From: Candidatus Woesearchaeota archaeon
GTDB taxonomy: Archaea; Nanobdellota; Nanobdellia; Woesearchaeales; GW2011-AR9
Assembly (NCBI GenBank): GCA_018696595.1
Contig: JABHQW010000003.1
Coordinates: 1-64,000, forward strand
Reading direction: 5' to 3'
Length of the DNA stretch: 64,000 nucleotides
Below, piece after piece: positions 1 through 64,000 of this stretch (positions are counted from its first letter, which is position 1; each line of letters opens with the position of its first letter). A model generated the notes under the pieces. That model searched no databases. It was not told the DNA's origin and saw only the letters and a program-made list of their open reading frames with translations. Position numbers and translations under genes: made by a program.

Positions 1-174
1 ATGCATCATAAGGTTTTCGTCATCGATGAAGAAACTGTTGTAACTGGATCATTTAATCCAACTGGTGGTGGAGATACTAGGAATGATGAGAATGTTCTGA
101 TTATTACTGATAAAGATATCGCTAAAGAATTTGAAGAAGAGTTTGAGAAGGTTTATGCAGAAGCTAATCAGTAA
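1..174 (+). CDS. Phospholipase D-like protein, C-terminal part (5' truncated by window)
   Basis: Frame 1 reads MHHKVFVIDEETVVTGSFNPTGGGDTRNDENVLIIT..., with an HxK...GSFNPT PLD/HKD signature; stop at 172-174. Confidence 0.8.
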   Translation: MHHKVFVIDEETVVTGSFNPTGGGDTRNDENVLIITDKDIAKEFEEEFEKVYAEANQ

Positions 175-205
175 TCTTTAAATAACCTAAAAATCTACTT
201 CTCTT

Positions 206-1060
206 ATGAAAAGATTATTGGTTGTCTTAATTGTATTATCTTTATTTTTAGTGGGGTGTAGTGCAGAACCAACTGTTCCAAGAGAAGTTCCTTCTCTGTC
301 TGAACCTGTTCCATCTATAAGTGAACCAGTTCTAATGAATAATCAAAATAACTTCATAATTGATATTGTTGTTGATTTAGAATCTTTTAATCCTTCTGAA
401 GAAGAAATTAATGAAGTTATAGAAGTTGCAAAATTTAAATTTAAGCAATTAACTAATTTAAATCTAGAGTTAAGAAACATTCATTTCTTAGGCTCGCTTA
501 GAGAAGAAGGAAGTAATACAAACAATCCTAAGAAAATGTTTCAATATAAACAAATTCTTAATGATAAATCGGTTAATGGTGTTATTGTTTTAACAAAAGA
601 ATTTAATACTGAGGAACAAGGTGGTTTTTCTGTAGCTTATGAATTTCCTGATTACTGTAACGGATTTAAGTCTAAATATGGACAAAATAGAATCTATTAT
701 GCTTATATGGATTGGGAACACAAATATTCCATTTGTGGTTACAAAGACGGCGAACATATTTCTGACATTTCTATTGGCGGAGAATGTACTAATCAACCAG
801 GAACCCCTTGCGTATTTAATGGAGATTATTATATTTGTGAAAATGCTCAAGAAAATTTTTATTCTAACCCAGCTAACTTTATGGGGTCATTATTTGTTCA
901 TGAACTGATGCATCCGTTTGGTGAAAATGGAAAATATGATCATTATGGTATAAATAATTGTCCTGAAGTAAGTGAAACTAACTTAGAAGATGCTCAATAT
1001 TATTGTGGACTATGTCCTAATGTTTATGATAACTTTAAAGAAAGTTTTGTTGAGTGTTAA
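206..1060 (+). CDS. Lipoprotein with putative zinc-metalloprotease motif (HELMHPFGENGKYDH)
   Basis: Lipobox LVGCSAE; HExxH motif near C-terminus. Confidence 0.6.
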   Translation: MKRLLVVLIVLSLFLVGCSAEPTVPREVPSLSEPVPSISEPVLMNNQNNFIIDIVVDLESFNPSEEEINEVIEVAKFKFKQLTNLNLELRNIHFLGSLREEGSNTNNPKKMFQYKQILNDKSVNGVIVLTKEFNTEEQGGFSVAYEFPDYCNGFKSKYGQNRIYYAYMDWEHKYSICGYKDGEHISDISIGGECTNQPGTPCVFNGDYYICENAQENFYSNPANFMGSLFVHELMHPFGENGKYDHYGINNCPEVSETNLEDAQYYCGLCPNVYDNFKESFVEC

Positions 1061-1118
1061 TCATTTTACTCTAAACAACACAAAACTATAAAAAGAAACT
1101 TCTCATTTTACCATAAGT

Positions 1119-1287
1119 GGACCTGTGGCCCAGCCTGGATATCTGAAAAGACCAGAAAAGGCGATTCCCTCCTATTTAAAAGCAGAGCTTTTTAATCCGA
1201 CAAAAGCTTCGCATTAGTAGTAAGGAATAGATCGGGGGTTCGAAGCAGTTCTTTCAAAGAAGAATTACGAAAGTCCTCCCAGGTCCG
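1119..1287 (+). tRNA. tRNA-Arg(CCT) containing three introns (1141-1157, 1175-1222, 1245-1273)
   Basis: Spliced sequence GGACCTG TG GCCCAGCCTGGATAAGGC G ATTCC CTCCTAA GGAAT AGATC GGGGG TTCGAAT CCTCC CAGGTCC G folds as a full cloverleaf; BHB-like motifs at the splice sites. Confidence 0.9.
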
Positions 1288-1379
1288 CATTTTCAAATGA
1301 CAGTCTCAAGATCCAATGAAGAATCCTGGAGTAATTCCATTGTGGAATGATCTAAGTAGGCCGAGGATGAGTAATCTGT

Positions 1380-1694
1380 TTATTTGGAAGATGTTTTAGA
1401 ATTATTTTTAACCACTCTTTCTTCTAAAGGAATATAAAGAATTGCGCCAACTTCAATATGGCTTCTATCTTCAAGATTAGGATTAACTTGATGTAATTCT
1501 GTTGCTGTTACTCCATTAATTCTAGCAAGTTCATTAAACGTATCTCCCTCTTGGATTTCATACATCTTTATTGGGGTGTTTAATGCTGTTCTTTCATTAC
1601 CATAAATCTGTTGGTGATGTCTTTCAGGAGCACAAGCTGTCAAAGATAATCCTAAACACGTTATTCCAATATTATATGCTAATTCTCTAATCAT
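1380..1694 (-). CDS. LysM-domain lipoprotein
   Basis: Lipobox LTACAP; YEIQEGDTFNELARINGVTATELHQVNPNL...GAILYIP LysM pattern. Confidence 0.75.
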   Translation of the reverse strand: MIRELAYNIGITCLGLSLTACAPERHHQQIYGNERTALNTPIKMYEIQEGDTFNELARINGVTATELHQVNPNLEDRSHIEVGAILYIPLEERVVKNNSKTSSK

Positions 1695-1736
1695 ATTTAC
1701 TTCAGATTATGTGTTTTTTATAAAAGTTCTGAAAGA

Positions 1737-2081
1737 TTATAATTTTTCTTCTAAAGTTCCAGGCGGTAAACAGAGTGTTCCTCCCGTAGTTATAGAGGTA
1801 ATGTCTTTTAATTTAGAATTGTATTTTTCAATGTCTGAAACTTCTAAATCATACTTTATCAATAAACGATAAACTGTATTTTCTATCCCAATTTTATATT
1901 CATCAGCTTCTAGACCAGGAGTACAATAATTTGGTCCAATAAACTCAATTTTTAGCACTGATTGTGGTATAGGTTGTGGTTCTTCTAAATATTTTGGAAC
2001 ATATTCTACTGCCCAAGCTACTGTTGCTAAGAACATTAACGAACCCATGGCTCCTACTGCTTTTCTAACTAAGCCTCCCAT
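1737..2081 (-). CDS. Secreted/anchored LysM-like protein
   Basis: N-terminal signal/TM; degenerate LysM-like C-terminus (TTGGTLCLPPG). Confidence 0.5.
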   Translation of the reverse strand: MGGLVRKAVGAMGSLMFLATVAWAVEYVPKYLEEPQPIPQSVLKIEFIGPNYCTPGLEADEYKIGIENTVYRLLIKYDLEVSDIEKYNSKLKDITSITTGGTLCLPPGTLEEKL

Positions 2082-2158
2082 ATTTAGCTTATGGAGATTG
2101 ATTTATATAAAATTTTCTAACAAAAGTTATTTATAGCAATTACTATTTTTTAACAATT

Positions 2159-2485
2159 ATGGAAATACAAGATTTAAAAGATTTTTCAAAACGGATGCAC
2201 AAAAAGTTAGAAAGTTATTATGACTTTGATGACCCTAGGAAGTTAAATTTACCAATGACAGTAAAAATCATGGAAGAACTTGGCGAACTTTGTGATGATG
2301 TTTTAGCACATTCAGGATTACAAAGAAAAGAAAAGCTAGAAAACAAAGATATGGAAAACCTCCAAGAAGAGTTTGCTGACGTTATTCTAACAACCTGTAA
2401 CTTAGCTGAGAATATGGGTGTTGATATTGAAGAAGCTTTAAAGAAAAAAATTATGAAAGTTGATAATCGGTTTAAAGAACAATGA
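2159..2485 (+). CDS. MazG-like nucleotide pyrophosphohydrolase
   Basis: KIMEELGELCDDVL...EEFADVILTTCNLAENMGVDIEEAL. Confidence 0.75.
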   Translation: MEIQDLKDFSKRMHKKLESYYDFDDPRKLNLPMTVKIMEELGELCDDVLAHSGLQRKEKLENKDMENLQEEFADVILTTCNLAENMGVDIEEALKKKIMKVDNRFKEQ

Positions 2486-3165
2486 AATTATCTAGATTCC
2501 TAACATTAGACAACACTGAAACTTTTCTAAACAGTGAAGTGCAACAAACTTATCATTCACAGACTGGAGCAGTAGAAGAAGCTCTTAAGAAATATGCTAT
2601 TCCTTGTAAAATTGCAGAAGTAGCTAAAACTGGGACCGTAAGGATATTGGATATGTTCTTTGGTATTGGATACAATTCCGCGATGGCAATTGATGTCGCT
2701 TTAGAAAGTAACCCTGATTGTAAGATAGAAATTGTTGCTGTTGAAAATGATCCTGAGATTATCAAGAAAATCTTAGAAGTCAAACCACCAATTAAATCTT
2801 ATACTTTATACAAAGAATTAGTTAGAGGTAACGAAATTAAAGAGAATCAAAAGTTTATTTATGAGGCCAATAATATTAAGATTACTTTGTTTGTTGATGA
2901 TGCTCAAAAGGCGGCTAAGAAACTTCCTGAAAAGTATTTTGACGCTATTTTCTATGATCCCTTTTCTCCAAAAGCCCAACCGGATATGTGGACAGTAGAA
3001 TTGTTCAAAGAAATGTATCGGGTTATGAAAGATTCTGGGATTTTGGCAACTTATTCTTGTGCAAGAATTATAAGAGACAATCTTTCTAAAGCAGATTTAG
3101 TTTATGATGATGGCCCTATTATTGGTCGCAGAGGACCAGGAACAATCGCTACTAAATGGATTTAA
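2482..3165 (+). CDS. SAM-dependent methyltransferase, MnmC-like
   Basis: ILDMFFGIGYNSAMAIDVAL, DAIFYDPFSPKAQPDMWTVELFKEMYRVMK; overlaps upstream gene by 4 nt. Confidence 0.7.
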   Translation: MKLSRFLTLDNTETFLNSEVQQTYHSQTGAVEEALKKYAIPCKIAEVAKTGTVRILDMFFGIGYNSAMAIDVALESNPDCKIEIVAVENDPEIIKKILEVKPPIKSYTLYKELVRGNEIKENQKFIYEANNIKITLFVDDAQKAAKKLPEKYFDAIFYDPFSPKAQPDMWTVELFKEMYRVMKDSGILATYSCARIIRDNLSKADLVYDDGPIIGRRGPGTIATKWI

Positions 3166-3458
3166 GAAAAGTATAATCCTTCAACCATTTTTCCTACTGC
3201 CTGAGCTGACATTGGTGAATAACATCGGAATTTTTGTAATCTTTCTTCCACCATTTCTGGGGTACATGCTTGCAAAGTGGTGTTGACTATTCCAGAACTT
3301 TCACTAATTTCAATTTCTGAATCTCTTAAAGATCCCCCTTTAATTATCAAATAAGGGGCTGCTAAAGTTGGTGGGTCATTCTTTTCTAATTTTCCCACGT
3401 GAATAGAACCTGGGACCATTGCCATTACTACTAATCCAACTAAAGAGTCATCTGCCAT
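3162..3458 (-). CDS. Hypothetical protein
   Basis: Intact ORF between convergent genes; family not recognised. Confidence 0.5.
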   Translation of the reverse strand: MADDSLVGLVVMAMVPGSIHVGKLEKNDPPTLAAPYLIIKGGSLRDSEIEISESSGIVNTTLQACTPEMVEERLQKFRCYSPMSAQAVGKMVEGLYFS

Positions 3459-3511
3459 AATAATTTAGAATTAAATAAACTATATAAAAACTTGCAATCT
3501 CTAATATATAT

Positions 3512-3919
3512 TCAAAACAACTTATTTACAAAGAACAAGACAGTACTAGTTAACCCACAAATAAAACCACCCCAGATTATGTCCATAATTGTCATTACGA
3601 TTGGCCAATTATGTAATGTTGCTAAGTTAGTTAAATCATAAACTCCATAAACTATTAACCCAAAAATAGCTCCAAATATTGTTGCGTGCCACCATAAGTT
3701 TGCTTTAGGTAAAACAAAAATTAAGATCCCTAAAATAATCAAAGTCCATACCAATAAAGCGGAAATAATTGGTAAAGCTGTAACTGCTGCTTTTCTAGCT
3801 AAATCTCCTAATTGTGATTTATAGAATTTACCCATGATTCCAAAGATAAATATTGTGTCAATAGTTACCATAAATAAAAGCCCAGCAAAGAATAATTTTA
3901 TTTGGTTAACATCCATCAA
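3512..3919 (-). CDS. Integral membrane protein, four predicted TM segments
   Basis: Hydrophobicity of translation. Confidence 0.6.
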   Translation of the reverse strand: MMDVNQIKLFFAGLLFMVTIDTIFIFGIMGKFYKSQLGDLARKAAVTALPIISALLVWTLIILGILIFVLPKANLWWHATIFGAIFGLIVYGVYDLTNLATLHNWPIVMTIMDIIWGGFICGLTSTVLFFVNKLF

Positions 3920-3948
3920 AGATAAGTAAAGAAAGATTGTTTATAAAT

Positions 3949-4551
3949 TTATTTATTTTTGTTTCTGCCACGTTTTTTAACAGCTTGAAATCGTTCCAAA
4001 ACAAACTTAGCGTCAGGATTAGATTTCCCATATCCTTCAAGAACTTTATCAAAGATTTCAGGATAATGTTGATAATGTTTACTTTCTAAAGCTCTATCTA
4101 AAAGAAACAAATCAACCGCTTTATCTTCAACTTTGTCAGAAAATGAGGATAACCCAAAATCAATAAACTTAATTTCTTTGTCTTTAATCATGTTAGAAGT
4201 AGTTAAATCTCCATGAATAATATCATGTGCATGTAATACTCCAATTTTTTTACCAACTTCTTCAGCAAATTGTTGATATTCGTCTCCTGCAATTAAAACA
4301 TCTCTTAATTTTTCACCGGGAACGAAGTCCATAGTTATTTGCATTCTCTTATCACAGAAATTTAACAAACCAGGGGCCGGGAATTTCATATCTTGTAATT
4401 TACTGAGAACTTTAGCTTCTCTTCTAGTTCTGAACTTACGTAAAGAATCATCGATTTGAGGTAGCCTGTAATTCTTACTAACTCTTTCCTTCATTACTTT
4501 ACTACCATCTTTGTAAACTACTGCTTCCGCTCCTTGTCCAATTTTGATCAT
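3949..4551 (-). CDS. bud32: Bud32-like KEOPS-associated protein kinase
   Basis: GQGAEAVVY, HDIIHGDLTTSNMI, IDFGLSSFSDKVEDKAVDLFLLDRAL. Confidence 0.9.
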   Translation of the reverse strand: MIKIGQGAEAVVYKDGSKVMKERVSKNYRLPQIDDSLRKFRTRREAKVLSKLQDMKFPAPGLLNFCDKRMQITMDFVPGEKLRDVLIAGDEYQQFAEEVGKKIGVLHAHDIIHGDLTTSNMIKDKEIKFIDFGLSSFSDKVEDKAVDLFLLDRALESKHYQHYPEIFDKVLEGYGKSNPDAKFVLERFQAVKKRGRNKNK

Positions 4552-4619
4552 AGTACCTAGCTTATTACTTGAATTTAAAAAGATTATGTTTTTAAATGAG
4601 TAAATAATTAGCTATAATA

Positions 4620-6551
4620 ATGAAAAAGATAGAATTACTCTTACCAGCAGGGAACCAAGAAAACCTAACAGCAGCAGTAGAAAATGGTGCAGATGCAGTT
4701 TATTTAGGTATTGATAAATTCAATGCTAGAAGAAGAGCAGACAATTTTAAACTAGAAAATATCAAAGAAGTCATTGATTATTGCCATCAGAATGGAGTAA
4801 GATGTTATTGTACACTGAATATATTAATCAAGAATGAAGAAATAGAAGAATTCTTTGAAACTGTTAAAAAGTTATATCTTGCAGGAATGGATGCTGTTAT
4901 TATTCAACATATTTCTTTCTTACCAATTATCAAGAAAAACTTTCCGGGCTTGGAAGTGCATCTAAGTACACAAACTACAATTACAAATACTTATTTCTAT
5001 GATTTAATTAAAGAAGCAGATAAAGTTGTTTTGCCAAGAGAAGCTTCTAAAGATGAAATTAAAAATTTTATTAAAAAAATTAAGTTGCCAACAGAAATAT
5101 TTGTTCAAGGAGCTTTGTGTTTTTCTTATTCCGGTAAATGTTTGTTCTCTTCTTTCCTTGGTGGTCGTTCGGGCAATAGGGGGTTGTGTGCCCAACCTTG
5201 CAGAAAGAAATATAATGGCAAATATCTGTTAAGCATGAAAGATCTTTCTTTAGTTAAAGAATTGCCTAACTTAATTGAAATGGGTATTGCTTCATTAAAG
5301 ATTGAAGGCAGATTAAGAAGTGCTAAATATGTTGCTGCTTCTACTAAATTATATCGAGATGCAATTGATTCTTATTATGCTAAAAAGTTTAAGGTTGATA
5401 AAGATTTGTTTAAAGAAATGAAACTTGCTTTCAACCGAGAATTCACTTGGGGTTATTATGCTAATCTAAAAGATGTTGTTTCTCCTGAAAAACCAATGGG
5501 TCGCGGTCTTTATTTAGGTGAGATTGATCAACAGAAATTGATTAAGTTGGAAGAAGAAGTTTCTCTTGGAGATGGTTTAGGAATTTGGTTGCCAAACAAA
5601 GTTGACGGTGCAGTTCTTAGAAAGATGGAACTAGTTGATTCAAAGACTGGTGAGAAAAAGAAAGTTAATTTTGCTAAGAAAGGAGATTTAGTTAAGTTAG
5701 ATATTTTTGCTAAACCTGGAACGAAGATTTACAAAACTTCTTCTGTTGAGGAAGCAAAAGAAATTGAGTTTGTTAAAAATAAACCAATTGTTGTTAAAGG
5801 AAGGAAAGTTAAGGATATTGTTTTGCCTGATGTTAAAGAAATAAAGGGCCTTAGTACAAAAGAGGAATTATTAATTAAAGTTTATAATGTTAAAGACGGT
5901 AAAGAAGCTTTACGTTATACTGATAAAGTTTTTTATGACATTTTTGCTGAAGACTTTTCTAATAAGTTTTCTGCTTATGTTCCTCGAATCTTAAATGATC
6001 AGGATGTAGAGGAAGCAGTTAAGTTGATTGAGCAAGATAAAGTTAAAAATGTTTTAGTTGGCGATTTAGGTGTTTATGCTAAACTAAAAGGTAAAAAAGG
6101 ATTAAATATTTATCTTGATTATTCAAATAATATTTTCAATGATTTAGATTTAGAATTCTTTAATGGTTGTACTCCAATAATTTCTCCAGAACTATCTTCT
6201 GAGGAACTGAAAGAGTTTAGTACTAAAGGGTTTGCTGCTTTTGTGCACGGCAGAGTTGTAATGATGAACACTAAATACTCTTTACTTCCTAGCAAACTCA
6301 AAGACGAAAAGAAATATAGTTTCCCCGTAAGAAAGGAACATGATTATTATCAAATTCTTAATAGTAAAGAATTGGGATTATTTGAATTGGTTAATGATTT
6401 AAGAAAGATTGGAATCAAAAAATTCTTTTTAGATTTAGATGATGATGTTGATTATATGGCTAAGTTTTATTCTTCTTTATTGAAAGGAAAAGTTCTTCCT
6501 ATTAACATTCGTGGTTATACTAAAGGCCATTTTGATAAAGGAGTAGAGTGA
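4620..6551 (+). CDS. Peptidase U32 family protein
   Basis: ELLLPAGNQENLTAAVENGADAVYLG; FVQGALCFSYSGKCLFSSFLGGRSGNRGLCAQPCRKKY. Confidence 0.9.
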   Translation: MKKIELLLPAGNQENLTAAVENGADAVYLGIDKFNARRRADNFKLENIKEVIDYCHQNGVRCYCTLNILIKNEEIEEFFETVKKLYLAGMDAVIIQHISFLPIIKKNFPGLEVHLSTQTTITNTYFYDLIKEADKVVLPREASKDEIKNFIKKIKLPTEIFVQGALCFSYSGKCLFSSFLGGRSGNRGLCAQPCRKKYNGKYLLSMKDLSLVKELPNLIEMGIASLKIEGRLRSAKYVAASTKLYRDAIDSYYAKKFKVDKDLFKEMKLAFNREFTWGYYANLKDVVSPEKPMGRGLYLGEIDQQKLIKLEEEVSLGDGLGIWLPNKVDGAVLRKMELVDSKTGEKKKVNFAKKGDLVKLDIFAKPGTKIYKTSSVEEAKEIEFVKNKPIVVKGRKVKDIVLPDVKEIKGLSTKEELLIKVYNVKDGKEALRYTDKVFYDIFAEDFSNKFSAYVPRILNDQDVEEAVKLIEQDKVKNVLVGDLGVYAKLKGKKGLNIYLDYSNNIFNDLDLEFFNGCTPIISPELSSEELKEFSTKGFAAFVHGRVVMMNTKYSLLPSKLKDEKKYSFPVRKEHDYYQILNSKELGLFELVNDLRKIGIKKFFLDLDDDVDYMAKFYSSLLKGKVLPINIRGYTKGHFDKGVE

Positions 6552-6619
6552 ATTATCAAGTCTAACCTTGCTTTTAGAGAATAATAAAATATTTAAACAA
6601 TCATTCCTTCTAAACTTCA

Positions 6620-8083
6620 ATGGTATTCAGCTTCAAAGCAAGAAAACAAAGAAAATTAATAGATCTAGTTGATCAGTTATCTTCTCCTGGAGCAAAAGCA
6701 AGTGTTCTTAGTCAGTGGGTAAAAAAAAGTTTAGATGGCTTCCCAGGTGAGGACGTAAAATCTAAAAAACTATTAACACCAGAATCTCGAGAATATGTTG
6801 CTCAGTTGGCTAAAGACCATTTTACTGAGATTTCTCCTGGGTGTAGAGAAAATTTCTCTTATCTTTTAGAAGATCCTCTTATTTATATTCGAACTTGTAG
6901 TGATAAAAATGAATTTTGGCGTTTAAACTCTGTAGAAGAAAGAATTAAGAAACCAGAAGAATGGGAAGCTTTATTTGTGGCCTATTTGGACTCTGGTCAT
7001 GGGCGTTCAAATACTTATGCTTATGAATTATTACAAAAAGATAAATTACCTTTAGAAAAAGCAGCATTACTTGCAGAAGAATATGGCCATTTGAGATTTG
7101 CAGCAGAATTGTTAAAAGGAAGGTTTCCAGAGAAGGCTAAGGATCTGTATGCTAGATTAAGTGCTCAACAGGAAGCTGAAGGTATGACTGTGCTTACTTC
7201 AGACCCAGTTCCTTCTACTTGTAAAATGTTTGTAGAAGATTTAGAGGAATTAGTTGCTTCAGGAAGATTTCCTCATGTTGAAGTTTCTGATTCTCATGAA
7301 TCTGGAATTTCTTTAGACTTAAGAGTTCTTTCTCCAGAAAAGGAGAGTTATGTTAAATTTATGGAAGAAGCAGTGGAATTGGCAAGAGAAGCAGGAGATG
7401 AAGAACGGGTTACGGGGTTACATCAAAATTTAATGGGAGTGTTGAGACATCAGGGAGATTTTTTTGGTGCTGGAGTCTATGCTGAGAAATTAGGGCAAAC
7501 TGAACAAGCTATAAGTTACTTTGAAAAAGCGGAGTCTCATTATAGGGCGGGCAACTTATGTTCCCAAATGAAAGGAATGGAAGAACAAGCAATTGAAAAC
7601 TTTTCTAAAGCAGGAGACCATGTTTCATGTGGGCATATATACCGACGCCTGGGAAAAGTAGATGAAGCAATAGCTGCTTACCAAAAAGATATAGGTCATG
7701 CTCTTGAATACATAATAAGCACTTGCAAAGAGTCTGATCAATTAGAGAGAGCTCAAGGAATTGTTGGAGAATTGATATCAGACGCTCTTGATTCAGAAAG
7801 GGAAGAAGATCAGGGGACTTTAGGCTTAGCTGCTCACGCACATGGAGCTCAAGGAATTGTTGGAGGATTGATATCAGATGCTCTTGATTCAGAAAGAAAA
7901 GAATCTAAAATCTCTTTATTGAACTTAGCTGCTTATGCACATGGGGTTGAGCTTTATAGTCAAGCAATGGACATATACGAAATGAAAGGACGTCTTCCAA
8001 GCGCACAACAGTCTGCAATCTCTGCAAAAAATGAAGAAAAGGAACAATTATACACAAAACTTCTAACATTTCTGAAAATATAA
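6620..8083 (+). CDS. TPR-like repeat protein
   Basis: Repeated helical pairs (AISYFEKAESHYRAGNL, AIENFSKAGDHVSCGHIYRRLGKVDEAIAAY). Confidence 0.6.
   Translation: MVFSFKARKQRKLIDLVDQLSSPGAKASVLSQWVKKSLDGFPGEDVKSKKLLTPESREYVAQLAKDHFTEISPGCRENFSYLLEDPLIYIRTCSDKNEFWRLNSVEERIKKPEEWEALFVAYLDSGHGRSNTYAYELLQKDKLPLEKAALLAEEYGHLRFAAELLKGRFPEKAKDLYARLSAQQEAEGMTVLTSDPVPSTCKMFVEDLEELVASGRFPHVEVSDSHESGISLDLRVLSPEKESYVKFMEEAVELAREAGDEERVTGLHQNLMGVLRHQGDFFGAGVYAEKLGQTEQAISYFEKAESHYRAGNLCSQMKGMEEQAIENFSKAGDHVSCGHIYRRLGKVDEAIAAYQKDIGHALEYIISTCKESDQLERAQGIVGELISDALDSEREEDQGTLGLAAHAHGAQGIVGGLISDALDSERKESKISLLNLAAYAHGVELYSQAMDIYEMKGRLPSAQQSAISAKNEEKEQLYTKLLTFLKI
7751..7896 (+). repeat. 96-bp-period tandem duplication inside TPR-like gene
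   Basis: 50-nt units 7751-7800 and 7847-7896 (gctcaaggaattgttgga[g/a]...ctcttgattcagaaag) differ at two positions. Confidence 0.85.
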
Positions 8084-8095
8084 AAAAGAAAAAAA

Positions 8096-8419
8096 TTAAA
8101 TTTTACTCAAGACTTCGTCAATCTTCTGTTTCAACTGTGGTGCAGGATTGAAACCAACAATTCGATCAACTTCTTCTCCTTTGTTAAAAACAACTAAACA
8201 AGGAATTCCAGTAATATGATTTTGTTGTGCTAATTCTGGTGATTCTTCTGTAGACAGTTTAGCAAACTTTAGTTTTCCTTCAAACTCTTTACTAACTTCT
8301 TCAAATACTGGTGTTAACATTTTACATGGTCCGCACCAACTTGCCCAGAAATCTACAATCACTGGCATTTCTGATTTAACAACTTCTTGTTCAAAATTTT
8401 CTCCATTTAATTCTAACAT
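8096..8419 (-). CDS. trxA: Thioredoxin
   Basis: [38 protein letters not shown]. Confidence 0.95.
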
Positions 8420-8442
8420 ATTAAAAACCTCCGCGTTTTTTG

Positions 8443-8487
8443 ATACCCCAGAAATCTCTTTGATTTCTCAGGGTATTGTTTAATACC
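8443..8487. promoter_or_regulatory. Candidate operator: nested inverted repeats in trxA/regulator divergent promoter
   Basis: ATACCCCAGAAATC-TCTTT-GATTTCTCAGGGTAT followed by GGTATT-GTTT-AATACC. Confidence 0.55.
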
Positions 8488-8615
8488 TCTGTCAATTGTA
8501 AATGCTAAGTTGAGGTAGTAATATATAAATCAAATGGTATAATGTTTGATTGTTAGAGAATTCTGCACTACTGCAAAGCAAAAGCATTATAAACCTTAAA
8601 ATATTACTTCTAGGT

Positions 8616-8963
8616 ATGGGTGTGAACTTTGTTTGTCGGATAATTACGTTGGAAGATATTCTTAGATGTTCCTTCGGTTTAAACAAGACAGAAATAGCAA
8701 TTATGAAGTTTTTATTAGAAAGAAAAGAAGAACTGACTATTGAAGAAATTATGAAAAAGATTAAACGTGACAGAACAACAATTCAAAGGGCAGTAAAAAG
8801 ACTGTTTGAGAAAGAATTAATCAAGAGAAGGCAAATAAATCTTGATAAAGGCGGTTATGTTTTTGTCTATGCTCCAAAAGCAAAATCTGAACTGAAAGAA
8901 AAAGTTTATAAAATATTTGAGTCTTTTAAGGTAGCAGTAGGAAAAGAAATCCAAAAATGGTGA
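8616..8963 (+). CDS. TrmB-like HTH transcriptional regulator
   Basis: LNKTEIAIMKFLLERKEELTIEEIMKKIKRDRTTIQRAVKRLFEKELI; start placed at 8616 because a TATA-like box lies about 25 nt upstream. Confidence 0.7.
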   Translation: MGVNFVCRIITLEDILRCSFGLNKTEIAIMKFLLERKEELTIEEIMKKIKRDRTTIQRAVKRLFEKELIKRRQINLDKGGYVFVYAPKAKSELKEKVYKIFESFKVAVGKEIQKW

Positions 8964-10105
8964 AGATGTATAAGAGAGGTGTACTATTAATTGCAATGCT
9001 AGTTTTACTTAGTTCTCTAGTTTTTGCTGCAGAAAGTACAGAGAAAGATTGTATCTATTATTTTTATGGCGATGGTTGTGATGATTGTCCTGAAGTTAAT
9101 TTATTCCTAGATCAGTTAACTGACAAATATCCTGATTTGAACATAGAAAAGAATGAAGTTTATTATAATACAGATAACTTGAAACAATTACAACAATTCT
9201 TTGACGCTTATTCTGTTCCTGAAGATGAACAAGGTCTTCCAATTGTGTTTATGCCACATAGTTATTTCTTGGGACAAGAATCTATTAAAGGTTTATTAGA
9301 AGAACGGATTAAGAATAATGATAATAATGAATGTCCCTCTTTAGATAAAAAGGAAGTTATTGGAATTGTTGGGGAAAGTTCTTCAAAAAGTGTTATGGAT
9401 GGATTAAGTTTTTTTCTAGTTACTGGGTCTGCATTACTTAGTTCTGTTAACATGGGCGGTCTAGCTTTATTTCTGGTTTTGTTACTACTAATTTATTCTA
9501 TTAAAGATCGTGATGAAATGTTGAAGAAAGGTTTTATGTTTATTCTGGGAATTTATTTGGCTTATTTATTATTTGGGATGGGATTGTTTGCTTGGTTTGC
9601 TTATTCAAACATCGGAACATTTATTGCTAAAGTATTAGCTATCTTAGCGATCATCTTTGGTTTAGCAATGATTAAAGATTTCTTTGTTAGTTGGCAAGTT
9701 ACATTTAAGAATGTTAAGAACGAAACTAAGAAAAAATTGGCTGAAATTAAAGAATTTGTTTTGTTACCTTTCACAATATTATTCATGGGTTTTATTTTAG
9801 GATTATTTACACTTACTAACCTAAGCAAAACATTTCTCTTGGTGAGATATTTATTTATGGAAGGCTCAACTAGATTAATTGCGTTACCAATCTTACTTTA
9901 TTCTCTGGTATTATTTGTTCTGTTAATGTCAGTTGTTCTGATAACAGTTTTCTTAATGAAGGAACACCATTCTAAGAAGGCTAAAGTTAAACATCCACAA
10001 CATGATCGGAAAGCAAAAGCTTGGGATGACCATTACATTAAAGTTATGAATTTTATTGTTGCGGTTGTGATGTTGATTTTGGGATTAATTGTTTTGTTTC
10101 TTTGA
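8957..10105 (+). CDS. Membrane protein with thioredoxin-like N-terminal domain (CxxC) and CcdA/DsbD-like TM region
   Basis: Signal peptide, YYFYGDGCDDCPEVNLFLDQL, then six or more TM segments. Confidence 0.65.
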   Translation: MVKMYKRGVLLIAMLVLLSSLVFAAESTEKDCIYYFYGDGCDDCPEVNLFLDQLTDKYPDLNIEKNEVYYNTDNLKQLQQFFDAYSVPEDEQGLPIVFMPHSYFLGQESIKGLLEERIKNNDNNECPSLDKKEVIGIVGESSSKSVMDGLSFFLVTGSALLSSVNMGGLALFLVLLLLIYSIKDRDEMLKKGFMFILGIYLAYLLFGMGLFAWFAYSNIGTFIAKVLAILAIIFGLAMIKDFFVSWQVTFKNVKNETKKKLAEIKEFVLLPFTILFMGFILGLFTLTNLSKTFLLVRYLFMEGSTRLIALPILLYSLVLFVLLMSVVLITVFLMKEHHSKKAKVKHPQHDRKAKAWDDHYIKVMNFIVAVVMLILGLIVLFL

Positions 10106-10159
10106 ACGTTCTTTTGTAGTTTGATAAAGTTTATATTCTTCTGTTCTCAAACAATCATT

Positions 10160-10720
10160 ATGGGGGGTCAACCTTTTAAAGCAGTGGATATGATTTCTTT
10201 AGTTGATGATACTTATTCTGGATTATCAAAAAAAGTTCAGGAATTGGTGCGTGGTGCTGAATATCATGAGAAGTATCACCAGAAAGGAAATTTTGTTCAT
10301 GATCCAGATACTAATGAATGGAGAGTCGAAGTAGAATATTCGGTGGTTGGCGGTCTTATATATTCTGAATGTCCAGAAATGCCAGGAGGGTTTCTTGAAG
10401 AAAGAGAGGGACTTGAACTAAGAGTTGGATTAGAAATAATGCTTGATTCTGGTGTTGATGCAGCAAAAGAATATTTGGGTTATGAACAAAGATCAAACGA
10501 TGATTGTTTGGCATCTTTAAAAGAAAAAGGATTGCCTGAGACTGCTAAGGCCTATGGTGTTCCAGAAGAAGCTTTATTGGCATTTCAGGGATTAAATATT
10601 AGGAGATTACAGGAATATTTTGATTATTCTTTAAAAAGACCGGTCCAGGTTAGTTTAGCGGAAAAATTAGGTACAACTAGAGATTTTTTAGAAGATTTAA
10701 GAAGAAGAAAACTAGCTTAA
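10160..10720 (+). CDS. Hypothetical protein with HEKYH motif
   Basis: Intact ORF; start moved to 10160 on promoter spacing. Confidence 0.5.
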   Translation: MGGQPFKAVDMISLVDDTYSGLSKKVQELVRGAEYHEKYHQKGNFVHDPDTNEWRVEVEYSVVGGLIYSECPEMPGGFLEEREGLELRVGLEIMLDSGVDAAKEYLGYEQRSNDDCLASLKEKGLPETAKAYGVPEEALLAFQGLNIRRLQEYFDYSLKRPVQVSLAEKLGTTRDFLEDLRRRKLA

Positions 10721-10764
10721 AATCAATAACTTTTATATAACCAATTAGTTTCTACATTAAACAT

Positions 10765-12114
10765 ATGGTACTTGAGAAACTAGGAGATTCATTGAAGAAC
10801 ACTTTAGGCAAGATTGCCAAGTCCGTTTTCGTAGATGAAAAGCTAATCAATGAACTAGTAAAAGATATTCAAAGGGCCTTATTACAATCAGATACTAATG
10901 TTCAACTTGTTTTTGATTTAAGCAAGAAAATTAAAGAAAGAGCTAAAGAAGATACTGCTCCTGGAATAACAAAAAGGGAACAGTTAGTCAAGATTGTTTA
11001 TGAAGAATTAACAAATTTCTTGGGAAAGGAAACTTCTGAACTTAAGATTGAAAAAAAGCCAACACAAATTATGTTAGTGGGATTATTTGGAAGCGGTAAA
11101 ACCACTACTACTGGAAAACTAGCTAAATTTTACAAGAAACGTGGTTACAAAGTTGCAGTAATGCAAACTGATACTTGGCGACCAGCAGCTTATGATCAGT
11201 TAGAACAGTTAGCTAAAAGTGTTGGAGTAGAATTCTTTGGTGTTCGTGGAGAAAAAGATCCAGTAAATATTTACATGGCTTTCCAAGATAAAATTAAAGA
11301 TTATGATGTTGTTATTGTTGATACTGCTGGAAGAGATGCTTTATCAGAAGATTTAATTGAGGAACTTAACCAAATTCATTCTGTGGTTAAACCAGATGAA
11401 AGATTATTGGTTATCTCTGCAGACATTGGGCAAGCTGCCCAGAAACAAGCGCAAGCCTTCCATGATACTGTTGATGTCAATGGTGTAATTGTAACAAAGT
11501 TAGAAGGAACTGCTAAGGGTGGCGGTGCTTTATCTGCTTGTTCTGTAACTAATGCCCCAATCAAGTTTATCGGTATTGGTGAAAAGGTTGACGATTTAGA
11601 AATATTTCATCCGCAACGGTTTGTTGGTAGGCTTATTGGGTTTGGAGATATAGAATCATTATTAGAGAAAGCTAAAGAAGTTATGAATGAAGATGATGCT
11701 AAAGATATGCAAGATAAATTTTTGAAAGGAGATTTTAATTTACTTGATCTTTATAATCAAATGAAGTCGTTGAAGAAGATGGGTTCATTTAAGAAAATCA
11801 TGGGTATGATTCCTGGCATGAGTAATATGAACATGCCGAAAGAAATGTTGGATGTTCAAGAAGGGAAACTAGAGAAATGGAAGATTGCTATGGATTCAAT
11901 GACTCAGGAAGAATTGGAAGAACCCGATAAGATTGGTGCAGATAGAGTTGACCGGATTGCTTCTGGTTCAGGCAGTTCAATTAAAGAAGTTCGTGAGTTG
12001 CTTAAACAGCATCGTCAAAGTAAGAAAATGATGAAAATGTTTAAGGGCGAAAAAGATATGAACAAGATGATGAAGAAGATGAAAGGCAAAATGCCTGGCG
12101 GTATGAAGTTTTAG
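10765..12114 (+). CDS. srp54: Signal recognition particle GTPase SRP54
   Basis: GLFGSGKTTTTGKLAKFYKKRGYKVAV, DTAGRDALSEDLIEEL, M-domain GMIPGMSNMNMP and MKGKMPGGMKF tail. Confidence 0.97.
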   Translation: MVLEKLGDSLKNTLGKIAKSVFVDEKLINELVKDIQRALLQSDTNVQLVFDLSKKIKERAKEDTAPGITKREQLVKIVYEELTNFLGKETSELKIEKKPTQIMLVGLFGSGKTTTTGKLAKFYKKRGYKVAVMQTDTWRPAAYDQLEQLAKSVGVEFFGVRGEKDPVNIYMAFQDKIKDYDVVIVDTAGRDALSEDLIEELNQIHSVVKPDERLLVISADIGQAAQKQAQAFHDTVDVNGVIVTKLEGTAKGGGALSACSVTNAPIKFIGIGEKVDDLEIFHPQRFVGRLIGFGDIESLLEKAKEVMNEDDAKDMQDKFLKGDFNLLDLYNQMKSLKKMGSFKKIMGMIPGMSNMNMPKEMLDVQEGKLEKWKIAMDSMTQEELEEPDKIGADRVDRIASGSGSSIKEVRELLKQHRQSKKMMKMFKGEKDMNKMMKKMKGKMPGGMKF

Positions 12115-12209
12115 TCTTTGTTTTCTTTTGATCAAACTTTTGTAAAAGTTTGTGATGGAGGGGATGAAAGGCAAAATGCCTGGTGGCATGAAGTTTTAGT
12201 CTTTGTTTT
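12078..12209 (+). repeat. Duplicated 3' end of srp54 (12078-12124 and 12163-12209)
   Basis: 47-nt copies with stop codon and 3' flank; GGCGGT versus GGTGGC are the only differences. Confidence 0.9.
12133..12152 (+). terminator. Perfect palindrome CAAACTTTTGTAAAAGTTTG downstream of srp54
   Basis: 9-bp arms, GT centre; function as terminator/3' processing hairpin is inferred. Confidence 0.4.
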
Positions 12210-12254
12210 GTAGTTTTAACATACTTAATTAACATTCAAATGAGGTGAAATAAA

Positions 12255-12599
12255 ATGAGTTTAAGATTAGAAAATGTAGAAGTTGTAGGTGGAAAACTCC
12301 AGGATTTGTTGGAGGTTCTATTGGAACATATGACTGAAAGAGCAGAATTAATTAAAGTTTTAAGAGAAATTGAAAGAACCCTTCCTTTTTTAATGGATAC
12401 TATAAGAAAAAGGTTCTCAAGTGTGGAGAAAGCTAGTAAGAATTTTATTAATGCTTATCTGAAATTGGATCAAGAACGTAAAAACATGATTCTTGAATTA
12501 ACTCTTAGTAAAGAAGCTAATTATTATCGTCAGATACAAGAACCTGTTTTGAGTTTTTCAAGATCCTTGCAGGCAATGTGCAATAAAATTTCACACTAA
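12255..12599 (+). CDS. Hypothetical helical protein
   Basis: ORF preceded by SD-like GAGGTGA. Confidence 0.6.
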   Translation: MSLRLENVEVVGGKLQDLLEVLLEHMTERAELIKVLREIERTLPFLMDTIRKRFSSVEKASKNFINAYLKLDQERKNMILELTLSKEANYYRQIQEPVLSFSRSLQAMCNKISH

Positions 12600-12662
12600 A
12601 CTTTTAATACAAGTAGAAATTATTATTAAAAAACATCCTTATTAAGGAAAGAGGTGATTATT

Positions 12663-12911
12663 ATGGCTGTTGATCCAGCAAGGGTATTTAGGTTATTAAA
12701 AAAAGAAGAAAGTGAGATTGTAATGCAAATTAATCAACTAGTTAGTGAGTTGGAGATTATAAAGAAGGCCGTTAAGGCTACTGAAAAAGGTAAACAGTTT
12801 GAAACGGGAAGTTGGGCTATAATGCTTAGGGAATTTAAGAAATCAACAAAAAACTTATCATTACACTTACAAATCTTTATTGGTGAATTGATCCCAGCTA
12901 GAAAGTCTTAA
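12663..12911 (+). CDS. Small hypothetical coiled-coil protein
   Basis: SD-like AGAGGTGATTATT before ATG at 12663. Confidence 0.55.
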   Translation: MAVDPARVFRLLKKEESEIVMQINQLVSELEIIKKAVKATEKGKQFETGSWAIMLREFKKSTKNLSLHLQIFIGELIPARKS

Positions 12912-13036
12912 CTAATGGCAATCTCTTTTCGGTAACCGCATTTCTTACAGTAATGTACATCGTACATGCCGTCAGCGAACTTATGCTGGCCAACATGTAA
13001 TAGTTTATCGCATTCTGGACAATTTGTTTGTTGCAT
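12908..13036 (-). CDS. Small zinc-ribbon protein (42 aa), absent from ORF track
   Basis: MQQTNCPECDKLLHVGQHKFADGMYDVHYCKKCGYRKEIAIS; two CxxC knuckles, 5 nt downstream of U32 gene stop. Confidence 0.7.
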   Translation of the reverse strand: MQQTNCPECDKLLHVGQHKFADGMYDVHYCKKCGYRKEIAIS

Positions 13037-13041
13037 TTTAA

Positions 13042-14235
13042 TTAAGATCTTTCTTTAACTAAATAAACTTTATCATTTTCTCTTACTAAGAAATCTGTTT
13101 TAATTGTAATTAATGTTCCTTTCTCTGCTTTCTCAATCTTTCCAGAATGATCATGCATTTCAGAAACAACCATTTCTTCGCAACCAGTAGTTGGACCAAT
13201 GAAAGTAATTTTATCACCTACTTTAACTTTGTCACATTCAACTTTAAACTCTACAGCAGAAATGTTTTTGTAAAAATTACTCGCTTTACCAATCTGAACT
13301 TTTTTGGTTGTTGCTTTACTCCCATATAAATCAGCTCTTTGATGGTGGGGATAATCTATAAAGAATCCAGTTGAAAAATCTTTATTGTAAACTTGTTTAA
13401 GTTCCTCAGTTAATTCTGTTACTAATTCTTTGTTGAATTTGTTTTCTTTAATCGCTTCAACCGCTTTTCGGTAAACAGAAACTACTTTGGAAACATAATC
13501 TGCTCCTCGGTTTCTACCTTCAATCTTTAAACAATCAACAAAAGTAAGTTTGTCTAGTACTGGAAGTGCACATAAATCTTTGGCAGACATGACAAAGTTA
13601 TTATCCATAACCATTTCGTGTCCTTCTTCTTTATCAGTTACTTTGTATTCTCTTCTGCAAGGTTGTAAACATTCTCCTCTGTTGGCAGATTTGTTAAATA
13701 ACTCTTGTGACATAAAACATCTTCCTGAATAAGAAATACATCTTGCTCCGTGAATGAACACTTCTATTTCCATTCCAGTTTTCTCTTTTATTGTTTTAAC
13801 ATCTTCGATTGAACATTCTCTGGCAAGAACAATTCTTTCTACTCCTAATTCTTTCCAGTATAATGCCGCTTCTGAATTACTTACAGATGCTTGTGTGGAT
13901 AAATGGATTGGGATTCCTAATTCTTTACACTTCTTAACTACAGCTAGGTCCCAACAGATAACTGCATCAATATTAGCTTCTTTTAACGTTGTGAGAACTT
14001 TGTTTAATTGTTCTAACTCTGATTCGTAAATTATAATGTTAACTGTACAGTAAGCTTTAACATTATTCTCATGACAATATTCTACAATCTCTTTAACTTC
14101 GTCTAGTTCAAAGTTTCCTGCTGCTACACGCATGTTAAAATCTTTAATTCCAAAATAGATCGCATCTGCTTTAGCTTTAACAGCTGCGGTAAGCATGCTT
14201 CTATTTCCTACTGGTGCTAATATTTCCATTTTCAT
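13042..14235 (-). CDS. Peptidase U32 family protein (second paralog)
   Basis: ILAPVGNRSMLTAAVKAKADAIYFG; VFIHGARCISYSGRCFMSQELFNKSANRGECLQPCRREY. Confidence 0.92.
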   Translation of the reverse strand: MKMEILAPVGNRSMLTAAVKAKADAIYFGIKDFNMRVAAGNFELDEVKEIVEYCHENNVKAYCTVNIIIYESELEQLNKVLTTLKEANIDAVICWDLAVVKKCKELGIPIHLSTQASVSNSEAALYWKELGVERIVLARECSIEDVKTIKEKTGMEIEVFIHGARCISYSGRCFMSQELFNKSANRGECLQPCRREYKVTDKEEGHEMVMDNNFVMSAKDLCALPVLDKLTFVDCLKIEGRNRGADYVSKVVSVYRKAVEAIKENKFNKELVTELTEELKQVYNKDFSTGFFIDYPHHQRADLYGSKATTKKVQIGKASNFYKNISAVEFKVECDKVKVGDKITFIGPTTGCEEMVVSEMHDHSGKIEKAEKGTLITIKTDFLVRENDKVYLVKERS

Positions 14236-14420
14236 TCTGTTAATAAACTAACAAATTCAACCTCTCGTTTTTGACAGGAATAATTTTTGCCTTCATATCC
14301 CCAAGAACCATCTAACTTTAAGGGGTCAATATTAGCAATAATTCTTTCTTCATGATTATATTGACATACTGAATAAAGCGGACAATCTAATTCTCTTCCA
14401 GTATGACATTCTTTATTCAT
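14232..14420 (-). CDS. Small Cys-containing protein overlapping U32 start
   Basis: MNKECHTGRELDCPLYSVCQYN...NYSCQKREVEF; 4-nt overlap with U32 gene. Confidence 0.55.
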   Translation of the reverse strand: MNKECHTGRELDCPLYSVCQYNHEERIIANIDPLKLDGSWGYEGKNYSCQKREVEFVSLLTE

Positions 14421-14515
14421 TTTTATGTTTAATTCGGGGTTTACTCTAAAAATGTTTCGTATATTCTAGTGGTAAGAAAAATTTATAAACAACCTTTGAA
14501 AATCTAATTCTCTTA

Positions 14516-14902
14516 ATGAAAGGCTACCAAGCAACAACATTAAGGAATTTGAAACAAGCTGGTTCTGGAATTCATGTTATGGTGGAGGCTATGCCACTTT
14601 CTGGCATGAGAGATAATAATGGTGGTTTTATTTGTTCTTTAGCAAGAGAAGGGGCAGTAGTACCTGCAACAATTGATCAATCTGTTTATGATTCTACTCA
14701 GGAAGTAATTGACGTTTATAATGTTCTAGGAAGGTGGAACGGCACTGAATTAGAAGTTCATCATGCAGAAGCAAGGGGATTACTTAAAGTTGGAAGAACA
14801 AGACCTCCTGGACCAATAAAACCAATGTATGATGAGAATTCAAGTCTTCAAATTTCTCAAGAATTAGCTAGGAAAAAGAGATTAGATCTTAAACTTCTAT
14901 GA
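14516..14902 (+). CDS. Hypothetical protein
   Basis: Intact ORF with upstream TATA-like TTTATAAAC. Confidence 0.5.
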   Translation: MKGYQATTLRNLKQAGSGIHVMVEAMPLSGMRDNNGGFICSLAREGAVVPATIDQSVYDSTQEVIDVYNVLGRWNGTELEVHHAEARGLLKVGRTRPPGPIKPMYDENSSLQISQELARKKRLDLKLL

Positions 14903-15485
14903 TTTTACCTTTCTTACCAACATTAATAACTTTAGTTTTACCAATAACTTCTTCAATTCCTTCAGATTCATGGATGTGGCCACAGATGTGTAGCTCTGGT
15001 TGAAACTCTTCAATTGCTTTCTTTATTCCTTCACTTCCAGGAAATAATCCTAAACCAATAATACTACCTTCTGGCTGAGTATGAGTTAACATGATTTTCT
15101 TTTTCACATCTGTTAAAGAATCGTGCGCTTTTTTCAAAGTGTTGAAAACATCTTCTTCGCTTAATTGGTGTGGCCCAATATTACCATAACCGCAACCAAA
15201 GATCCCTACATCTCCCTTTTTGAAAACGTATCCATGCATATTCTTTGCACCATACTTTTCAACTAAGAAATTTATTTCTGTCATTCCTTCCCAATTTCCG
15301 GGAATTAATCCCACTTCCAGATTCTTGGCTCTAAATGGTCCAACCATGCCTTCTACGCTACCTTCATCATCTACTAAGTCTCCAGCTAATAAAACTAAGT
15401 CTACGTTCTCTTTTTCAGCTTTCTCGGCCATCTCTTTAACAAGATGTTTGTCGCCGTGTAAGTCGCTTAAAGCCAGTATTTTCAT
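14889..15485 (-). CDS. Metallophosphoesterase
   Basis: ALSDLHGDKHLVKEM, LLAGDLVDDEG, IPGNWE, HICGHIHESEG. Confidence 0.88.
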   Translation of the reverse strand: MKILALSDLHGDKHLVKEMAEKAEKENVDLVLLAGDLVDDEGSVEGMVGPFRAKNLEVGLIPGNWEGMTEINFLVEKYGAKNMHGYVFKKGDVGIFGCGYGNIGPHQLSEEDVFNTLKKAHDSLTDVKKKIMLTHTQPEGSIIGLGLFPGSEGIKKAIEEFQPELHICGHIHESEGIEEVIGKTKVINVGKKGKIIEV

Positions 15486-15586
15486 ATAAATCTAATAGCA
15501 ATTCTACTTTATAAATCTTTTGGTTTTGTTATTGGGGAGTGATGACTTACATAAAGTTTATAAATAAAGATTATTTATTCAATTTT

Positions 15587-16747
15587 ATGTCTATTCATAC
15601 ATATAATTTTGCTGACATAACTGGAGCGACCCATAAAGAATTAGGGGTTGATGAAATTGTAGACAATGCTCTTAGTAAGGACTTAGAAGGAATTGTGGTG
15701 ATTTCTTCAGGAAACTTTTCTTTTGCAATTCAGGAAGAAATTACACGCCGAGAATCTAGTTTAAAATTATTCAATTTAGTTGGTAGGAAATCAAGATCAA
15801 ATTCTGAGATAGAAATTCCTAATGGGGATATTCTTAAAACTAATGAACAAAGGGTTTCTGTTGTTAGAGATGCTACAGGGTTAAACATAAAGATACAAGA
15901 TTACACCGACTTTATTCCTAATGCTTATGGCGTACATGCAGAAGTAATCTTAGCATCAACACCAGATTATGTTTTGTGTCCAATTGGTTCAGGTAAATTA
16001 TGGTTAAGCATTGTGAGAAAAGTTCAGTCTTTAGACATTAGTACTAAAGTTATTGGGGTTACTCCCAAAGGGAGAAATGCTTTTTTCTTAAATAATTTAA
16101 CCAGAAACTTAGATTCGGTTGCAGATAAACTAACTGCCCCTTATACTCACTTGAGAGAAGAAGTTTTGGCTGAATCCCCAAATCATATTGTTGCGGAAGC
16201 TTCTGAAAGGCAGTTAAAAAAAGCATATAATAAAGCAAAGCAAAGAAATATTGAATGCGAACCAAGTGGAGCAGCAGGATTTGTTGTTTATGATCAAAAG
16301 TTTTGTAATCAGCATGAAATTGATAAATCTGATGATGTTGTTGTTGTATCAACTGGGAAAGGATTTAAGTATGAAGTTGATCAAACTAGAAACACAGAAT
16401 GTAAAAGAAGATCTAAAATTGGTACTTTAGCTACTCTTTTTGTTGCTGGGACTTTTTGTTTTTTAGCACAAACAATGGCTCATATTTCTGATCAACAAAT
16501 TGCAAGGGAATTATTATCTACTATGAATTCTAAAACTGATTATCGGGCTTTAGTTTACATGGCGGAAAGAGAAGGGGTTAGTTCAATAATGAGTTTAAGT
16601 GCTGATGGGGTTTCAATGGCAGGAACTCTTTCAATGATGGATCAAACTGGATTAGATTATATTGTTCATTCTCAAGATCCTAAGAAAGCTGCAATGTATC
16701 GTGATTTTGTATCTAAATGTCCCTATGATAACAAAACTTGTCTTTAA
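15587..16747 (+). CDS. Divergent PLP-dependent (tryptophan-synthase-beta/threonine-synthase fold) protein with C-terminal TM segment
   Basis: VVISSGNFSFAIQEE, VLCPIGSGKLWLSIV, EPSGAAGF, VVVSTGKGFKY; TM near IGTLATLFVAGTFCFLA; start adjusted downstream of TATA-like box. Confidence 0.6.
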   Translation: MSIHTYNFADITGATHKELGVDEIVDNALSKDLEGIVVISSGNFSFAIQEEITRRESSLKLFNLVGRKSRSNSEIEIPNGDILKTNEQRVSVVRDATGLNIKIQDYTDFIPNAYGVHAEVILASTPDYVLCPIGSGKLWLSIVRKVQSLDISTKVIGVTPKGRNAFFLNNLTRNLDSVADKLTAPYTHLREEVLAESPNHIVAEASERQLKKAYNKAKQRNIECEPSGAAGFVVYDQKFCNQHEIDKSDDVVVVSTGKGFKYEVDQTRNTECKRRSKIGTLATLFVAGTFCFLAQTMAHISDQQIARELLSTMNSKTDYRALVYMAEREGVSSIMSLSADGVSMAGTLSMMDQTGLDYIVHSQDPKKAAMYRDFVSKCPYDNKTCL

Positions 16748-16956
16748 ACTTCTTTCCAAGGTTCAACATAATTGCATCCGTAACATTTTGCACTTTGTGA
16801 TGCTGGGTTTTGATCAAAATCTAACCAAGTGACTTCTCGTGTATTAGAAACATTGATGTGTTCGCAAGCAACGTCTTGCAATCCTGCAGATAAAAGACAC
16901 CTGTCATACATACGACAGTTGGCTAATCCATTTTCTGTTATACAATCAATTGTCAT
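16744..16956 (-). CDS. Small Cys-rich protein, tandem paralog A
   Basis: CITENGLANCRMYDRC...CEHIN...AKCYGCNY. Confidence 0.55.
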   Translation of the reverse strand: MTIDCITENGLANCRMYDRCLLSAGLQDVACEHINVSNTREVTWLDFDQNPASQSAKCYGCNYVEPWKEV

Positions 16957-16961
16957 TTTTA

Positions 16962-17228
16962 TTATTGAATATATTTTGCAATGCCAAGACCTTTTGTTTG
17001 TTGGTTCCGATTACAACCGTAACATTCTGCAGTTACTGTCCCTACTCCTGTTTTGTGCCATTCTTTTACTTCACTTCTTTCAATGTCTAAATAGGGGCAC
17101 GAAATTGTTTGCTTTCCTTCAGAAAGAGTACAGTGTCCTGCAAGTGATGCTGGCATTCCGTTTCTTTCATTACAAAATACAATACTTTTCTCCAATTGAC
17201 TTCTAACCATTTTATTATCTCCAAACAC
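16962..17228 (-). CDS. Small Cys-rich protein, tandem paralog B
   Basis: CNERNGMPASLAGHCTL...CPYLD...AECYGCNR; start could be the internal Met (MVRSQ). Confidence 0.55.
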   Translation of the reverse strand: MFGDNKMVRSQLEKSIVFCNERNGMPASLAGHCTLSEGKQTISCPYLDIERSEVKEWHKTGVGTVTAECYGCNRNQQTKGLGIAKYIQ

Positions 17229-17238
17229 CCAAGAACTC

Positions 17239-17799
17239 TTATCTTTTCTTCAACTTTAGATCCAACACCAGATCTTCTAACTTCCTAAGATCGTATTTAA
17301 CGGCATCAACTTTTCTTCGGATATCATTACTTCGGAAATCAAATTTAAGTAATTCGCCATAAATCATATCCACTTCGTCTTTGATCTTACCCACTTTAGC
17401 AACTTGACCTTTTCCAGCTAGAAATACTGCTTTTCGAACTAACTCACCGGGAAGATCTGCTAATCCTAATACAAAATGATCCGCAGCAACTTTTAAGTCA
17501 ATTAGTTTTCCATTCTTAACAAAATTGTAATATAGAATTGCTTCTACATATTCTTGAATAGCAACTTTATAGCTTCCTTCAGTGGACATCTTTTTGCTAT
17601 GTAATGCAATGGCATCCACTTTCTTTTTTTCAGATTCAATTTGTTTAACTAGCTTTCCAGCTTCGAGAATTTCATCCCGATGTACAGCGTAAATTAATTG
17701 TTTACTTAATTTAAGAACTACTCTGCTTTGTTTGATTAATTTCTCTCGTTCTGAGTCATAATCTTGAATTTGTTTCATTAATTTCTTGAAGTTTACCAT
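17239..17799 (-). CDS. Translin-family protein
   Basis: EYVEAILYYNFVKNGKL...DHFVLGLADLPGELVRKAVFLAGKGQ. Confidence 0.7.
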   Translation of the reverse strand: MVNFKKLMKQIQDYDSEREKLIKQSRVVLKLSKQLIYAVHRDEILEAGKLVKQIESEKKKVDAIALHSKKMSTEGSYKVAIQEYVEAILYYNFVKNGKLIDLKVAADHFVLGLADLPGELVRKAVFLAGKGQVAKVGKIKDEVDMIYGELLKFDFRSNDIRRKVDAVKYDLRKLEDLVLDLKLKKR

Positions 17800-17928
17800 A
17801 GTACTCTAAAATAGATGTTCTTTTATAAGGGTTTCTGGGGATTTTGATTTGGTTAAAATATTTCAACTAAAAAAGTTAATTCAAAGCAAAACATTTATAT
17901 AACCCTCCTCTAATTTTAACTTAAACTG

Positions 17929-18009
17929 AGAGCAATTAATTATTGAACTAAATAATTGCTCTGGTATATACAAAAGCATTACTTAAATGTTTGAAACATT
18001 AGTGCTTTT
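17929..18009 (+). promoter_or_regulatory. Two consecutive hairpins in 5' leader of lsm-eL37 operon
   Basis: AGAGCAATTA/TAATTGCTCT (17929-17962) and AAAAGC..ACT..AATGTT/AACATT..AGTGCTTTT (17972-18009), downstream of TATA-like TTTATATAA. Confidence 0.55.
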
Positions 18010-18043
18010 AGTATAATTCATATAATGGGGTGTAATAATTAAA

Positions 18044-18271
18044 ATGGAAGAAAACTCAAGACCTTTAGACGCATTGAATGCAGCAAGAGGAAAATCAGTA
18101 TTAGTAGACTTAAAGAACGGCACTAGATTTGTCGGTAAGCTAAAAGCTTTTGATATTCATATTAACGTAGTTTTAGATGAAGCAGAAGAACACAAAGATG
18201 GCGAAGTTAAAAGAAAATTAGGAACCGTCTTTATTCGAGGAGATACAATTATTATTTTGTCTCCTGCTTAA
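18044..18271 (+). CDS. lsm: Archaeal Sm/Lsm-like protein
   Basis: RPLDALNAARGKSVLVDLKNGTRFVGKLKAFDIHINVVLDEAEE...VFIRGDTIIILS. Confidence 0.95.
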   Translation: MEENSRPLDALNAARGKSVLVDLKNGTRFVGKLKAFDIHINVVLDEAEEHKDGEVKRKLGTVFIRGDTIIILSPA

Positions 18272-18293
18272 ATTATTGTAGAGGAATTAGAAA

Positions 18294-18467
18294 ATGACTA
18301 AAGGAACACCAAGCATGGGAAAACGGTCTGGAAAAAAGACCCACATGAGATGTAGAAGATGCGGTAAGCCTGCATATCACATGAGTAAAAAGAAATGTGC
18401 TTCTTGTGGCTACGGAGAAACAGCTAAGTTGAGAAAGTACGCTTGGAACAAGAAAAATTCCGCTTAA
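18294..18467 (+). CDS. rpl37e: Ribosomal protein eL37 (L37e), absent from ORF track
   Basis: MTKGTPSMGKRSGKKTHMRCRRCGKPAYHMSKKKCASCGYGETAKLRKYAWNKKNSA. Confidence 0.95.
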   Translation: MTKGTPSMGKRSGKKTHMRCRRCGKPAYHMSKKKCASCGYGETAKLRKYAWNKKNSA

Positions 18468-18527
18468 ATTTTTCTGTTCTGAAAATTAATATCCTTTAAT
18501 TTTTATGAACAAGAAAAACTCTGCTTA
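18447..18527 (+). repeat. Duplicated 3' end of eL37 (first copy 18447-18467, second copy about 18507-18527)
   Basis: AACAAGAAAAATTCCGCTTAA versus AACAAGAAAAACTCTGCTTAA. Confidence 0.8.
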
Positions 18528-18582
18528 ATTCTTATTTTTATTTTATTCTTAAACTTTCTAAAAATAATAAAAAATTAAAAAA

Positions 18583-19248
18583 TTAATTTTCCTTAAAGTA
18601 ATCTTCACAACTTGTTTTTACCATTTGACTCTTGATTAATTCACATTTTTCTTCATTATTGCTCAATTTTGCTATTTTTAAAATACATGAACCCTCTGAA
18701 ATTGTATTTTTTAAAGAAGAACATAGTTCGATGTTTAATGTTGTTTTAGCAATCTGGAAAATACATTTTTCTTTATCAACATAATTCAAATATTCACATA
18801 ACAGGGCATCATTTGTTACAATAGCTAATTCATGTCTACATTCTAGTTGTTGCTTTGAGTTATCAATAACTGAACAGAATTCATTATCTTTGCTATTAAT
18901 AGCAAAATAGTAATGGCAATTATCTTTCCAATATTGGTCTCCAATTTCTTTACAAGTCTCGGGATTGTTAGTTAATTTTGCAATCTGGGTGTGACAATTT
19001 CCTTTGACTTTATCAGTAACAATCAAATTACAAACTTCTAAATCTTTTTTTGTTTCAGCTAATTTTACGATGCAAAGATCTCTTAAAACCTGACTGGAAA
19101 TCTTGCTACATTGATTTGCTTCGTCATAACAATTGTCTTTTGCAGTTCCTTCTAAAGAAATACATTCATCATTGGCTTCTGTCACCTGACAAGCCGTTAA
19201 GATTAACATTGATACTACTAAAATGGTGATAATGATTTTTTTCATTTT
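18583..19248 (-). CDS. Cys-rich repeat lipoprotein
   Basis: Lipobox LTACQ after internal Met (MKKIIITILV), start estimated; about six repeats of C..I......C...IAK. Confidence 0.6.
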   Translation of the reverse strand, partial: KMKKIIITILVVSMLILTACQVTEANDECISLEGTAKDNCYDEANQCSKISSQVLRDLCIVKLAETKKDLEVCNLIVTDKVKGNCHTQIAKLTNNPETCKEIGDQYWKDNCHYYFAINSKDNEFCSVIDNSKQQLECRHELAIVTNDALLCEYLNYVDKEKCIFQIAKTTLNIELCSSLKNTISEGSCILKIAKLSNNEEKCELIKSQMVKTSCEDYFKEN

Positions 19249-19312
19249 AATCCTCCTTTGTACATTTAATAAGAACAAGAAAAAATGATATTTAAAGTTT
19301 GTGAATTAAATC

Positions 19313-19765
19313 TTATTTTTCATGAATAACTACCAAAGATTGGGTTTTATCAATTCCTGCAATTTTTTGGAATTTCTTAAGTAAGAACTGATCATATGCT
19401 TCAACATCTTTTACTCTTACTCTCATTATGATATCTGTTCCGCCTGTAACTACGGCCACTTCTGAGACTTCTGGGAGCATTTTAATCTCTTTAGCTAATT
19501 GGTGCTGGTCTTTCTTTAGTTCTCGTAAAGTCTTGTAATCTACTGATACTAAAACCATTACTGAGAAACCTTTCTCAATTTGTTTATAATCTAAATCAAC
19601 TGTAAATTTTTTGATAATTTTCTCTTGTTTTAATTTTCTGATTCTATTATGTATGGTTGTAGCTGGAAGTAATGTTTTCTTAGCAATCTGTCGAGTAGTA
19701 TAATCTCCGTGTTCTTCTAATATTTCAATAATCTTTTTATCTTTCTCGTCCAGTTTGTAAGTCAT
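19313..19765 (-). CDS. Lrp/AsnC family transcriptional regulator
   Basis: LDEKDKKIIEILEEHGDYTTRQIAKKTLLPATTIHNRIRKLKQEKIIKKFTVDLDYK; ligand-binding domain. Confidence 0.92.
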   Translation of the reverse strand: MTYKLDEKDKKIIEILEEHGDYTTRQIAKKTLLPATTIHNRIRKLKQEKIIKKFTVDLDYKQIEKGFSVMVLVSVDYKTLRELKKDQHQLAKEIKMLPEVSEVAVVTGGTDIIMRVRVKDVEAYDQFLLKKFQKIAGIDKTQSLVVIHEK

Positions 19766-19831
19766 AATGGAACAAATGTCCCACTTTTATATAAATGTTT
19801 CGTGAATACTGCCTATTTTTCCATTATTTTT

Positions 19832-19855
19832 GGAGTAACTATATATAGTAACTCC
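19832..19855. promoter_or_regulatory. 24-nt near-palindrome in divergent promoter
   Basis: GGAGTAACTATATATAGTAACTCC; symmetric except one A/A pair in each arm. Confidence 0.5.
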
Positions 19856-19898
19856 TCTCTTGAGATATTAGGAAAAAGAGGTTTGAGATGTTTACAAA

Positions 19899-20183
19899 AT
19901 GAAACACCTAAAAACATTACAGGAAGAGGACCTTGGTTTTGCCGAGGGCGGACAAGTGGGCGTCAACATTGAACTAATTTGGGAAATGACTCAGAAAGAA
20001 GAAACTTTCGCAGAAGAATTCGCCAAAACAATGGCTCATGAATTAATGCACGTTCTTTTAGCGGATGCGCTAGGGAATAAATTGCGAAAAGTCCCTGTAA
20101 TTGTTGAAGAGGCGGTAATTCGTCATATCTTAGGTGAAGAGTGGACTGAAGAAATTGCTGCTATGTATTTGGAGGTGAGCTAA
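19899..20183 (+). CDS. Small HExxH (HELMH) protein
   Basis: AEEFAKTMAHELMHVLLADALGN. Confidence 0.6.
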   Translation: MKHLKTLQEEDLGFAEGGQVGVNIELIWEMTQKEETFAEEFAKTMAHELMHVLLADALGNKLRKVPVIVEEAVIRHILGEEWTEEIAAMYLEVS

Positions 20184-20295
20184 AATGACTGCTGATAAAG
20201 AATTAGAATATGAATTGAAACGGATCGAATGGGAGAAAAAGATGGGATTGAAGTTTAGGTATTGATTGTACTGAAATAATGGAGGAATAATAAAA

Positions 20296-20604
20296 ATGAA
20301 ATTTAAAAAAACAATTTGTGGGTTAATTGCAGCTTTAAGTATTGGAGCTGCTGGTTGTAATGATCATAGGACTGAAGGAGTATCTTATCCTGTTAAAGGA
20401 TGCTCTTGGCACAATTATCGTTTTACTTTTAAGGGAGATAAATTACTCAGTGTAACTGCACCTTGTGTCTCTGAAGATAAGATGACTTGTCTTTATACTG
20501 AAGGTAATAAAAAAGAATGCCCAGGTCAACATACTTCTCATAAAGTAGATCAAGAAGTACTTGATAAATATCTTCGAATTTATGAAGAAGGTCAGAAGCA
20601 TTGA
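20296..20604 (+). CDS. Small lipoprotein
   Basis: Lipobox IGAAGC; SD-like GGAGGAATAATAAAA. Confidence 0.6.
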   Translation: MKFKKTICGLIAALSIGAAGCNDHRTEGVSYPVKGCSWHNYRFTFKGDKLLSVTAPCVSEDKMTCLYTEGNKKECPGQHTSHKVDQEVLDKYLRIYEEGQKH

Positions 20605-20666
20605 AAAAAGATGTGAAGTAAATATTTTTATTGATTAAATAGGAAATAATAAATAGTGATAGTTGT

Positions 20667-20678
20667 TAGGTTAACCTA
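20667..20678. promoter_or_regulatory. TAGGTTAACCTA palindrome immediately upstream of asnA SD
   Basis: Perfect 12-nt palindrome, also bracketed by GATAG...CTATC. Confidence 0.4.
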
Positions 20679-20698
20679 TCAAAGGAGGTTCAGATAAA

Positions 20699-21727
20699 AT
20701 GGAAATATTACCAAAAGGATATAAATCAAAATTAAGTTTCTTTGAAACCGAAGAAGCGATTAAGCTAGTTAAAGACACTTTCCAGAAACAGTTGTCTAAA
20801 AAGTTATCTTTACATCGAGTTACTGCACCAAGATTTTTAATGGTTGGTAAAGGTTTACAAGATGATCTTGCGGGAACACAAACTCCTGTTGATTTTAAAG
20901 TTAAGTTTAGTAAAACCCCAGTTGAGGTTGTACATAGTTTAGCAAAATGGAAAAGGCATGCATTAGGTAAATATGGTTTTAAACATGGCACCGGATTATA
21001 TACAGATATGGATGCAATAAGAAAAGATGAAGATATCTCGCCAATACATAGCATTTATGTTGATCAGTGGGATTGGGAAAGAGTTATTTCTAAAGAAGAA
21101 AGAACAATTCCGTTTTTGAAAAAAGTTGTTAAGAAAATTTATGCTGCAATTTTAGAAACAGAAAAGGTTGTTGAGAAAAAGTATTCTAGTTTGAAATCTA
21201 AATTGCCAAAAGAGATTAAATTTTTACATGCTCAAGAGTTGGAAGACTTATATCCAAAATTATCTATGAAAGAACGTGAAAAAGCGATTGCTAAAAAGCA
21301 TGGTGCAGTTTTTTTAATAGGTATTGGTCATCCTTTAAAGTCTGGAGAAGCGCATGATGTTCGTGCTGCAGATTATGATGATTGGTCAACAGAAACTTCT
21401 AAAGAGAGAAAAGGATTAAACGGAGATATTTTAGTTTGGGATTCTGTAAGAGATGATGTCTTAGAATTGTCTTCAATGGGAATTCGTGTAGCGGCAGAAT
21501 CGTTAGAAATTCAATTGAAACATATGGGTCTTGAAGAAAGAAAATCACTTGCTTTCCATAAAGCTGTTCTGGAAGAGAAACTACCTTTAACAATTGGTGG
21601 CGGAATTGGACAATCTCGGCTGTGTATGATTATGTTACACAAAGCTCATGTTGGAGAAGTACAAGCATCTATTTGGCCGGATGAAGTTGAAGAAGAGTTC
21701 GCTAAAAAGAAGGTTGTGTTGTTGTAA
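20699..21727 (+). CDS. asnA: Aspartate-ammonia ligase (asparagine synthetase A)
   Basis: FFETEEAIKLVKDTFQKQL, HALGKYGFKHGTGLYTDMDAIR, DVRAADYDDW, LNGDILVW, GGGIGQSRLCM. Confidence 0.93.
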   Translation: MEILPKGYKSKLSFFETEEAIKLVKDTFQKQLSKKLSLHRVTAPRFLMVGKGLQDDLAGTQTPVDFKVKFSKTPVEVVHSLAKWKRHALGKYGFKHGTGLYTDMDAIRKDEDISPIHSIYVDQWDWERVISKEERTIPFLKKVVKKIYAAILETEKVVEKKYSSLKSKLPKEIKFLHAQELEDLYPKLSMKEREKAIAKKHGAVFLIGIGHPLKSGEAHDVRAADYDDWSTETSKERKGLNGDILVWDSVRDDVLELSSMGIRVAAESLEIQLKHMGLEERKSLAFHKAVLEEKLPLTIGGGIGQSRLCMIMLHKAHVGEVQASIWPDEVEEEFAKKKVVLL

Positions 21728-21754
21728 TCAATAACTTTTTATATTCTTTTATTA

Positions 21755-22480
21755 TTGTCATTTCTTATGAATAAGATAATTAGAGACATAGAAGCAATAA
21801 AAAGATTATCTCGAAAGGTACTTTTAGATTTAAAAAGAAGAAAACTTAAGAAAGCTAAAGAGCATTTAAACGATATTATTGCTTTTGATATGGATGAATT
21901 AACAAGATTGCAAAGAGAGAATGGCGATAGAGAAGTAATTGATGAATGCTTAATTGTTTTAAAACAAGCCAGAAGGGCATTACAAAATGTTAATAATTTT
22001 GATAATTTAGTAGAAGCAAAAAAGTTAGTGCAAAAGATTGGGGCAATTGAAGAAAAAGAGTTATCACAAATAAGATTAAGAGCACACCATGTTGGCAAGA
22101 TTCTTGGATATCACTTGTCTCCAAAAGTTTTTGAATTATCTGATGCTGAATATCTTGCCGAGATGCATGAAGTCATGAAAAATGATCCTAATTATCCTAA
22201 TGATTTTTATTCTGATGAATGGTTTTTAGGAATGAGAGAAATATTTAAAAAAATGTTTGATGATCCTACCATTAAATTTGAATATGTTACTGGTTCTGAT
22301 TCTCTTTGTACGCTTTGTCACCATAGGAAAAAATGTATTGATGTTAATCATGAATTTCATGAAGTTGTAAATAAACATGATGCAAAAGAGGCAGTTGAAC
22401 ATTCTGATTTAAAGAAAGGGAGAAATTATGGTGTTAAGTTTATCTTGCAAATCTATAAAAAGAAAGGTTGGCTTAAGTAG
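21755..22480 (+). CDS. Hypothetical helical protein with LCTLCHHRKKC motif
   Basis: Intact ORF. Confidence 0.55.
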   Translation: MSFLMNKIIRDIEAIKRLSRKVLLDLKRRKLKKAKEHLNDIIAFDMDELTRLQRENGDREVIDECLIVLKQARRALQNVNNFDNLVEAKKLVQKIGAIEEKELSQIRLRAHHVGKILGYHLSPKVFELSDAEYLAEMHEVMKNDPNYPNDFYSDEWFLGMREIFKKMFDDPTIKFEYVTGSDSLCTLCHHRKKCIDVNHEFHEVVNKHDAKEAVEHSDLKKGRNYGVKFILQIYKKKGWLK

Positions 22481-22540
22481 GTTCTAATTATCTTATAACA
22501 ATTACATTTATATATCTCTTTTCTTTCTTTAATTAATAAT

Positions 22541-22798
22541 ATGAACTTACAAAAAGAAGTAACTGAAATCAAAGAAAGAAACAAAAAAGTAGAAGCAGAC
22601 AAAGCCTGGGAAACTAGTTGGAGCAGGAAACTTGTTATTGCTGTTCTAACTTATGCTGTTATTGTAATATTTTTTTACTTTGCTGATTTGCCAAAACCAT
22701 TTGTTAATTCTATTGTTCCTACTTTGGGTTTTGTATTATCAACATTAACCTTAACCTGGTTTAAGAAATTGTGGATAAAGATAACTTACAAAAAATGA
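22541..22798 (+). CDS. Small two-TM membrane protein
   Basis: Hydrophobic segments; charged N-terminus. Confidence 0.6.
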   Translation: MNLQKEVTEIKERNKKVEADKAWETSWSRKLVIAVLTYAVIVIFFYFADLPKPFVNSIVPTLGFVLSTLTLTWFKKLWIKITYKK

Positions 22799-23370
22799 AA
22801 AAGATATATCAGCAAATCTGGAAACTAGCTAAACCATACTACCAGAAAGGCCGTCCGATGGACATTGATCACATTGAATGGATGATGAAAGATGCTTTAC
22901 TTGTTTCTGAGAAAGAAAGATTGGATGATACTTTATTGCTACCTTTAGTAATTCTGCATGATGTTGGTTACGCTGAGGTTCCTAAAGATAACCCTTACAA
23001 TTTAGATTTAAGAAAAGCGCATATGAAAGCAGGTAAGAAGATTGCCAAAGATATTTTAGAAAAAGTAGATTATCCAAAAGAGAAAATTGAACAAATATCT
23101 TATTACGTTTCTGTACATGATAATTGGGCTTTAGGGGATAATAAAATTTACAAAAAAGATATTATTCTGGGAACTTTTACGGATTTAGATTTTACCTGGA
23201 TGACAACTAAGAAAGGTTTTCCTGCTTTAATGAAAATTCTTAAAAAGAATAAAAAAGAAATGATTGAATATCTTAAAAATAATGAAAAATTATCTTTGAG
23301 ACCATTCGTAACGAAAACTACTGAAGAATTATTTCAGAAATATCTTCAAGCCAGGAAGAAAGCTTTATAA
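22795..23370 (+). CDS. HD-domain hydrolase
   Basis: DHIEWMMKDALLVSEKE...LLPLVILHDVGYAEVP; start set at overlapping ATGA. Confidence 0.7.
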   Translation: MKKIYQQIWKLAKPYYQKGRPMDIDHIEWMMKDALLVSEKERLDDTLLLPLVILHDVGYAEVPKDNPYNLDLRKAHMKAGKKIAKDILEKVDYPKEKIEQISYYVSVHDNWALGDNKIYKKDIILGTFTDLDFTWMTTKKGFPALMKILKKNKKEMIEYLKNNEKLSLRPFVTKTTEELFQKYLQARKKAL

Positions 23371-23420
23371 AATTCAATATAATCATTAAATTTAGTTTAT
23401 TTAGTGAATAAAAAAGAGGA

Positions 23421-24755
23421 ATGGAGATAAAAATGAAAAATATATTATTAATAAGTTTATGTTTACTAACAACTATTTTTTTGTTAGCTGGATGTACTAA
23501 TCAATTTAATGAAGTTGAAGAAATTGTTGTGGAAGAATTTGAAGAAGATTCTGTTGCTGAAGCGGATGAAGAGATATTAGTACCCGAAATTAACAATATA
23601 TTAACAGAAAAGTTTACGACTATTGCTGGAAAAAAAGATTTTTACAATACAAATTTTGTTTCTGAAGGAGACAATGTTCGTTTTATGCCTGAACTAACTG
23701 GTAAGTCTGACGTTTATAATTGGAGATCTAGTATTGATGGTCATCTGAGTTCAAATCAAATCTTTGTAACAAATGATTTGTCGCCAGGAATCCACCTGAT
23801 TTATTTTAAAGTCGGGCTTGGGGATAAGTGGTCTGATGAAGTTAATACAAAATTAGAAGTAAAGAAAAAAGCAACAACAGTAACAACAAAAGCTCCTACT
23901 AAACCAGAGGCAAAAATAGATTACATTACACCAACCTCAGCAGAGATGGGAGATAAAGTTGAATTTTCTGGAGATAAAAAAGAAAAAAATCTCCTTTCAA
24001 AAAATTCCATTCCTAAACATGGTTGTAGTTGGAGATCTAATATTGATGGTCAGTTAAGTTCCGGGTGCAGTTTTAGTAGTTCTTCGTTATCTGTAGGAAC
24101 CCACACTATTTATCTTAAAGTTAGAAGTTATAACTTAGTTTTAGTCAAGGATGGAAAAACAGGAAAAGTTTATAGTGATTGGTCAGAGGAAGTAAGCCAA
24201 GAAATAACAATCAAGCAAACTAAAACAGCACCTTCAGCACATATTGATTCAATATTTCCTAATTTGATTAAAGATGTTGAAGAAGCTTCTTTAAGTGGAC
24301 ATGGTGAGGGAGATAATGAAATTGTTGCTTACGAATGGAGGTCTGATATTAGTGGGGTTTTAAGTGATTTAAGTTCAGCAACTGTTTCAGAATTGTCTCC
24401 GGGAACCCATGCCATCTATTTTAAGGTTCAAGATAATAATGGTGTGTGGTCAGAAGAAGCAAGTTCCACATTAGTGGTAGAAAATACTTTTTCACCTGTA
24501 GCTTATATTGATATGATATCACCTAATCCTGCAACCACAGTGGATGATATTTTGTTTGTTGCTAATGGAGAAGATAGTGATGGTGTTATAATTGCTTGTA
24601 GTTGGAGAATGGATGATTATGGCGTAATCTCTGATCAATGTTCATTTGGTGCTTCTGAATTTGAAGCTGGTACATATGTTTTTTATCTTCAGGTACAAGA
24701 TAATGATGGCTTATGGTCAGAAGAAGTAACTGGGATTTTAGAAGTGAATGAATAA
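23421..24755 (+). CDS. Lipoprotein with four PKD/Ig-like repeats
   Basis: Lipobox LAGCTN; repeated W(R)S.IDG.LS...LSPGTH.IYFKV.D..G.WSEE. Confidence 0.65.
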   Translation: MEIKMKNILLISLCLLTTIFLLAGCTNQFNEVEEIVVEEFEEDSVAEADEEILVPEINNILTEKFTTIAGKKDFYNTNFVSEGDNVRFMPELTGKSDVYNWRSSIDGHLSSNQIFVTNDLSPGIHLIYFKVGLGDKWSDEVNTKLEVKKKATTVTTKAPTKPEAKIDYITPTSAEMGDKVEFSGDKKEKNLLSKNSIPKHGCSWRSNIDGQLSSGCSFSSSSLSVGTHTIYLKVRSYNLVLVKDGKTGKVYSDWSEEVSQEITIKQTKTAPSAHIDSIFPNLIKDVEEASLSGHGEGDNEIVAYEWRSDISGVLSDLSSATVSELSPGTHAIYFKVQDNNGVWSEEASSTLVVENTFSPVAYIDMISPNPATTVDDILFVANGEDSDGVIIACSWRMDDYGVISDQCSFGASEFEAGTYVFYLQVQDNDGLWSEEVTGILEVNE

Positions 24756-24844
24756 TTTTTTCTTTTTTCTCATTTTTCTCATGAATTTGTTTAAACTTTA
24801 ATTCCTAAGAAAGCTTTATAAAATATAATAAAATAACTTTTAAT

Positions 24845-26137
24845 ATGAAATACGTATCAATACAAGAAGCGATTAAAAAGGGAAAAGGTAAAGTCTCAGT
24901 TAGAGGCTGGGTCCACAGAGAAAGAGGCAGCAACAAGTTTAAATTTATTACTTTAAGAGATGTTACTAATGTTATTCAATGTATTTTTGAAAAAGAGAAT
25001 TTTGGGCAGGAATGGGATGCTTTGGATAAAATGCAAGTTGAAACTTCTATTAAACTTACTGGAGATCTAAAAGAAGATAAAAGGGCTTCTAATGGATACG
25101 AAATTAATGTTAAAGAGTTTCATATTATTGGAGAAAGTGATAGTTATCCGATTACTAAAGATTTTTCTGTAGAACATTTAGCAGATAATAGACATTTATG
25201 GTTGAGAAGTAGAAAAATGGTTGCCATTATGAAAGTTCGAAGTACTTACATTCAGGCAAGAGATGAATTTTTCAGAAAAGAAGGATTCCACAGATTTGAT
25301 GCACCAATTATGCAACCAATGCAATGTGAAGGTGGCAGTACTTTGTTTGAAGTTAAATATTACAAAGATAAACAATATTTGTCTCAATCTTGGCAACTTT
25401 ATGCTGAAGCAGGAGTTTTTGGATTAGAAAAAATATATAATATGGGTCCAACATTTCGGGCAGAGAAATCTAAAACCAGTAGGCATCTTTCAGAATTTTG
25501 GATGGCAGAAGCAGAAGTGGCTTGGGCAGATTTGCACGATATCAGCGAATTAGCAAAAAGAGAATTAAAGTATTGTCTTAAAATAGTTGCTGAAGAACGA
25601 GCAGAAGAATTAAAACAGTTAGGGAAAGATGCTAAAGAAATTCTTAAAATGGTGAAGGCAGAATGGCCAACTATTAAGTATCGTGAAGCTCTAAAAATTC
25701 TTAAAACGAAATGTAAAATGGATGTTCCTTTTGGTAAGGATTTGAGGACCATAGAAGAAGAAGAATTGATGAAGCATTTTGATGTTCCTATTGTTGTTAC
25801 TCACTATCCTGTTGAAGTAATGGCTTTTTACAAACCAAGAGATCCTGAACAGATTGATGAAGCTTTATGTTTTGATATGTTAGCTCCTGAAGGCTACGGA
25901 GAAATCATTGGTGGCAGTCAAAGAAGTCTTGACATAAAAGATATGGAAGAACGCTTAAAGAAAGATGGTGAAGATGTTAAGGAGTATGGTTGGTACTTTG
26001 ATTTAAGAAAGTATGGCTCAATTCCACATTCTGGTTATGGTATTGGAGTAGAAAGAATTGTTCGTTGGGTTTGTGGTTTGGATAATATTAAAGATGCTAT
26101 TCCGTTTCCGAGAACTATGGACCGATATAAACCCTAA
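24845..26137 (+). CDS. asnS: Asparaginyl-tRNA synthetase
   Basis: VSVRGWVHRERGSNKFKFITLRD; MGPTFRAEKSKTSRHLSEFWMAEAE; GIGVERIVRWVCGLDNIKDAIPFPR. Confidence 0.9.
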   Translation: MKYVSIQEAIKKGKGKVSVRGWVHRERGSNKFKFITLRDVTNVIQCIFEKENFGQEWDALDKMQVETSIKLTGDLKEDKRASNGYEINVKEFHIIGESDSYPITKDFSVEHLADNRHLWLRSRKMVAIMKVRSTYIQARDEFFRKEGFHRFDAPIMQPMQCEGGSTLFEVKYYKDKQYLSQSWQLYAEAGVFGLEKIYNMGPTFRAEKSKTSRHLSEFWMAEAEVAWADLHDISELAKRELKYCLKIVAEERAEELKQLGKDAKEILKMVKAEWPTIKYREALKILKTKCKMDVPFGKDLRTIEEEELMKHFDVPIVVTHYPVEVMAFYKPRDPEQIDEALCFDMLAPEGYGEIIGGSQRSLDIKDMEERLKKDGEDVKEYGWYFDLRKYGSIPHSGYGIGVERIVRWVCGLDNIKDAIPFPRTMDRYKP

Positions 26138-26209
26138 TCTTTCCATGCGCAAGTGTTTACCAATTAATTAACAAATATTTTTATATTACCTTTCTTTTTT
26201 ACTTCTAAA

Positions 26210-26710
26210 ATGACCCTACACTTCACACATAACCTGCAAGAAGCACAAAGTAATATCCAAGCAGAAGGTTATCATGAGATTATTGTGCATGATAAAGAAG
26301 AACCTAAAGATTATATGAATTCTTGTGATATTGTAGAGAAGTACGGAAATGCTAAACATGAAATTGTTGAATTGATTAATCAAGTTTATAATAAAAGTTT
26401 TAATCATCACAATTGGATCAATAAAAATTTAGAAGATGAAGTTGCTTATTTCATTAATGAGGTTGGTTCAAACTCATTGAATCATTCTGAGTTTAAAGCA
26501 CCTCATAAGTTTCACGTTTGGTTTGGTAAACAGGGATTCATTGTTGCAGTTGAACAGCTGGGTAAAGGATTTAATGCTGAAGATGTTCATGAGAATAAGA
26601 TTAAGAGTAATGAAGGCAGAGCTTTTGAATTTTTTAATAATTGTAAAAGTAAAATTTTCTTTGATGATTCAAAAGAAGCTAAGATTGTTTTTATGGAGCA
26701 TGAAATATGA
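26210..26710 (+). CDS. Hypothetical protein
   Basis: Intact ORF, 4-nt overlap with truD. Confidence 0.5.
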   Translation: MTLHFTHNLQEAQSNIQAEGYHEIIVHDKEEPKDYMNSCDIVEKYGNAKHEIVELINQVYNKSFNHHNWINKNLEDEVAYFINEVGSNSLNHSEFKAPHKFHVWFGKQGFIVAVEQLGKGFNAEDVHENKIKSNEGRAFEFFNNCKSKIFFDDSKEAKIVFMEHEI

Positions 26711-27714
26711 GTAATTATATCCTAAAACAAATACCAGAAGATTTTGTTGTAACAGAAGTCAGTAATCTTAACGTTTTAGATAATGGTAAGTTTGCTTATG
26801 TTTTAATGAAGAAGACTAACCGTAATACTTTAGATTGTGTTAGGGAAATAGCAAAACAACTTAACATTAGAGAAAAAGATGTTGGTTTTGCTGGTAGTAA
26901 AGATAAGAACGCAGTTACTTCACAATTAATTTCTATTAAGAATGTTTCTAAAGAAAAGATTGCTTCTATTAATGTTGATAATGTTTCTCTAAAGATAGTT
27001 GGATATAATAACAAACCAATCTCTTTAGGTGATTTATCAGGAAACAAATTTGAGATTGTTGTTAGAGACTTAGATTCTGTTAAGGTTCAAGAAACTAACT
27101 TTGTTGCCAATTACTTTGATGAACAAAGGTTCTCTGTTCACAATGTTGCTATTGGAAGAAATATGATTAAGAAAGAGTTTAAGGAAGCTGTTAAGTTAAT
27201 GAATGATACTCGTGCGGATGAACATTTAGAGAAACATAAGAATGATTCCATTGGCGCCATGAAGAAATTGCCTAAAAGATTGTTGATGATGTATGTTCAT
27301 TCTTATCAGAGTTATTTGTGGAATGAAACTTTAAGAATTTATTTAGAAGAAAATTCTAAGGTTGTTAATAAAATGAAATATTCTCTTGGTGAGTTCGTGT
27401 TTGTTTCTGAAAAGAAATTTTTACAAATTCCTTTAATTGGATTTAATGATGGTTTAGTTACAGAAGAAGTTAAAGAAATAATAGATGAAATCATGAAAAA
27501 AGAAAAACTTAAGCATTCTGATTTTATCATTAAACAAATCCCTGAATTGTCTTTAGAGGGAGATTTAAGAAATGCTTTCGTTGATGTTAAGGATTTAAAA
27601 ATTGGCAAAACAGAAAAAGATGAACTGAATACTGGTAAGAAGAAAGTTAAGGTTTATTTTTCATTAGGTAAAGGTTCTTATGCCACTATGGTTGTTAGGA
27701 AACTAATTAATTGA
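26707..27714 (+). CDS. truD: tRNA pseudouridine(13) synthase TruD
   Basis: LKQIPEDFVVTEV; VGFAGSKDKNAVTSQLISI; NYFDEQRFS; MYVHSYQSYLWNE. Confidence 0.93.
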   Translation: MSNYILKQIPEDFVVTEVSNLNVLDNGKFAYVLMKKTNRNTLDCVREIAKQLNIREKDVGFAGSKDKNAVTSQLISIKNVSKEKIASINVDNVSLKIVGYNNKPISLGDLSGNKFEIVVRDLDSVKVQETNFVANYFDEQRFSVHNVAIGRNMIKKEFKEAVKLMNDTRADEHLEKHKNDSIGAMKKLPKRLLMMYVHSYQSYLWNETLRIYLEENSKVVNKMKYSLGEFVFVSEKKFLQIPLIGFNDGLVTEEVKEIIDEIMKKEKLKHSDFIIKQIPELSLEGDLRNAFVDVKDLKIGKTEKDELNTGKKKVKVYFSLGKGSYATMVVRKLIN

Positions 27715-27745
27715 AATGTGGTCTTGAGTTTCTAAAACTTTATTA

Positions 27746-28456
27746 ATGATTGCTGTAAATGTGAAATCTATGAAAAATAATAATCCCATCAATCCACATT
27801 ATGTTCCTGAACAAAAGACGCCTTTCTGGAGAAAGCCAGGTTTTGGTATGGGGGCATTTGTAGGTACAGTAGTATTAGCATCTCTTGGTGCAGTTAATTA
27901 TACTTTATTTAAAGAACCTATAGATTCATTTGTTCACAAAAAAGTAATGCCTGCAGTTTATGAAATGGTTGATGAAGAATATGTTGAACCATTAAGAAAC
28001 ATTTATGATCCAAAAGAAGTAAGAAAAACGGGAAAATGGGCAGCAAATTGTGATTTACAATATGAAGAACGTGATGATGATAAAAAAGTCTTTGAAGCAG
28101 AATGTTGGTTTAATGATGGGCGAAAAACAGTTACTGGATGTGATTTTCCCAATGCAACAGAAACCGGCACAGTAGATGTTGACCCTTTCGTTTACATTAG
28201 TCAATTTGCAACGTATCGTGGGGAAGACGCTTTAGACAGACTTAAAGAAGATTTTGATGATTGTCCACAATTAGATTCAATTATGATCTCTGGGAAATCT
28301 ACATCAAAGAAGGTTAATGGCTTACATGAATTTACACATCATCCTGTGCCTTCACCGTGGACATTAGAAGATCTTACAGAACCAGAACTTCAGAAGATTG
28401 CAAACCATTTTGACAAACAAAAATTTGCTCCTTATAGGACTTTAATGGGAATGTAA
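27746..28456 (+). CDS. Hypothetical membrane-anchored protein
   Basis: One N-terminal TM. Confidence 0.5.
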   Translation: MIAVNVKSMKNNNPINPHYVPEQKTPFWRKPGFGMGAFVGTVVLASLGAVNYTLFKEPIDSFVHKKVMPAVYEMVDEEYVEPLRNIYDPKEVRKTGKWAANCDLQYEERDDDKKVFEAECWFNDGRKTVTGCDFPNATETGTVDVDPFVYISQFATYRGEDALDRLKEDFDDCPQLDSIMISGKSTSKKVNGLHEFTHHPVPSPWTLEDLTEPELQKIANHFDKQKFAPYRTLMGM

Positions 28457-28500
28457 GTTGTTAGGAAAATATTAAATACTTCTGCTTAATCTTTTCATTT

Positions 28501-28623
28501 ATGAAAAAGAAAAGTTTTATCCAGAAATTAATGGATAAATTAGATAAAAGACTTAAAGAGAAATCCGAAGAGAAACCTTGCTGTTGTTCTGATCAGAAAA
28601 GCAAACAAAAATGTTGCAAGTAA
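28501..28623 (+). CDS. Small Cys-cluster protein (40 aa), absent from ORF track
   Basis: MKKKSFIQKLMDKLDKRLKEKSEEKPCCCSDQKSKQKCCK; overlaps permease start. Confidence 0.65.
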   Translation: MKKKSFIQKLMDKLDKRLKEKSEEKPCCCSDQKSKQKCCK

Positions 28624-29567
28624 TTATTGATTGGCTCTTGTATGGTGTCTTTAATCTAGATTCAGCTTCAAAAGTAATACAATCTATCAACTTTTTTCTT
28701 TATGATTCTGTTAAAATCTTATTGTTACTAATTATTTTAATTGCAGTTGTTGGTTTCTTAAGAACTTATTTGCCACAGAAGAAAGTTAAACAATGGTTAA
28801 GTAAAAAGTTTCCTGTATTAAGTAACATTTTTGCATCTTCATTTGGGGCAATTACTCCTTTCTGTTCTTGTTCATCGATTCCTATTTTCCTTGGTTTTTT
28901 AGAGGGGGGAGTTCCTTTAGGTGTAGCGTTTTCATTCCTAATTACATCTCCTTTAGTTAACGAATATCTGGTTGTTTTGATGTTGGGGTTCTTTGGTTGG
29001 AAAATTACTACTGCTTATGTTTTAAGTGGAATAACAATCGGTGTTGTAGGCGGATTTATTTTAGGAAAGTTAAACTTAGAAAAATATTTGGAAAAGGATT
29101 TGATTGCTTCTCGGAAACAATTGCAAGAAATTGTTTATTCTAATTTGAAAGCAAGATTTAAGTTTGGAATTAATGAAGCTTTATCTATTACCAAAAAGAT
29201 TTGGCTCTGGGTTTTGGTTGGAGTTGCTTTTGGAGCAATCGTTCACAATTATGTCCCTCAAGAGTTTATTCAACGAGTAATTGAATCTGGTGGCATTTTT
29301 ACTGTTCCAATTGCTGTTTTATTGGGAGTGCCAATGTACGGAAGTTGTGCTGCAATAGTTCCAATTGCAGTAGTTTTATTTCAGAAAGGTGTTCCAATTG
29401 GAACTGCTCTTGCTTTTATGATGGCTACTGCTGCTTTAAGTTTACCTGAAGCAATTATTCTAAGAAGAGCAATGAAATTAAAATTAATTTTAATATTCTT
29501 TGGAGTTGTTACTTTAGCAATCATATTTACAGGATATTTTTTTAATTTATTACAGTTGTTAATCTGA
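28611..29567 (+). CDS. ArsP/SO_0444-like metal permease
   Basis: GAITPFCSCSSIPIFLGFLEGGVPLGVAFSFLITSPLVNEY; multiple TM. Confidence 0.8.
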   Translation: MLQVIIDWLLYGVFNLDSASKVIQSINFFLYDSVKILLLLIILIAVVGFLRTYLPQKKVKQWLSKKFPVLSNIFASSFGAITPFCSCSSIPIFLGFLEGGVPLGVAFSFLITSPLVNEYLVVLMLGFFGWKITTAYVLSGITIGVVGGFILGKLNLEKYLEKDLIASRKQLQEIVYSNLKARFKFGINEALSITKKIWLWVLVGVAFGAIVHNYVPQEFIQRVIESGGIFTVPIAVLLGVPMYGSCAAIVPIAVVLFQKGVPIGTALAFMMATAALSLPEAIILRRAMKLKLILIFFGVVTLAIIFTGYFFNLLQLLI

Positions 29568-29622
29568 GGAAAATATTAAATACTTCTAAATAATAGTTTT
29601 TACATTAAAGAGGTGTTTAATA

Positions 29623-29871
29623 ATGAAAAAAATAATAATAAGTGTTCTGTCAACAATTTTAGCTTTACCTGCAGTTCTTGCTACAGGTACTTGGAACAAG
29701 ACTGGTGCGTGCGGTTTTTATGGATCAAAAGGTGGGCATTGGATGGTTGGCTGGGGATTATTGAAGTTAGTATACTTAGCAGTGGCTGTATTTATTGTTT
29801 CAGCAATATTTTGGTGGACATATAAATGGATTGTTGTTGGTAAGGGTTCAATAAAAAGAAAAAAGAGGTAA
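29623..29871 (+). CDS. Small membrane protein
   Basis: Signal/TM segments; SD-like GAGGTG. Confidence 0.6.
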   Translation: MKKIIISVLSTILALPAVLATGTWNKTGACGFYGSKGGHWMVGWGLLKLVYLAVAVFIVSAIFWWTYKWIVVGKGSIKRKKR

Positions 29872-29877
29872 ATTAAA

Positions 29878-30078
29878 ATGGGATTAGCACAATTATTTAA
29901 TTATAAAAAGAAACGGTTTACATTATTGGAAGTTGCTTCAGATGAAATTGCAATGTTTGCTTTAGCATTCCTAATAGCTAAATATTGGATGGGTGTAACC
30001 TCTTTAGCTTGGTATTGGTATGTAATAGTATTTGCAGTTTTTCTCATTAAACCAATGATGGCAATGTTAAAAAAATAA
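29878..30078 (+). CDS. Small membrane protein
   Basis: Two TM segments. Confidence 0.55.
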   Translation: MGLAQLFNYKKKRFTLLEVASDEIAMFALAFLIAKYWMGVTSLAWYWYVIVFAVFLIKPMMAMLKK

Positions 30079-30094
30079 AAAGAGGTAAAATAAA

Positions 30095-30466
30095 ATGAAT
30101 CCAATGGAAATAATTGCATTAGTAGTTTCAATATTAACTTTGTTGAAAATAATTGTGTTTTTGTTTAACCCAAGATGGTTAATGAAATTAGTAGAATCAA
30201 TGCATAAATATATTGTTTTGCAAGCTGTGTCTGTAAGTATCTTTATTTTGGCATTAGGCGCTTATTTAGTGATGTTTTTAGGAGTTGTCAATTTAATCGT
30301 GGCATCTTTGTTTGGAATGATGACTTTTGCTTTAGTTTTATTAATGTCTCCAAAACTTTACTTAAAGTTCGGAAAAGACATCATTAAGAACAGAAAAGCA
30401 TTGATTCCAGTGTTTTTAATTTGGGGTGTATTATCTGTCTGGACATTGTGGACTTTGTTCGGTTAA
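30095..30466 (+). CDS. Membrane protein
   Basis: Four TM segments; SD-like GAGGTAAAATAAA. Confidence 0.6.
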   Translation: MNPMEIIALVVSILTLLKIIVFLFNPRWLMKLVESMHKYIVLQAVSVSIFILALGAYLVMFLGVVNLIVASLFGMMTFALVLLMSPKLYLKFGKDIIKNRKALIPVFLIWGVLSVWTLWTLFG

Positions 30467-30505
30467 GGGAACATTTATATATTTCTTTTTTTTCTTTAAC
30501 TTAAA

Positions 30506-31249
30506 ATGGGAGTAATCATTTATACAATATTATCTGTAATTATAGTTTCTCTAATCTCATTATTGGGGATTGTATTCTTTTTGTTACAAAAATCAACATT
30601 AAAGAAAACATTATTGTTTTTAGTCAGTTTATCTGCTGGATCTTTATTCGGTGGTGCATTATTACATTTGCTTCCAGAAGCGATTGAGAAGTCTGGTTTC
30701 ACTTTAACAGTTTCATTATCAGTTCTTTCAGGAATAATAGTTTTCTTCTTAATAGAGAAGTATGTTCATTGGCATCATTGTCACGATCCAGAATGTGGTG
30801 GCCATAAACATCATTTAGTTGTTATGAACTTAGTTGGAGATGGAGTACATAATTTCATTGACGGATTAATTATTGCTGTTAGTTATATTGCTAGTATCCC
30901 TCTTGGAATTGCTACAACTATTGCTGTAATTTTACACGAAGTCCCGCAAGAGATTGGCGATTTTGGTGTTTTATTATATTCTGGATTAAAGAAAAGTAAA
31001 GCTTTATTTTACAATTTACTTTCTGCATTATTAGCTATTGTTGGAGCTATTGTTGGTTTAACATTTGCTTCAGAAACATTCATTAGTTTAATCATTCCTT
31101 TTGCTGCCGGTGGATTTATTTACATTGCTGGTTCCGATTTAATTCCAGAATTACATAAAGAATGTGGGCCTAAGGATTCTTTCTGGCATATCTTTGCATT
31201 GTTGTTAGGGGTTGGATTAATGGTTGCATTGAAGTTTATTGTTGTTTAA
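30506..31249 (+). CDS. ZIP family metal transporter
   Basis: GALLHLLPEAIEKSG; HWHHCHDPECGGHKHH; VGDGVHNFIDGLIIA; LHEVPQEIGDF. Confidence 0.93.
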   Translation: MGVIIYTILSVIIVSLISLLGIVFFLLQKSTLKKTLLFLVSLSAGSLFGGALLHLLPEAIEKSGFTLTVSLSVLSGIIVFFLIEKYVHWHHCHDPECGGHKHHLVVMNLVGDGVHNFIDGLIIAVSYIASIPLGIATTIAVILHEVPQEIGDFGVLLYSGLKKSKALFYNLLSALLAIVGAIVGLTFASETFISLIIPFAAGGFIYIAGSDLIPELHKECGPKDSFWHIFALLLGVGLMVALKFIVV

Positions 31250-31339
31250 TTCTATCGGACCCACTCCCGCACTAGACAACCTCGGAAAAGATATATAAAG
31301 TACCTCCTCAAATAAACATTAAGTAGATGTTCTAGTTCA

Positions 31340-34273
31340 ATGATAACCAAAATAAAAGACCCATATAAATCTGTACATTTGAAGTCTATACTTCATCCAC
31401 TTATCAATAAATGGTTCTTCAAGAAATTTAAAGATTTCTCACTCCCTCAATTATACGGAGTAATGGAGATCCATAAAAGAAAAAACGTTTTAATCTCAGC
31501 ACCAACGGGAGCAACTAAAACGTTAACTGGATTTCTTGCGATTTTAAACGAATTAATAGATTCTGCTAAGAAACAAATTTTAGAAGATAAAGTTTATTGT
31601 GTTTACGTTTCTCCATTAAAAGCGTTAAACAACGACATTGCAAAAAACTTAGTTGAACCTTTACAAGAATTAGAAGAACTTAACAAAGATAAATTAGGTA
31701 TTAGAATTGGAGTAAGAACGGGTGATACAACTGCTTATGAGAAAGTAAAGATGTTGAAGAATGCTCCTCATATTTTAATCACAACTCCCGAAAGCTTAGC
31801 AATCATGATTAATTCTCCAAAATTTAAAGAGAAACTCAAAGATGTGCAATGGTTAATTGCAGATGAAATTCACGCTTTGGCAGATAATAAGCGAGGAGTA
31901 CATTTTAATCTGACCATGGAAAGATTGCAAAGAATTTCTCCAGGGATGGCTAGAGTGGGATTATCCGCAACAATCGCACCATTAGATGAGATTGCAAAAT
32001 ATTTAGTTGGTTACAAAGGAGATGATTTGAGAGATTGTGGTATCATTGATGTGCAGTTCGCTCAGAAAAACAACGATTTTTCTGGCGTGCCACAAACTCC
32101 TGGAGTTTGTCAGCACATTAAGGAAATGGATTTGCAAGTTCTCAGTCCAGTAAAAAGTCTTGTTGATACAGATTATATGATGAAACATAACAAGATGTAT
32201 GAACTGATGCACAAACTTGTACAAGAACATCGTACTACTGTAATTTTTACAAATACTAGATCTGCTACAGAAAGGGTTGTTCATAATCTTAAAGAAAGAT
32301 TTCCAAAATTATACAACGACACAAACATAGCTGCTCATCACGGCAGTTTAGGGAAAGAAGCGCGATTCAAAACTGAACAGGACTTAAGAGAAGGAAATCT
32401 AAAAGTTGTTGTTTCTTCAACAAGTTTAGAATTAGGAATTGATATTGGGTATGTAGATATAGTTCTTTGTTTAGGAAGTCCTAAATCTGTAGCCCGTTTC
32501 CTTCAAAGAGCTGGTCGGGCAGGGCATCAATTACACTCTACAGTAAAAGCTAGAATAATTGTTATGGACAGAGATGATTTAGTTGAATGTTCTCTGTTAC
32601 TAAAAGCGGCTAAAGAAAGAAAGATTGACAGAATTCATATTCCAATCAATGCTTTAGATGTTTTAGCGCAACACATTTACGGTATCGCAATTAATGGAGT
32701 TATTAATATTTATGAAATGTTTCATCTGATTAAGAATTGTTATTGTTATCATGATTTAACGTGGGATGATTTTTTTGAATTAATAAAATATCTCTCTGGA
32801 GAATATGTTTCTTTAGAAGAACGATACGTTTATGCCAGAATATGGTACGATCAAGAAACTGGTAATATTGGTAAGAGGGGTAAACTAGCTAGAGTAATTT
32901 ACATGACAAATATTGGAACAATCCCCGAAGAAACTTTTGTTAAAGTTAAAGTTGGCGAACAAATTGTAGGATCTATTGATGAGGGTTTCTTAGAACGTTT
33001 AAGACCAGGAGATGTTTTTGTTTTAGGTGGAAGTGTTTACATGTTTAAATTTAGTAGAGGGATGACTGCACAAGTTAGTACTTCTGTAAATCGACCACCA
33101 ACAGTTCCATCTTGGTTTTCAGAAATGTTACCTTTAAGTTTTGATTTAGCGATGGAAATTAATAAATTCAGATTTTTAATGGAAGATAAGTTCAAACAAA
33201 ATCTTAACAAAAAAGAAATGCTCAAATTTATCAATGAATATCTTTATGTTGATGATAAGGCTGCAAATTCAATTTATCAATTTTTTTATGAACAATATCA
33301 GTTCTCTGAAATTCCTTCTGGTAAAAAGATTGTGGTTGAGAAATATTCAGAACGAGGAATGAATTATGTTATCTTTAATACTTTATTTGGAAGAAGAGTT
33401 AATGATTGTCTTGCTAGATCTCTTGCTTATGCCATTGGCCGTTCACAACATCGAGATGTAGAAATAGGAATTACTGATAATGGTTTTTATTTGTCTTCTG
33501 ATAAACTGTTTAATGCTTTACGTGCATTTGAATTGTTAAAAACAGAAGACTTTAGGTCAATACTAGAGAATGCTATCGAAAGAAGCGAAGTGCTTTCCAG
33601 AAGGTTTAGACATTGTGCTGTACGTTCGTTAATGATTCTTCGTTCATATATGGGACGAAAGAAAAGTGCTGGAAGAATGCAAGTTGGTAGTAGAATTTTA
33701 TTTAATGCAGTTAAACGAATTGGTAATAATTTTCCTATTCTGAAAGAAGCAAGAAGAGAAGTTCTTGAAGACTTAATGGATTATAAGAATGCGCAAGTAA
33801 TAATTGATGGTGTAATTGATGGAACTGTTTCTTTAGTTGAAACAAATAATCTGATGCCTAGTCCGTTTGCTTTTGGTTTAATCATCGGTGGTTATTCTGA
33901 TGTGATTAAAATTGAAGATAAACAAGAATTCTTGAAACGAATGCATCAAATGGTTCTGGCCAAGATTGCTCTTAAGGATGGTAAGAAGCTAATTAAGAAA
34001 AAGAAAGAAGAGTTTTCTTATGTTGGTTTTTGGGATGAACAGAAAAAGAAGCAAGAAGAACGTAAAGATGTTCTTCAAGAAAAGTTAAAAATGCAAATCT
34101 GGAATCTGAAACGTGTACCTGTTTACGCTAAAGAAGAGTTGGTTAAATTAGTTGAAACTGGTAATATGGGTAAAAAAGTTTGGGAAGAAATTGATAATCA
34201 TAAAGAAGAAGTTGAGAAAGTTTGGCCTGACGAGTTAAGGGAGTTTGTCTTTGGTAAGAAGAGAATTGTTTGA
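31340..34273 (+). CDS. Lhr-like DEAD/H-box helicase
   Basis: ISAPTGATKTLTGFLAIL, ADEIHALADNKRGVHFNLTMERL, GLSATIAPLDEIA, RAGRAGHQ. Confidence 0.92.
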   Translation: MITKIKDPYKSVHLKSILHPLINKWFFKKFKDFSLPQLYGVMEIHKRKNVLISAPTGATKTLTGFLAILNELIDSAKKQILEDKVYCVYVSPLKALNNDIAKNLVEPLQELEELNKDKLGIRIGVRTGDTTAYEKVKMLKNAPHILITTPESLAIMINSPKFKEKLKDVQWLIADEIHALADNKRGVHFNLTMERLQRISPGMARVGLSATIAPLDEIAKYLVGYKGDDLRDCGIIDVQFAQKNNDFSGVPQTPGVCQHIKEMDLQVLSPVKSLVDTDYMMKHNKMYELMHKLVQEHRTTVIFTNTRSATERVVHNLKERFPKLYNDTNIAAHHGSLGKEARFKTEQDLREGNLKVVVSSTSLELGIDIGYVDIVLCLGSPKSVARFLQRAGRAGHQLHSTVKARIIVMDRDDLVECSLLLKAAKERKIDRIHIPINALDVLAQHIYGIAINGVINIYEMFHLIKNCYCYHDLTWDDFFELIKYLSGEYVSLEERYVYARIWYDQETGNIGKRGKLARVIYMTNIGTIPEETFVKVKVGEQIVGSIDEGFLERLRPGDVFVLGGSVYMFKFSRGMTAQVSTSVNRPPTVPSWFSEMLPLSFDLAMEINKFRFLMEDKFKQNLNKKEMLKFINEYLYVDDKAANSIYQFFYEQYQFSEIPSGKKIVVEKYSERGMNYVIFNTLFGRRVNDCLARSLAYAIGRSQHRDVEIGITDNGFYLSSDKLFNALRAFELLKTEDFRSILENAIERSEVLSRRFRHCAVRSLMILRSYMGRKKSAGRMQVGSRILFNAVKRIGNNFPILKEARREVLEDLMDYKNAQVIIDGVIDGTVSLVETNNLMPSPFAFGLIIGGYSDVIKIEDKQEFLKRMHQMVLAKIALKDGKKLIKKKKEEFSYVGFWDEQKKKQEERKDVLQEKLKMQIWNLKRVPVYAKEELVKLVETGNMGKKVWEEIDNHKEEVEKVWPDELREFVFGKKRIV

Positions 34274-34336
34274 AATCCGTAAATCTTGCGTTTTTCTTAG
34301 AAATGTTTATATATTTATTACTTTTAAGTAGAGATT

Positions 34337-36763
34337 ATGGCGTCTGGCACTAAATTTGATGATGAATTTGATAATATTTTTTCTTTAGATGATCCTATTA
34401 CGGATGATTTGGAAGAAATACTTAATTCTGAAGTAAATCTGAAATTAGCTCCAGAACAAGAGTTAAGATATAAAGAAGTATTAGATGTTACTCAAGTATT
34501 ATCCTTCCCAGATGGTGTAAAAAAAGAATTACCAGATTTTATTAAAAGAATTTTTTCTAATGGGAATTATAATCAGATCTCAAATGTTTGTTTATTAAAC
34601 TCTTTGAGGAATCTTTCTCGGTTCAAAAAAATCGATCCAGAAAGGATCGGAAGAACATTAATTTATGAGTATTTAACTATCACTGAAATTTGTGAAGAAC
34701 AAGAATCAGATAAACCTAATTCTTTTGATGATACTACATCTCTTGAAGATAGATTTTCTGGATTAATAGAATCATTTAATACTTTTAGGGAAAAAAATTA
34801 TTTTTGTAATCAAGAAAGTTTTTTTTCGAGTCTTTATTCTGTTAGAGATATAATTAAAAAATTTTTAACTTTAACTCCTAAAACTTTAGGAAATATTTCT
34901 AAACTGCTTTCTGTCTTTCTTCCATTATCTCCAGAATATCTTCTTGAGAATGATTGGGACACTATCAGAACTTCCAGAGAAGCAATTTCCTATTATTTAT
35001 CAATAGTAAAACAATTAGATGACCCTCAAACAATTAATGCTTTTGAGTCAACATTTGGTTCTTTCCTAAGGGAAAATCCGTCTGGTAACATAGACGAAGT
35101 TGAACGTGAGCTAATAGTTAGGAAAGAGATTGCAGAACTAATTAATCCATTTAGTTCAGAAGCTAAACCTTACTTAATTTATTTCTATAATTATTTATGT
35201 AAAAAGTCTGTTCCTGAAGAGCGTACTTATTTAATTAAAGATAGTACAAAGTTTTTTGATGAAAATTTGCCAAAACTTTTAGATATTAATTCAAAATGTT
35301 ATTATGGGGTATTTATGAGGTTAGCTTTTACTCAATGTTTTAGAAATGATAAACAGGGTTGTGATTTATCAGCTTTGGAAGAAATTTTTAATAAAGATAT
35401 TGATGATGTTTTACCATTATCTAATTTCTTAGATAATTTAAATATTGATTTAAATATAGATCTCTCTGTTGATTCTGTTAATGACCCTGATGATTCTCTT
35501 TTAACTAAATATCAAGATCTAAGACAACCATATGATGAGTTCTGGTTCTTCAATAGTTTATCATTTTATTATTTATCACGTACAGAAAGCGAAAAGAAAC
35601 AATGTTTGTTTGACTTAGAAATCATGAAGCACGACCCTCTTTCTATGTTAATGGCAAATCGCTCTTTGAGTTCCTGGAATCCCAAAGATAAGAATAATAG
35701 AGTTGAGGAAGAACTAAATATTATTGCTTGCTTATATGCAGGTGGTTTTTCTATTGAAGAAAAGATAAAAGCTCATTCTTCTCTAAGCCCTTTCCAAGAC
35801 CCAGAATATAACCAGAAGTTTAGAAGATTACTAGGTAATTTAAATGATATCAATGAGATTTGTGAATGTGCAGAGATTAATATGCAAATTGGTGATTATG
35901 ATGTCATCAGAAGATTAGGCTTTGGATCTGGTGGGTCTGTTTATTTAATCAATTCAAAGAATATGAAACGGAAAAGAGTATTAAAGATAATTAAGGAGGA
36001 GAAACATAGAAAAGAAGAAACTGAACTTATGGCAAGATTGAAAGGAAAAGATCTTGATAACATTGTTCAGATTCACGAGGCTGGAGAGAATATTGCTGTT
36101 GTCGCTGGTGAAGAAAAATACGCGATCGTCATGGAATATATTGATGGACAGACTTTACGTGAATTAGTTGATGCTGGACCACTTTCTAAAGATAAAGTTT
36201 TAGAATATGGGACACAAATATTTAATGGAATCTTAAGCCTACAATCTTATGGTATAACTCATCGAGATTTGAATTTGAAGAATATTAAAGTTAATAGTGA
36301 TGGTGTTGTTAAAATATTAGATCTGGGGATTGCTACTGATGAAAATGAACCTAAAGGAAAAGATGCTAGACGTTTTGGTGTTCCTTCAGATATGAAATCA
36401 AACGATCTTTTTTCCTTAGGTTTAATTCTTTATCAGTTATCTTCTGGTGACCATCTTATCTTAGAAAAGAGGGACAGAAGTAGTTATTCTCATGCAGAAG
36501 AGGTTGCCATACTAAAAGAAAAACTTTATGAAAATAATCAAATAGCATCTTTATATCAAGAGAAAATTTGTGGGAACATCCCAAAAGAGTTACAAGCAAT
36601 AATTTATGCTTGTTTAGAAAATCCTATTGGGAATGTAGAGGATGTTAAAGAAGCATTTGAACAGACAAGAGATGACTTACGTTATTATTTAATGGATAAG
36701 ACTGATTTAATTGCAAGAATCCATGAGCTAGAATCAAAGGATAATCTGGTGATTAAAAAATGA
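34337..36763 (+). CDS. Ser/Thr protein kinase with about 500-aa N-terminal helical region
   Basis: VIRRLGFGSGGSVYLI, VMEYIDGQTLREL, ITHRDLNLKNIKVNSDGVVKILDLGIATDE, NDLFSLGLILYQL. Confidence 0.85.
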   Translation: MASGTKFDDEFDNIFSLDDPITDDLEEILNSEVNLKLAPEQELRYKEVLDVTQVLSFPDGVKKELPDFIKRIFSNGNYNQISNVCLLNSLRNLSRFKKIDPERIGRTLIYEYLTITEICEEQESDKPNSFDDTTSLEDRFSGLIESFNTFREKNYFCNQESFFSSLYSVRDIIKKFLTLTPKTLGNISKLLSVFLPLSPEYLLENDWDTIRTSREAISYYLSIVKQLDDPQTINAFESTFGSFLRENPSGNIDEVERELIVRKEIAELINPFSSEAKPYLIYFYNYLCKKSVPEERTYLIKDSTKFFDENLPKLLDINSKCYYGVFMRLAFTQCFRNDKQGCDLSALEEIFNKDIDDVLPLSNFLDNLNIDLNIDLSVDSVNDPDDSLLTKYQDLRQPYDEFWFFNSLSFYYLSRTESEKKQCLFDLEIMKHDPLSMLMANRSLSSWNPKDKNNRVEEELNIIACLYAGGFSIEEKIKAHSSLSPFQDPEYNQKFRRLLGNLNDINEICECAEINMQIGDYDVIRRLGFGSGGSVYLINSKNMKRKRVLKIIKEEKHRKEETELMARLKGKDLDNIVQIHEAGENIAVVAGEEKYAIVMEYIDGQTLRELVDAGPLSKDKVLEYGTQIFNGILSLQSYGITHRDLNLKNIKVNSDGVVKILDLGIATDENEPKGKDARRFGVPSDMKSNDLFSLGLILYQLSSGDHLILEKRDRSSYSHAEEVAILKEKLYENNQIASLYQEKICGNIPKELQAIIYACLENPIGNVEDVKEAFEQTRDDLRYYLMDKTDLIARIHELESKDNLVIKK

Positions 36764-37560
36764 GATTTGAAGAGATTGACATAACTCATCTTTTCCTAGA
36801 TGTTGATGGGACGCTATTTAATAAGAAAAAAGAATATATTCTGGGAAGCGGTTCAATAGAAGATGTTCATGAGTTTTTTCGTTATGTTACATTTACTGAA
36901 GCATTGAAACAAGGCAATGAAATTAATGAAAATGAATTAATTGAAAAGGTTGTTGAAGAATATCATTGTAGGATTCATGAAAATAATCTTCTAGAATATA
37001 CTGCACGATTTTCAAATAATCTAAAACGTCATTATCATGATTTAGTAAGAAAACATGGTTCAAATGGGAAAGTATTCACCCATGAGTTTGAAACTAGTCC
37101 TGGCTTTTTCGCAAAGATAGTTGGAAAGACAGATTTTTCTTCAATACTAACAAAAGACCATAAATTGATTGATACTATTGATACAATTAAGCAGAAGGGC
37201 ATACAGTTGGGTTTGTTAACCACAGAAAGATATGATACAGTAACAACTATTGCAAATGTTCTTGGTTTAAGTTTGGATGATTTTGTAGTTAATACTGGTG
37301 CTGAATATCCAATTCTTTGTTCAGAGAACGTAAAAGAAAAGAAACCTTCACTAGAAGGATTCCAAAAAATAATCACAATAACAAATGCTACTCCTAATAA
37401 AATAGCTTATGTTGGCGATTCTTTAACTAAAGATGTTCATCCTCCATTATCATTGGGAATGAATGCAATCCATGTTACTTGGAAAGATCACCCTCTTAGA
37501 ATTAGAGGAGATTATGTTGAGATGCCAACAATATATCATTTGAGTGAGGTGTTTAAATGA
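36760..37560 (+). CDS. HAD-superfamily hydrolase
   Basis: HLFLDVDGTLFNKK; GLLTTERYDT; KIAYVGDSLTKDVHPPLSLGMNAIHV. Confidence 0.85.
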   Translation: MRFEEIDITHLFLDVDGTLFNKKKEYILGSGSIEDVHEFFRYVTFTEALKQGNEINENELIEKVVEEYHCRIHENNLLEYTARFSNNLKRHYHDLVRKHGSNGKVFTHEFETSPGFFAKIVGKTDFSSILTKDHKLIDTIDTIKQKGIQLGLLTTERYDTVTTIANVLGLSLDDFVVNTGAEYPILCSENVKEKKPSLEGFQKIITITNATPNKIAYVGDSLTKDVHPPLSLGMNAIHVTWKDHPLRIRGDYVEMPTIYHLSEVFK

Positions 37561-38975
37561 TAAGAACAATTATTCAAATTGCTAAATCAGCTGGGGAAAT
37601 CATTGAACAAGAAAAAAAAAATAAACATGAGGTTATGCTTAAAGAAGATAACAGCGTAGTTACAACAGTAGATTTGAAAGTTAACAATTTTATTATTTCT
37701 GAACTAAAGAAGTATTTCCCTGATAAAGAAATAATCAGTGAGGAACTAATCAGTATACCTACAAAAGATTCTTTCTTTATTATTGATCCGTTGGATGGGA
37801 CACAGGAATTCTTGAATTGCATTGATGAACCAGAAAAGTACACCGAGTATGCTGTCCAGATTGCTTATGTGGAAGACGGTTGTCCCATAATGGGTGTTGT
37901 TTATCAACCCGCTATTGATAAATTATATTACGCTGTTAAAAACAAAGGTGCTTTTTTGCAACAAGGAACTAGTATTAAGAGAATTTTTACAAAACAATCT
38001 AATCGTGTTGTTGTGGGTAGATATAATATTGATGAGGATCTAATAAAAATATTAAGCTCGAAATTCTCAAAAACCCTTTCCGAAGTTAGTCAGGTAGGAA
38101 GTTTCGGAATAAAAGTATGCCAAGTTGCTGAAGGTAAGTACAATTCTTTTGTTCATACTAATTTTGATAATAATAAAATTCATGCTTCTTTATGGGACTC
38201 TTCTGCTCCAGACATTATTCTTCGCGAAGCAGGTGGAAGATCATTTGAGATGAAAACTTTAGTGCCCATAGATTATTCTTCTAATAAAATAAACCTTACT
38301 CAGGGGTATATTGCCACTTCAAATAAAAGTAAAGTCATAATTGTTTTTGATGTTGATGGGGTTTTAGGAAACTTTGAGATCCTTAAAGAAAAGAGAGATG
38401 TTGCCCATATTACTGCAGTAGCTAATAATAATCTGATTAGTTTCCAAGAGGCTAAAAAGCTATTTATTACCACTAGGGAAAAACTAAGGGCTGTAGATCA
38501 GTTTTCTACTATTGATACAATGTTTCATCTTGGTATTAGTAAAGAAGAATTTTATAATATAATGAATTCAGTACCTATTGAAGGAGGGATTAGTTGTAAT
38601 CCTAACGCTAAAACAATATTACAGTACTTATCCAAAAATTGTACTTTAGTTGCTTTAACAAATACTCCTTACTTAGCAAATATTGAAACTTTAGACTATT
38701 TAAGATTATTAGAATATTTTGATAAAGTATATTCTATCGATAAATATAATTTTATTAAACCATCAGTGGAAATATTCGAGAGAATAAAGATGGATTTTGG
38801 GGCTGAGCAAGGCTATTCTATTGGTGATAATGCCCATAAAGATTTACTTCCTGCTAAGGAAGCAGGATTTAAAACTATTTTATTTGGAGATAAAAAAAAA
38901 GTAAGTGGTGTTGACTATAAAATAGATGATTTGGCTAAATTAAAAGAAATAATTAATCTAAAAAATGACAATTGA
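37557..38975 (+). CDS. Inositol-monophosphatase/CysQ-like domain fused to C-terminal HAD hydrolase
   Basis: EDNSVVTTVDLKVNNFI, IISEE, FFIIDPLDGTQEFLN, LWDSSAPDIILREAGG; then VIIVFDVDGVLGN, YSIGDNAHKDLLPAKEAGF. Confidence 0.85.
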   Translation: MIRTIIQIAKSAGEIIEQEKKNKHEVMLKEDNSVVTTVDLKVNNFIISELKKYFPDKEIISEELISIPTKDSFFIIDPLDGTQEFLNCIDEPEKYTEYAVQIAYVEDGCPIMGVVYQPAIDKLYYAVKNKGAFLQQGTSIKRIFTKQSNRVVVGRYNIDEDLIKILSSKFSKTLSEVSQVGSFGIKVCQVAEGKYNSFVHTNFDNNKIHASLWDSSAPDIILREAGGRSFEMKTLVPIDYSSNKINLTQGYIATSNKSKVIIVFDVDGVLGNFEILKEKRDVAHITAVANNNLISFQEAKKLFITTREKLRAVDQFSTIDTMFHLGISKEEFYNIMNSVPIEGGISCNPNAKTILQYLSKNCTLVALTNTPYLANIETLDYLRLLEYFDKVYSIDKYNFIKPSVEIFERIKMDFGAEQGYSIGDNAHKDLLPAKEAGFKTILFGDKKKVSGVDYKIDDLAKLKEIINLKNDN

Positions 38976-41655
38976 TGATAAAATTGAAGAAGAGTACGAT
39001 GTAAGTAAAGAATGTGATCTTAAAAGTATAATTCCAGAAGTTGAAGAACATAAGAAGAAACTTTCTCAAGAGCAATTAGGGGAATTTAATTCTTTAGAAT
39101 CCAAATTAAAGCCATTGACCATTAATAATCCAGATCATGCTCATCCGGGCAACTCAGAAGCTTTAAGAAAAATGGGCAATATTTTTTATGAGAATGAAAT
39201 ATCTAATGATATTGCTTCTCAGTATTATCATCTTGCTTTTGAAGAATATTCTTCTGATGCGAGAATACTTTGTAATCTCGGAATTATTGCTAAAGAAAAA
39301 AATGACTATGAAAAAGCAAAAGAATATTTATGGAAATCTCTTAATTGGAATAAAAGTTTGTGGTTAGCTCATGATGCTCTTACTGATATTCTTAGTGATG
39401 AAAATGATACAACTGGAATGGTCACTTGGATCAATAAATTTATTAATTCTGTTGGAGGTAAGGGGAGTATAATTCAACTAGCGGGGATGGTAGAAGATTC
39501 AGATTATGAAGAAGATAATATTCTTTATCAATCATATGACGCATTAGAGGTTCTTGTTTCTGCAGATTATGGTGAAAGATTTGATGGTTACGATGTTTGC
39601 AAATTAATCCTTTCGGGGATAAATCCTCAACTTGCTAGTCAATATAATGGTCGTTTTGGTGCTTTGGATATTGTTAATTTACATAAAGCAGATTGTTCTC
39701 CAGAAAAAGCTAACACTTACGACGTTCGTTTTGGAGGCTTAGATATTGCACATCTAAAAATGGCAAGAGTAAAGAATGAAGAAGCAATTATTTATCCTGA
39801 ACATTTTGATGGTAGTTGTATATCTGCTTTAGTTCATGAGAATATTTCTCCAGAAGTTGCTGGTTCATATGGCGAGCCTTTAATGCCAACATACTTGAAT
39901 AAAGGATATTCTGGAACAAGCATTACCTGTTTTGTAAAATATGGTCTTAATGATAAAGATGTTAAAGATTATGGTGAACTTCCAAGTTCGGTAATTTGTT
40001 TATTGGTTGAAAATGGAATCTCAGCTGAACAATATAGACCTTATGGAGAAAAATTTGTAGATACAGAAAAGTGGCATAAAGTAGATTGGAAATCTTTAAT
40101 AAAATTGATTAATCGTGCTAAAAACTATGAAGAGATTGCTGAATATGATTCTTCTTTGGGTCTTGATGATATTATTCAACTAAATTACAATTCAATATCC
40201 TCTTCACTTGCTAACCAATATCACGGATTTAACGGTTCACAGATTTCTCGTTTAGTTGAATACAAGATTGAACCAGAAAAGATTCCTGAATATTCAGAAC
40301 GATTTGATAAAGAGGATATATCGTGGTTAGCTAGTTTTAATGTTTCTTCAGAATTTGCAGAAAAATTTGATCCAAGGTTTAAAGGTAATGATATTATCAA
40401 TTTAAAAGATGTGTATTCGCCAGAGATCACTCAATACAATGCTAAAATTCCTGCTATTATAATTAGGGCATTAATTAAAAATAATGTTTCACCTGAAAAA
40501 GCTGAGGAATATTTGAAACATTGGAACGAGTGGGAATTAATTGGGGTTTTTGATGTTCCTTTTGATATTGCTCGTAAATATAAAGAAAATAATGGTTTGC
40601 ACATTGGAAAAATGTATCGAAGCGGAATTATGCCTGAAGAAGCAAACAAATTTGATGATCGTTTTAGATCTGATGGTATTGTAGATTGTATTGAAGCAAA
40701 AGTTAGTCCAGAAATAGCTAATAGTTATCATGGGCGTTTTGATGAATATGGTGTTAGGCAATTAGTTGAGTTTAATTGTGATCCAAAGATTGCTAATACT
40801 TACGATGAGAGATTAAATGCTGAAGCTATTTTATTATTATCTAGCGTTGGTATTTTCCCAGGAATATTTAGTGAGAATTCTGAGATTTATTACAGTCTTT
40901 TAAAAGATATCACTCACTTTGAAGAAGATGATACTGATGATGATCAAGATAGTAATCTTTTAGGTGTTGGTTCACAAGGGATTGTGATTCTAAAGAATGA
41001 AAGTGCTTGGAAGTTTAGTCAGGATATTGATTATGAATATTCATTACTTAAAATGCTGGAGAATCCTAAGAATGTTATAGGGATAAAAAATAAACCAAAA
41101 AAAAGAGTTGCCTTGGAATTAGAATATGTTTCGGGCGACTCACTAAAAACGATTATGGGGAAAAAACTATTATCATTAGATAAAACATACCATTACTCAT
41201 TGGAAATATTTAACGGTCTTCAAGAACTTCGTCAAGCTGGGATTTATCAGCATCGTGATATTCGTCCAGCAAATATTATGGTTGACGAAGAAAAAGAAAG
41301 AGCAATAATAATTGATTTAGGAATTGCTACAACAGACCCATTAGATTTACCTAAAGATAACCGTAGATATGGCGGTCCAAACGATTTAGTTTCTCTTGGA
41401 CAAGTGATGTATAAAATGGCTACTGGCGAACATATTTTTGCTGAATCTGAATCTATGGAAAGAACTATTTACGCAGACAAGTTAAAAGATCATCGTGATT
41501 GGATTTACGAGGAAGATAAGAGATTAGGACCATATCTTAGAATAGTTAATGAAACTGTTACAGATGATAAAGTGGCAGATTTAATAAAATTATGTCTGAC
41601 GGCAAAAGGTACAGAAGAAGATTATCAGAGATTAGAAGAGAGATTTGCAACATAA
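38965..41655 (+). CDS. TPR plus about 26-aa repeat array plus C-terminal protein kinase domain
   Basis: Repeats like YDVRFGGLDIAHLKMARVKNEEAI; kinase GVGSQGIVIL, YQHRDIRPANIMVDEEKERAIIIDLGIATTDP. Confidence 0.8.
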   Translation: MTIDDKIEEEYDVSKECDLKSIIPEVEEHKKKLSQEQLGEFNSLESKLKPLTINNPDHAHPGNSEALRKMGNIFYENEISNDIASQYYHLAFEEYSSDARILCNLGIIAKEKNDYEKAKEYLWKSLNWNKSLWLAHDALTDILSDENDTTGMVTWINKFINSVGGKGSIIQLAGMVEDSDYEEDNILYQSYDALEVLVSADYGERFDGYDVCKLILSGINPQLASQYNGRFGALDIVNLHKADCSPEKANTYDVRFGGLDIAHLKMARVKNEEAIIYPEHFDGSCISALVHENISPEVAGSYGEPLMPTYLNKGYSGTSITCFVKYGLNDKDVKDYGELPSSVICLLVENGISAEQYRPYGEKFVDTEKWHKVDWKSLIKLINRAKNYEEIAEYDSSLGLDDIIQLNYNSISSSLANQYHGFNGSQISRLVEYKIEPEKIPEYSERFDKEDISWLASFNVSSEFAEKFDPRFKGNDIINLKDVYSPEITQYNAKIPAIIIRALIKNNVSPEKAEEYLKHWNEWELIGVFDVPFDIARKYKENNGLHIGKMYRSGIMPEEANKFDDRFRSDGIVDCIEAKVSPEIANSYHGRFDEYGVRQLVEFNCDPKIANTYDERLNAEAILLLSSVGIFPGIFSENSEIYYSLLKDITHFEEDDTDDDQDSNLLGVGSQGIVILKNESAWKFSQDIDYEYSLLKMLENPKNVIGIKNKPKKRVALELEYVSGDSLKTIMGKKLLSLDKTYHYSLEIFNGLQELRQAGIYQHRDIRPANIMVDEEKERAIIIDLGIATTDPLDLPKDNRRYGGPNDLVSLGQVMYKMATGEHIFAESESMERTIYADKLKDHRDWIYEEDKRLGPYLRIVNETVTDDKVADLIKLCLTAKGTEEDYQRLEERFAT

Positions 41656-43394
41656 AAATGAAACTAGAAAGAATACTTGCGGAAACAGAACTGGCAAGAG
41701 ATTATCGAAGAATAATTAGATCGAATGATTTCTTAGGGGATAAAATAAAAGAAGCAGTTCAGAAAATTAGGGGTATTCATCAAGTTAAACGTTATTTAGG
41801 ACATGTTGATTTATTATCAAAAAAGTGGAGTGCTTATTTAGATGATCCTCCTGTTAATTATGGGATCGCTTTTGCTCATTATGCTTGGTTTAGTATGGAT
41901 TTGCCTTTTTACACTAGGGCTTTTTCTAAAGTAGAAGAAGAGTTTTCAGATGTCATTTCAGATATAATCCTTCAAGTGAATAAGAAAACTAATCATCTTT
42001 CTAAATTAGCTTACGTTTTTGAAACGCCGTATAATAAAAATTGGGGTAATACTTTGCCATATAAAAAACAACGTCAACAATACTTTTCTCTTCTACATAA
42101 ACTACAAGCTGTTGATCCAGATGTTATTGCCGATGCACATTATCTTCTTTCTTGTTTAATAAAGAATCAAGAAAAAGAATATCCTTTAGAAAAAATAGTG
42201 TCAAATATTTGTGAACTGGACAAATTGGGTGATGACCCCCATCTGAATTCATCCTCTGTCCAAGGGATGCCAGAAACTGTTAGATCACTTGCACAAACAT
42301 ATATTGAAGGTCTAAATTTTTTGGCAGGGCCAACATATATTAAAGAATTTGAAGAAGATTTAAATTTAAAAGACATACTTAATGACGATACAGTTGATTT
42401 ACATTTTGAAAAAGTAATCGCTTTTGCTAAAAAATGTGACTCTGTTTGTAATCAACGAAATCAATTAACAAACAACATAGATTATCTTGAATCTGTAGAA
42501 TATAAAGAGATAGATTCAAAAGCTGATAAGTACAATGGAATTGTTGGTGCTTTTGCAATGGGCCTTCCAATAATACAACAATTAAATCCAAGTGCCGTTG
42601 ATGATTATGTCCATACTGCTTCTGAAATGATAATTCGTGCTGTTGATATTAACAAAGTGGAATTAGCATTCAAAAGTTTAATTACCCATATGGGAGGTTA
42701 TAAATTAATATCTACGGGTATACGTTCAATTGTTGTTTTTTCTGGTGATTCTATCAGTAAGTTTTCATCAGACATCTCATATGAAGCAGAATTACATCAT
42801 AAATTAGAAAATCCAATAAATGTTGTTTCGGCAGTAAAAGAAAGCAATACTGAAATAACTTTAGAATTAAAATATATTCATGGTCACTCACTTGAAGAAT
42901 TAATGGATATTAATCAATTATCTTTAGATTTAATAAAGAAATATTCTTCAGGTATTTTCAACGGTCTTCAAGAACTTCGCCAAGTAGGGATTTATCAGCA
43001 TCGTGATATTCGTCCAGCAAATATTATGGTTGACGAAGAAAAAGAAAGAGCAATAATAATTGATTTAGGAATTGCTACAACAGACCCATTAGACCCCCCT
43101 AAAGATAACCGCAGATATGGCGGCCCAAACGATTTAGTTTCTCTCGGACAAGTGATGTATAAGATGGCTACTGGCGAACATATTTTTGCTGAATCTGAAT
43201 CTATGGAAAGAACGATTTACGCAGACGAGTTAAAAGATCATCGTGATTGGATTTATGGGGGAGATGAAAGGTTAGATCCATATCTTAGAATAGTTAATGA
43301 AACTGTTACAGATGATAAAGTGGCAGATTTAATAAAATTATGTCTGACGGCAAAAGGTACAGAAGAAGATTATCAGAGATTAGAGGAGAGGTTT
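41212..43394 (+). repeat. 435-bp direct repeat (41212-41646 and 42960-43394) encoding kinase C-lobe
   Basis: Near-identical nucleotide sequence by eye, bounded sharply at 'aacggtcttcaagaacttcg'. Confidence 0.9.
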
Positions 43395-43409
43395 GAAAAT
43401 ATTGTTTGA
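41658..43409 (+). CDS. Protein with C-terminal kinase domain nearly identical to upstream kinase
   Basis: YQHRDIRPANIMVDEEKERAIIIDLGIATTDP; start set at 41658 instead of the overlapping ORF start 41592. Confidence 0.75.
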   Translation: MKLERILAETELARDYRRIIRSNDFLGDKIKEAVQKIRGIHQVKRYLGHVDLLSKKWSAYLDDPPVNYGIAFAHYAWFSMDLPFYTRAFSKVEEEFSDVISDIILQVNKKTNHLSKLAYVFETPYNKNWGNTLPYKKQRQQYFSLLHKLQAVDPDVIADAHYLLSCLIKNQEKEYPLEKIVSNICELDKLGDDPHLNSSSVQGMPETVRSLAQTYIEGLNFLAGPTYIKEFEEDLNLKDILNDDTVDLHFEKVIAFAKKCDSVCNQRNQLTNNIDYLESVEYKEIDSKADKYNGIVGAFAMGLPIIQQLNPSAVDDYVHTASEMIIRAVDINKVELAFKSLITHMGGYKLISTGIRSIVVFSGDSISKFSSDISYEAELHHKLENPINVVSAVKESNTEITLELKYIHGHSLEELMDINQLSLDLIKKYSSGIFNGLQELRQVGIYQHRDIRPANIMVDEEKERAIIIDLGIATTDPLDPPKDNRRYGGPNDLVSLGQVMYKMATGEHIFAESESMERTIYADELKDHRDWIYGGDERLDPYLRIVNETVTDDKVADLIKLCLTAKGTEEDYQRLEERFENIV

Positions 43410-43416
43410 AGATAGA

Positions 43417-44367
43417 CTAATGTGATTCGCTTTTATTTTTTCCTAGTTCTCTAATAATAGTGGCTCTAACAAAATCATTGATACAATCTAAAAATGGACT
43501 CACTTCATTAATTACTTTTAATTCATTTAAACCAAAATTAATATTTTCCATTCTTTTTATCAACTCGTACCTCTTATTGGTTAAGTTATGTTCCAAACTA
43601 CCTTTATGTAAGTGAAGAAAGTGTTCATAGACTAGTTCAAATATTTCTTGAAGAATATTTTTAACTCTTAGTGTGCAACCAAACCTAGCAGTTTTTTCTA
43701 CTAAATGTCTATATTTATCCATCATTTTATCAACAATCAGATATAAAGTGAATAATTGTGCCTTTTCTTCTTGACTTTTATCTGACTTATCTAAGACTCT
43801 CAGAAAATAAGTGATAAACTTACAAACATTATCATGGTAATCATAAGCATTTTCAGCATATAAATGGAAATCTTTTCCTATACTTTTTAAATATTCTTCC
43901 ATTACTTCTTTAAAAAGAAAAAATATTCTTTTTTCAATTATATTAATATTTTCTTCCTTATCTGTTAGGAAACAACGGAGTTCAGTCCTGTTCTTGGTTT
44001 GAGAAACTATTTCCATGCCAATGAAACGGGTAATCATTTTTTTTTTGATTAAAGATAAAATGTTAATGTTTTTATTATTTTTACCATCATAGATCTCAGG
44101 TTTAGAATACATAAGTGTGATTTTATTATAGTTGGTAATATATAATGTCTCCAAATATCTTCCCAGGATATGTTTATTAAAACCACTAATATCCAGCGTA
44201 ATCTTTTTTTCTTTCTCTTTTCTTTCTCCTAAAGAGAAATTAATTTCTTTTTCCCCTAAAGAGACGTCTAATTCATCTCCCTTAGAAACATTATTCTTTT
44301 TAACCCACTTGTTAGGCAAGGAAACCATTAACGTACTAGGACCAATTTGAGCTACTTTTCGCTTCAT
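43417..44367 (-). CDS. AbrB/SpoVT-type DNA-binding plus PhoU-like regulator
   Basis: MKRKVAQIGPSTLMVSLPNKWVKKNNVSKGDELDV; helical PhoU-like C-terminus. Confidence 0.75.
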   Translation of the reverse strand: MKRKVAQIGPSTLMVSLPNKWVKKNNVSKGDELDVSLGEKEINFSLGERKEKEKKITLDISGFNKHILGRYLETLYITNYNKITLMYSKPEIYDGKNNKNINILSLIKKKMITRFIGMEIVSQTKNRTELRCFLTDKEENINIIEKRIFFLFKEVMEEYLKSIGKDFHLYAENAYDYHDNVCKFITYFLRVLDKSDKSQEEKAQLFTLYLIVDKMMDKYRHLVEKTARFGCTLRVKNILQEIFELVYEHFLHLHKGSLEHNLTNKRYELIKRMENINFGLNELKVINEVSPFLDCINDFVRATIIRELGKNKSESH

Positions 44368-44418
44368 AATTCCAATAATCTCGGATAATATTTAAACTTT
44401 TCGGAAAATTATAATATT

Positions 44419-44430
44419 ATAATGCATTAT
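44419..44430. promoter_or_regulatory. ATAATGCATTAT palindrome in long AT-rich quasi-palindromic block
   Basis: aattataatattATAATGCATTATtataatataat between divergent genes. Confidence 0.4.
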
Positions 44431-44482
44431 TATAATATAATCATTAAATATATATTCCTCTTTAAGTTTACTAATAGTTAAG

Positions 44483-44500
44483 AACGGAACAATTTCCGTT
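44483..44500. promoter_or_regulatory. Candidate island operator AACGGAA-CAAT-TTCCGTT
   Basis: Perfect 7-bp inverted repeat upstream of 44514 gene. Confidence 0.55.
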
Positions 44501-44513
44501 TGGAGGCAAAAAA

Positions 44514-44936
44514 ATGAAAAAACATATGGTTGAAAAAGATGGGATTTATGGTGCATTAATTATGGCTGCAAAGAACCCTAATACAGATTCTTCAAAGAAT
44601 CTAGCAAAAGCGGGATTGAACTTTCAGTATAAGAAAAATCAAATCATGGAACAATATGTAATACCTGTTAATGGTGGGATATATCAAGTTCAAGTATTAG
44701 ATTTCTTAGGTGATCAATATGGACTTGAAGGAGTAATGGCTATGGGTGTAAATACTAATGGGGATGAAATGAACAATGTGTTGGATTTTCTCTTAACTAC
44801 AGCAGGGATTGTACCTTTAGATCAAGAAGTATTTAATGGCAATCCATTAAAAGAAAAATACACTGAAGTACTTGAAAAAATGGTTACTGATTATGCAAAT
44901 ACTTTGGTAATTAATACACCAGACACAGTGAATTAA
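44514..44936 (+). CDS. Hypothetical protein
   Basis: SD-like TTTGGAGG upstream; intact ORF, family not recognised. Confidence 0.6.
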   Translation: MKKHMVEKDGIYGALIMAAKNPNTDSSKNLAKAGLNFQYKKNQIMEQYVIPVNGGIYQVQVLDFLGDQYGLEGVMAMGVNTNGDEMNNVLDFLLTTAGIVPLDQEVFNGNPLKEKYTEVLEKMVTDYANTLVINTPDTVN

Positions 44937-44937
44937 A

Positions 44938-45375
44938 ATGAATCCAAAAACCTTACAACTCTTGATGCATTTAAGAGAGAACTCTAGAGAGAAGCTTACA
45001 AGTATTAGTAAAAAAACTAATATCCCGATCTCTACCCTCTTTGATCTGTTGAAAGAGTTGCAGGGGGGTTTAATTCTCAAAAGTACTGTTTTATTAGATT
45101 ATTCTAAGTTGGGTTATCATGCTAGAGCAAAAGTGTTTCTGAAAGTAAGTAATGAGAATAAAGAGAAATTAAAAAACCACTTGAACTTAAATCCCAATGT
45201 GAACACAATTTACAAAATTAATAATGGGTGGAGTTTTTTAATTGAAACTGTACATAAGAATATTAAAGAATTAGATATTTTTCTGGAGAAGTTAGAAGAT
45301 AATTATAATATTGAAAACAAACAAATTCATTATTTAATTGATGAAGTTAAAAGAGAAGGTTTTGTGGTTGATTGA
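44938..45375 (+). CDS. Lrp/AsnC-like regulator (island paralog 1)
   Basis: LQLLMHLRENSREKLTSISKKTNIPISTLFDLLKELQ; similar to 49594 product. Confidence 0.75.
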   Translation: MNPKTLQLLMHLRENSREKLTSISKKTNIPISTLFDLLKELQGGLILKSTVLLDYSKLGYHARAKVFLKVSNENKEKLKNHLNLNPNVNTIYKINNGWSFLIETVHKNIKELDIFLEKLEDNYNIENKQIHYLIDEVKREGFVVD

Positions 45376-45384
45376 ATATTAAAT

Positions 45385-46593
45385 TCATTTAATCTCTTTA
45401 TATCCTAAAACCTGGTTTTCTTTATCTCTTAATTCAACATATTTTTCTGGTTCTCTAGCTATGTCATACCAGAATCTTACTCTGCTGAATCCGTTCTTTG
45501 CTTTTCCATTACATCTAATTACGCCCATTCCAGCCCAAGGAACTGGCTGTGTTTTTTTGTTTACCAAATGAATCCCTAATTGTCCACTTTTTGGATGAAC
45601 TGTTCCTCTTAGATGTTCAGAAAAATACTTCTCCAAAACCTTTAATTCTCTAAGTGTATAATTTAAAGCTAAGTATCCTACAGTAAAGTCTTCAATATTT
45701 TGATCTATAACTTCTCTTCTTTCATCTTTACTTATGTTTTCCCCATATACTAAATCATGAAAATAATCAAACTCTTCTTGAGTTGATTCTCCATGAACTG
45801 GAACAAAGTTATTGCCAACAAGTGTGTCTAAATTTAGATTTCTTTTTGAATTTCTAGCCAACTCACAAACTTCTGGTTTTTTTCTTATGGTTTCCCATGA
45901 TGCATGAAGATTACTCAAATGCTTTTTATAACAATCATCCCACTGACTTTTAAATGGAGATACTAGATCCTCTATAATATCATATACTTTAATTGGTGCC
46001 TTTAGGTGTTTTATAATTTCCTTTAATTCATCACGATAATTTCTTGCACAACTTTTATCAACACCAAATAAATCAGAATATAGTATCCCATCACTTGCAA
46101 TTATTATTTCTACTCCTGGTTCATAAACTCTTTGTATAGAATCAGAAATTCCCGATAATTGGGTCACTGAAGCAATCTCAGCTAAACCCGCAATTCTTGA
46201 ATTGTTCCGTAAAGGATTTGGTAACTTAAATGGAAATGAAGGGATAATAATTTTTATAGGTTCATTAGATGAGATTGAATTATTAAAATTATTGATGAAA
46301 TATTCTTTGCTTTCAGTTAAATTACATGCAGGGCCATTTCTAATCCTCTGATTTAAAAATATGGAAAGAATCTTTTCAGCTAAGTTTCCATTGTATTTAC
46401 GTGCATTATTTCCTATTGATTCATAAATACATTTATGTAATTCCTTCCATTCTGAATAATCAAAATTTTCAATTTGTTTTATCTCAATCTCTTTTTTCTC
46501 AGATAGCTTGCCTAATGATTTTCTAAAAAAGAATTCTGGTTCAGCGACTGTACTCATTATTACTCTTTCATCAAATTGTTTTGCTAATGTCAT
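45385..46593 (-). CDS. Isocyanide (isonitrile) synthase-like protein, DIT1/PvcA family
   Basis: IIIPSFPFKLPNPL...AGLAEIASVTQLSGISDSIQRVYEPGVEIIIASDGILYSDLFGVDKSCARNYRDEL; LRGTVHPKSGQLGIHLV...PVPWAGMGVI. Confidence 0.82.
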   Translation of the reverse strand: MTLAKQFDERVIMSTVAEPEFFFRKSLGKLSEKKEIEIKQIENFDYSEWKELHKCIYESIGNNARKYNGNLAEKILSIFLNQRIRNGPACNLTESKEYFINNFNNSISSNEPIKIIIPSFPFKLPNPLRNNSRIAGLAEIASVTQLSGISDSIQRVYEPGVEIIIASDGILYSDLFGVDKSCARNYRDELKEIIKHLKAPIKVYDIIEDLVSPFKSQWDDCYKKHLSNLHASWETIRKKPEVCELARNSKRNLNLDTLVGNNFVPVHGESTQEEFDYFHDLVYGENISKDERREVIDQNIEDFTVGYLALNYTLRELKVLEKYFSEHLRGTVHPKSGQLGIHLVNKKTQPVPWAGMGVIRCNGKAKNGFSRVRFWYDIAREPEKYVELRDKENQVLGYKEIK

Positions 46594-46625
46594 GAGTATT
46601 AATTTGATGACAATATAAAAGTGTA

Positions 46626-46719
46626 TTTCTACAGAAAAACCGTAATATTTCCGAGCGATTTAAATGGATATAAGAAGAATAACATTCTATTCGTAAATTA
46701 TCCGAGAAGTCTGTAGAAA
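46626..46719. promoter_or_regulatory. Divergent promoter with 10-bp inverted repeats enclosing two CGTAA-N4-TCCGAG motifs
   Basis: TTTCTACAGA (46626-46635) / TCTGTAGAAA (46710-46719); CGTAATATTTCCGAG (46641-46655), CGTAAATTATCCGAG (46692-46706). Confidence 0.65.
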
Positions 46720-46751
46720 TGTTTATTAAATGATTAGAATATTAATGTTAT

Positions 46752-47738
46752 ATGAAAGCGTATCAACTAATAAAATATGGGCCTTCCAAGGAAGCATTTA
46801 AAACAATTGATGTAAAGACTCCAGAGATCAATGATGATGAACTTCTTGTTAAAGTTAAAGCAGCAGGAATTAATCCTGTTGATATTAAGATGAGATTAGG
46901 AATGATTCCTTCACTTGATCTACCAACTATTTTGGGTTATGATTTCTCAGGTGTTGTGGAGAAAGTTGGCAAGAATGTTACTCGGTTTAAGATTGGTGAT
47001 GAGGTATATTCAGCTGGTGCTAATCCTCATGATAAAGGAGGATCTTATGCAGAATACACTGCAGTAAATGAAAGATTAGCTGCAATAAAACCAAAGAATA
47101 TTACTTTTGTAGAAGCTGCTTCAATTCCTCTCGTGGGAATTACTGCTTATGAAGCTATATTCGAAAAACTAAATCTTCAAGAAAAAGAAGATATACTCAT
47201 TCATGGCGGTACTGGTGGTGTTGGATCAATTGCAATTCAATTAGCAAAACTTAAAGGGGCAGAAGTTTACTCAACCATCAGTTCACTTAGGAAAAAGAAG
47301 ATTGTTGAATCTTTGGGGGCCATTAGTATTGACTACACCGAAGAATGTTTTGTAAGGTATGCAAAGAATCTTCCAGGGAGTGGTTTTACAAAAATATTTG
47401 ATACTGTTGGTGGTAAAGTTTTCCAAGAAAGTTTGGGAGCACTTAAGCCCTATGGTCAAATAGCTTCAATTTTAAATGTTTTTGATGAAAGTTTAGATTT
47501 AAGTAGTGCAATGATTAATAATGCTTCTATACATTTTACAATGATGCTTTTACCTCTTAGATTGGGATTATATGATCAAATGAAAAAACAAGGGGTCATA
47601 CTTGAGAATTTATGTCATTTAATTGAATCTGGAAAAATAGTTCCAAGAGTAGAAAAAGTATTTTCAGATATGATTAAAGCTCATAATCATGCAGAAAAAG
47701 GTGGATTAGAAGGAAAACTAGTTGTTGAGTTTAATTAA
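46752..47738 (+). CDS. MDR family NAD(P)-dependent oxidoreductase (quinone-oxidoreductase-like)
   Basis: ILGYDFSGVVEKVGKNVTRFKIGDEVY; ILIHGGTGGVGSIAIQLAKLKGAEVY. Confidence 0.92.
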   Translation: MKAYQLIKYGPSKEAFKTIDVKTPEINDDELLVKVKAAGINPVDIKMRLGMIPSLDLPTILGYDFSGVVEKVGKNVTRFKIGDEVYSAGANPHDKGGSYAEYTAVNERLAAIKPKNITFVEAASIPLVGITAYEAIFEKLNLQEKEDILIHGGTGGVGSIAIQLAKLKGAEVYSTISSLRKKKIVESLGAISIDYTEECFVRYAKNLPGSGFTKIFDTVGGKVFQESLGALKPYGQIASILNVFDESLDLSSAMINNASIHFTMMLLPLRLGLYDQMKKQGVILENLCHLIESGKIVPRVEKVFSDMIKAHNHAEKGGLEGKLVVEFN

Positions 47739-47776
47739 TATTTAACACCATTTTATATACTTATCAAACTAAAACC

Positions 47777-48334
47777 ATGAAAATGACATACATATCTTTT
47801 AAAGAGAGAGAAACTAAAAATAATTATGCTGCCGATGAAGTTATTTCTGCATTACAAAAAGAAATTCGTCGTGGTAATCTAGAATCTGCATGTTTCTTTG
47901 GATTAGAATTGTTGGAATCTGGTTTGGAATTTGAAACCAAGTTTTGGGAAAGAATACTAGTGATTTCTGTTGAAGATATTGACGACGATAATAAAATACC
48001 ACTCATTAGATCATTAAAAGAAAATTACTTTGATTTAGTAAACTCAAAAAATTGGGACAAACATATGCAAGCAATTCAAGCTATAAAGATTCTGTGTGAA
48101 GCTAAGAAGGGCAGGATTATTAGTGAATTATATGATGTACTACAATTAAGGAAAAAAGATGGCTGGAAAGTTAAGGTACCAGATTATGCACTTGACAAAC
48201 ATACTAAGAAAGGAAAAGAAATGGGTAGAAGTTATAACCATTTCTTTGTTGAAGCTGCAAAAATAATTAATGTAAATAAAGTTGAAGATTTTAGATATCT
48301 AAATGAACTAAAAAAATATTATAAAATTAATTAA
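47777..48334 (+). CDS. Hypothetical protein, possibly replication-factor-C-like helical fold
   Basis: Intact ORF, helical; family assignment uncertain. Confidence 0.45.
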   Translation: MKMTYISFKERETKNNYAADEVISALQKEIRRGNLESACFFGLELLESGLEFETKFWERILVISVEDIDDDNKIPLIRSLKENYFDLVNSKNWDKHMQAIQAIKILCEAKKGRIISELYDVLQLRKKDGWKVKVPDYALDKHTKKGKEMGRSYNHFFVEAAKIINVNKVEDFRYLNELKKYYKIN

Positions 48335-49434
48335 AATTTTTTCTTAAATTCTCTTAAAACTAATTCCGATAACAAAACATTTGAATCAACACTATCTTTA
48401 ATTTCATCTTCTTTCATTAAACTAACTCTAGGTGCCCCTTCAGGTGCACGAATTAAAATAATATCACTTTCAGGAAATCTTTTACTAGCAAGTCTTGCAG
48501 TAGCTAATGATTTGCCATCATCATAGTATTTTTTAGGTAGATAAATTGTTTTACTTTTTGAAAATGATGTTAATGATAGACTGGGAGCATCCAAATTAGT
48601 TGGGCTTCCAGATAAATCAAAACTATTTTCGCCAACTAATATTATATTTGGTGATCTTGTTGAAATAAATGTTGGTTCAATTATATCAATCTCAATATCA
48701 TCTTGACCAACACGCGGCATTTTATTTAATAAATAGTTCTGCCAAAAAGATTTCACGCATTCACGAACATTAGTTGTACCTTTTAGCTTTCTTATTTCTG
48801 CTGTTTTTTCTTCACCTAAATCCCATTCTCTAGAATCATATGTTGAGCAATTAGATTCACTCCAATCTTTAATAAAAGTAGCAAAAGTCACATAATCACT
48901 TAATCGGGGAACTCTCGTAATATCCCATCCTTCTAATACTCTTGTACACTCAGTTAAAGTTCTTGGCGTGCTAAAATATTTGACGCCTTCTGCATCTAAC
49001 TTTTCGAACAATTTCTTTTCATGATAAACTTCAATTAATGAAACTCTTCCAAAAGTGTCAACAATTTCTTTATTTTCTTCAAATGCAGTTCCATCTAAAA
49101 CGCTGGCTTTTAATTGCATGAAAGAATAATACATTGGAATACTTAATGCACCTGCGCCTTTATTCAGATACCAGACATCAGGCATTCTTAATCCAATATC
49201 CTCATCATCTTCTGGACAAAGTTCATCTTGGTGTACTTGATAGCCTTCTTCAGATAATAGGTCTGCAAGAATATCTGTGTTTAATCCACCATAAGTTAAT
49301 ATTGGTAATTTAGAAGTTGTTTCTAAATCGAGATTATTATGTGAATTATTTAAATCACAAACATAAATTCTTGATTCGATCTTTCTAATATTTAATGGGT
49401 TTCTTATTTTTTGTTTTAAGTTTGTTTCGTACAT
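48331..49434 (-). CDS. Hypothetical protein
   Basis: Intact 367-aa ORF, family not recognised. Confidence 0.6.
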   Translation of the reverse strand: MYETNLKQKIRNPLNIRKIESRIYVCDLNNSHNNLDLETTSKLPILTYGGLNTDILADLLSEEGYQVHQDELCPEDDEDIGLRMPDVWYLNKGAGALSIPMYYSFMQLKASVLDGTAFEENKEIVDTFGRVSLIEVYHEKKLFEKLDAEGVKYFSTPRTLTECTRVLEGWDITRVPRLSDYVTFATFIKDWSESNCSTYDSREWDLGEEKTAEIRKLKGTTNVRECVKSFWQNYLLNKMPRVGQDDIEIDIIEPTFISTRSPNIILVGENSFDLSGSPTNLDAPSLSLTSFSKSKTIYLPKKYYDDGKSLATARLASKRFPESDIILIRAPEGAPRVSLMKEDEIKDSVDSNVLLSELVLREFKKKF

Positions 49435-49481
49435 AAGTAACTATAAATGATTCTTTTAAATTACTCTTTCCCCAAAAATCC

Positions 49482-49545
49482 CGTAACAATTCCGCACGTT
49501 TTCCGACGACATATAAAGAAAACAATGTTTCTCGGAAACTTTCCG
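49482..49545. promoter_or_regulatory. Island motifs CGTAACAATTCCG and CGGAA-ACT-TTCCG
   Basis: 49482-49494 and 49533-49545 in divergent promoter. Confidence 0.5.
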
Positions 49546-49593
49546 GAACTTTAATAACAACGCTTTTTAAAAAGAAAATTAACATTTTCTAAA

Positions 49594-50028
49594 ATGAAAG
49601 AAAAAGAGCGGTTAATAATTTCACACTTAAGAAAAGATGCACGTTCTAGTTTAGCTTCAATTTCTTTTGATATTAAAATGCCCATTTCTACAATCTATGA
49701 TAAGATTAACCGTTTTCAAAAAGACAAGACTATCAGAAAACAGGTTGCACTAATAGATTTCAGAAAGTTAGGTTATCATCATCATACAAAATTAGCTTTA
49801 CAAGTTCCTCGTTTACAGAAACAATCCTTACAAGAATTCTTAACTAACCATTCAGCAATTAATTCTATTCATGAAATTAATAGTGATTATGATTTTATGG
49901 TTGAAACAGTGCATAAAGACATTAAAGAATATTTAGATTTTATTGAAACTTTAAATGAATCTTTTGACATTACGAATAAACAAGAATTTCAAATCATTAA
50001 TGATCTTGCAAGAGAAAAGTTTGTTTAA
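49594..50028 (+). CDS. Lrp/AsnC-like regulator (island paralog 2)
   Basis: LIISHLRKDARSSLASISFDIKMPISTIYDKINRFQ; GYHHHTKLAL; VETVHKDIKEYLDFIE. Confidence 0.75.
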   Translation: MKEKERLIISHLRKDARSSLASISFDIKMPISTIYDKINRFQKDKTIRKQVALIDFRKLGYHHHTKLALQVPRLQKQSLQEFLTNHSAINSIHEINSDYDFMVETVHKDIKEYLDFIETLNESFDITNKQEFQIINDLAREKFV

Positions 50029-51032
50029 ATTAATAATCCTTCGTTCGGTTCTGGGAATGAACCCTTTTCCAAAAATTCATTGATTAATTGTTTGGCAGAC
50101 TTACCATGATAATCTTTTGCAAACTTTTTCTTTGTTTGGGCAATGTGTCTCTGAAGTTCTTCGGGAAGAGTTCGTTCTCTGAAAAGGTTTTCCATTACTT
50201 CTTCTGGCTGATCTGTTTCGTAAAGTTTTCCAAATAACTTTGGTACCACTAATTCCTCTAGGATCTCAGAGTAAGTTCCAAGGGTTGTAACTTGAATTCC
50301 AGTATTCAATGATCCTCTTTCCAAGTTTTCTGGGTCATAAAGCACAACGTAAGCTTTTTTAGGAACTACCTTATCATTTTCTCTTAGTTCTTTAGTTTCT
50401 ACCTCAACTTCTAAAGTGATACTAGCACCAGGACCAAACAATCCCCGGTCATTTTGTTCATAAATATCAGGAGTAAATGGAATAATTATTTTTGGTAACT
50501 TTCTTCGTTCTTCAAATAAAGGCGGTCTGTTTTCATTTCCTTCGTTAGTAAGCGTATTACTTTCATCAAGTTCAATTTCCATATATGGTAATACTTCGTA
50601 AGGATAAGCACTTTCATTTATTTTAACTTCATAACTTTTTACTGTTCCTTCTAAATTAACAATAATTTTCTTCTTTGCTGGATCATAACAACTAAAGTTA
50701 CCCCAATTATCAATTTCAATTCTACGTTCTGGTGATGTGAGTTTACTTGTTAATGAATTAATAATTTCTTCTTGAGCTTCTCTTTCATCTCCAGCCAATT
50801 CACTTTCTTTATCTGCATTCCAACCAGTTAATCTATATTCAGCAAGAATTGTACCACTTTGAGAAATACTATAAACAGTTGAACAATCTTCAATCCCAGT
50901 ACTCGTTCTTCTACCCTTAATCACATTTGCTCTAGCTGAATATTCTTCACCAACTTGAGTATTATCAACTACAAAATCAATAAAATCCGTATAATTTGTA
51001 AATATTTGTGGTTCGCTCATAATGTTATCCAT
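50025..51032 (-). CDS. Hypothetical protein
   Basis: Intact ORF, beta-rich; family not recognised. Confidence 0.6.
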   Translation of the reverse strand: MDNIMSEPQIFTNYTDFIDFVVDNTQVGEEYSARANVIKGRRTSTGIEDCSTVYSISQSGTILAEYRLTGWNADKESELAGDEREAQEEIINSLTSKLTSPERRIEIDNWGNFSCYDPAKKKIIVNLEGTVKSYEVKINESAYPYEVLPYMEIELDESNTLTNEGNENRPPLFEERRKLPKIIIPFTPDIYEQNDRGLFGPGASITLEVEVETKELRENDKVVPKKAYVVLYDPENLERGSLNTGIQVTTLGTYSEILEELVVPKLFGKLYETDQPEEVMENLFRERTLPEELQRHIAQTKKKFAKDYHGKSAKQLINEFLEKGSFPEPNEGLLI

Positions 51033-51141
51033 TTTTAATTATTTGCTTATAAATCTTTCTATTTATTTACTACTCTTGTGTGATTATTCTCTTGACAACA
51101 AATAATTTTATAAATCCAAGGGGTCTGCTAAAAATTGTAAA

Positions 51142-51684
51142 ATGGGGGATGTAATAGATGTTTGCAAAAGAAGACAATTTCCTGCCGTGATTGTAAATGG
51201 TAGGGAGGGTTCACAAAGAGATTACGTACTACGAGAATTAATCGGAATTTTAACTGTGTTTTATAGTGGTTGTGGATTTACTTTTTCAAGCACTTCAAGG
51301 GAAGGAGAATCTAGGTGGAAACGACCTAAACTCTATTTTAATGTGTTTGATCCTAAAGGCAACAAGTCAACTAGAGTTGCTATTGAAGAACGTAGAGATG
51401 GAGTCAGAACATTAAAGGAAGATTCTGGTAGGGATTATGCAGCTTCTCCATTAACAAGATACTCTCCTTGTTTTGCTATTTATTTTGATTCTCAACGTGA
51501 TGAAAGATTTTTTAGAAATAAAATGAAGCGTAGTGGTGAACAAGGTGGTCTTGAGGGCAAGATTGTTAATTTAGAAGAATTCTTAATCCGGGAAAGAGAG
51601 AAGTATAGTTATGTGCAAAGAGACCTGTTTCACAATCACTTAAAACCTCAACTTGAATCTAAGAGAAGGGCAGAAAATTATTAA
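51142..51684 (+). CDS. Hypothetical protein
   Basis: Intact ORF. Confidence 0.5.
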   Translation: MGDVIDVCKRRQFPAVIVNGREGSQRDYVLRELIGILTVFYSGCGFTFSSTSREGESRWKRPKLYFNVFDPKGNKSTRVAIEERRDGVRTLKEDSGRDYAASPLTRYSPCFAIYFDSQRDERFFRNKMKRSGEQGGLEGKIVNLEEFLIREREKYSYVQRDLFHNHLKPQLESKRRAENY

Positions 51685-52910
51685 ACTAACTTCCCATTAA
51701 AGATATTATGTTTATCTCTACTAATCTTAACTCTAACTTTTTTTCCTTTCTTAAAATCACAGTTCGGGATAGAAATTACTCTGTTCTTTGCTACAGCGAT
51801 ACAAGAATTTGCAAATCTATCTGGAGACTTAATAATCGCTTTCACTGTATCATCAATTTGGAAGGGTTTATCTAACTCTTTAGTTTTTTGAATTCCAAAG
51901 TCTGTTGCTGATAACTTTTGTTTAGTTGCAGTCTTCTCACTTAACTCGTTAATCATTTGATAAAACTCTTGCCAAGACTTTGCCCTAGTTGGATTTCTTC
52001 CAGTTTTATAATTAAGAAAATTTTGTATTCCAATAATGGGGTGTTTTGCTTTCTTTTCAATACCTAACTCTTTAACAAAGTTAACAATCTTAACTAATTC
52101 TTGGTCATTATATCCGGGAAGATAAACTGGAGCGATTAAAACTTTAACCTCTTTTTCTACGGCATATTTAATCATTTTCATAACATAGTTAACATTATAT
52201 TTGCAACCTGCCATTTTTTCTGCCAGTTCTGGATCAATGGCATCTAAAGAAACATTAAATCTTAACTTGTCTTTGAATTTAGATAACTCATCTATTTGCG
52301 ACTTAGTAACAATAGTAAAATTTGAGTCCATAGAAATAATTGTTATTTGTTTGTTATTGTACAAATCTTCAACTAACGGTATTAAGTCTGCATACAAGAA
52401 AGGTTCTCCTTGTACCCCAATATGAATCTCGACTGGTTCTTCTACAAATTTAAGTAACTGTTGTAATTCTTCTACTAAGTAATCTTTTTCGACAACAAAG
52501 TCAGTTTTCTTTGACTTTTTCCCTTCACCAACAGAACAGTAAATACAATCTAAATTGCAAGAAGTTACTGGCTTGATTTCGATAAGTGAAGTGTTCCTGT
52601 AAACAATCCCAAAAGAAACATGACCAATTAAAGGAACTCCTGAATTTTGATGAATGTAAACTGCTTTGTTTCCATTAATTGAGTTTTTTAATTGATCCAG
52701 ATGTTTAGCTAAAAGATTAGAAAAATTTCGTTCTGCTTTATCTTGATAAGTTTCTGTAAACTCTAAAGTGTGTTCATCAACTAATTTAAACGGCCCAACT
52801 TGATTTAGTTCTTCTACCAGAATTTTTGTGTAGAAGATATTAAGAAGATTAACCTGTAATTGATCTTTCTTAAGTACGAATGATAATGTTTTGAAGTTCA
52901 GTTGTGCCAT
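51681..52910 (-). CDS. Radical SAM protein
   Basis: IKPVTSCNLDCIYCSVGEG (CxxxCxxC), HIGVQGEPFLYADL; C-terminal TRAM-like segment. Confidence 0.9.
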   Translation of the reverse strand: MAQLNFKTLSFVLKKDQLQVNLLNIFYTKILVEELNQVGPFKLVDEHTLEFTETYQDKAERNFSNLLAKHLDQLKNSINGNKAVYIHQNSGVPLIGHVSFGIVYRNTSLIEIKPVTSCNLDCIYCSVGEGKKSKKTDFVVEKDYLVEELQQLLKFVEEPVEIHIGVQGEPFLYADLIPLVEDLYNNKQITIISMDSNFTIVTKSQIDELSKFKDKLRFNVSLDAIDPELAEKMAGCKYNVNYVMKMIKYAVEKEVKVLIAPVYLPGYNDQELVKIVNFVKELGIEKKAKHPIIGIQNFLNYKTGRNPTRAKSWQEFYQMINELSEKTATKQKLSATDFGIQKTKELDKPFQIDDTVKAIIKSPDRFANSCIAVAKNRVISIPNCDFKKGKKVRVKISRDKHNIFNGKLV

Positions 52911-53039
52911 ATTTGCTCTATTTCTGCCTTATTTTATAAACTTATTGTTATCTGTCATTGAGAGATGGTAACTTAATCTGTGGTCTTAAGAAAAGATAAA
53001 CTTTTTAATAAGGTGCTCTTATAGAATTTTAGGGGGTTT

Positions 53040-53807
53040 ATGGAAGATATAAAGATTACTTTAGAAACTTTGTACGATATTCTTCGTAATGAGAAGAAGA
53101 AAGAGGAATTGCAGACGCTAGAAGAAACTTTCTTCGCTGATGTTGTCTCTTATTTAAAAGAGAAAAAAATGTTCTTAGACTTAAAGAAAGACGACGACGA
53201 TCCTTTTGCTTCTGGTGAGAAAGATAAGTTAGAGTATGAAATCAGAAGTATTAAACGAATTCTTAAAGAGATTTATGAGAAAAGAGAGAAGAAAATTCTT
53301 GACATTGCTTTGAACAAAAGCAGAACTGGCTCAGAGATTATTGATGCTGGTTCAATGTTAAAAGAAGAGAAAGATTTTTACAAGAAAGTATTAGACATTC
53401 TAGACTTACATCGTAAAGGAATTATTTTAAACTTATTTCAAGGAAAGCTTCCTCAGTTATTTGATTCTGAAGTTAAAGAAAGTCCCGCTGACCAGAAACT
53501 AACAGATGTAAAGGTTGAAGTGGAAAAAACTTCTGGACCAACGGTTGAAACTTCTAAAGTAACTTCATCTAATGCAACTGAAGAAACAACGGGATCTGAA
53601 GATGCTACAGAAACAACTGAGAACCCAGAAGAAACTACTTCTAAAATTGAAATTGAATTGATGAAAATAAAGATGGTTAAACCAATGCCTAGTTTTGTTT
53701 GGAAAGACATGAAAGTTTATGGTCCCTATGAGATTGGCGATGAAGTAGAGATTTTTCCAGAGGTTGCTGAGTTAATGGTCAGGAAAGGAAGAGCTGAAAA
53801 GGTTTAG
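53040..53807 (+). CDS. Archaeal GINS-like replication protein
   Basis: LETLYDILRNEKKKEELQTLEETFFADVVSYL; ILDIALNKSRTGSEIIDAGSMLKEEKDFYKKVLDIL; C-terminal GPYEIGDEVEIFPEVAELMVRKGRAEKV. Confidence 0.72.
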   Translation: MEDIKITLETLYDILRNEKKKEELQTLEETFFADVVSYLKEKKMFLDLKKDDDDPFASGEKDKLEYEIRSIKRILKEIYEKREKKILDIALNKSRTGSEIIDAGSMLKEEKDFYKKVLDILDLHRKGIILNLFQGKLPQLFDSEVKESPADQKLTDVKVEVEKTSGPTVETSKVTSSNATEETTGSEDATETTENPEETTSKIEIELMKIKMVKPMPSFVWKDMKVYGPYEIGDEVEIFPEVAELMVRKGRAEKV

Positions 53808-53808
53808 A

Positions 53809-54387
53809 ATGACTCTTGAAGATTCTGTAAGACGCCATGGGGGGATGGTTGTAAGAATTGCAAGAATCTTTATGGGATATTCTACTAACTCTTTAGCTTC
53901 TGATCTTGGCATATCGCACTCACAATTAAGCTGTATTGAAACTGGAAAACGGAGCATCTCAACTTTACAACGTCTTTATCGTTCTGCAAAAGCTCTTGGA
54001 TTATCGCCCGATGATTTTGGCACTTTTGCTTTAGAATTAGATGCTAATGATCAGGGGTCAGATTTAGCAGATTTTTATCAACAATTAAACAATCAACGTC
54101 TTCCTGAAGATGCATTTGATTATGCTCGTGGTGACAGCATAAGAATTGTTAGATCTCTTTTAGGAATTACACAAAAGTCTATTTGTGAAAGAACTTCTCT
54201 TTCTGACATTGAGAATATGTATCGAGTAGCTAGTGATAATATGCTTACAATGATTTGTTCAAGTTTAGATGTAGAATTGGATTACTTAAATGCCATTTCT
54301 GTAAAAAGTGACTCTCTTAATTCTGAAGATAATGAAAAACAAAGAGAAACTTTTTTAAGATTACATCAACGTTGGAAAAGGTATTGA
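53809..54387 (+). CDS. XRE-type HTH protein
   Basis: ARIFMGYSTNSLASDLGISHSQLSCIETGKRSISTLQRLYRSAKALGL. Confidence 0.78.
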   Translation: MTLEDSVRRHGGMVVRIARIFMGYSTNSLASDLGISHSQLSCIETGKRSISTLQRLYRSAKALGLSPDDFGTFALELDANDQGSDLADFYQQLNNQRLPEDAFDYARGDSIRIVRSLLGITQKSICERTSLSDIENMYRVASDNMLTMICSSLDVELDYLNAISVKSDSLNSEDNEKQRETFLRLHQRWKRY

Positions 54388-54422
54388 TTAAATGTTTAGT
54401 TTTCCGTAAAGTTTTTGCCTAA

Positions 54423-54716
54423 CTAGACTTTTACTTCAGCAAGAATTTCTTTTAGTTGTTCATCATATCTTTTAAATAGTCTTGGATGACATTCTTTTAA
54501 GTCAGATTTAACTAATTGGTATACATGAACAACTGCTTCTAAACTTAATTGGTGTGCTTCTGGATCTTGTTGATAAGATGGAAATATCTCCAATGCTAAT
54601 TTAACTGCTTCATCTACATTCATTAATTGATCATATTGTAATTGAGTAATTGCTTTTTGGTTATCTTTCATCAAGGAACCAATGTCTTGAGGAACAATTC
54701 TACTAGTTTGTGTCAT
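54423..54716 (-). CDS. Hypothetical protein
   Basis: Intact ORF adjacent to HD gene. Confidence 0.5.
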   Translation of the reverse strand: MTQTSRIVPQDIGSLMKDNQKAITQLQYDQLMNVDEAVKLALEIFPSYQQDPEAHQLSLEAVVHVYQLVKSDLKECHPRLFKRYDEQLKEILAEVKV

Positions 54717-54717
54717 T

Positions 54718-55905
54718 TTATCTTTTCTTCATACAAATCTGTCCACGACTACACAATTCAGAACAACCAAATCCAGAAATAACATATCTTCTTTTGTAAA
54801 GTAAACGAGAAACAACTTCTTTTAACGCATGAGCATCTTTATATTCAATCACGGCATGCAATTGTTTATCTGTGAAGTTAAAATCTGCAAAAAACTTTTT
54901 ACAATATTTCATCTCGTCACCCTTCATCTTGTCAAACTTTTTCCATTCTTGATGTAAACGAGCATCATATTTCTTAACAATTCCTTGATACAGGCGCATG
55001 GGGTGAGTCTCTTTCTTTTCAACTTGAGTAACTCCCCACAATCCATGTTTTTCGTGAACAAATTTTCTAAACGCTAATTGTAACATTGATTCAACATTAA
55101 AGATATCTTTAGCTAAACTGGCATGACAAACATTTAAGAAAGCATCATAGGTTGCTTTACAACATTTTCTGAACAGTTTTTCTGTTGGGTGGATTGCTTT
55201 ATCAAAATCAACATCTTCACCATATTTGTCAATTAGAAATCTTTTAGTATTGTTAAGAATGAATAAGTTTTTGAAAGCTTGATAAATTTTTCCCAGTTCA
55301 TTAAATGGTGCTAAACTTTGAATATTGTGGATTCTGTCAGCAAGTTTCACTTGGATTGCTTTTTCTTTAATTTTTTCATCTTTATGGTTATAGATTGCTG
55401 AGATTGAACGATAATAAAAGTGTCTTTTATGTCTTGTCAATAATCTTAGAACTTCAATGATTTCTTTAACCATCTTAGTGTCTAGTTTATTTTCTTTACA
55501 ATATTCAGTTAATTCTGTTTCTAGGTCAAAAAATACTTTTGTTTCAAATTTATCTAATAATGTTAATCCTTTTTCGTCTTTAGCAATTTTATTTTCTTTT
55601 TGATAACAATCAACTTTTTCTTCAATATAATCATGTAATAATGCCGATGATAAAGTTACGGGATCATCAATGTCTGCTTTCTTTAAATCCCAAGCAAGGT
55701 TTAATGGGTGAACAAACGGATTTGTACCATCTTTTCTGATTGGGAACTCTTTGTATGCTTTTTTTGTTTTTTCATAAAGGTAAGAAAAGAATTTGCCGAA
55801 TTTGTTTTTTGGGTTTGTTAAATCTTTAACTAAGAGGATTTCATTAGCTGGCTGCCAATGTTTAACCATTTTAAATTTTTTATATTCTTTTGATAATCTA
55901 TGCAT
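54718..55905 (-). CDS. HD-domain protein (RelA/SpoT HD-like)
   Basis: NPFVHPLNLAWDLKKADIDDPVTLSSALLHDYIEE; KLADRIHNIQSL. Confidence 0.65.
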   Translation of the reverse strand: MHRLSKEYKKFKMVKHWQPANEILLVKDLTNPKNKFGKFFSYLYEKTKKAYKEFPIRKDGTNPFVHPLNLAWDLKKADIDDPVTLSSALLHDYIEEKVDCYQKENKIAKDEKGLTLLDKFETKVFFDLETELTEYCKENKLDTKMVKEIIEVLRLLTRHKRHFYYRSISAIYNHKDEKIKEKAIQVKLADRIHNIQSLAPFNELGKIYQAFKNLFILNNTKRFLIDKYGEDVDFDKAIHPTEKLFRKCCKATYDAFLNVCHASLAKDIFNVESMLQLAFRKFVHEKHGLWGVTQVEKKETHPMRLYQGIVKKYDARLHQEWKKFDKMKGDEMKYCKKFFADFNFTDKQLHAVIEYKDAHALKEVVSRLLYKRRYVISGFGCSELCSRGQICMKKR

Positions 55906-56029
55906 GGGCTTATTGGAATTTTTTCTAAGATTTTAAAGCTTTCGTTAATAAAGGGCTTGAGTTTAGTCAAGAGCATTCTTTAGTGTAAAGTCAATACTTT
56001 TATATATTAATTTATTTCTGATAAATAAC

Positions 56030-56449
56030 ATGAAAGTCTCAAACCCAGTAGATCTAATTATAATTAATAAAGAAAACCAAATACTTCTATGTAAAAGAAC
56101 TGAGGAAGAACACGGATATAAAGACACTTGGTCAATTCCGGGTGGGGGTCCCGAATTTGATGAGGGGATTGAAGAAGCCCTTCATAGAGAAATTAAAGAG
56201 GAATTAGATTGTAAAATTAAGTGGTATAAATATTTTAAATCCTATTTCATGAAATTATCTGAGGAACATATATCTAGGGCAATATATTTTTATGGGGAAA
56301 TTGAGGGCGACATTAAACTGAATCATGAATTGTCTGACTTTAAGTGGTTTGACATAAATGATCCCCATATTTTTAACCTTAGTTTTGCATTTAATCAAAA
56401 AGATGTTCTAAAAGATTTTATAACATTCTGGAAAAAAGCTGTAAAATAA
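56030..56449 (+). CDS. NUDIX hydrolase
   Basis: WSIPGGGPEFDEGIEEALHREIKEELDC. Confidence 0.92.
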   Translation: MKVSNPVDLIIINKENQILLCKRTEEEHGYKDTWSIPGGGPEFDEGIEEALHREIKEELDCKIKWYKYFKSYFMKLSEEHISRAIYFYGEIEGDIKLNHELSDFKWFDINDPHIFNLSFAFNQKDVLKDFITFWKKAVK

Positions 56450-56515
56450 CTAATAATCTTATTTTTATCACTTTCTGGGCATAACCTTATAAAGGGGAAG
56501 CGTTTTTCAGCAGTT

Positions 56516-56947
56516 ATGAAAAAATTTGTAAGAAGAGAAAGCGGAGATTCCAAGGGTCGAGGAAGACCTAGAGGCGGATCTTCAAGAGGCGGAGACCGAG
56601 GCGGTTACTCTAGTGGAGGATCTCGAGGAGGTTCTTCAAGAGGCGGAGACCGAGGCGGTTACTCTGGTCGAGGATCTAGAGATTCAGATCGGGGCGGAAG
56701 ATACGCTGGAAGAGAATCAAAGCGTGGAAGTCAAAACCGAAGAGATTTTGAAATGACTGAAGTTATCTGTTCTGCATGTAAATCTAAATGTGAAGTGCCT
56801 TTCAAACCAACTTCTGATAAACCAGTTTACTGTAGTGACTGTTTTGGAAAACAAGATAAAGGCGGTTCTAGTCAATCTTCTGGCAAAGATCTTGAAATGA
56901 TTAACAAGAAGCTAGACAAGATTATGAAAGCTTTAGAGATCAAATAA
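56516..56947 (+). CDS. RGG-rich protein with CxxC..CxxC zinc motif
   Basis: RGGDRGGYS repeats; VICSACKSKCEVPFKPTSDKPVYCSDCF. Confidence 0.8.
   Translation: MKKFVRRESGDSKGRGRPRGGSSRGGDRGGYSSGGSRGGSSRGGDRGGYSGRGSRDSDRGGRYAGRESKRGSQNRRDFEMTEVICSACKSKCEVPFKPTSDKPVYCSDCFGKQDKGGSSQSSGKDLEMINKKLDKIMKALEIK
56579..56665 (+). repeat. Identical 33-nt direct repeats encoding RGG segment
   Basis: TCTTCAAGAGGCGGAGACCGAGGCGGTTACTCT at 56579-56611 and 56633-56665 (period 54). Confidence 0.9.
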
Positions 56948-57019
56948 ATTCTTATTAATTATTTTTTTAATATCTTTAACCAAAATCTTTATAAACCAAT
57001 CACGTAATAATACTTTAAA

Positions 57020-57289
57020 ATGGATTTTAAAATTATTGAGGAATCAAAAGAAAAACTTGTTTTTGAGTTAGAAGGAGAAACACATACTTTCTGTAATGCT
57101 TTAAAGAAAGAATTACAAGAAACTAAAGGTGTTACTGTTGCTACTTACAAAATTGATCATCCGCTTGTTGGAGTTCCTAGGTTTCAAGTAGAAACTAAAG
57201 GTGTTGATCCTAAAAAAGCTATTAAAGATGCTCTTAAATCTTTGAAGAAGAAAGTCTCTGAATTCGAGAAAGAAGTTAAAAGTTTGTAA
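57020..57289 (+). CDS. rpoL: RNA polymerase subunit L (Rpo11)
   Basis: LEGETHTFCNALKKEL...ATYKIDHPLVGVPRFQVET. Confidence 0.9.
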   Translation: MDFKIIEESKEKLVFELEGETHTFCNALKKELQETKGVTVATYKIDHPLVGVPRFQVETKGVDPKKAIKDALKSLKKKVSEFEKEVKSL

Positions 57290-57297
57290 ATTCTTTT

Positions 57298-57609
57298 TTA
57301 TATTGTATATCTATCTTCTATATTCACTTTAAGTTTTGATAATACTGGGTTAGGAACATTTTCTCTAACTAATTCAATAGTTGCATCTGGTAACAAGCTA
57401 TTTAGAAATTCTATGATTTTAGATGCATCTTCTCCTGAAGGAACTGCGAATCTAACAGACTTTTCAATATCTTCTGTATTTTCAGCAAGAACATTTCTAT
57501 TATTTGTTAAACAAAATTTTCTAATTCTACCTCGGAGCATTACTCCATTGATAGGAGTTGATTCAGTTCTAATTTCATAGATGTCCCATTTAATGATTTC
57601 TTTAAACAT
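57298..57609 (-). CDS. Acylphosphatase-like protein
   Basis: GVMLRGRIRKFCLTNN...EDIEKSVRFAVPSGEDASKIIEFL; divergent. Confidence 0.5.
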   Translation of the reverse strand: MFKEIIKWDIYEIRTESTPINGVMLRGRIRKFCLTNNRNVLAENTEDIEKSVRFAVPSGEDASKIIEFLNSLLPDATIELVRENVPNPVLSKLKVNIEDRYTI

Positions 57610-57682
57610 AGAAACGATAATCTTCTGTTATTAATAAAGTTTGCTCGTTAAATTTATATATTAATGCTGCTTTTAATTATTA

Positions 57683-58240
57683 ATGAAGAAGATTATTGAA
57701 ATTGCTAAAAATAGTTACACAGAAAAAGATTATAATTATCATATTTTACCAGTTGTAAAAAATGCTTTACTTTTAGCAAAAAAACTTAATGCAGATTTAG
57801 AAGTAGTAGAAATAGCAGCATATTTGCATGATATTGGAAGAGCAATAAAAAAGAAATTCACAGAAGAAAATGAACATCATATTACAGGAGCAGAAGAAAC
57901 AAAAAAGATATTGAAAGAACTGAAATACGATGAGGATTTTATAAAAAAAGTAGAACATTGCGTCTTAACCCATCGGGGAAGAAAAGGTCCTAAACCTGAA
58001 ACTTTAGAAGCTGAAATAATATCTTGCGCTGATGCAATGGCACATTTTGACACTTTCTTAGATTTAGTTAATTATTTTATAAAAAACACCAATTCATTTG
58101 AAGAAGCTGTTAATAAAATCGAAAAAAAAGTAGAAAGAAATTGGAATCAAAAATTGACTCTTTCTGAAGCAAAAGAAATTGTAAAAGTAAAATATGATTC
58201 AATACTTCTTTTAATTAAAAGCATGAAAGAATACTTTTAG
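57683..58240 (+). CDS. HD-domain phosphohydrolase
   Basis: IAAYLHDIGRAIKKKF...EHHITGAEE; SCADAMAHFD. Confidence 0.85.
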   Translation: MKKIIEIAKNSYTEKDYNYHILPVVKNALLLAKKLNADLEVVEIAAYLHDIGRAIKKKFTEENEHHITGAEETKKILKELKYDEDFIKKVEHCVLTHRGRKGPKPETLEAEIISCADAMAHFDTFLDLVNYFIKNTNSFEEAVNKIEKKVERNWNQKLTLSEAKEIVKVKYDSILLLIKSMKEYF

Positions 58241-58289
58241 AACTCTACTTACACAATTAATTTAAACAATTATAATTCTGGATAAAAAC

Positions 58290-58952
58290 ATGATTGATTT
58301 AATGGTTTCTGATTGGAATGGTACCATCTTGGCTGATACCCAGCTAGCTGTTAGATCAACTAATCATGAAATTCTCGCATTTGGTGGTCAACCTCTCTCA
58401 AGAAAAAAACTGATTAATGGAATTTATTTTCCAATTAATGATTTCTTAATTGAGCAAGGTTGTGATCCAGAAGCGTTAAAAGATCCAAAATCAGCAGAAA
58501 TCTTTCATGAATTTTATAACGCAGGATCTAGTAAGTGTAGAACCCGATCTGGGGTGAGAAAAGTTTTAAAATACAATTCTGCTCATTCTATTGAATCTTT
58601 AATTTTAAGTAACCACCTTAAGCCAGAAATAGAAACCCAGTTAGAAAGATTACAACTTGTGGAATATTTTAAAACAGTATTGGCTCATGAAAAAGCTACT
58701 GATACTAGCCAAGGAAACAATAAAGTGCATCGTTTTGCCCACTACCTTGAAGAAACAAGACAAGATCCTAAAAACGCTTTAATCATTGGGGATGCTCCTG
58801 AAGATATTGGGATTGGGAAAGAGTTTGGCATGGTAACTGTGGCATTAACAGATGGATACTATCCCACAAGTAAATTAAGAGCAAGTAATCCAGATTATTT
58901 AATTAGTAATGTTGGGGAGTTAGTAGATATTCTTGAAGAACAATCACAATAA
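58290..58952 (+). CDS. HAD-superfamily hydrolase
   Basis: MVSDWNGTILADT; LIIGDAPEDIGIGKEFGMVTVAL. Confidence 0.85.
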   Translation: MIDLMVSDWNGTILADTQLAVRSTNHEILAFGGQPLSRKKLINGIYFPINDFLIEQGCDPEALKDPKSAEIFHEFYNAGSSKCRTRSGVRKVLKYNSAHSIESLILSNHLKPEIETQLERLQLVEYFKTVLAHEKATDTSQGNNKVHRFAHYLEETRQDPKNALIIGDAPEDIGIGKEFGMVTVALTDGYYPTSKLRASNPDYLISNVGELVDILEEQSQ

Positions 58953-59005
58953 TGAACAAACTACTTACAAAAATAATTTAAACTAACACCCTCTCAAGCG
59001 TTATA

Positions 59006-60568
59006 ATGGTAGATAAAAGCACTTGCTTAAAGTTCTATAAAAGAGAAGATATTCAGAAGGCAATGGTAGAACATGCTCAAAATAAAGAGCTTGGTGTCCG
59101 TTACGGAGACGGTTTTGGTAAAAGGCCAGACATTCTAATGTATCCAAATGAAGTATTAGAACTAGCCAAACAAGGAGTGACTTCTTTCCATTGTAGTGAA
59201 GAAGTTTGGGACAATCCTTTGGGGATTAGTAGCGATTTAACTAGGAAAAATTTAGACGAATTAAGGGCTGGTTGGGACTTAGTTTTAGATATTGATTGCC
59301 CTGATTGGGAAATTTCTAAACTAACCACTTATTTATTTATTAAAGCACTAAAAGATAATGGGATTAAAGAGGTTTCTTGCAAGTTTAGCGGGAATAAAGG
59401 GTTTCATATTGGGGTTCCATTTGAAGTTTTCCCTCAAGATGTTGCTGGGAAGAAAACAAAAGATATTTTTCCTGAAGGACCAAAGAAAGTTGCTCAATAT
59501 TTACTAAACATTATTACTACTCGTTATGTTCAAGTAAAAAACAATAAAATCTTTCTGAATCATGATTCTGCTTTTAGTTTACCCGAACTGAAAGAAAAGT
59601 TTGGTGAACAAAAGTTTTTAATTAATAAATGTGTGAAATGTAAAAGAGAAATAAAAAAACCTAAAGAAACAATTATTGAATTTATTTGTCCAAGGTGTGA
59701 ACAAAAAATAACCGAAGATAAAGAGTTTGTTAAGTGTCAGAAATGTAACATTTTAATGAATAAGATAGAAAATTCAAGGTCTTTGTGTCCTTGCGGTTCA
59801 AATGAATATAATTCTATTTTTGATCCTCTATCTATTATAGAAGTGGATACAATCTTAATCTCATCCCGTCATTTGTACCGGATGCCTTACTCTTTACATG
59901 AAAAATCTGGCTTAGCTAGTTTGCCAATAGATCCAGATAAAGTTTTACAGTTTGAGAAATCGATGGCTCATCCAGAAAATATTCAAGTCTCTACCTTCAA
60001 TTTTATGGACAGAAATGTCTTAGGAGAAAGTGGAAGAATGTTATTATTAAACGCTCTTGATTTTGAAGTTAAGATTGAAGAAGATCGAGAAACTTCATCG
60101 GATAAATTTGAAGAGGTTAAGATTGAAAGTCCGATTAAAGAAGATTTCTTTCCACCATGTATTAAACAAATCTTAACTAATGGTTTAGAAGATGGTAAAA
60201 AACGGGCAGTATTCATATTATCAAACTTTTTAGGGAAAATTGGTTGGGAAAAGAAAGAAATTGAAAGTTATATTCTTAAGTGGAACCGCGAGAAAAATAG
60301 AGATCCGTTACGTGACAATTATATTGTTGGTCAAATGAAAAGTTTTGTTCCTGGTGCCAAGTTGCCACCTAATTGCAGTAATGATGGGTATTATAAGGAT
60401 CTTGGAGTTTGTCATCCTGATGCTTTGTGTGGCAGACTAAAGAATCCTACTAATTATACTATACTGAGATGGAAACGATGGTTGAGGGACCGAGAGAACG
60501 ATAAAGGCAGTAAGAAGAAGGAAGAAGTTGAGAAAGAAGCAGAATCACTAAAAGCAAGCAAAAACTAA
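59006..60568 (+). CDS. priS: DNA primase, catalytic PriS domain fused to PriL-CTD-like Fe-S domain
   Basis: DLVLDIDCPDW; SCKFSGNKGFHIGVPFE; zinc motifs; C-terminal PPCIKQIL...LPPNCSNDGYYKDLGVCHPDALC. Confidence 0.88.
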   Translation: MVDKSTCLKFYKREDIQKAMVEHAQNKELGVRYGDGFGKRPDILMYPNEVLELAKQGVTSFHCSEEVWDNPLGISSDLTRKNLDELRAGWDLVLDIDCPDWEISKLTTYLFIKALKDNGIKEVSCKFSGNKGFHIGVPFEVFPQDVAGKKTKDIFPEGPKKVAQYLLNIITTRYVQVKNNKIFLNHDSAFSLPELKEKFGEQKFLINKCVKCKREIKKPKETIIEFICPRCEQKITEDKEFVKCQKCNILMNKIENSRSLCPCGSNEYNSIFDPLSIIEVDTILISSRHLYRMPYSLHEKSGLASLPIDPDKVLQFEKSMAHPENIQVSTFNFMDRNVLGESGRMLLLNALDFEVKIEEDRETSSDKFEEVKIESPIKEDFFPPCIKQILTNGLEDGKKRAVFILSNFLGKIGWEKKEIESYILKWNREKNRDPLRDNYIVGQMKSFVPGAKLPPNCSNDGYYKDLGVCHPDALCGRLKNPTNYTILRWKRWLRDRENDKGSKKKEEVEKEAESLKASKN

Positions 60569-60631
60569 AAATAGTTTTTTAGGTTTCCAACCAAAACCTT
60601 TATAAACAACCCATTTATTTAATCATAATCA

Positions 60632-60682
60632 AGTCCGAGTTCACGCGCATTTAGGACTAAACTAAGTTTAACGTGTGAATTC
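60632..60682 (+). promoter_or_regulatory. Structured leader upstream of uS13 operon
   Basis: GAGTTCACGCG (60637-60647) pairs over 11 bp with CGTGTGAATTC (60672-60682, 2 G-U); competing AGTCC (60632-60636)/GGACT (60654-60658). Confidence 0.6.
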
Positions 60683-60707
60683 TAAGGCTAAAATCAAAAT
60701 TATAAAA

Positions 60708-61223
60708 ATGGCAGAACAAAAACAACAAAAACCAGTTGAACAAAAGCAAGAACAGAAAGTAGACAACTTCAAACACATTGTTAGAATTGCTAATGTTGAC
60801 ATCCCTGGAGAGAAACATGTTAAGATAGCTTTAACAAAGATTAAAGGTGTTGGAACAATTCTTGCTGACGTATTCTGTAAATTAGCTAATATTGATCGTC
60901 AAAAGAAAGCTGGATACTTAACTCCTGAAGAAATAGTAGAGTTAAACAAAGTTGTTAACGATCCTTTATCAAACGGTCTTCCACTTTGGATGATTAATCG
61001 GAAAAATGATTATGAAACTGGTGAAGATAAACATTTATTGACTGGTACATTAAATTTTGTACAAGATAACGATCTTAAAAGATTAAAGAAAATCAAAACC
61101 TTACGTGGAATTAGACATCAAAGAAAGTTACCTGTTCGTGGTCAAAGAACTCGATCAAACTTTAGAAAAGGTAAAGGTAAAGTTGTTGGTGTTAAGAAGA
61201 AAGGCACTCCAGGTAAGAAATAG
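60708..61223 (+). CDS. rps13: Ribosomal protein uS13
   Basis: HIVRIANVDIPGEKHVKIALTKIKGVG; LRGIRHQRKLPVRGQRTRSNFR. Confidence 0.97.
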   Translation: MAEQKQQKPVEQKQEQKVDNFKHIVRIANVDIPGEKHVKIALTKIKGVGTILADVFCKLANIDRQKKAGYLTPEEIVELNKVVNDPLSNGLPLWMINRKNDYETGEDKHLLTGTLNFVQDNDLKRLKKIKTLRGIRHQRKLPVRGQRTRSNFRKGKGKVVGVKKKGTPGKK

Positions 61224-61233
61224 GTAAAATAAG

Positions 61234-61983
61234 ATGGGCGATCCAAAAAAATTAAAGAAAAAGTACTCAACTCCTGCACATCCTTGGAATAAAACCGAGA
61301 TTGAGGAGAATAAGATCTTACGAAGAGAATATGGTCTTAATATTCAAAAAGAGCTTTTGATTGCCAATTCATTCTTAAAAAAATATAAAAATATTGCTAA
61401 GCGTTTAATTGCAGATACTTCTGAACAAGGACAGAAAGAAAAGAAACAAATGGTAGACAAGTTGTTTAAACTTGGTTTGTTAACTTCTGATGCCGCTATG
61501 GACAGTATATTAAGTTTAACAGTTAGAGATATTTTAAACAGAAGATTACAAAGTGTTATTTTCAGAAAAGGACTAGCTAGATCTATGAAACAAGCTAGAC
61601 AATTTATTACTCACCGACATGTAATGGTTGCTGAGAAAGAAATAACTGCTCCCTCTTATTTAGTTTCAAGTGAGGAAGAAGCACAATTAAATTTTAAAAA
61701 TAAATCAAGTTTATCTAATGAAGATCATCCTGAAAGAGCTATTCCTGAAGCTAAAGAAATCAAAGCAGAAGCTGAAGCTATTAAACCTAAAACAGAAGAA
61801 AAAGCTGAAGAAGCTGCTCCTGTTGAAGAGAAAGCTGAGGAAGTTAAGGAAGTTACAGAATCAAAAGACTCTGAATCCTCGGCAAAGCCTGCGGAACCTA
61901 AAACAGAAGAAAAGGTTGAAGAAACTCCTAAGGAAGAAGTTAAAGAAGAAGAAGCTTCTAAAGAAGAGGTAACTGAAAAATGA
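61234..61983 (+). CDS. rps4: Ribosomal protein uS4 with long E/K-rich C-terminal extension
   Basis: [24 protein letters not shown]...[28 protein letters not shown]. Confidence 0.96.
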
Positions 61984-62459
61984 GAGAAGAAAGAAGATCA
62001 GGACCTAGTTCAGGAAGACCTAGACCACAAAGACATGGACAAAGAGATAATCGAGGACCAAGGTCATTTCCAAACATGCGTTGGGGAATTGCTCACATTT
62101 ATTCAAGTTACAATAACACAATTATTACTGTTACCGATATTACTGGAACCGAAACTTTAGCAAGAAGTAGCGGTGGCCAGATGGTTAAAGCAGACAGATT
62201 AGAAAGTTCACCTACCGCAGCAATGTCAGCAGCAAGAAAAGTTGCAGAAATTTGCCGTGAGAAAGGAGTTCAAGGATTATACATTAAGATCAGAGCAAAA
62301 GGCGGTCATAATGGTCCTAAAAATCCTGGACCTGGTGCACAAGCAGCAGTTAGAACATTCTCTCGTGTTGGAATCAGAATTGGTAAAATCGAAGAAGTAA
62401 CTCCAGAACCTCATAACGGTTGCCGAGCTAAAGGCGGTCGAAGAGGAAGAAGAGTATAA
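61980..62459 (+). CDS. rps11: Ribosomal protein uS11
   Basis: [65 protein letters not shown]-like end. Confidence 0.97.
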
Positions 62460-62478
62460 TCCTAATTAACTAATAAAA

Positions 62479-63261
62479 ATGGCAATGAAACTGGAAAAAA
62501 TTAAGGAAGAACGAAAGAAAAACAAAATTACTTTCTTGTTCAAAGGAAGCGATGAAGTTTTTGCAAACACTATTCGTAGAACCATTATTGAAGAAGTTCC
62601 AGTTTTAGCTGTAGAAGATTTAGAAATTAAAGAAAACAACTGTGCATTATACGATGAAATGTTAGGATTAAGATTAGGATTATGTCCAGTTAAGACTGAC
62701 TTGAAAAGTTATAATTTGAAAGATGAATGTAAATGTGAAGGAGCAGGTTGTGCTCAGTGTGAATTGAAAATGCATCTTAAAGCAAGTAAAAAAGGTTATG
62801 TTTATGCAAAAGACACACAAAGTTCAGATCCAAAATGTACTTTTGTTTATGACGAAATGCCTTTAGCAAAATTATTATCAAAACAAAAAGTTGATATTCA
62901 GATGACTGCAACTATGGGAAAAGGTCGAGATCACGCAAAATGGATTCCTGGATTAGCTTTCTTTAAGAAAGAACCAGTTGTTAAAATTGGCACTGTTAAA
63001 GATGCTGAAGGAATTGCAGCTGCTTGTCCACAAAATGTTTTCAATGCTAAAGGCGGAAAATTAACAATTAATAAAGACAACTTATATGATTGCCATTTAT
63101 GTAATCAATGTGTTGATTTAGATAAAAATATTACTCTTGAAGACTCTGGCAACTTTATTTTTAGTTTAGAAAGCTGGGGACAATTAACTAATAAAGAAAT
63201 TTTAACGCAAAGTGCAAAAGTTTTATTAGAAAAGATTGACAATTTAGAAAAACAAATATAA
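62479..63261 (+). CDS. rpoD: RNA polymerase subunit D (Rpo3) with ferredoxin-like insert
   Basis: FANTIRRTIIEEVPVLAVEDLEIKENNCALYDEMLGLRLGLCPV; CPQNVF...CHLCNQCVDL. Confidence 0.95.
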   Translation: MAMKLEKIKEERKKNKITFLFKGSDEVFANTIRRTIIEEVPVLAVEDLEIKENNCALYDEMLGLRLGLCPVKTDLKSYNLKDECKCEGAGCAQCELKMHLKASKKGYVYAKDTQSSDPKCTFVYDEMPLAKLLSKQKVDIQMTATMGKGRDHAKWIPGLAFFKKEPVVKIGTVKDAEGIAAACPQNVFNAKGGKLTINKDNLYDCHLCNQCVDLDKNITLEDSGNFIFSLESWGQLTNKEILTQSAKVLLEKIDNLEKQI

Positions 63262-63270
63262 GGATATAAA

Positions 63271-63630
63271 ATGGTTAAAACAACAGGCCCAACAAACTAC
63301 CAAGCACGACTTTTATTGAATGAGTTAGATGCTAAGAGCAGGGAAAGTAATCTCTGGAAAAGAGTAGTCAAAGACCTAAAGAAACCATCAAGACAACGAA
63401 GAATAATTAATCTTTACAAAATCAATAAGTTTGCTCGTGATGGGGAAACTATCTTAGTTCCTGGAAAAGTTTTAAGTGTTGGTGAACTTGACAAAAAAGT
63501 TGATATCGCTGCAATGAACTTTTCAAACGGAGCAAAAGAAAAAATTATTAATGCTAAGGGTAAAGCAATGTCAATTCAAGAATTATTTAAAGCTAACCCA
63601 GAAGGCAAAAAAATCAGAATTTTAGGATAA
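63271..63630 (+). CDS. rpl18e: Ribosomal protein eL18 (L18e)
   Basis: ESNLWKRVVKDLKKPSRQRRIINLYKINKFARDGETILVPGKVLSVGELDKKVDIAAMNFS. Confidence 0.94.
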   Translation: MVKTTGPTNYQARLLLNELDAKSRESNLWKRVVKDLKKPSRQRRIINLYKINKFARDGETILVPGKVLSVGELDKKVDIAAMNFSNGAKEKIINAKGKAMSIQELFKANPEGKKIRILG

Positions 63631-63633
63631 AAA

Positions 63634-64000
63634 ATGAAAATATATAACGGAGAAGGAATGATACTTGGAAGAATGGCTGCAGTTATTGCTAAAGCATCCT
63701 TGCTTGGAGAAGAAGTAAACGTAGTTAACTGTGAGAAAATGGTAGTTAGTGGAAGAAAAACTAATACTGTTGCTCAAGAAAAGCAGAAAAGAGATCGAAA
63801 AGGATATCCGTTAAAAAGTGCAAAGTTCTCAAAATTACCTGATAGATATGTTAGAAGAACTATTCGAGGAATGGTTCCTTGGAAACAAGCTAGGGGAAAA
63901 GAAGCATATAAAAGAGTTATGTGTTATATTGGAATTCCAGCAGGCTTAGCTGATAAAGAAATGATTACTATTAAAGAAGCTTCAATGAAAAAATTACCTA
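63634..64000 (+). CDS. rpl13: Ribosomal protein uL13, 3' truncated by window
   Basis: MKIYNGEGMILGRMAAVIAKASLLGEEVNVVNCEKMVVSG...YVRRTIRGMVPWKQARGKEAYKRVMCYIGIP. Confidence 0.94.
   Translation, partial: MKIYNGEGMILGRMAAVIAKASLLGEEVNVVNCEKMVVSGRKTNTVAQEKQKRDRKGYPLKSAKFSKLPDRYVRRTIRGMVPWKQARGKEAYKRVMCYIGIPAGLADKEMITIKEASMKKLP

What the first reader, a model, noticed from the sequence alone, without database searches (positions are those of the whole stretch)
1119..1287. tRNA-Arg(CCT) interrupted by three introns, in the D-loop, anticodon loop and T-loop
The contiguous sequence is no normal tRNA. Removing 1141-1157 (17 nt), 1175-1222 (48 nt) and 1245-1273 (29 nt) gives a textbook cloverleaf with a TTCGAAT T-loop. 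Intron 3 sits in an ideal BHB: outer helix GGGGG/CCTCC (the T-stem), central helix TTCG/CGAA, bulges AA^G and AG^T. Intron 1 has central helix CTGG/CCAG, bulges AT^A and AA^A, and inner TCT-GAAA-AGA. Intron 2 is at canonical 37/38, with a central helix carrying one C-U mismatch. Multi-intron tRNAs are known mainly from Thermoproteales; three in one tRNA is rare, and I would not expect it in an AT-rich DPANN-like genome. The 17-nt intron is very short.
Basis: partly seen in the sequence, partly recalled or inferred. Interest (0 to 1): 0.85.

Follow-up and report, generated by a model that had tools for sequence, protein, structure and literature searches.

The report
Triple-intron arginine tRNA in Woesearchaeota-type archaeon
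A transfer-RNA gene of a tiny archaeon is cut into four pieces by three removable inserts, and the insert in its T-loop belongs to a class that has spread through many tRNA genes of this archaeal order, hiding them from standard tRNA finders.

Summary
Removing 1141-1157, 1175-1222 and 1245-1273 from 1119-1287 leaves a 75-nt tRNA-Arg(CCT). ARAGORN and Rfam miss the unspliced gene. Two same-genus genomes carry the same tRNA with introns at the same three positions but different intron sequence and length. Two further genera (G004, G041) also have three introns; others have one or two. Helices at the splice sites covary. So it is a real, conserved multi-intron tRNA, not a pseudogene or chance fold.

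It is no isolated oddity. Named relatives are labelled Woesearchaeota/Nanoarchaeota. In this family 44 of 49 genomes show an excess of the T-loop (59/60) intron motif. In the window's own genome at least 12 tRNA genes carry such an intron, and four unrelated tRNAs share near-identical 41-42-nt copies, as expected of transposing introns. The near-universal T-loop TTCRAA pairs with the intron end YGAA, so almost any tRNA can host one. The genome has RtcB and one splicing-endonuclease gene (no second subunit found, no CSL-size loop).

Three-intron tRNAs are known in Thermoproteales, red algae and probably Asgards, so this is a new lineage for a known kind. A 17-nt intron is ordinary. Splicing itself was not tested.

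The parts
1086..1095 (+). Candidate archaeal TATA box (ctataaaaag) upstream of the tRNA
   Evidence: Sequence; the same AAAACTATAAAAA stretch precedes the orthologous tRNA in L019, L020 and L042. Function inferred.
1119..1140 (+). Exon 1: acceptor 5' strand, D-stem 5' strand, most of the D-loop
   Evidence: Mature tRNA; conserved in G001, G002, G004, G005, G013
1141..1157 (+). Intron 1 (17 nt) in the D-loop. Central helix CTGG 1135-1138 / CCAG 1152-1155, bulges AT^A and AA^A, inner helix TCT 1142-1144 / AGA 1149-1151. No contiguous outer helix, i.e. a relaxed HBh'-like motif
   Evidence: inner helix TCT/AGA here is TCA/TGA in G001, G002, G004, G005 (compensatory change)
1158..1174 (+). Exon 2: D-stem 3' strand, anticodon stem 5' strand, anticodon CCT, A37
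1175..1222 (+). Intron 2 (48 nt) at canonical 37/38. Central helix CTCC 1169-1172 / GTAG 1217-1220 with one C-U mismatch, outer helix = 5-bp anticodon stem
   Evidence: 3' strand is GTAG, GAAG, GGAG or GGTG in relatives (3 or 4 of 4 pairs); intron length 14-65 nt
1223..1244 (+). Exon 3: A38, anticodon stem 3' strand, variable loop, T-stem 5' strand, T-loop TTCGAA
1245..1273 (+). Intron 3 (29 nt) in the T-loop at 59/60. Strict BHB: outer helix = T-stem GGGGG/CCTCC, central helix TTCG 1239-1242 / CGAA 1268-1271, bulges AA^G and AG^T
   Evidence: TTCG/CGAA here, TTCA/TGAA in G001, G002, G014, G047; over 47 validated T-loop introns A-T 29, G-C 12, G-T 2, A-C 1
1274..1287 (+). Exon 4: T60, T-stem 3' strand, acceptor 3' strand, discriminator G73
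1305..1371 (+). Conserved small-RNA element right after the tRNA, probably a box C/D sRNA: terminal stem CUCA/UGAG and AUCC/GGAU around box C-like AUGAAGA and box D-like CCGA (CUGA in relatives)
   Evidence: Conserved after the same tRNA in L019, L020, L040, L045; no Rfam match. Identity inferred.

Best explanation
Window 1119-1287 is a working tRNA-Arg(CCT) gene whose transcript carries three bulge-helix-bulge type introns. The transcript folds so that exon and intron pair on either side of each splice site. The splicing endonuclease EndA cuts inside the two 3-nt bulges of each motif and RtcB joins the exons to give a standard 75-nt tRNA that reads AGG. The T-loop intron belongs to a class that has proliferated in Woesearchaeales-type genomes: its 3' end (YGAA) pairs with the near-universal T-loop sequence TTCR and the T-stem supplies the outer helix, so almost any tRNA can host such an intron at 59/60. 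Near-identical copies in unrelated tRNAs indicate copying from tRNA to tRNA. Shown: positions, conservation, covariation, presence of EndA and RtcB genes, near-identical copies. Inferred: transcription, cleavage, ligation, order of removal, and the route by which copies move.
For: Mature cloverleaf and anticodon; no shuffle out of 200 scores as high. Same three intron positions with different intron contents in G001 and G002, and in other genera G004 and G041; subsets in G005, G013, G017 (D + anticodon), G047 (anticodon + T), G014 (T only), G009 (anticodon only), while the exons stay tRNA-like. Compensatory changes: TCT/AGA to TCA/TGA (intron 1), TTCG/CGAA to TTCA/TGAA (intron 3); over 47 validated T-loop introns the pair with R57 is A-T 29, G-C 12, G-T 2, A-C 1 (Fisher p 5e-8). 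No second tRNA-Arg(CCT) was found in the 97%-complete genome. AGG occurs 75 times in 48 long window ORFs. EndA and RtcB are present. T-loop intron motif: family 195 matches against 50 for the reversed pattern, 44 of 49 genomes above control; no excess in other orders of the class. The T-loop introns checked sit in complete tRNAs (T-stem 5/5, acceptor 7/7). In the window's genome four introns in tRNA-Arg(TCT), Ser(TGA), Gln(TTG) and a probable Arg(TCG) are 86-95% identical although the three mature tRNAs resolved are 52-59% identical.
Against: No transcript data. Intron 1 lacks a contiguous outer helix and intron 2 has a mismatch in its central helix. Published work says only two-gene (alpha-beta)2 and epsilon2 endonucleases remove relaxed motifs efficiently (PMC6379350), and only one EndA gene was found here.
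Confidence: 0.92

Rival explanations
1. A decaying tRNA pseudogene or a chance fold: sequence with tRNA-like ends but no working product.
For: Standard tRNA finders do not see it; no expression evidence exists.
Against: All four exons are preserved in related species while introns diverge in length and sequence; covariation at the splice helices; no shuffle reproduces the score; no other tRNA-Arg(CCT) found in the genome.
Confidence: 0.02
2. The introns are real but the endonuclease is a two-gene (alpha-beta)2 enzyme whose second subunit is too divergent or lies in an assembly gap, so the enzymology is the usual broad-specificity kind.
For: The closest solved sequence is the alpha subunit of Nanoarchaeum equitans, which pairs with a separate beta subunit. 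The genome is 97% complete, not closed.
Against: One EndA gene in each of 46 of 49 genomes of the family (two matches in a 47th, G034, that look like one gene read in two pieces; none in two), including all 25 good-quality ones. The same query protein detects N. equitans beta at E 4e-13, so a comparable subunit should be seen.
Confidence: 0.2
3. Similarity among T-loop introns comes from gene conversion between tRNA loci or from convergent constraint, not from transposition of the intron.
For: All sit at the same position, and their ends (YGAAAG) are forced by the pairing with TTCR.
Against: The similarity covers the whole 41-42 nt while the flanking mature tRNAs are only 52-59% identical, so conversion tracts would have to stop at the splice sites. 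The same intron type occurs in at least Gln, Arg, Ser and other tRNAs of several genera.
Confidence: 0.2
4. Self-splicing (group I or II) introns or a split (trans-spliced) tRNA.
For: Group I introns have been reported in archaea including Woesearchaeota records (PMC6125680).
Against: Introns of 17-48 nt are far too short for ribozymes; no Rfam match; all exons lie in order on one strand within 169 nt.
Confidence: 0.01

Closest known systems
Triple-intron tRNAs of Thermoproteales, e.g. tRNA-Glu(UUC) of Pyrobaculum calidifontis and tRNA-Pro(UGG) of P. islandicum (PMC4390854)
   Same: Three BHB introns in one contiguous archaeal tRNA gene; similar introns shared between different tRNAs (intron transposition, described in PMC4033280)
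   Different: Host lineage is DPANN (Woesearchaeota-type) instead of Thermoproteales; endonuclease is a single-gene enzyme without a CSL-size loop, where those have (alpha-beta)2 with CSL
Cyanidioschyzon merolae tRNA-Ile(UAU) with introns in D-, anticodon and T-arm (PMC9602550)
   Same: Same layout of three introns in D, anticodon and T arms with BHB motifs
   Different: A eukaryote; exact positions 12/13, 37/38 and 53/54 instead of D-loop, 37/38 and 59/60
Atabeyarchaeia and Freyarchaeia (Asgard) tRNAs, 92-95% with introns, over half with several (PMC11291895)
   Same: Intron-rich tRNA set with many non-canonical positions outside Thermoproteales
   Different: Different phylum; the passages read do not describe near-identical T-loop intron copies
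Nanoarchaeum equitans split tRNAs and (alpha-beta)2 EndA
   Same: Nearest EndA with a solved structure; same broad archaeal group
   Different: Those tRNAs are trans-spliced halves; here all exons are in one gene, and only one EndA gene was found

Membership tests
Archaeal BHB tRNA introns | Removal leaves a standard tRNA | tested here: met
Archaeal BHB tRNA introns | 4-bp central helix between two 3-nt bulges at the splice sites | tested here: met
   4/4, 3/4 and 4/4 pairs for introns 1-3; intron 2 has one C-U mismatch
Archaeal BHB tRNA introns | Flanking (outer) helix of the strict motif hBHBh' | tested here: inconclusive
   5-bp outer helix for introns 2 and 3, none contiguous for intron 1
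Archaeal BHB tRNA introns | Covariation of the helices | tested here: met
Archaeal BHB tRNA introns | EndA and RtcB genes in the host | tested here: met
Archaeal BHB tRNA introns | Splicing observed | not testable with these tools
   No RNA data
Transposing tRNA introns (Thermoproteales type) | Near-identical introns in different tRNAs of one genome | tested here: met
   Four tRNAs, introns 86-95% identical; the three resolved mature tRNAs 52-59% identical. The window's own intron 3 is not one of these four copies
Transposing tRNA introns (Thermoproteales type) | Observed movement | not testable with these tools
   Only presence/absence between relatives, e.g. T-loop intron in G004 but not in G005 of one genus
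Broad-specificity EndA, (alpha-beta)2 or epsilon2 | Second subunit gene or fused extra units | tested here: not met
   One EndA gene (open frames mostly 195-275 aa) in 46 of 49 genomes; window host ORF 207 aa with one N and one C domain
Broad-specificity EndA, (alpha-beta)2 or epsilon2 | CSL (15-18 aa) or ASL (11 aa) loop with conserved Lys near the active site | tested here: inconclusive
   By alignment only: 8 residues (SLTETGKV) between FG and ELSL, against 6-7 in M. jannaschii and 8 in N. equitans alpha; a Lys is conserved there in nearly all family members aligned; loop sizes from PMC12397907
Group I / group II self-splicing introns | Ribozyme core | tested here: not met
   No Rfam match; introns 17, 29 and 48 nt
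Split tRNA | Exons on separate transcripts | tested here: not met
   All exons in order on one strand within 1119-1287

The most novel reading that the evidence does not exclude
Woesearchaeales-type archaea have undergone their own invasion of tRNA genes by mobile T-loop introns, which use the universal TTCRAA as docking site, and they splice strict and relaxed motifs alike with a single-gene homotetrameric EndA that lacks the CSL/ASL loop. This would contradict the present rule that relaxed motifs and intron-rich tRNA sets need (alpha-beta)2 or epsilon2 enzymes with those loops.
Probability: 0.5. Interest if true: 0.7.

Novelty: new member of a known kind. Interest (0 to 1): 0.55.

Why it matters
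Standard searches (ARAGORN, Rfam) report no tRNA at this locus and only about 13 full-length tRNAs in a 97%-complete genome, while at least 12 tRNA genes carry T-loop introns that defeat or weaken those searches. Apparent loss of tRNAs in DPANN genomes may thus be partly an artefact, which bears on genome completeness scores and on ideas of reduced, host-dependent translation. The system also gives a clean test of the rule linking endonuclease architecture to intron richness, and a simple pairing rule (TTCR with YGAA) that would explain how an intron can hop into any tRNA.

Tried and rejected
A looser T-loop pattern was noisy (15 matches against 10 for the reversed control); the pattern with C61 and checks of T-stem and acceptor solved that. 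ARAGORN with introns allowed gives a wrong tRNA-Thr(agt) when only intron 2 is left in. My splice search misplaced the anticodon intron of one tRNA (L039 called AGA; reading the sequence, Ile(GAT) with a 37/38 intron fits) and of L057, where a wider search favours a triple-intron tRNA-Arg(TCG); calls for L012, L013 and L014 are also uncertain. Self-splicing and split-tRNA readings rejected (see rivals). The EndA fold job (single sequence) was not finished and is not used. Literature searches for Woesearchaeota or DPANN tRNA introns found no description of this, but only openly licensed papers are held and GtRNAdb was not available.

Full report
CHECK OF THE OBSERVATION. The sequence at 1119-1287, after removal of 1141-1157, 1175-1222 and 1245-1273, gives a 75-nt tRNA that ARAGORN names tRNA-Arg(cct): acceptor 7/7 pairs, T-stem 5/5, anticodon stem 5/5, D-stem 3/4, T-loop TTCGAAT. 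Neither ARAGORN nor Rfam sees any tRNA in the 64-kb window. To ask whether an intron-removing search could produce such a tRNA by chance, I ran the same search on 100 dinucleotide shuffles of the whole 169 nt and on 100 shuffles that kept the acceptor strands and the 3' end of the gene. The best mature scores were 24 and 28, against 31 for the real sequence.

COMPARATIVE PROOF. A DNA search of the genus found the same gene in both other species held. Their introns sit at the same three positions but differ in sequence and length: 18/16/92 nt in G002 and 17/16/150 nt in G001, against 17/48/29 here. In the family (49 genomes) I resolved 11 tRNA-Arg(CCT) genes in all, counting the window. Three introns occur in the window, G001, G002, G004 and G041; D-loop + anticodon in G005, G013 and G017; anticodon + T-loop in G047; T-loop only in G014; anticodon only in G009. 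G004 and G005 belong to one genus and differ in the T-loop intron, so gain or loss is recent there. Helices covary: the inner helix of intron 1 is TCT/AGA here and TCA/TGA in four relatives, and the central helix of intron 3 is TTCG/CGAA here and TTCA/TGAA in others.

THE T-LOOP INTRON IS A CLASS. Other low-scoring tRNA hits of the same genome turned out to be tRNAs interrupted in the T-loop. The pattern GTTCRAA...YGAAAGTC gives 195 matches in the family against 50 for the reversed pattern, with 44 of 49 genomes above control; 374 against 231 in other families of the order; and 48 against 98, no excess, in other orders of the class. Checked matches are complete tRNAs with 5/5 T-stem and 7/7 acceptor pairs. 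Over 47 such genes the base facing R57 follows it: A-T 29, G-C 12, G-T 2, A-C 1 (Fisher p 5e-8). In the window's genome I count at least 12 tRNA genes with a T-loop intron: Ile(TAT), Ile(GAT), Tyr(GTA), Leu(TAG), Gln(TTG), Thr(GGT), Trp(CCA), Ser(TGA), Ser(GGA), Arg(TCT), Arg(CCT) and a probable Arg(TCG), the last also with three introns. Ile(GAT) is my own reading, since the search misplaced that anticodon intron. Introns in Arg(TCT), Ser(TGA), Gln(TTG) and the probable Arg(TCG) are 86-95% identical over 41-42 nt, although the three mature tRNAs resolved share only 52-59%. An exact-pattern scan of GTDB genomes found the same intron type in six records titled Candidatus Woesearchaeota or Nanoarchaeota archaeon. 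One of them, JABJOX010000050 (SI075_bin52), carries the same 51-nt string as G001, which suggests that the window's genus is Woesearchaeota. The window's own record is not named by the tools.

MECHANISM. By established archaeal tRNA biology (PMC4090602, PMC6379350), EndA cuts in the two bulges and RtcB ligates. Both genes are present: EndA at G000 C7, ORF of 207 aa with Pfam N and C domains, and RtcB at C6. Intron 3 is a strict motif (5-bp T-stem, 4-bp central helix, 3-nt bulges). Intron 2 is at 37/38 with the anticodon stem as outer helix and one mismatch. Intron 1 has central and inner helices but no contiguous outer helix, a relaxed motif. In C. merolae, D- and T-introns leave before the anticodon intron (PMC9602550); a similar order here is possible but untested. 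Why the T-loop is a favoured site follows from the sequence: TTCRAA is near-universal in tRNAs, so an intron ending in YGAA finds its partner in almost any tRNA and the T-stem supplies the outer helix. This is inference supported by the copies and the covariation.

THE ENDONUCLEASE PUZZLE. Reviews state that efficient removal of relaxed motifs needs (alpha-beta)2 or epsilon2 enzymes and link intron-rich tRNA sets to CSL/ASL loops (PMC6379350, PMC12397907). Here 46 of 49 family genomes show exactly one EndA match, one (G034) shows two matches that look like one gene read in two pieces, and two show none. Nearest solved sequences are N. equitans alpha and M. jannaschii alpha4. The loop where CSL/ASL would sit is 8 residues, the same as in N. 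equitans alpha and 1-2 longer than in M. jannaschii, with a Lys conserved in nearly all members aligned. By gene count the enzyme is alpha4-like; whether it is broad in specificity is open.

COMPARISON AND NOVELTY. Three introns per tRNA are known in Pyrobaculum (PMC4390854), in red algae with the same D/anticodon/T layout (PMC9602550), and several per tRNA in Asgard archaea (PMC11291895). Transposing tRNA introns are described for Thermoproteales (PMC4033280). So the kind is known. What I did not find described, in the papers available here, is its occurrence across Woesearchaeota-type DPANN genomes with a family of T-loop introns and a single-gene endonuclease.

LIMITS. No RNA evidence. The reversed-pattern control does not match every feature of the real pattern. 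Several anticodon-intron placements from my script are approximate.

Noticed in passing
window 1305-1371 (+): Conserved element after tRNA-Arg(CCT), also in L019, L020, L040 and L045: stem CUCA/UGAG + AUCC/GGAU around AUGA(A/U)GA and CUGA (CCGA in the window). Looks like a box C/D sRNA, perhaps co-transcribed with the tRNA; no Rfam match.
   Followed up: partly
L085, L089, L091, L092, L087 near position 1500 (T-loop introns of other genera): T-loop introns of 50-80 nt share conserved internal motifs across genera: GGCGAGTTGGGCGGG..CCCACCGCGA, TAAGG..CCTTATCAACC, AAAATCCAATTGGTT..AAAACCTGTCTCGAAAG. They look like structured RNAs; no Rfam match in the loci scanned. Unexplained.
   Followed up: partly
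L020 and L019 (T-loop introns of 150 and 92 nt): The two introns share flanks and the block AGCGAGGTGCGGGATGCGCAACTAACGTTGCTTACCCCCACGC, but G001 carries an extra hairpin-rich insert; 150 nt exceeds the published archaeal maximum of 129 nt.
   Followed up: no
L001 1-300 and ~850-1120 (G000 contig C5): A tRNA read as Ile(TAT) with a 27-nt anticodon intron and an 80-nt T-loop intron lies close to Gly(GCC), Tyr(GTA, 54 + 18 nt introns) and Lys(TTT): a cluster of mostly interrupted tRNAs.
   Followed up: partly
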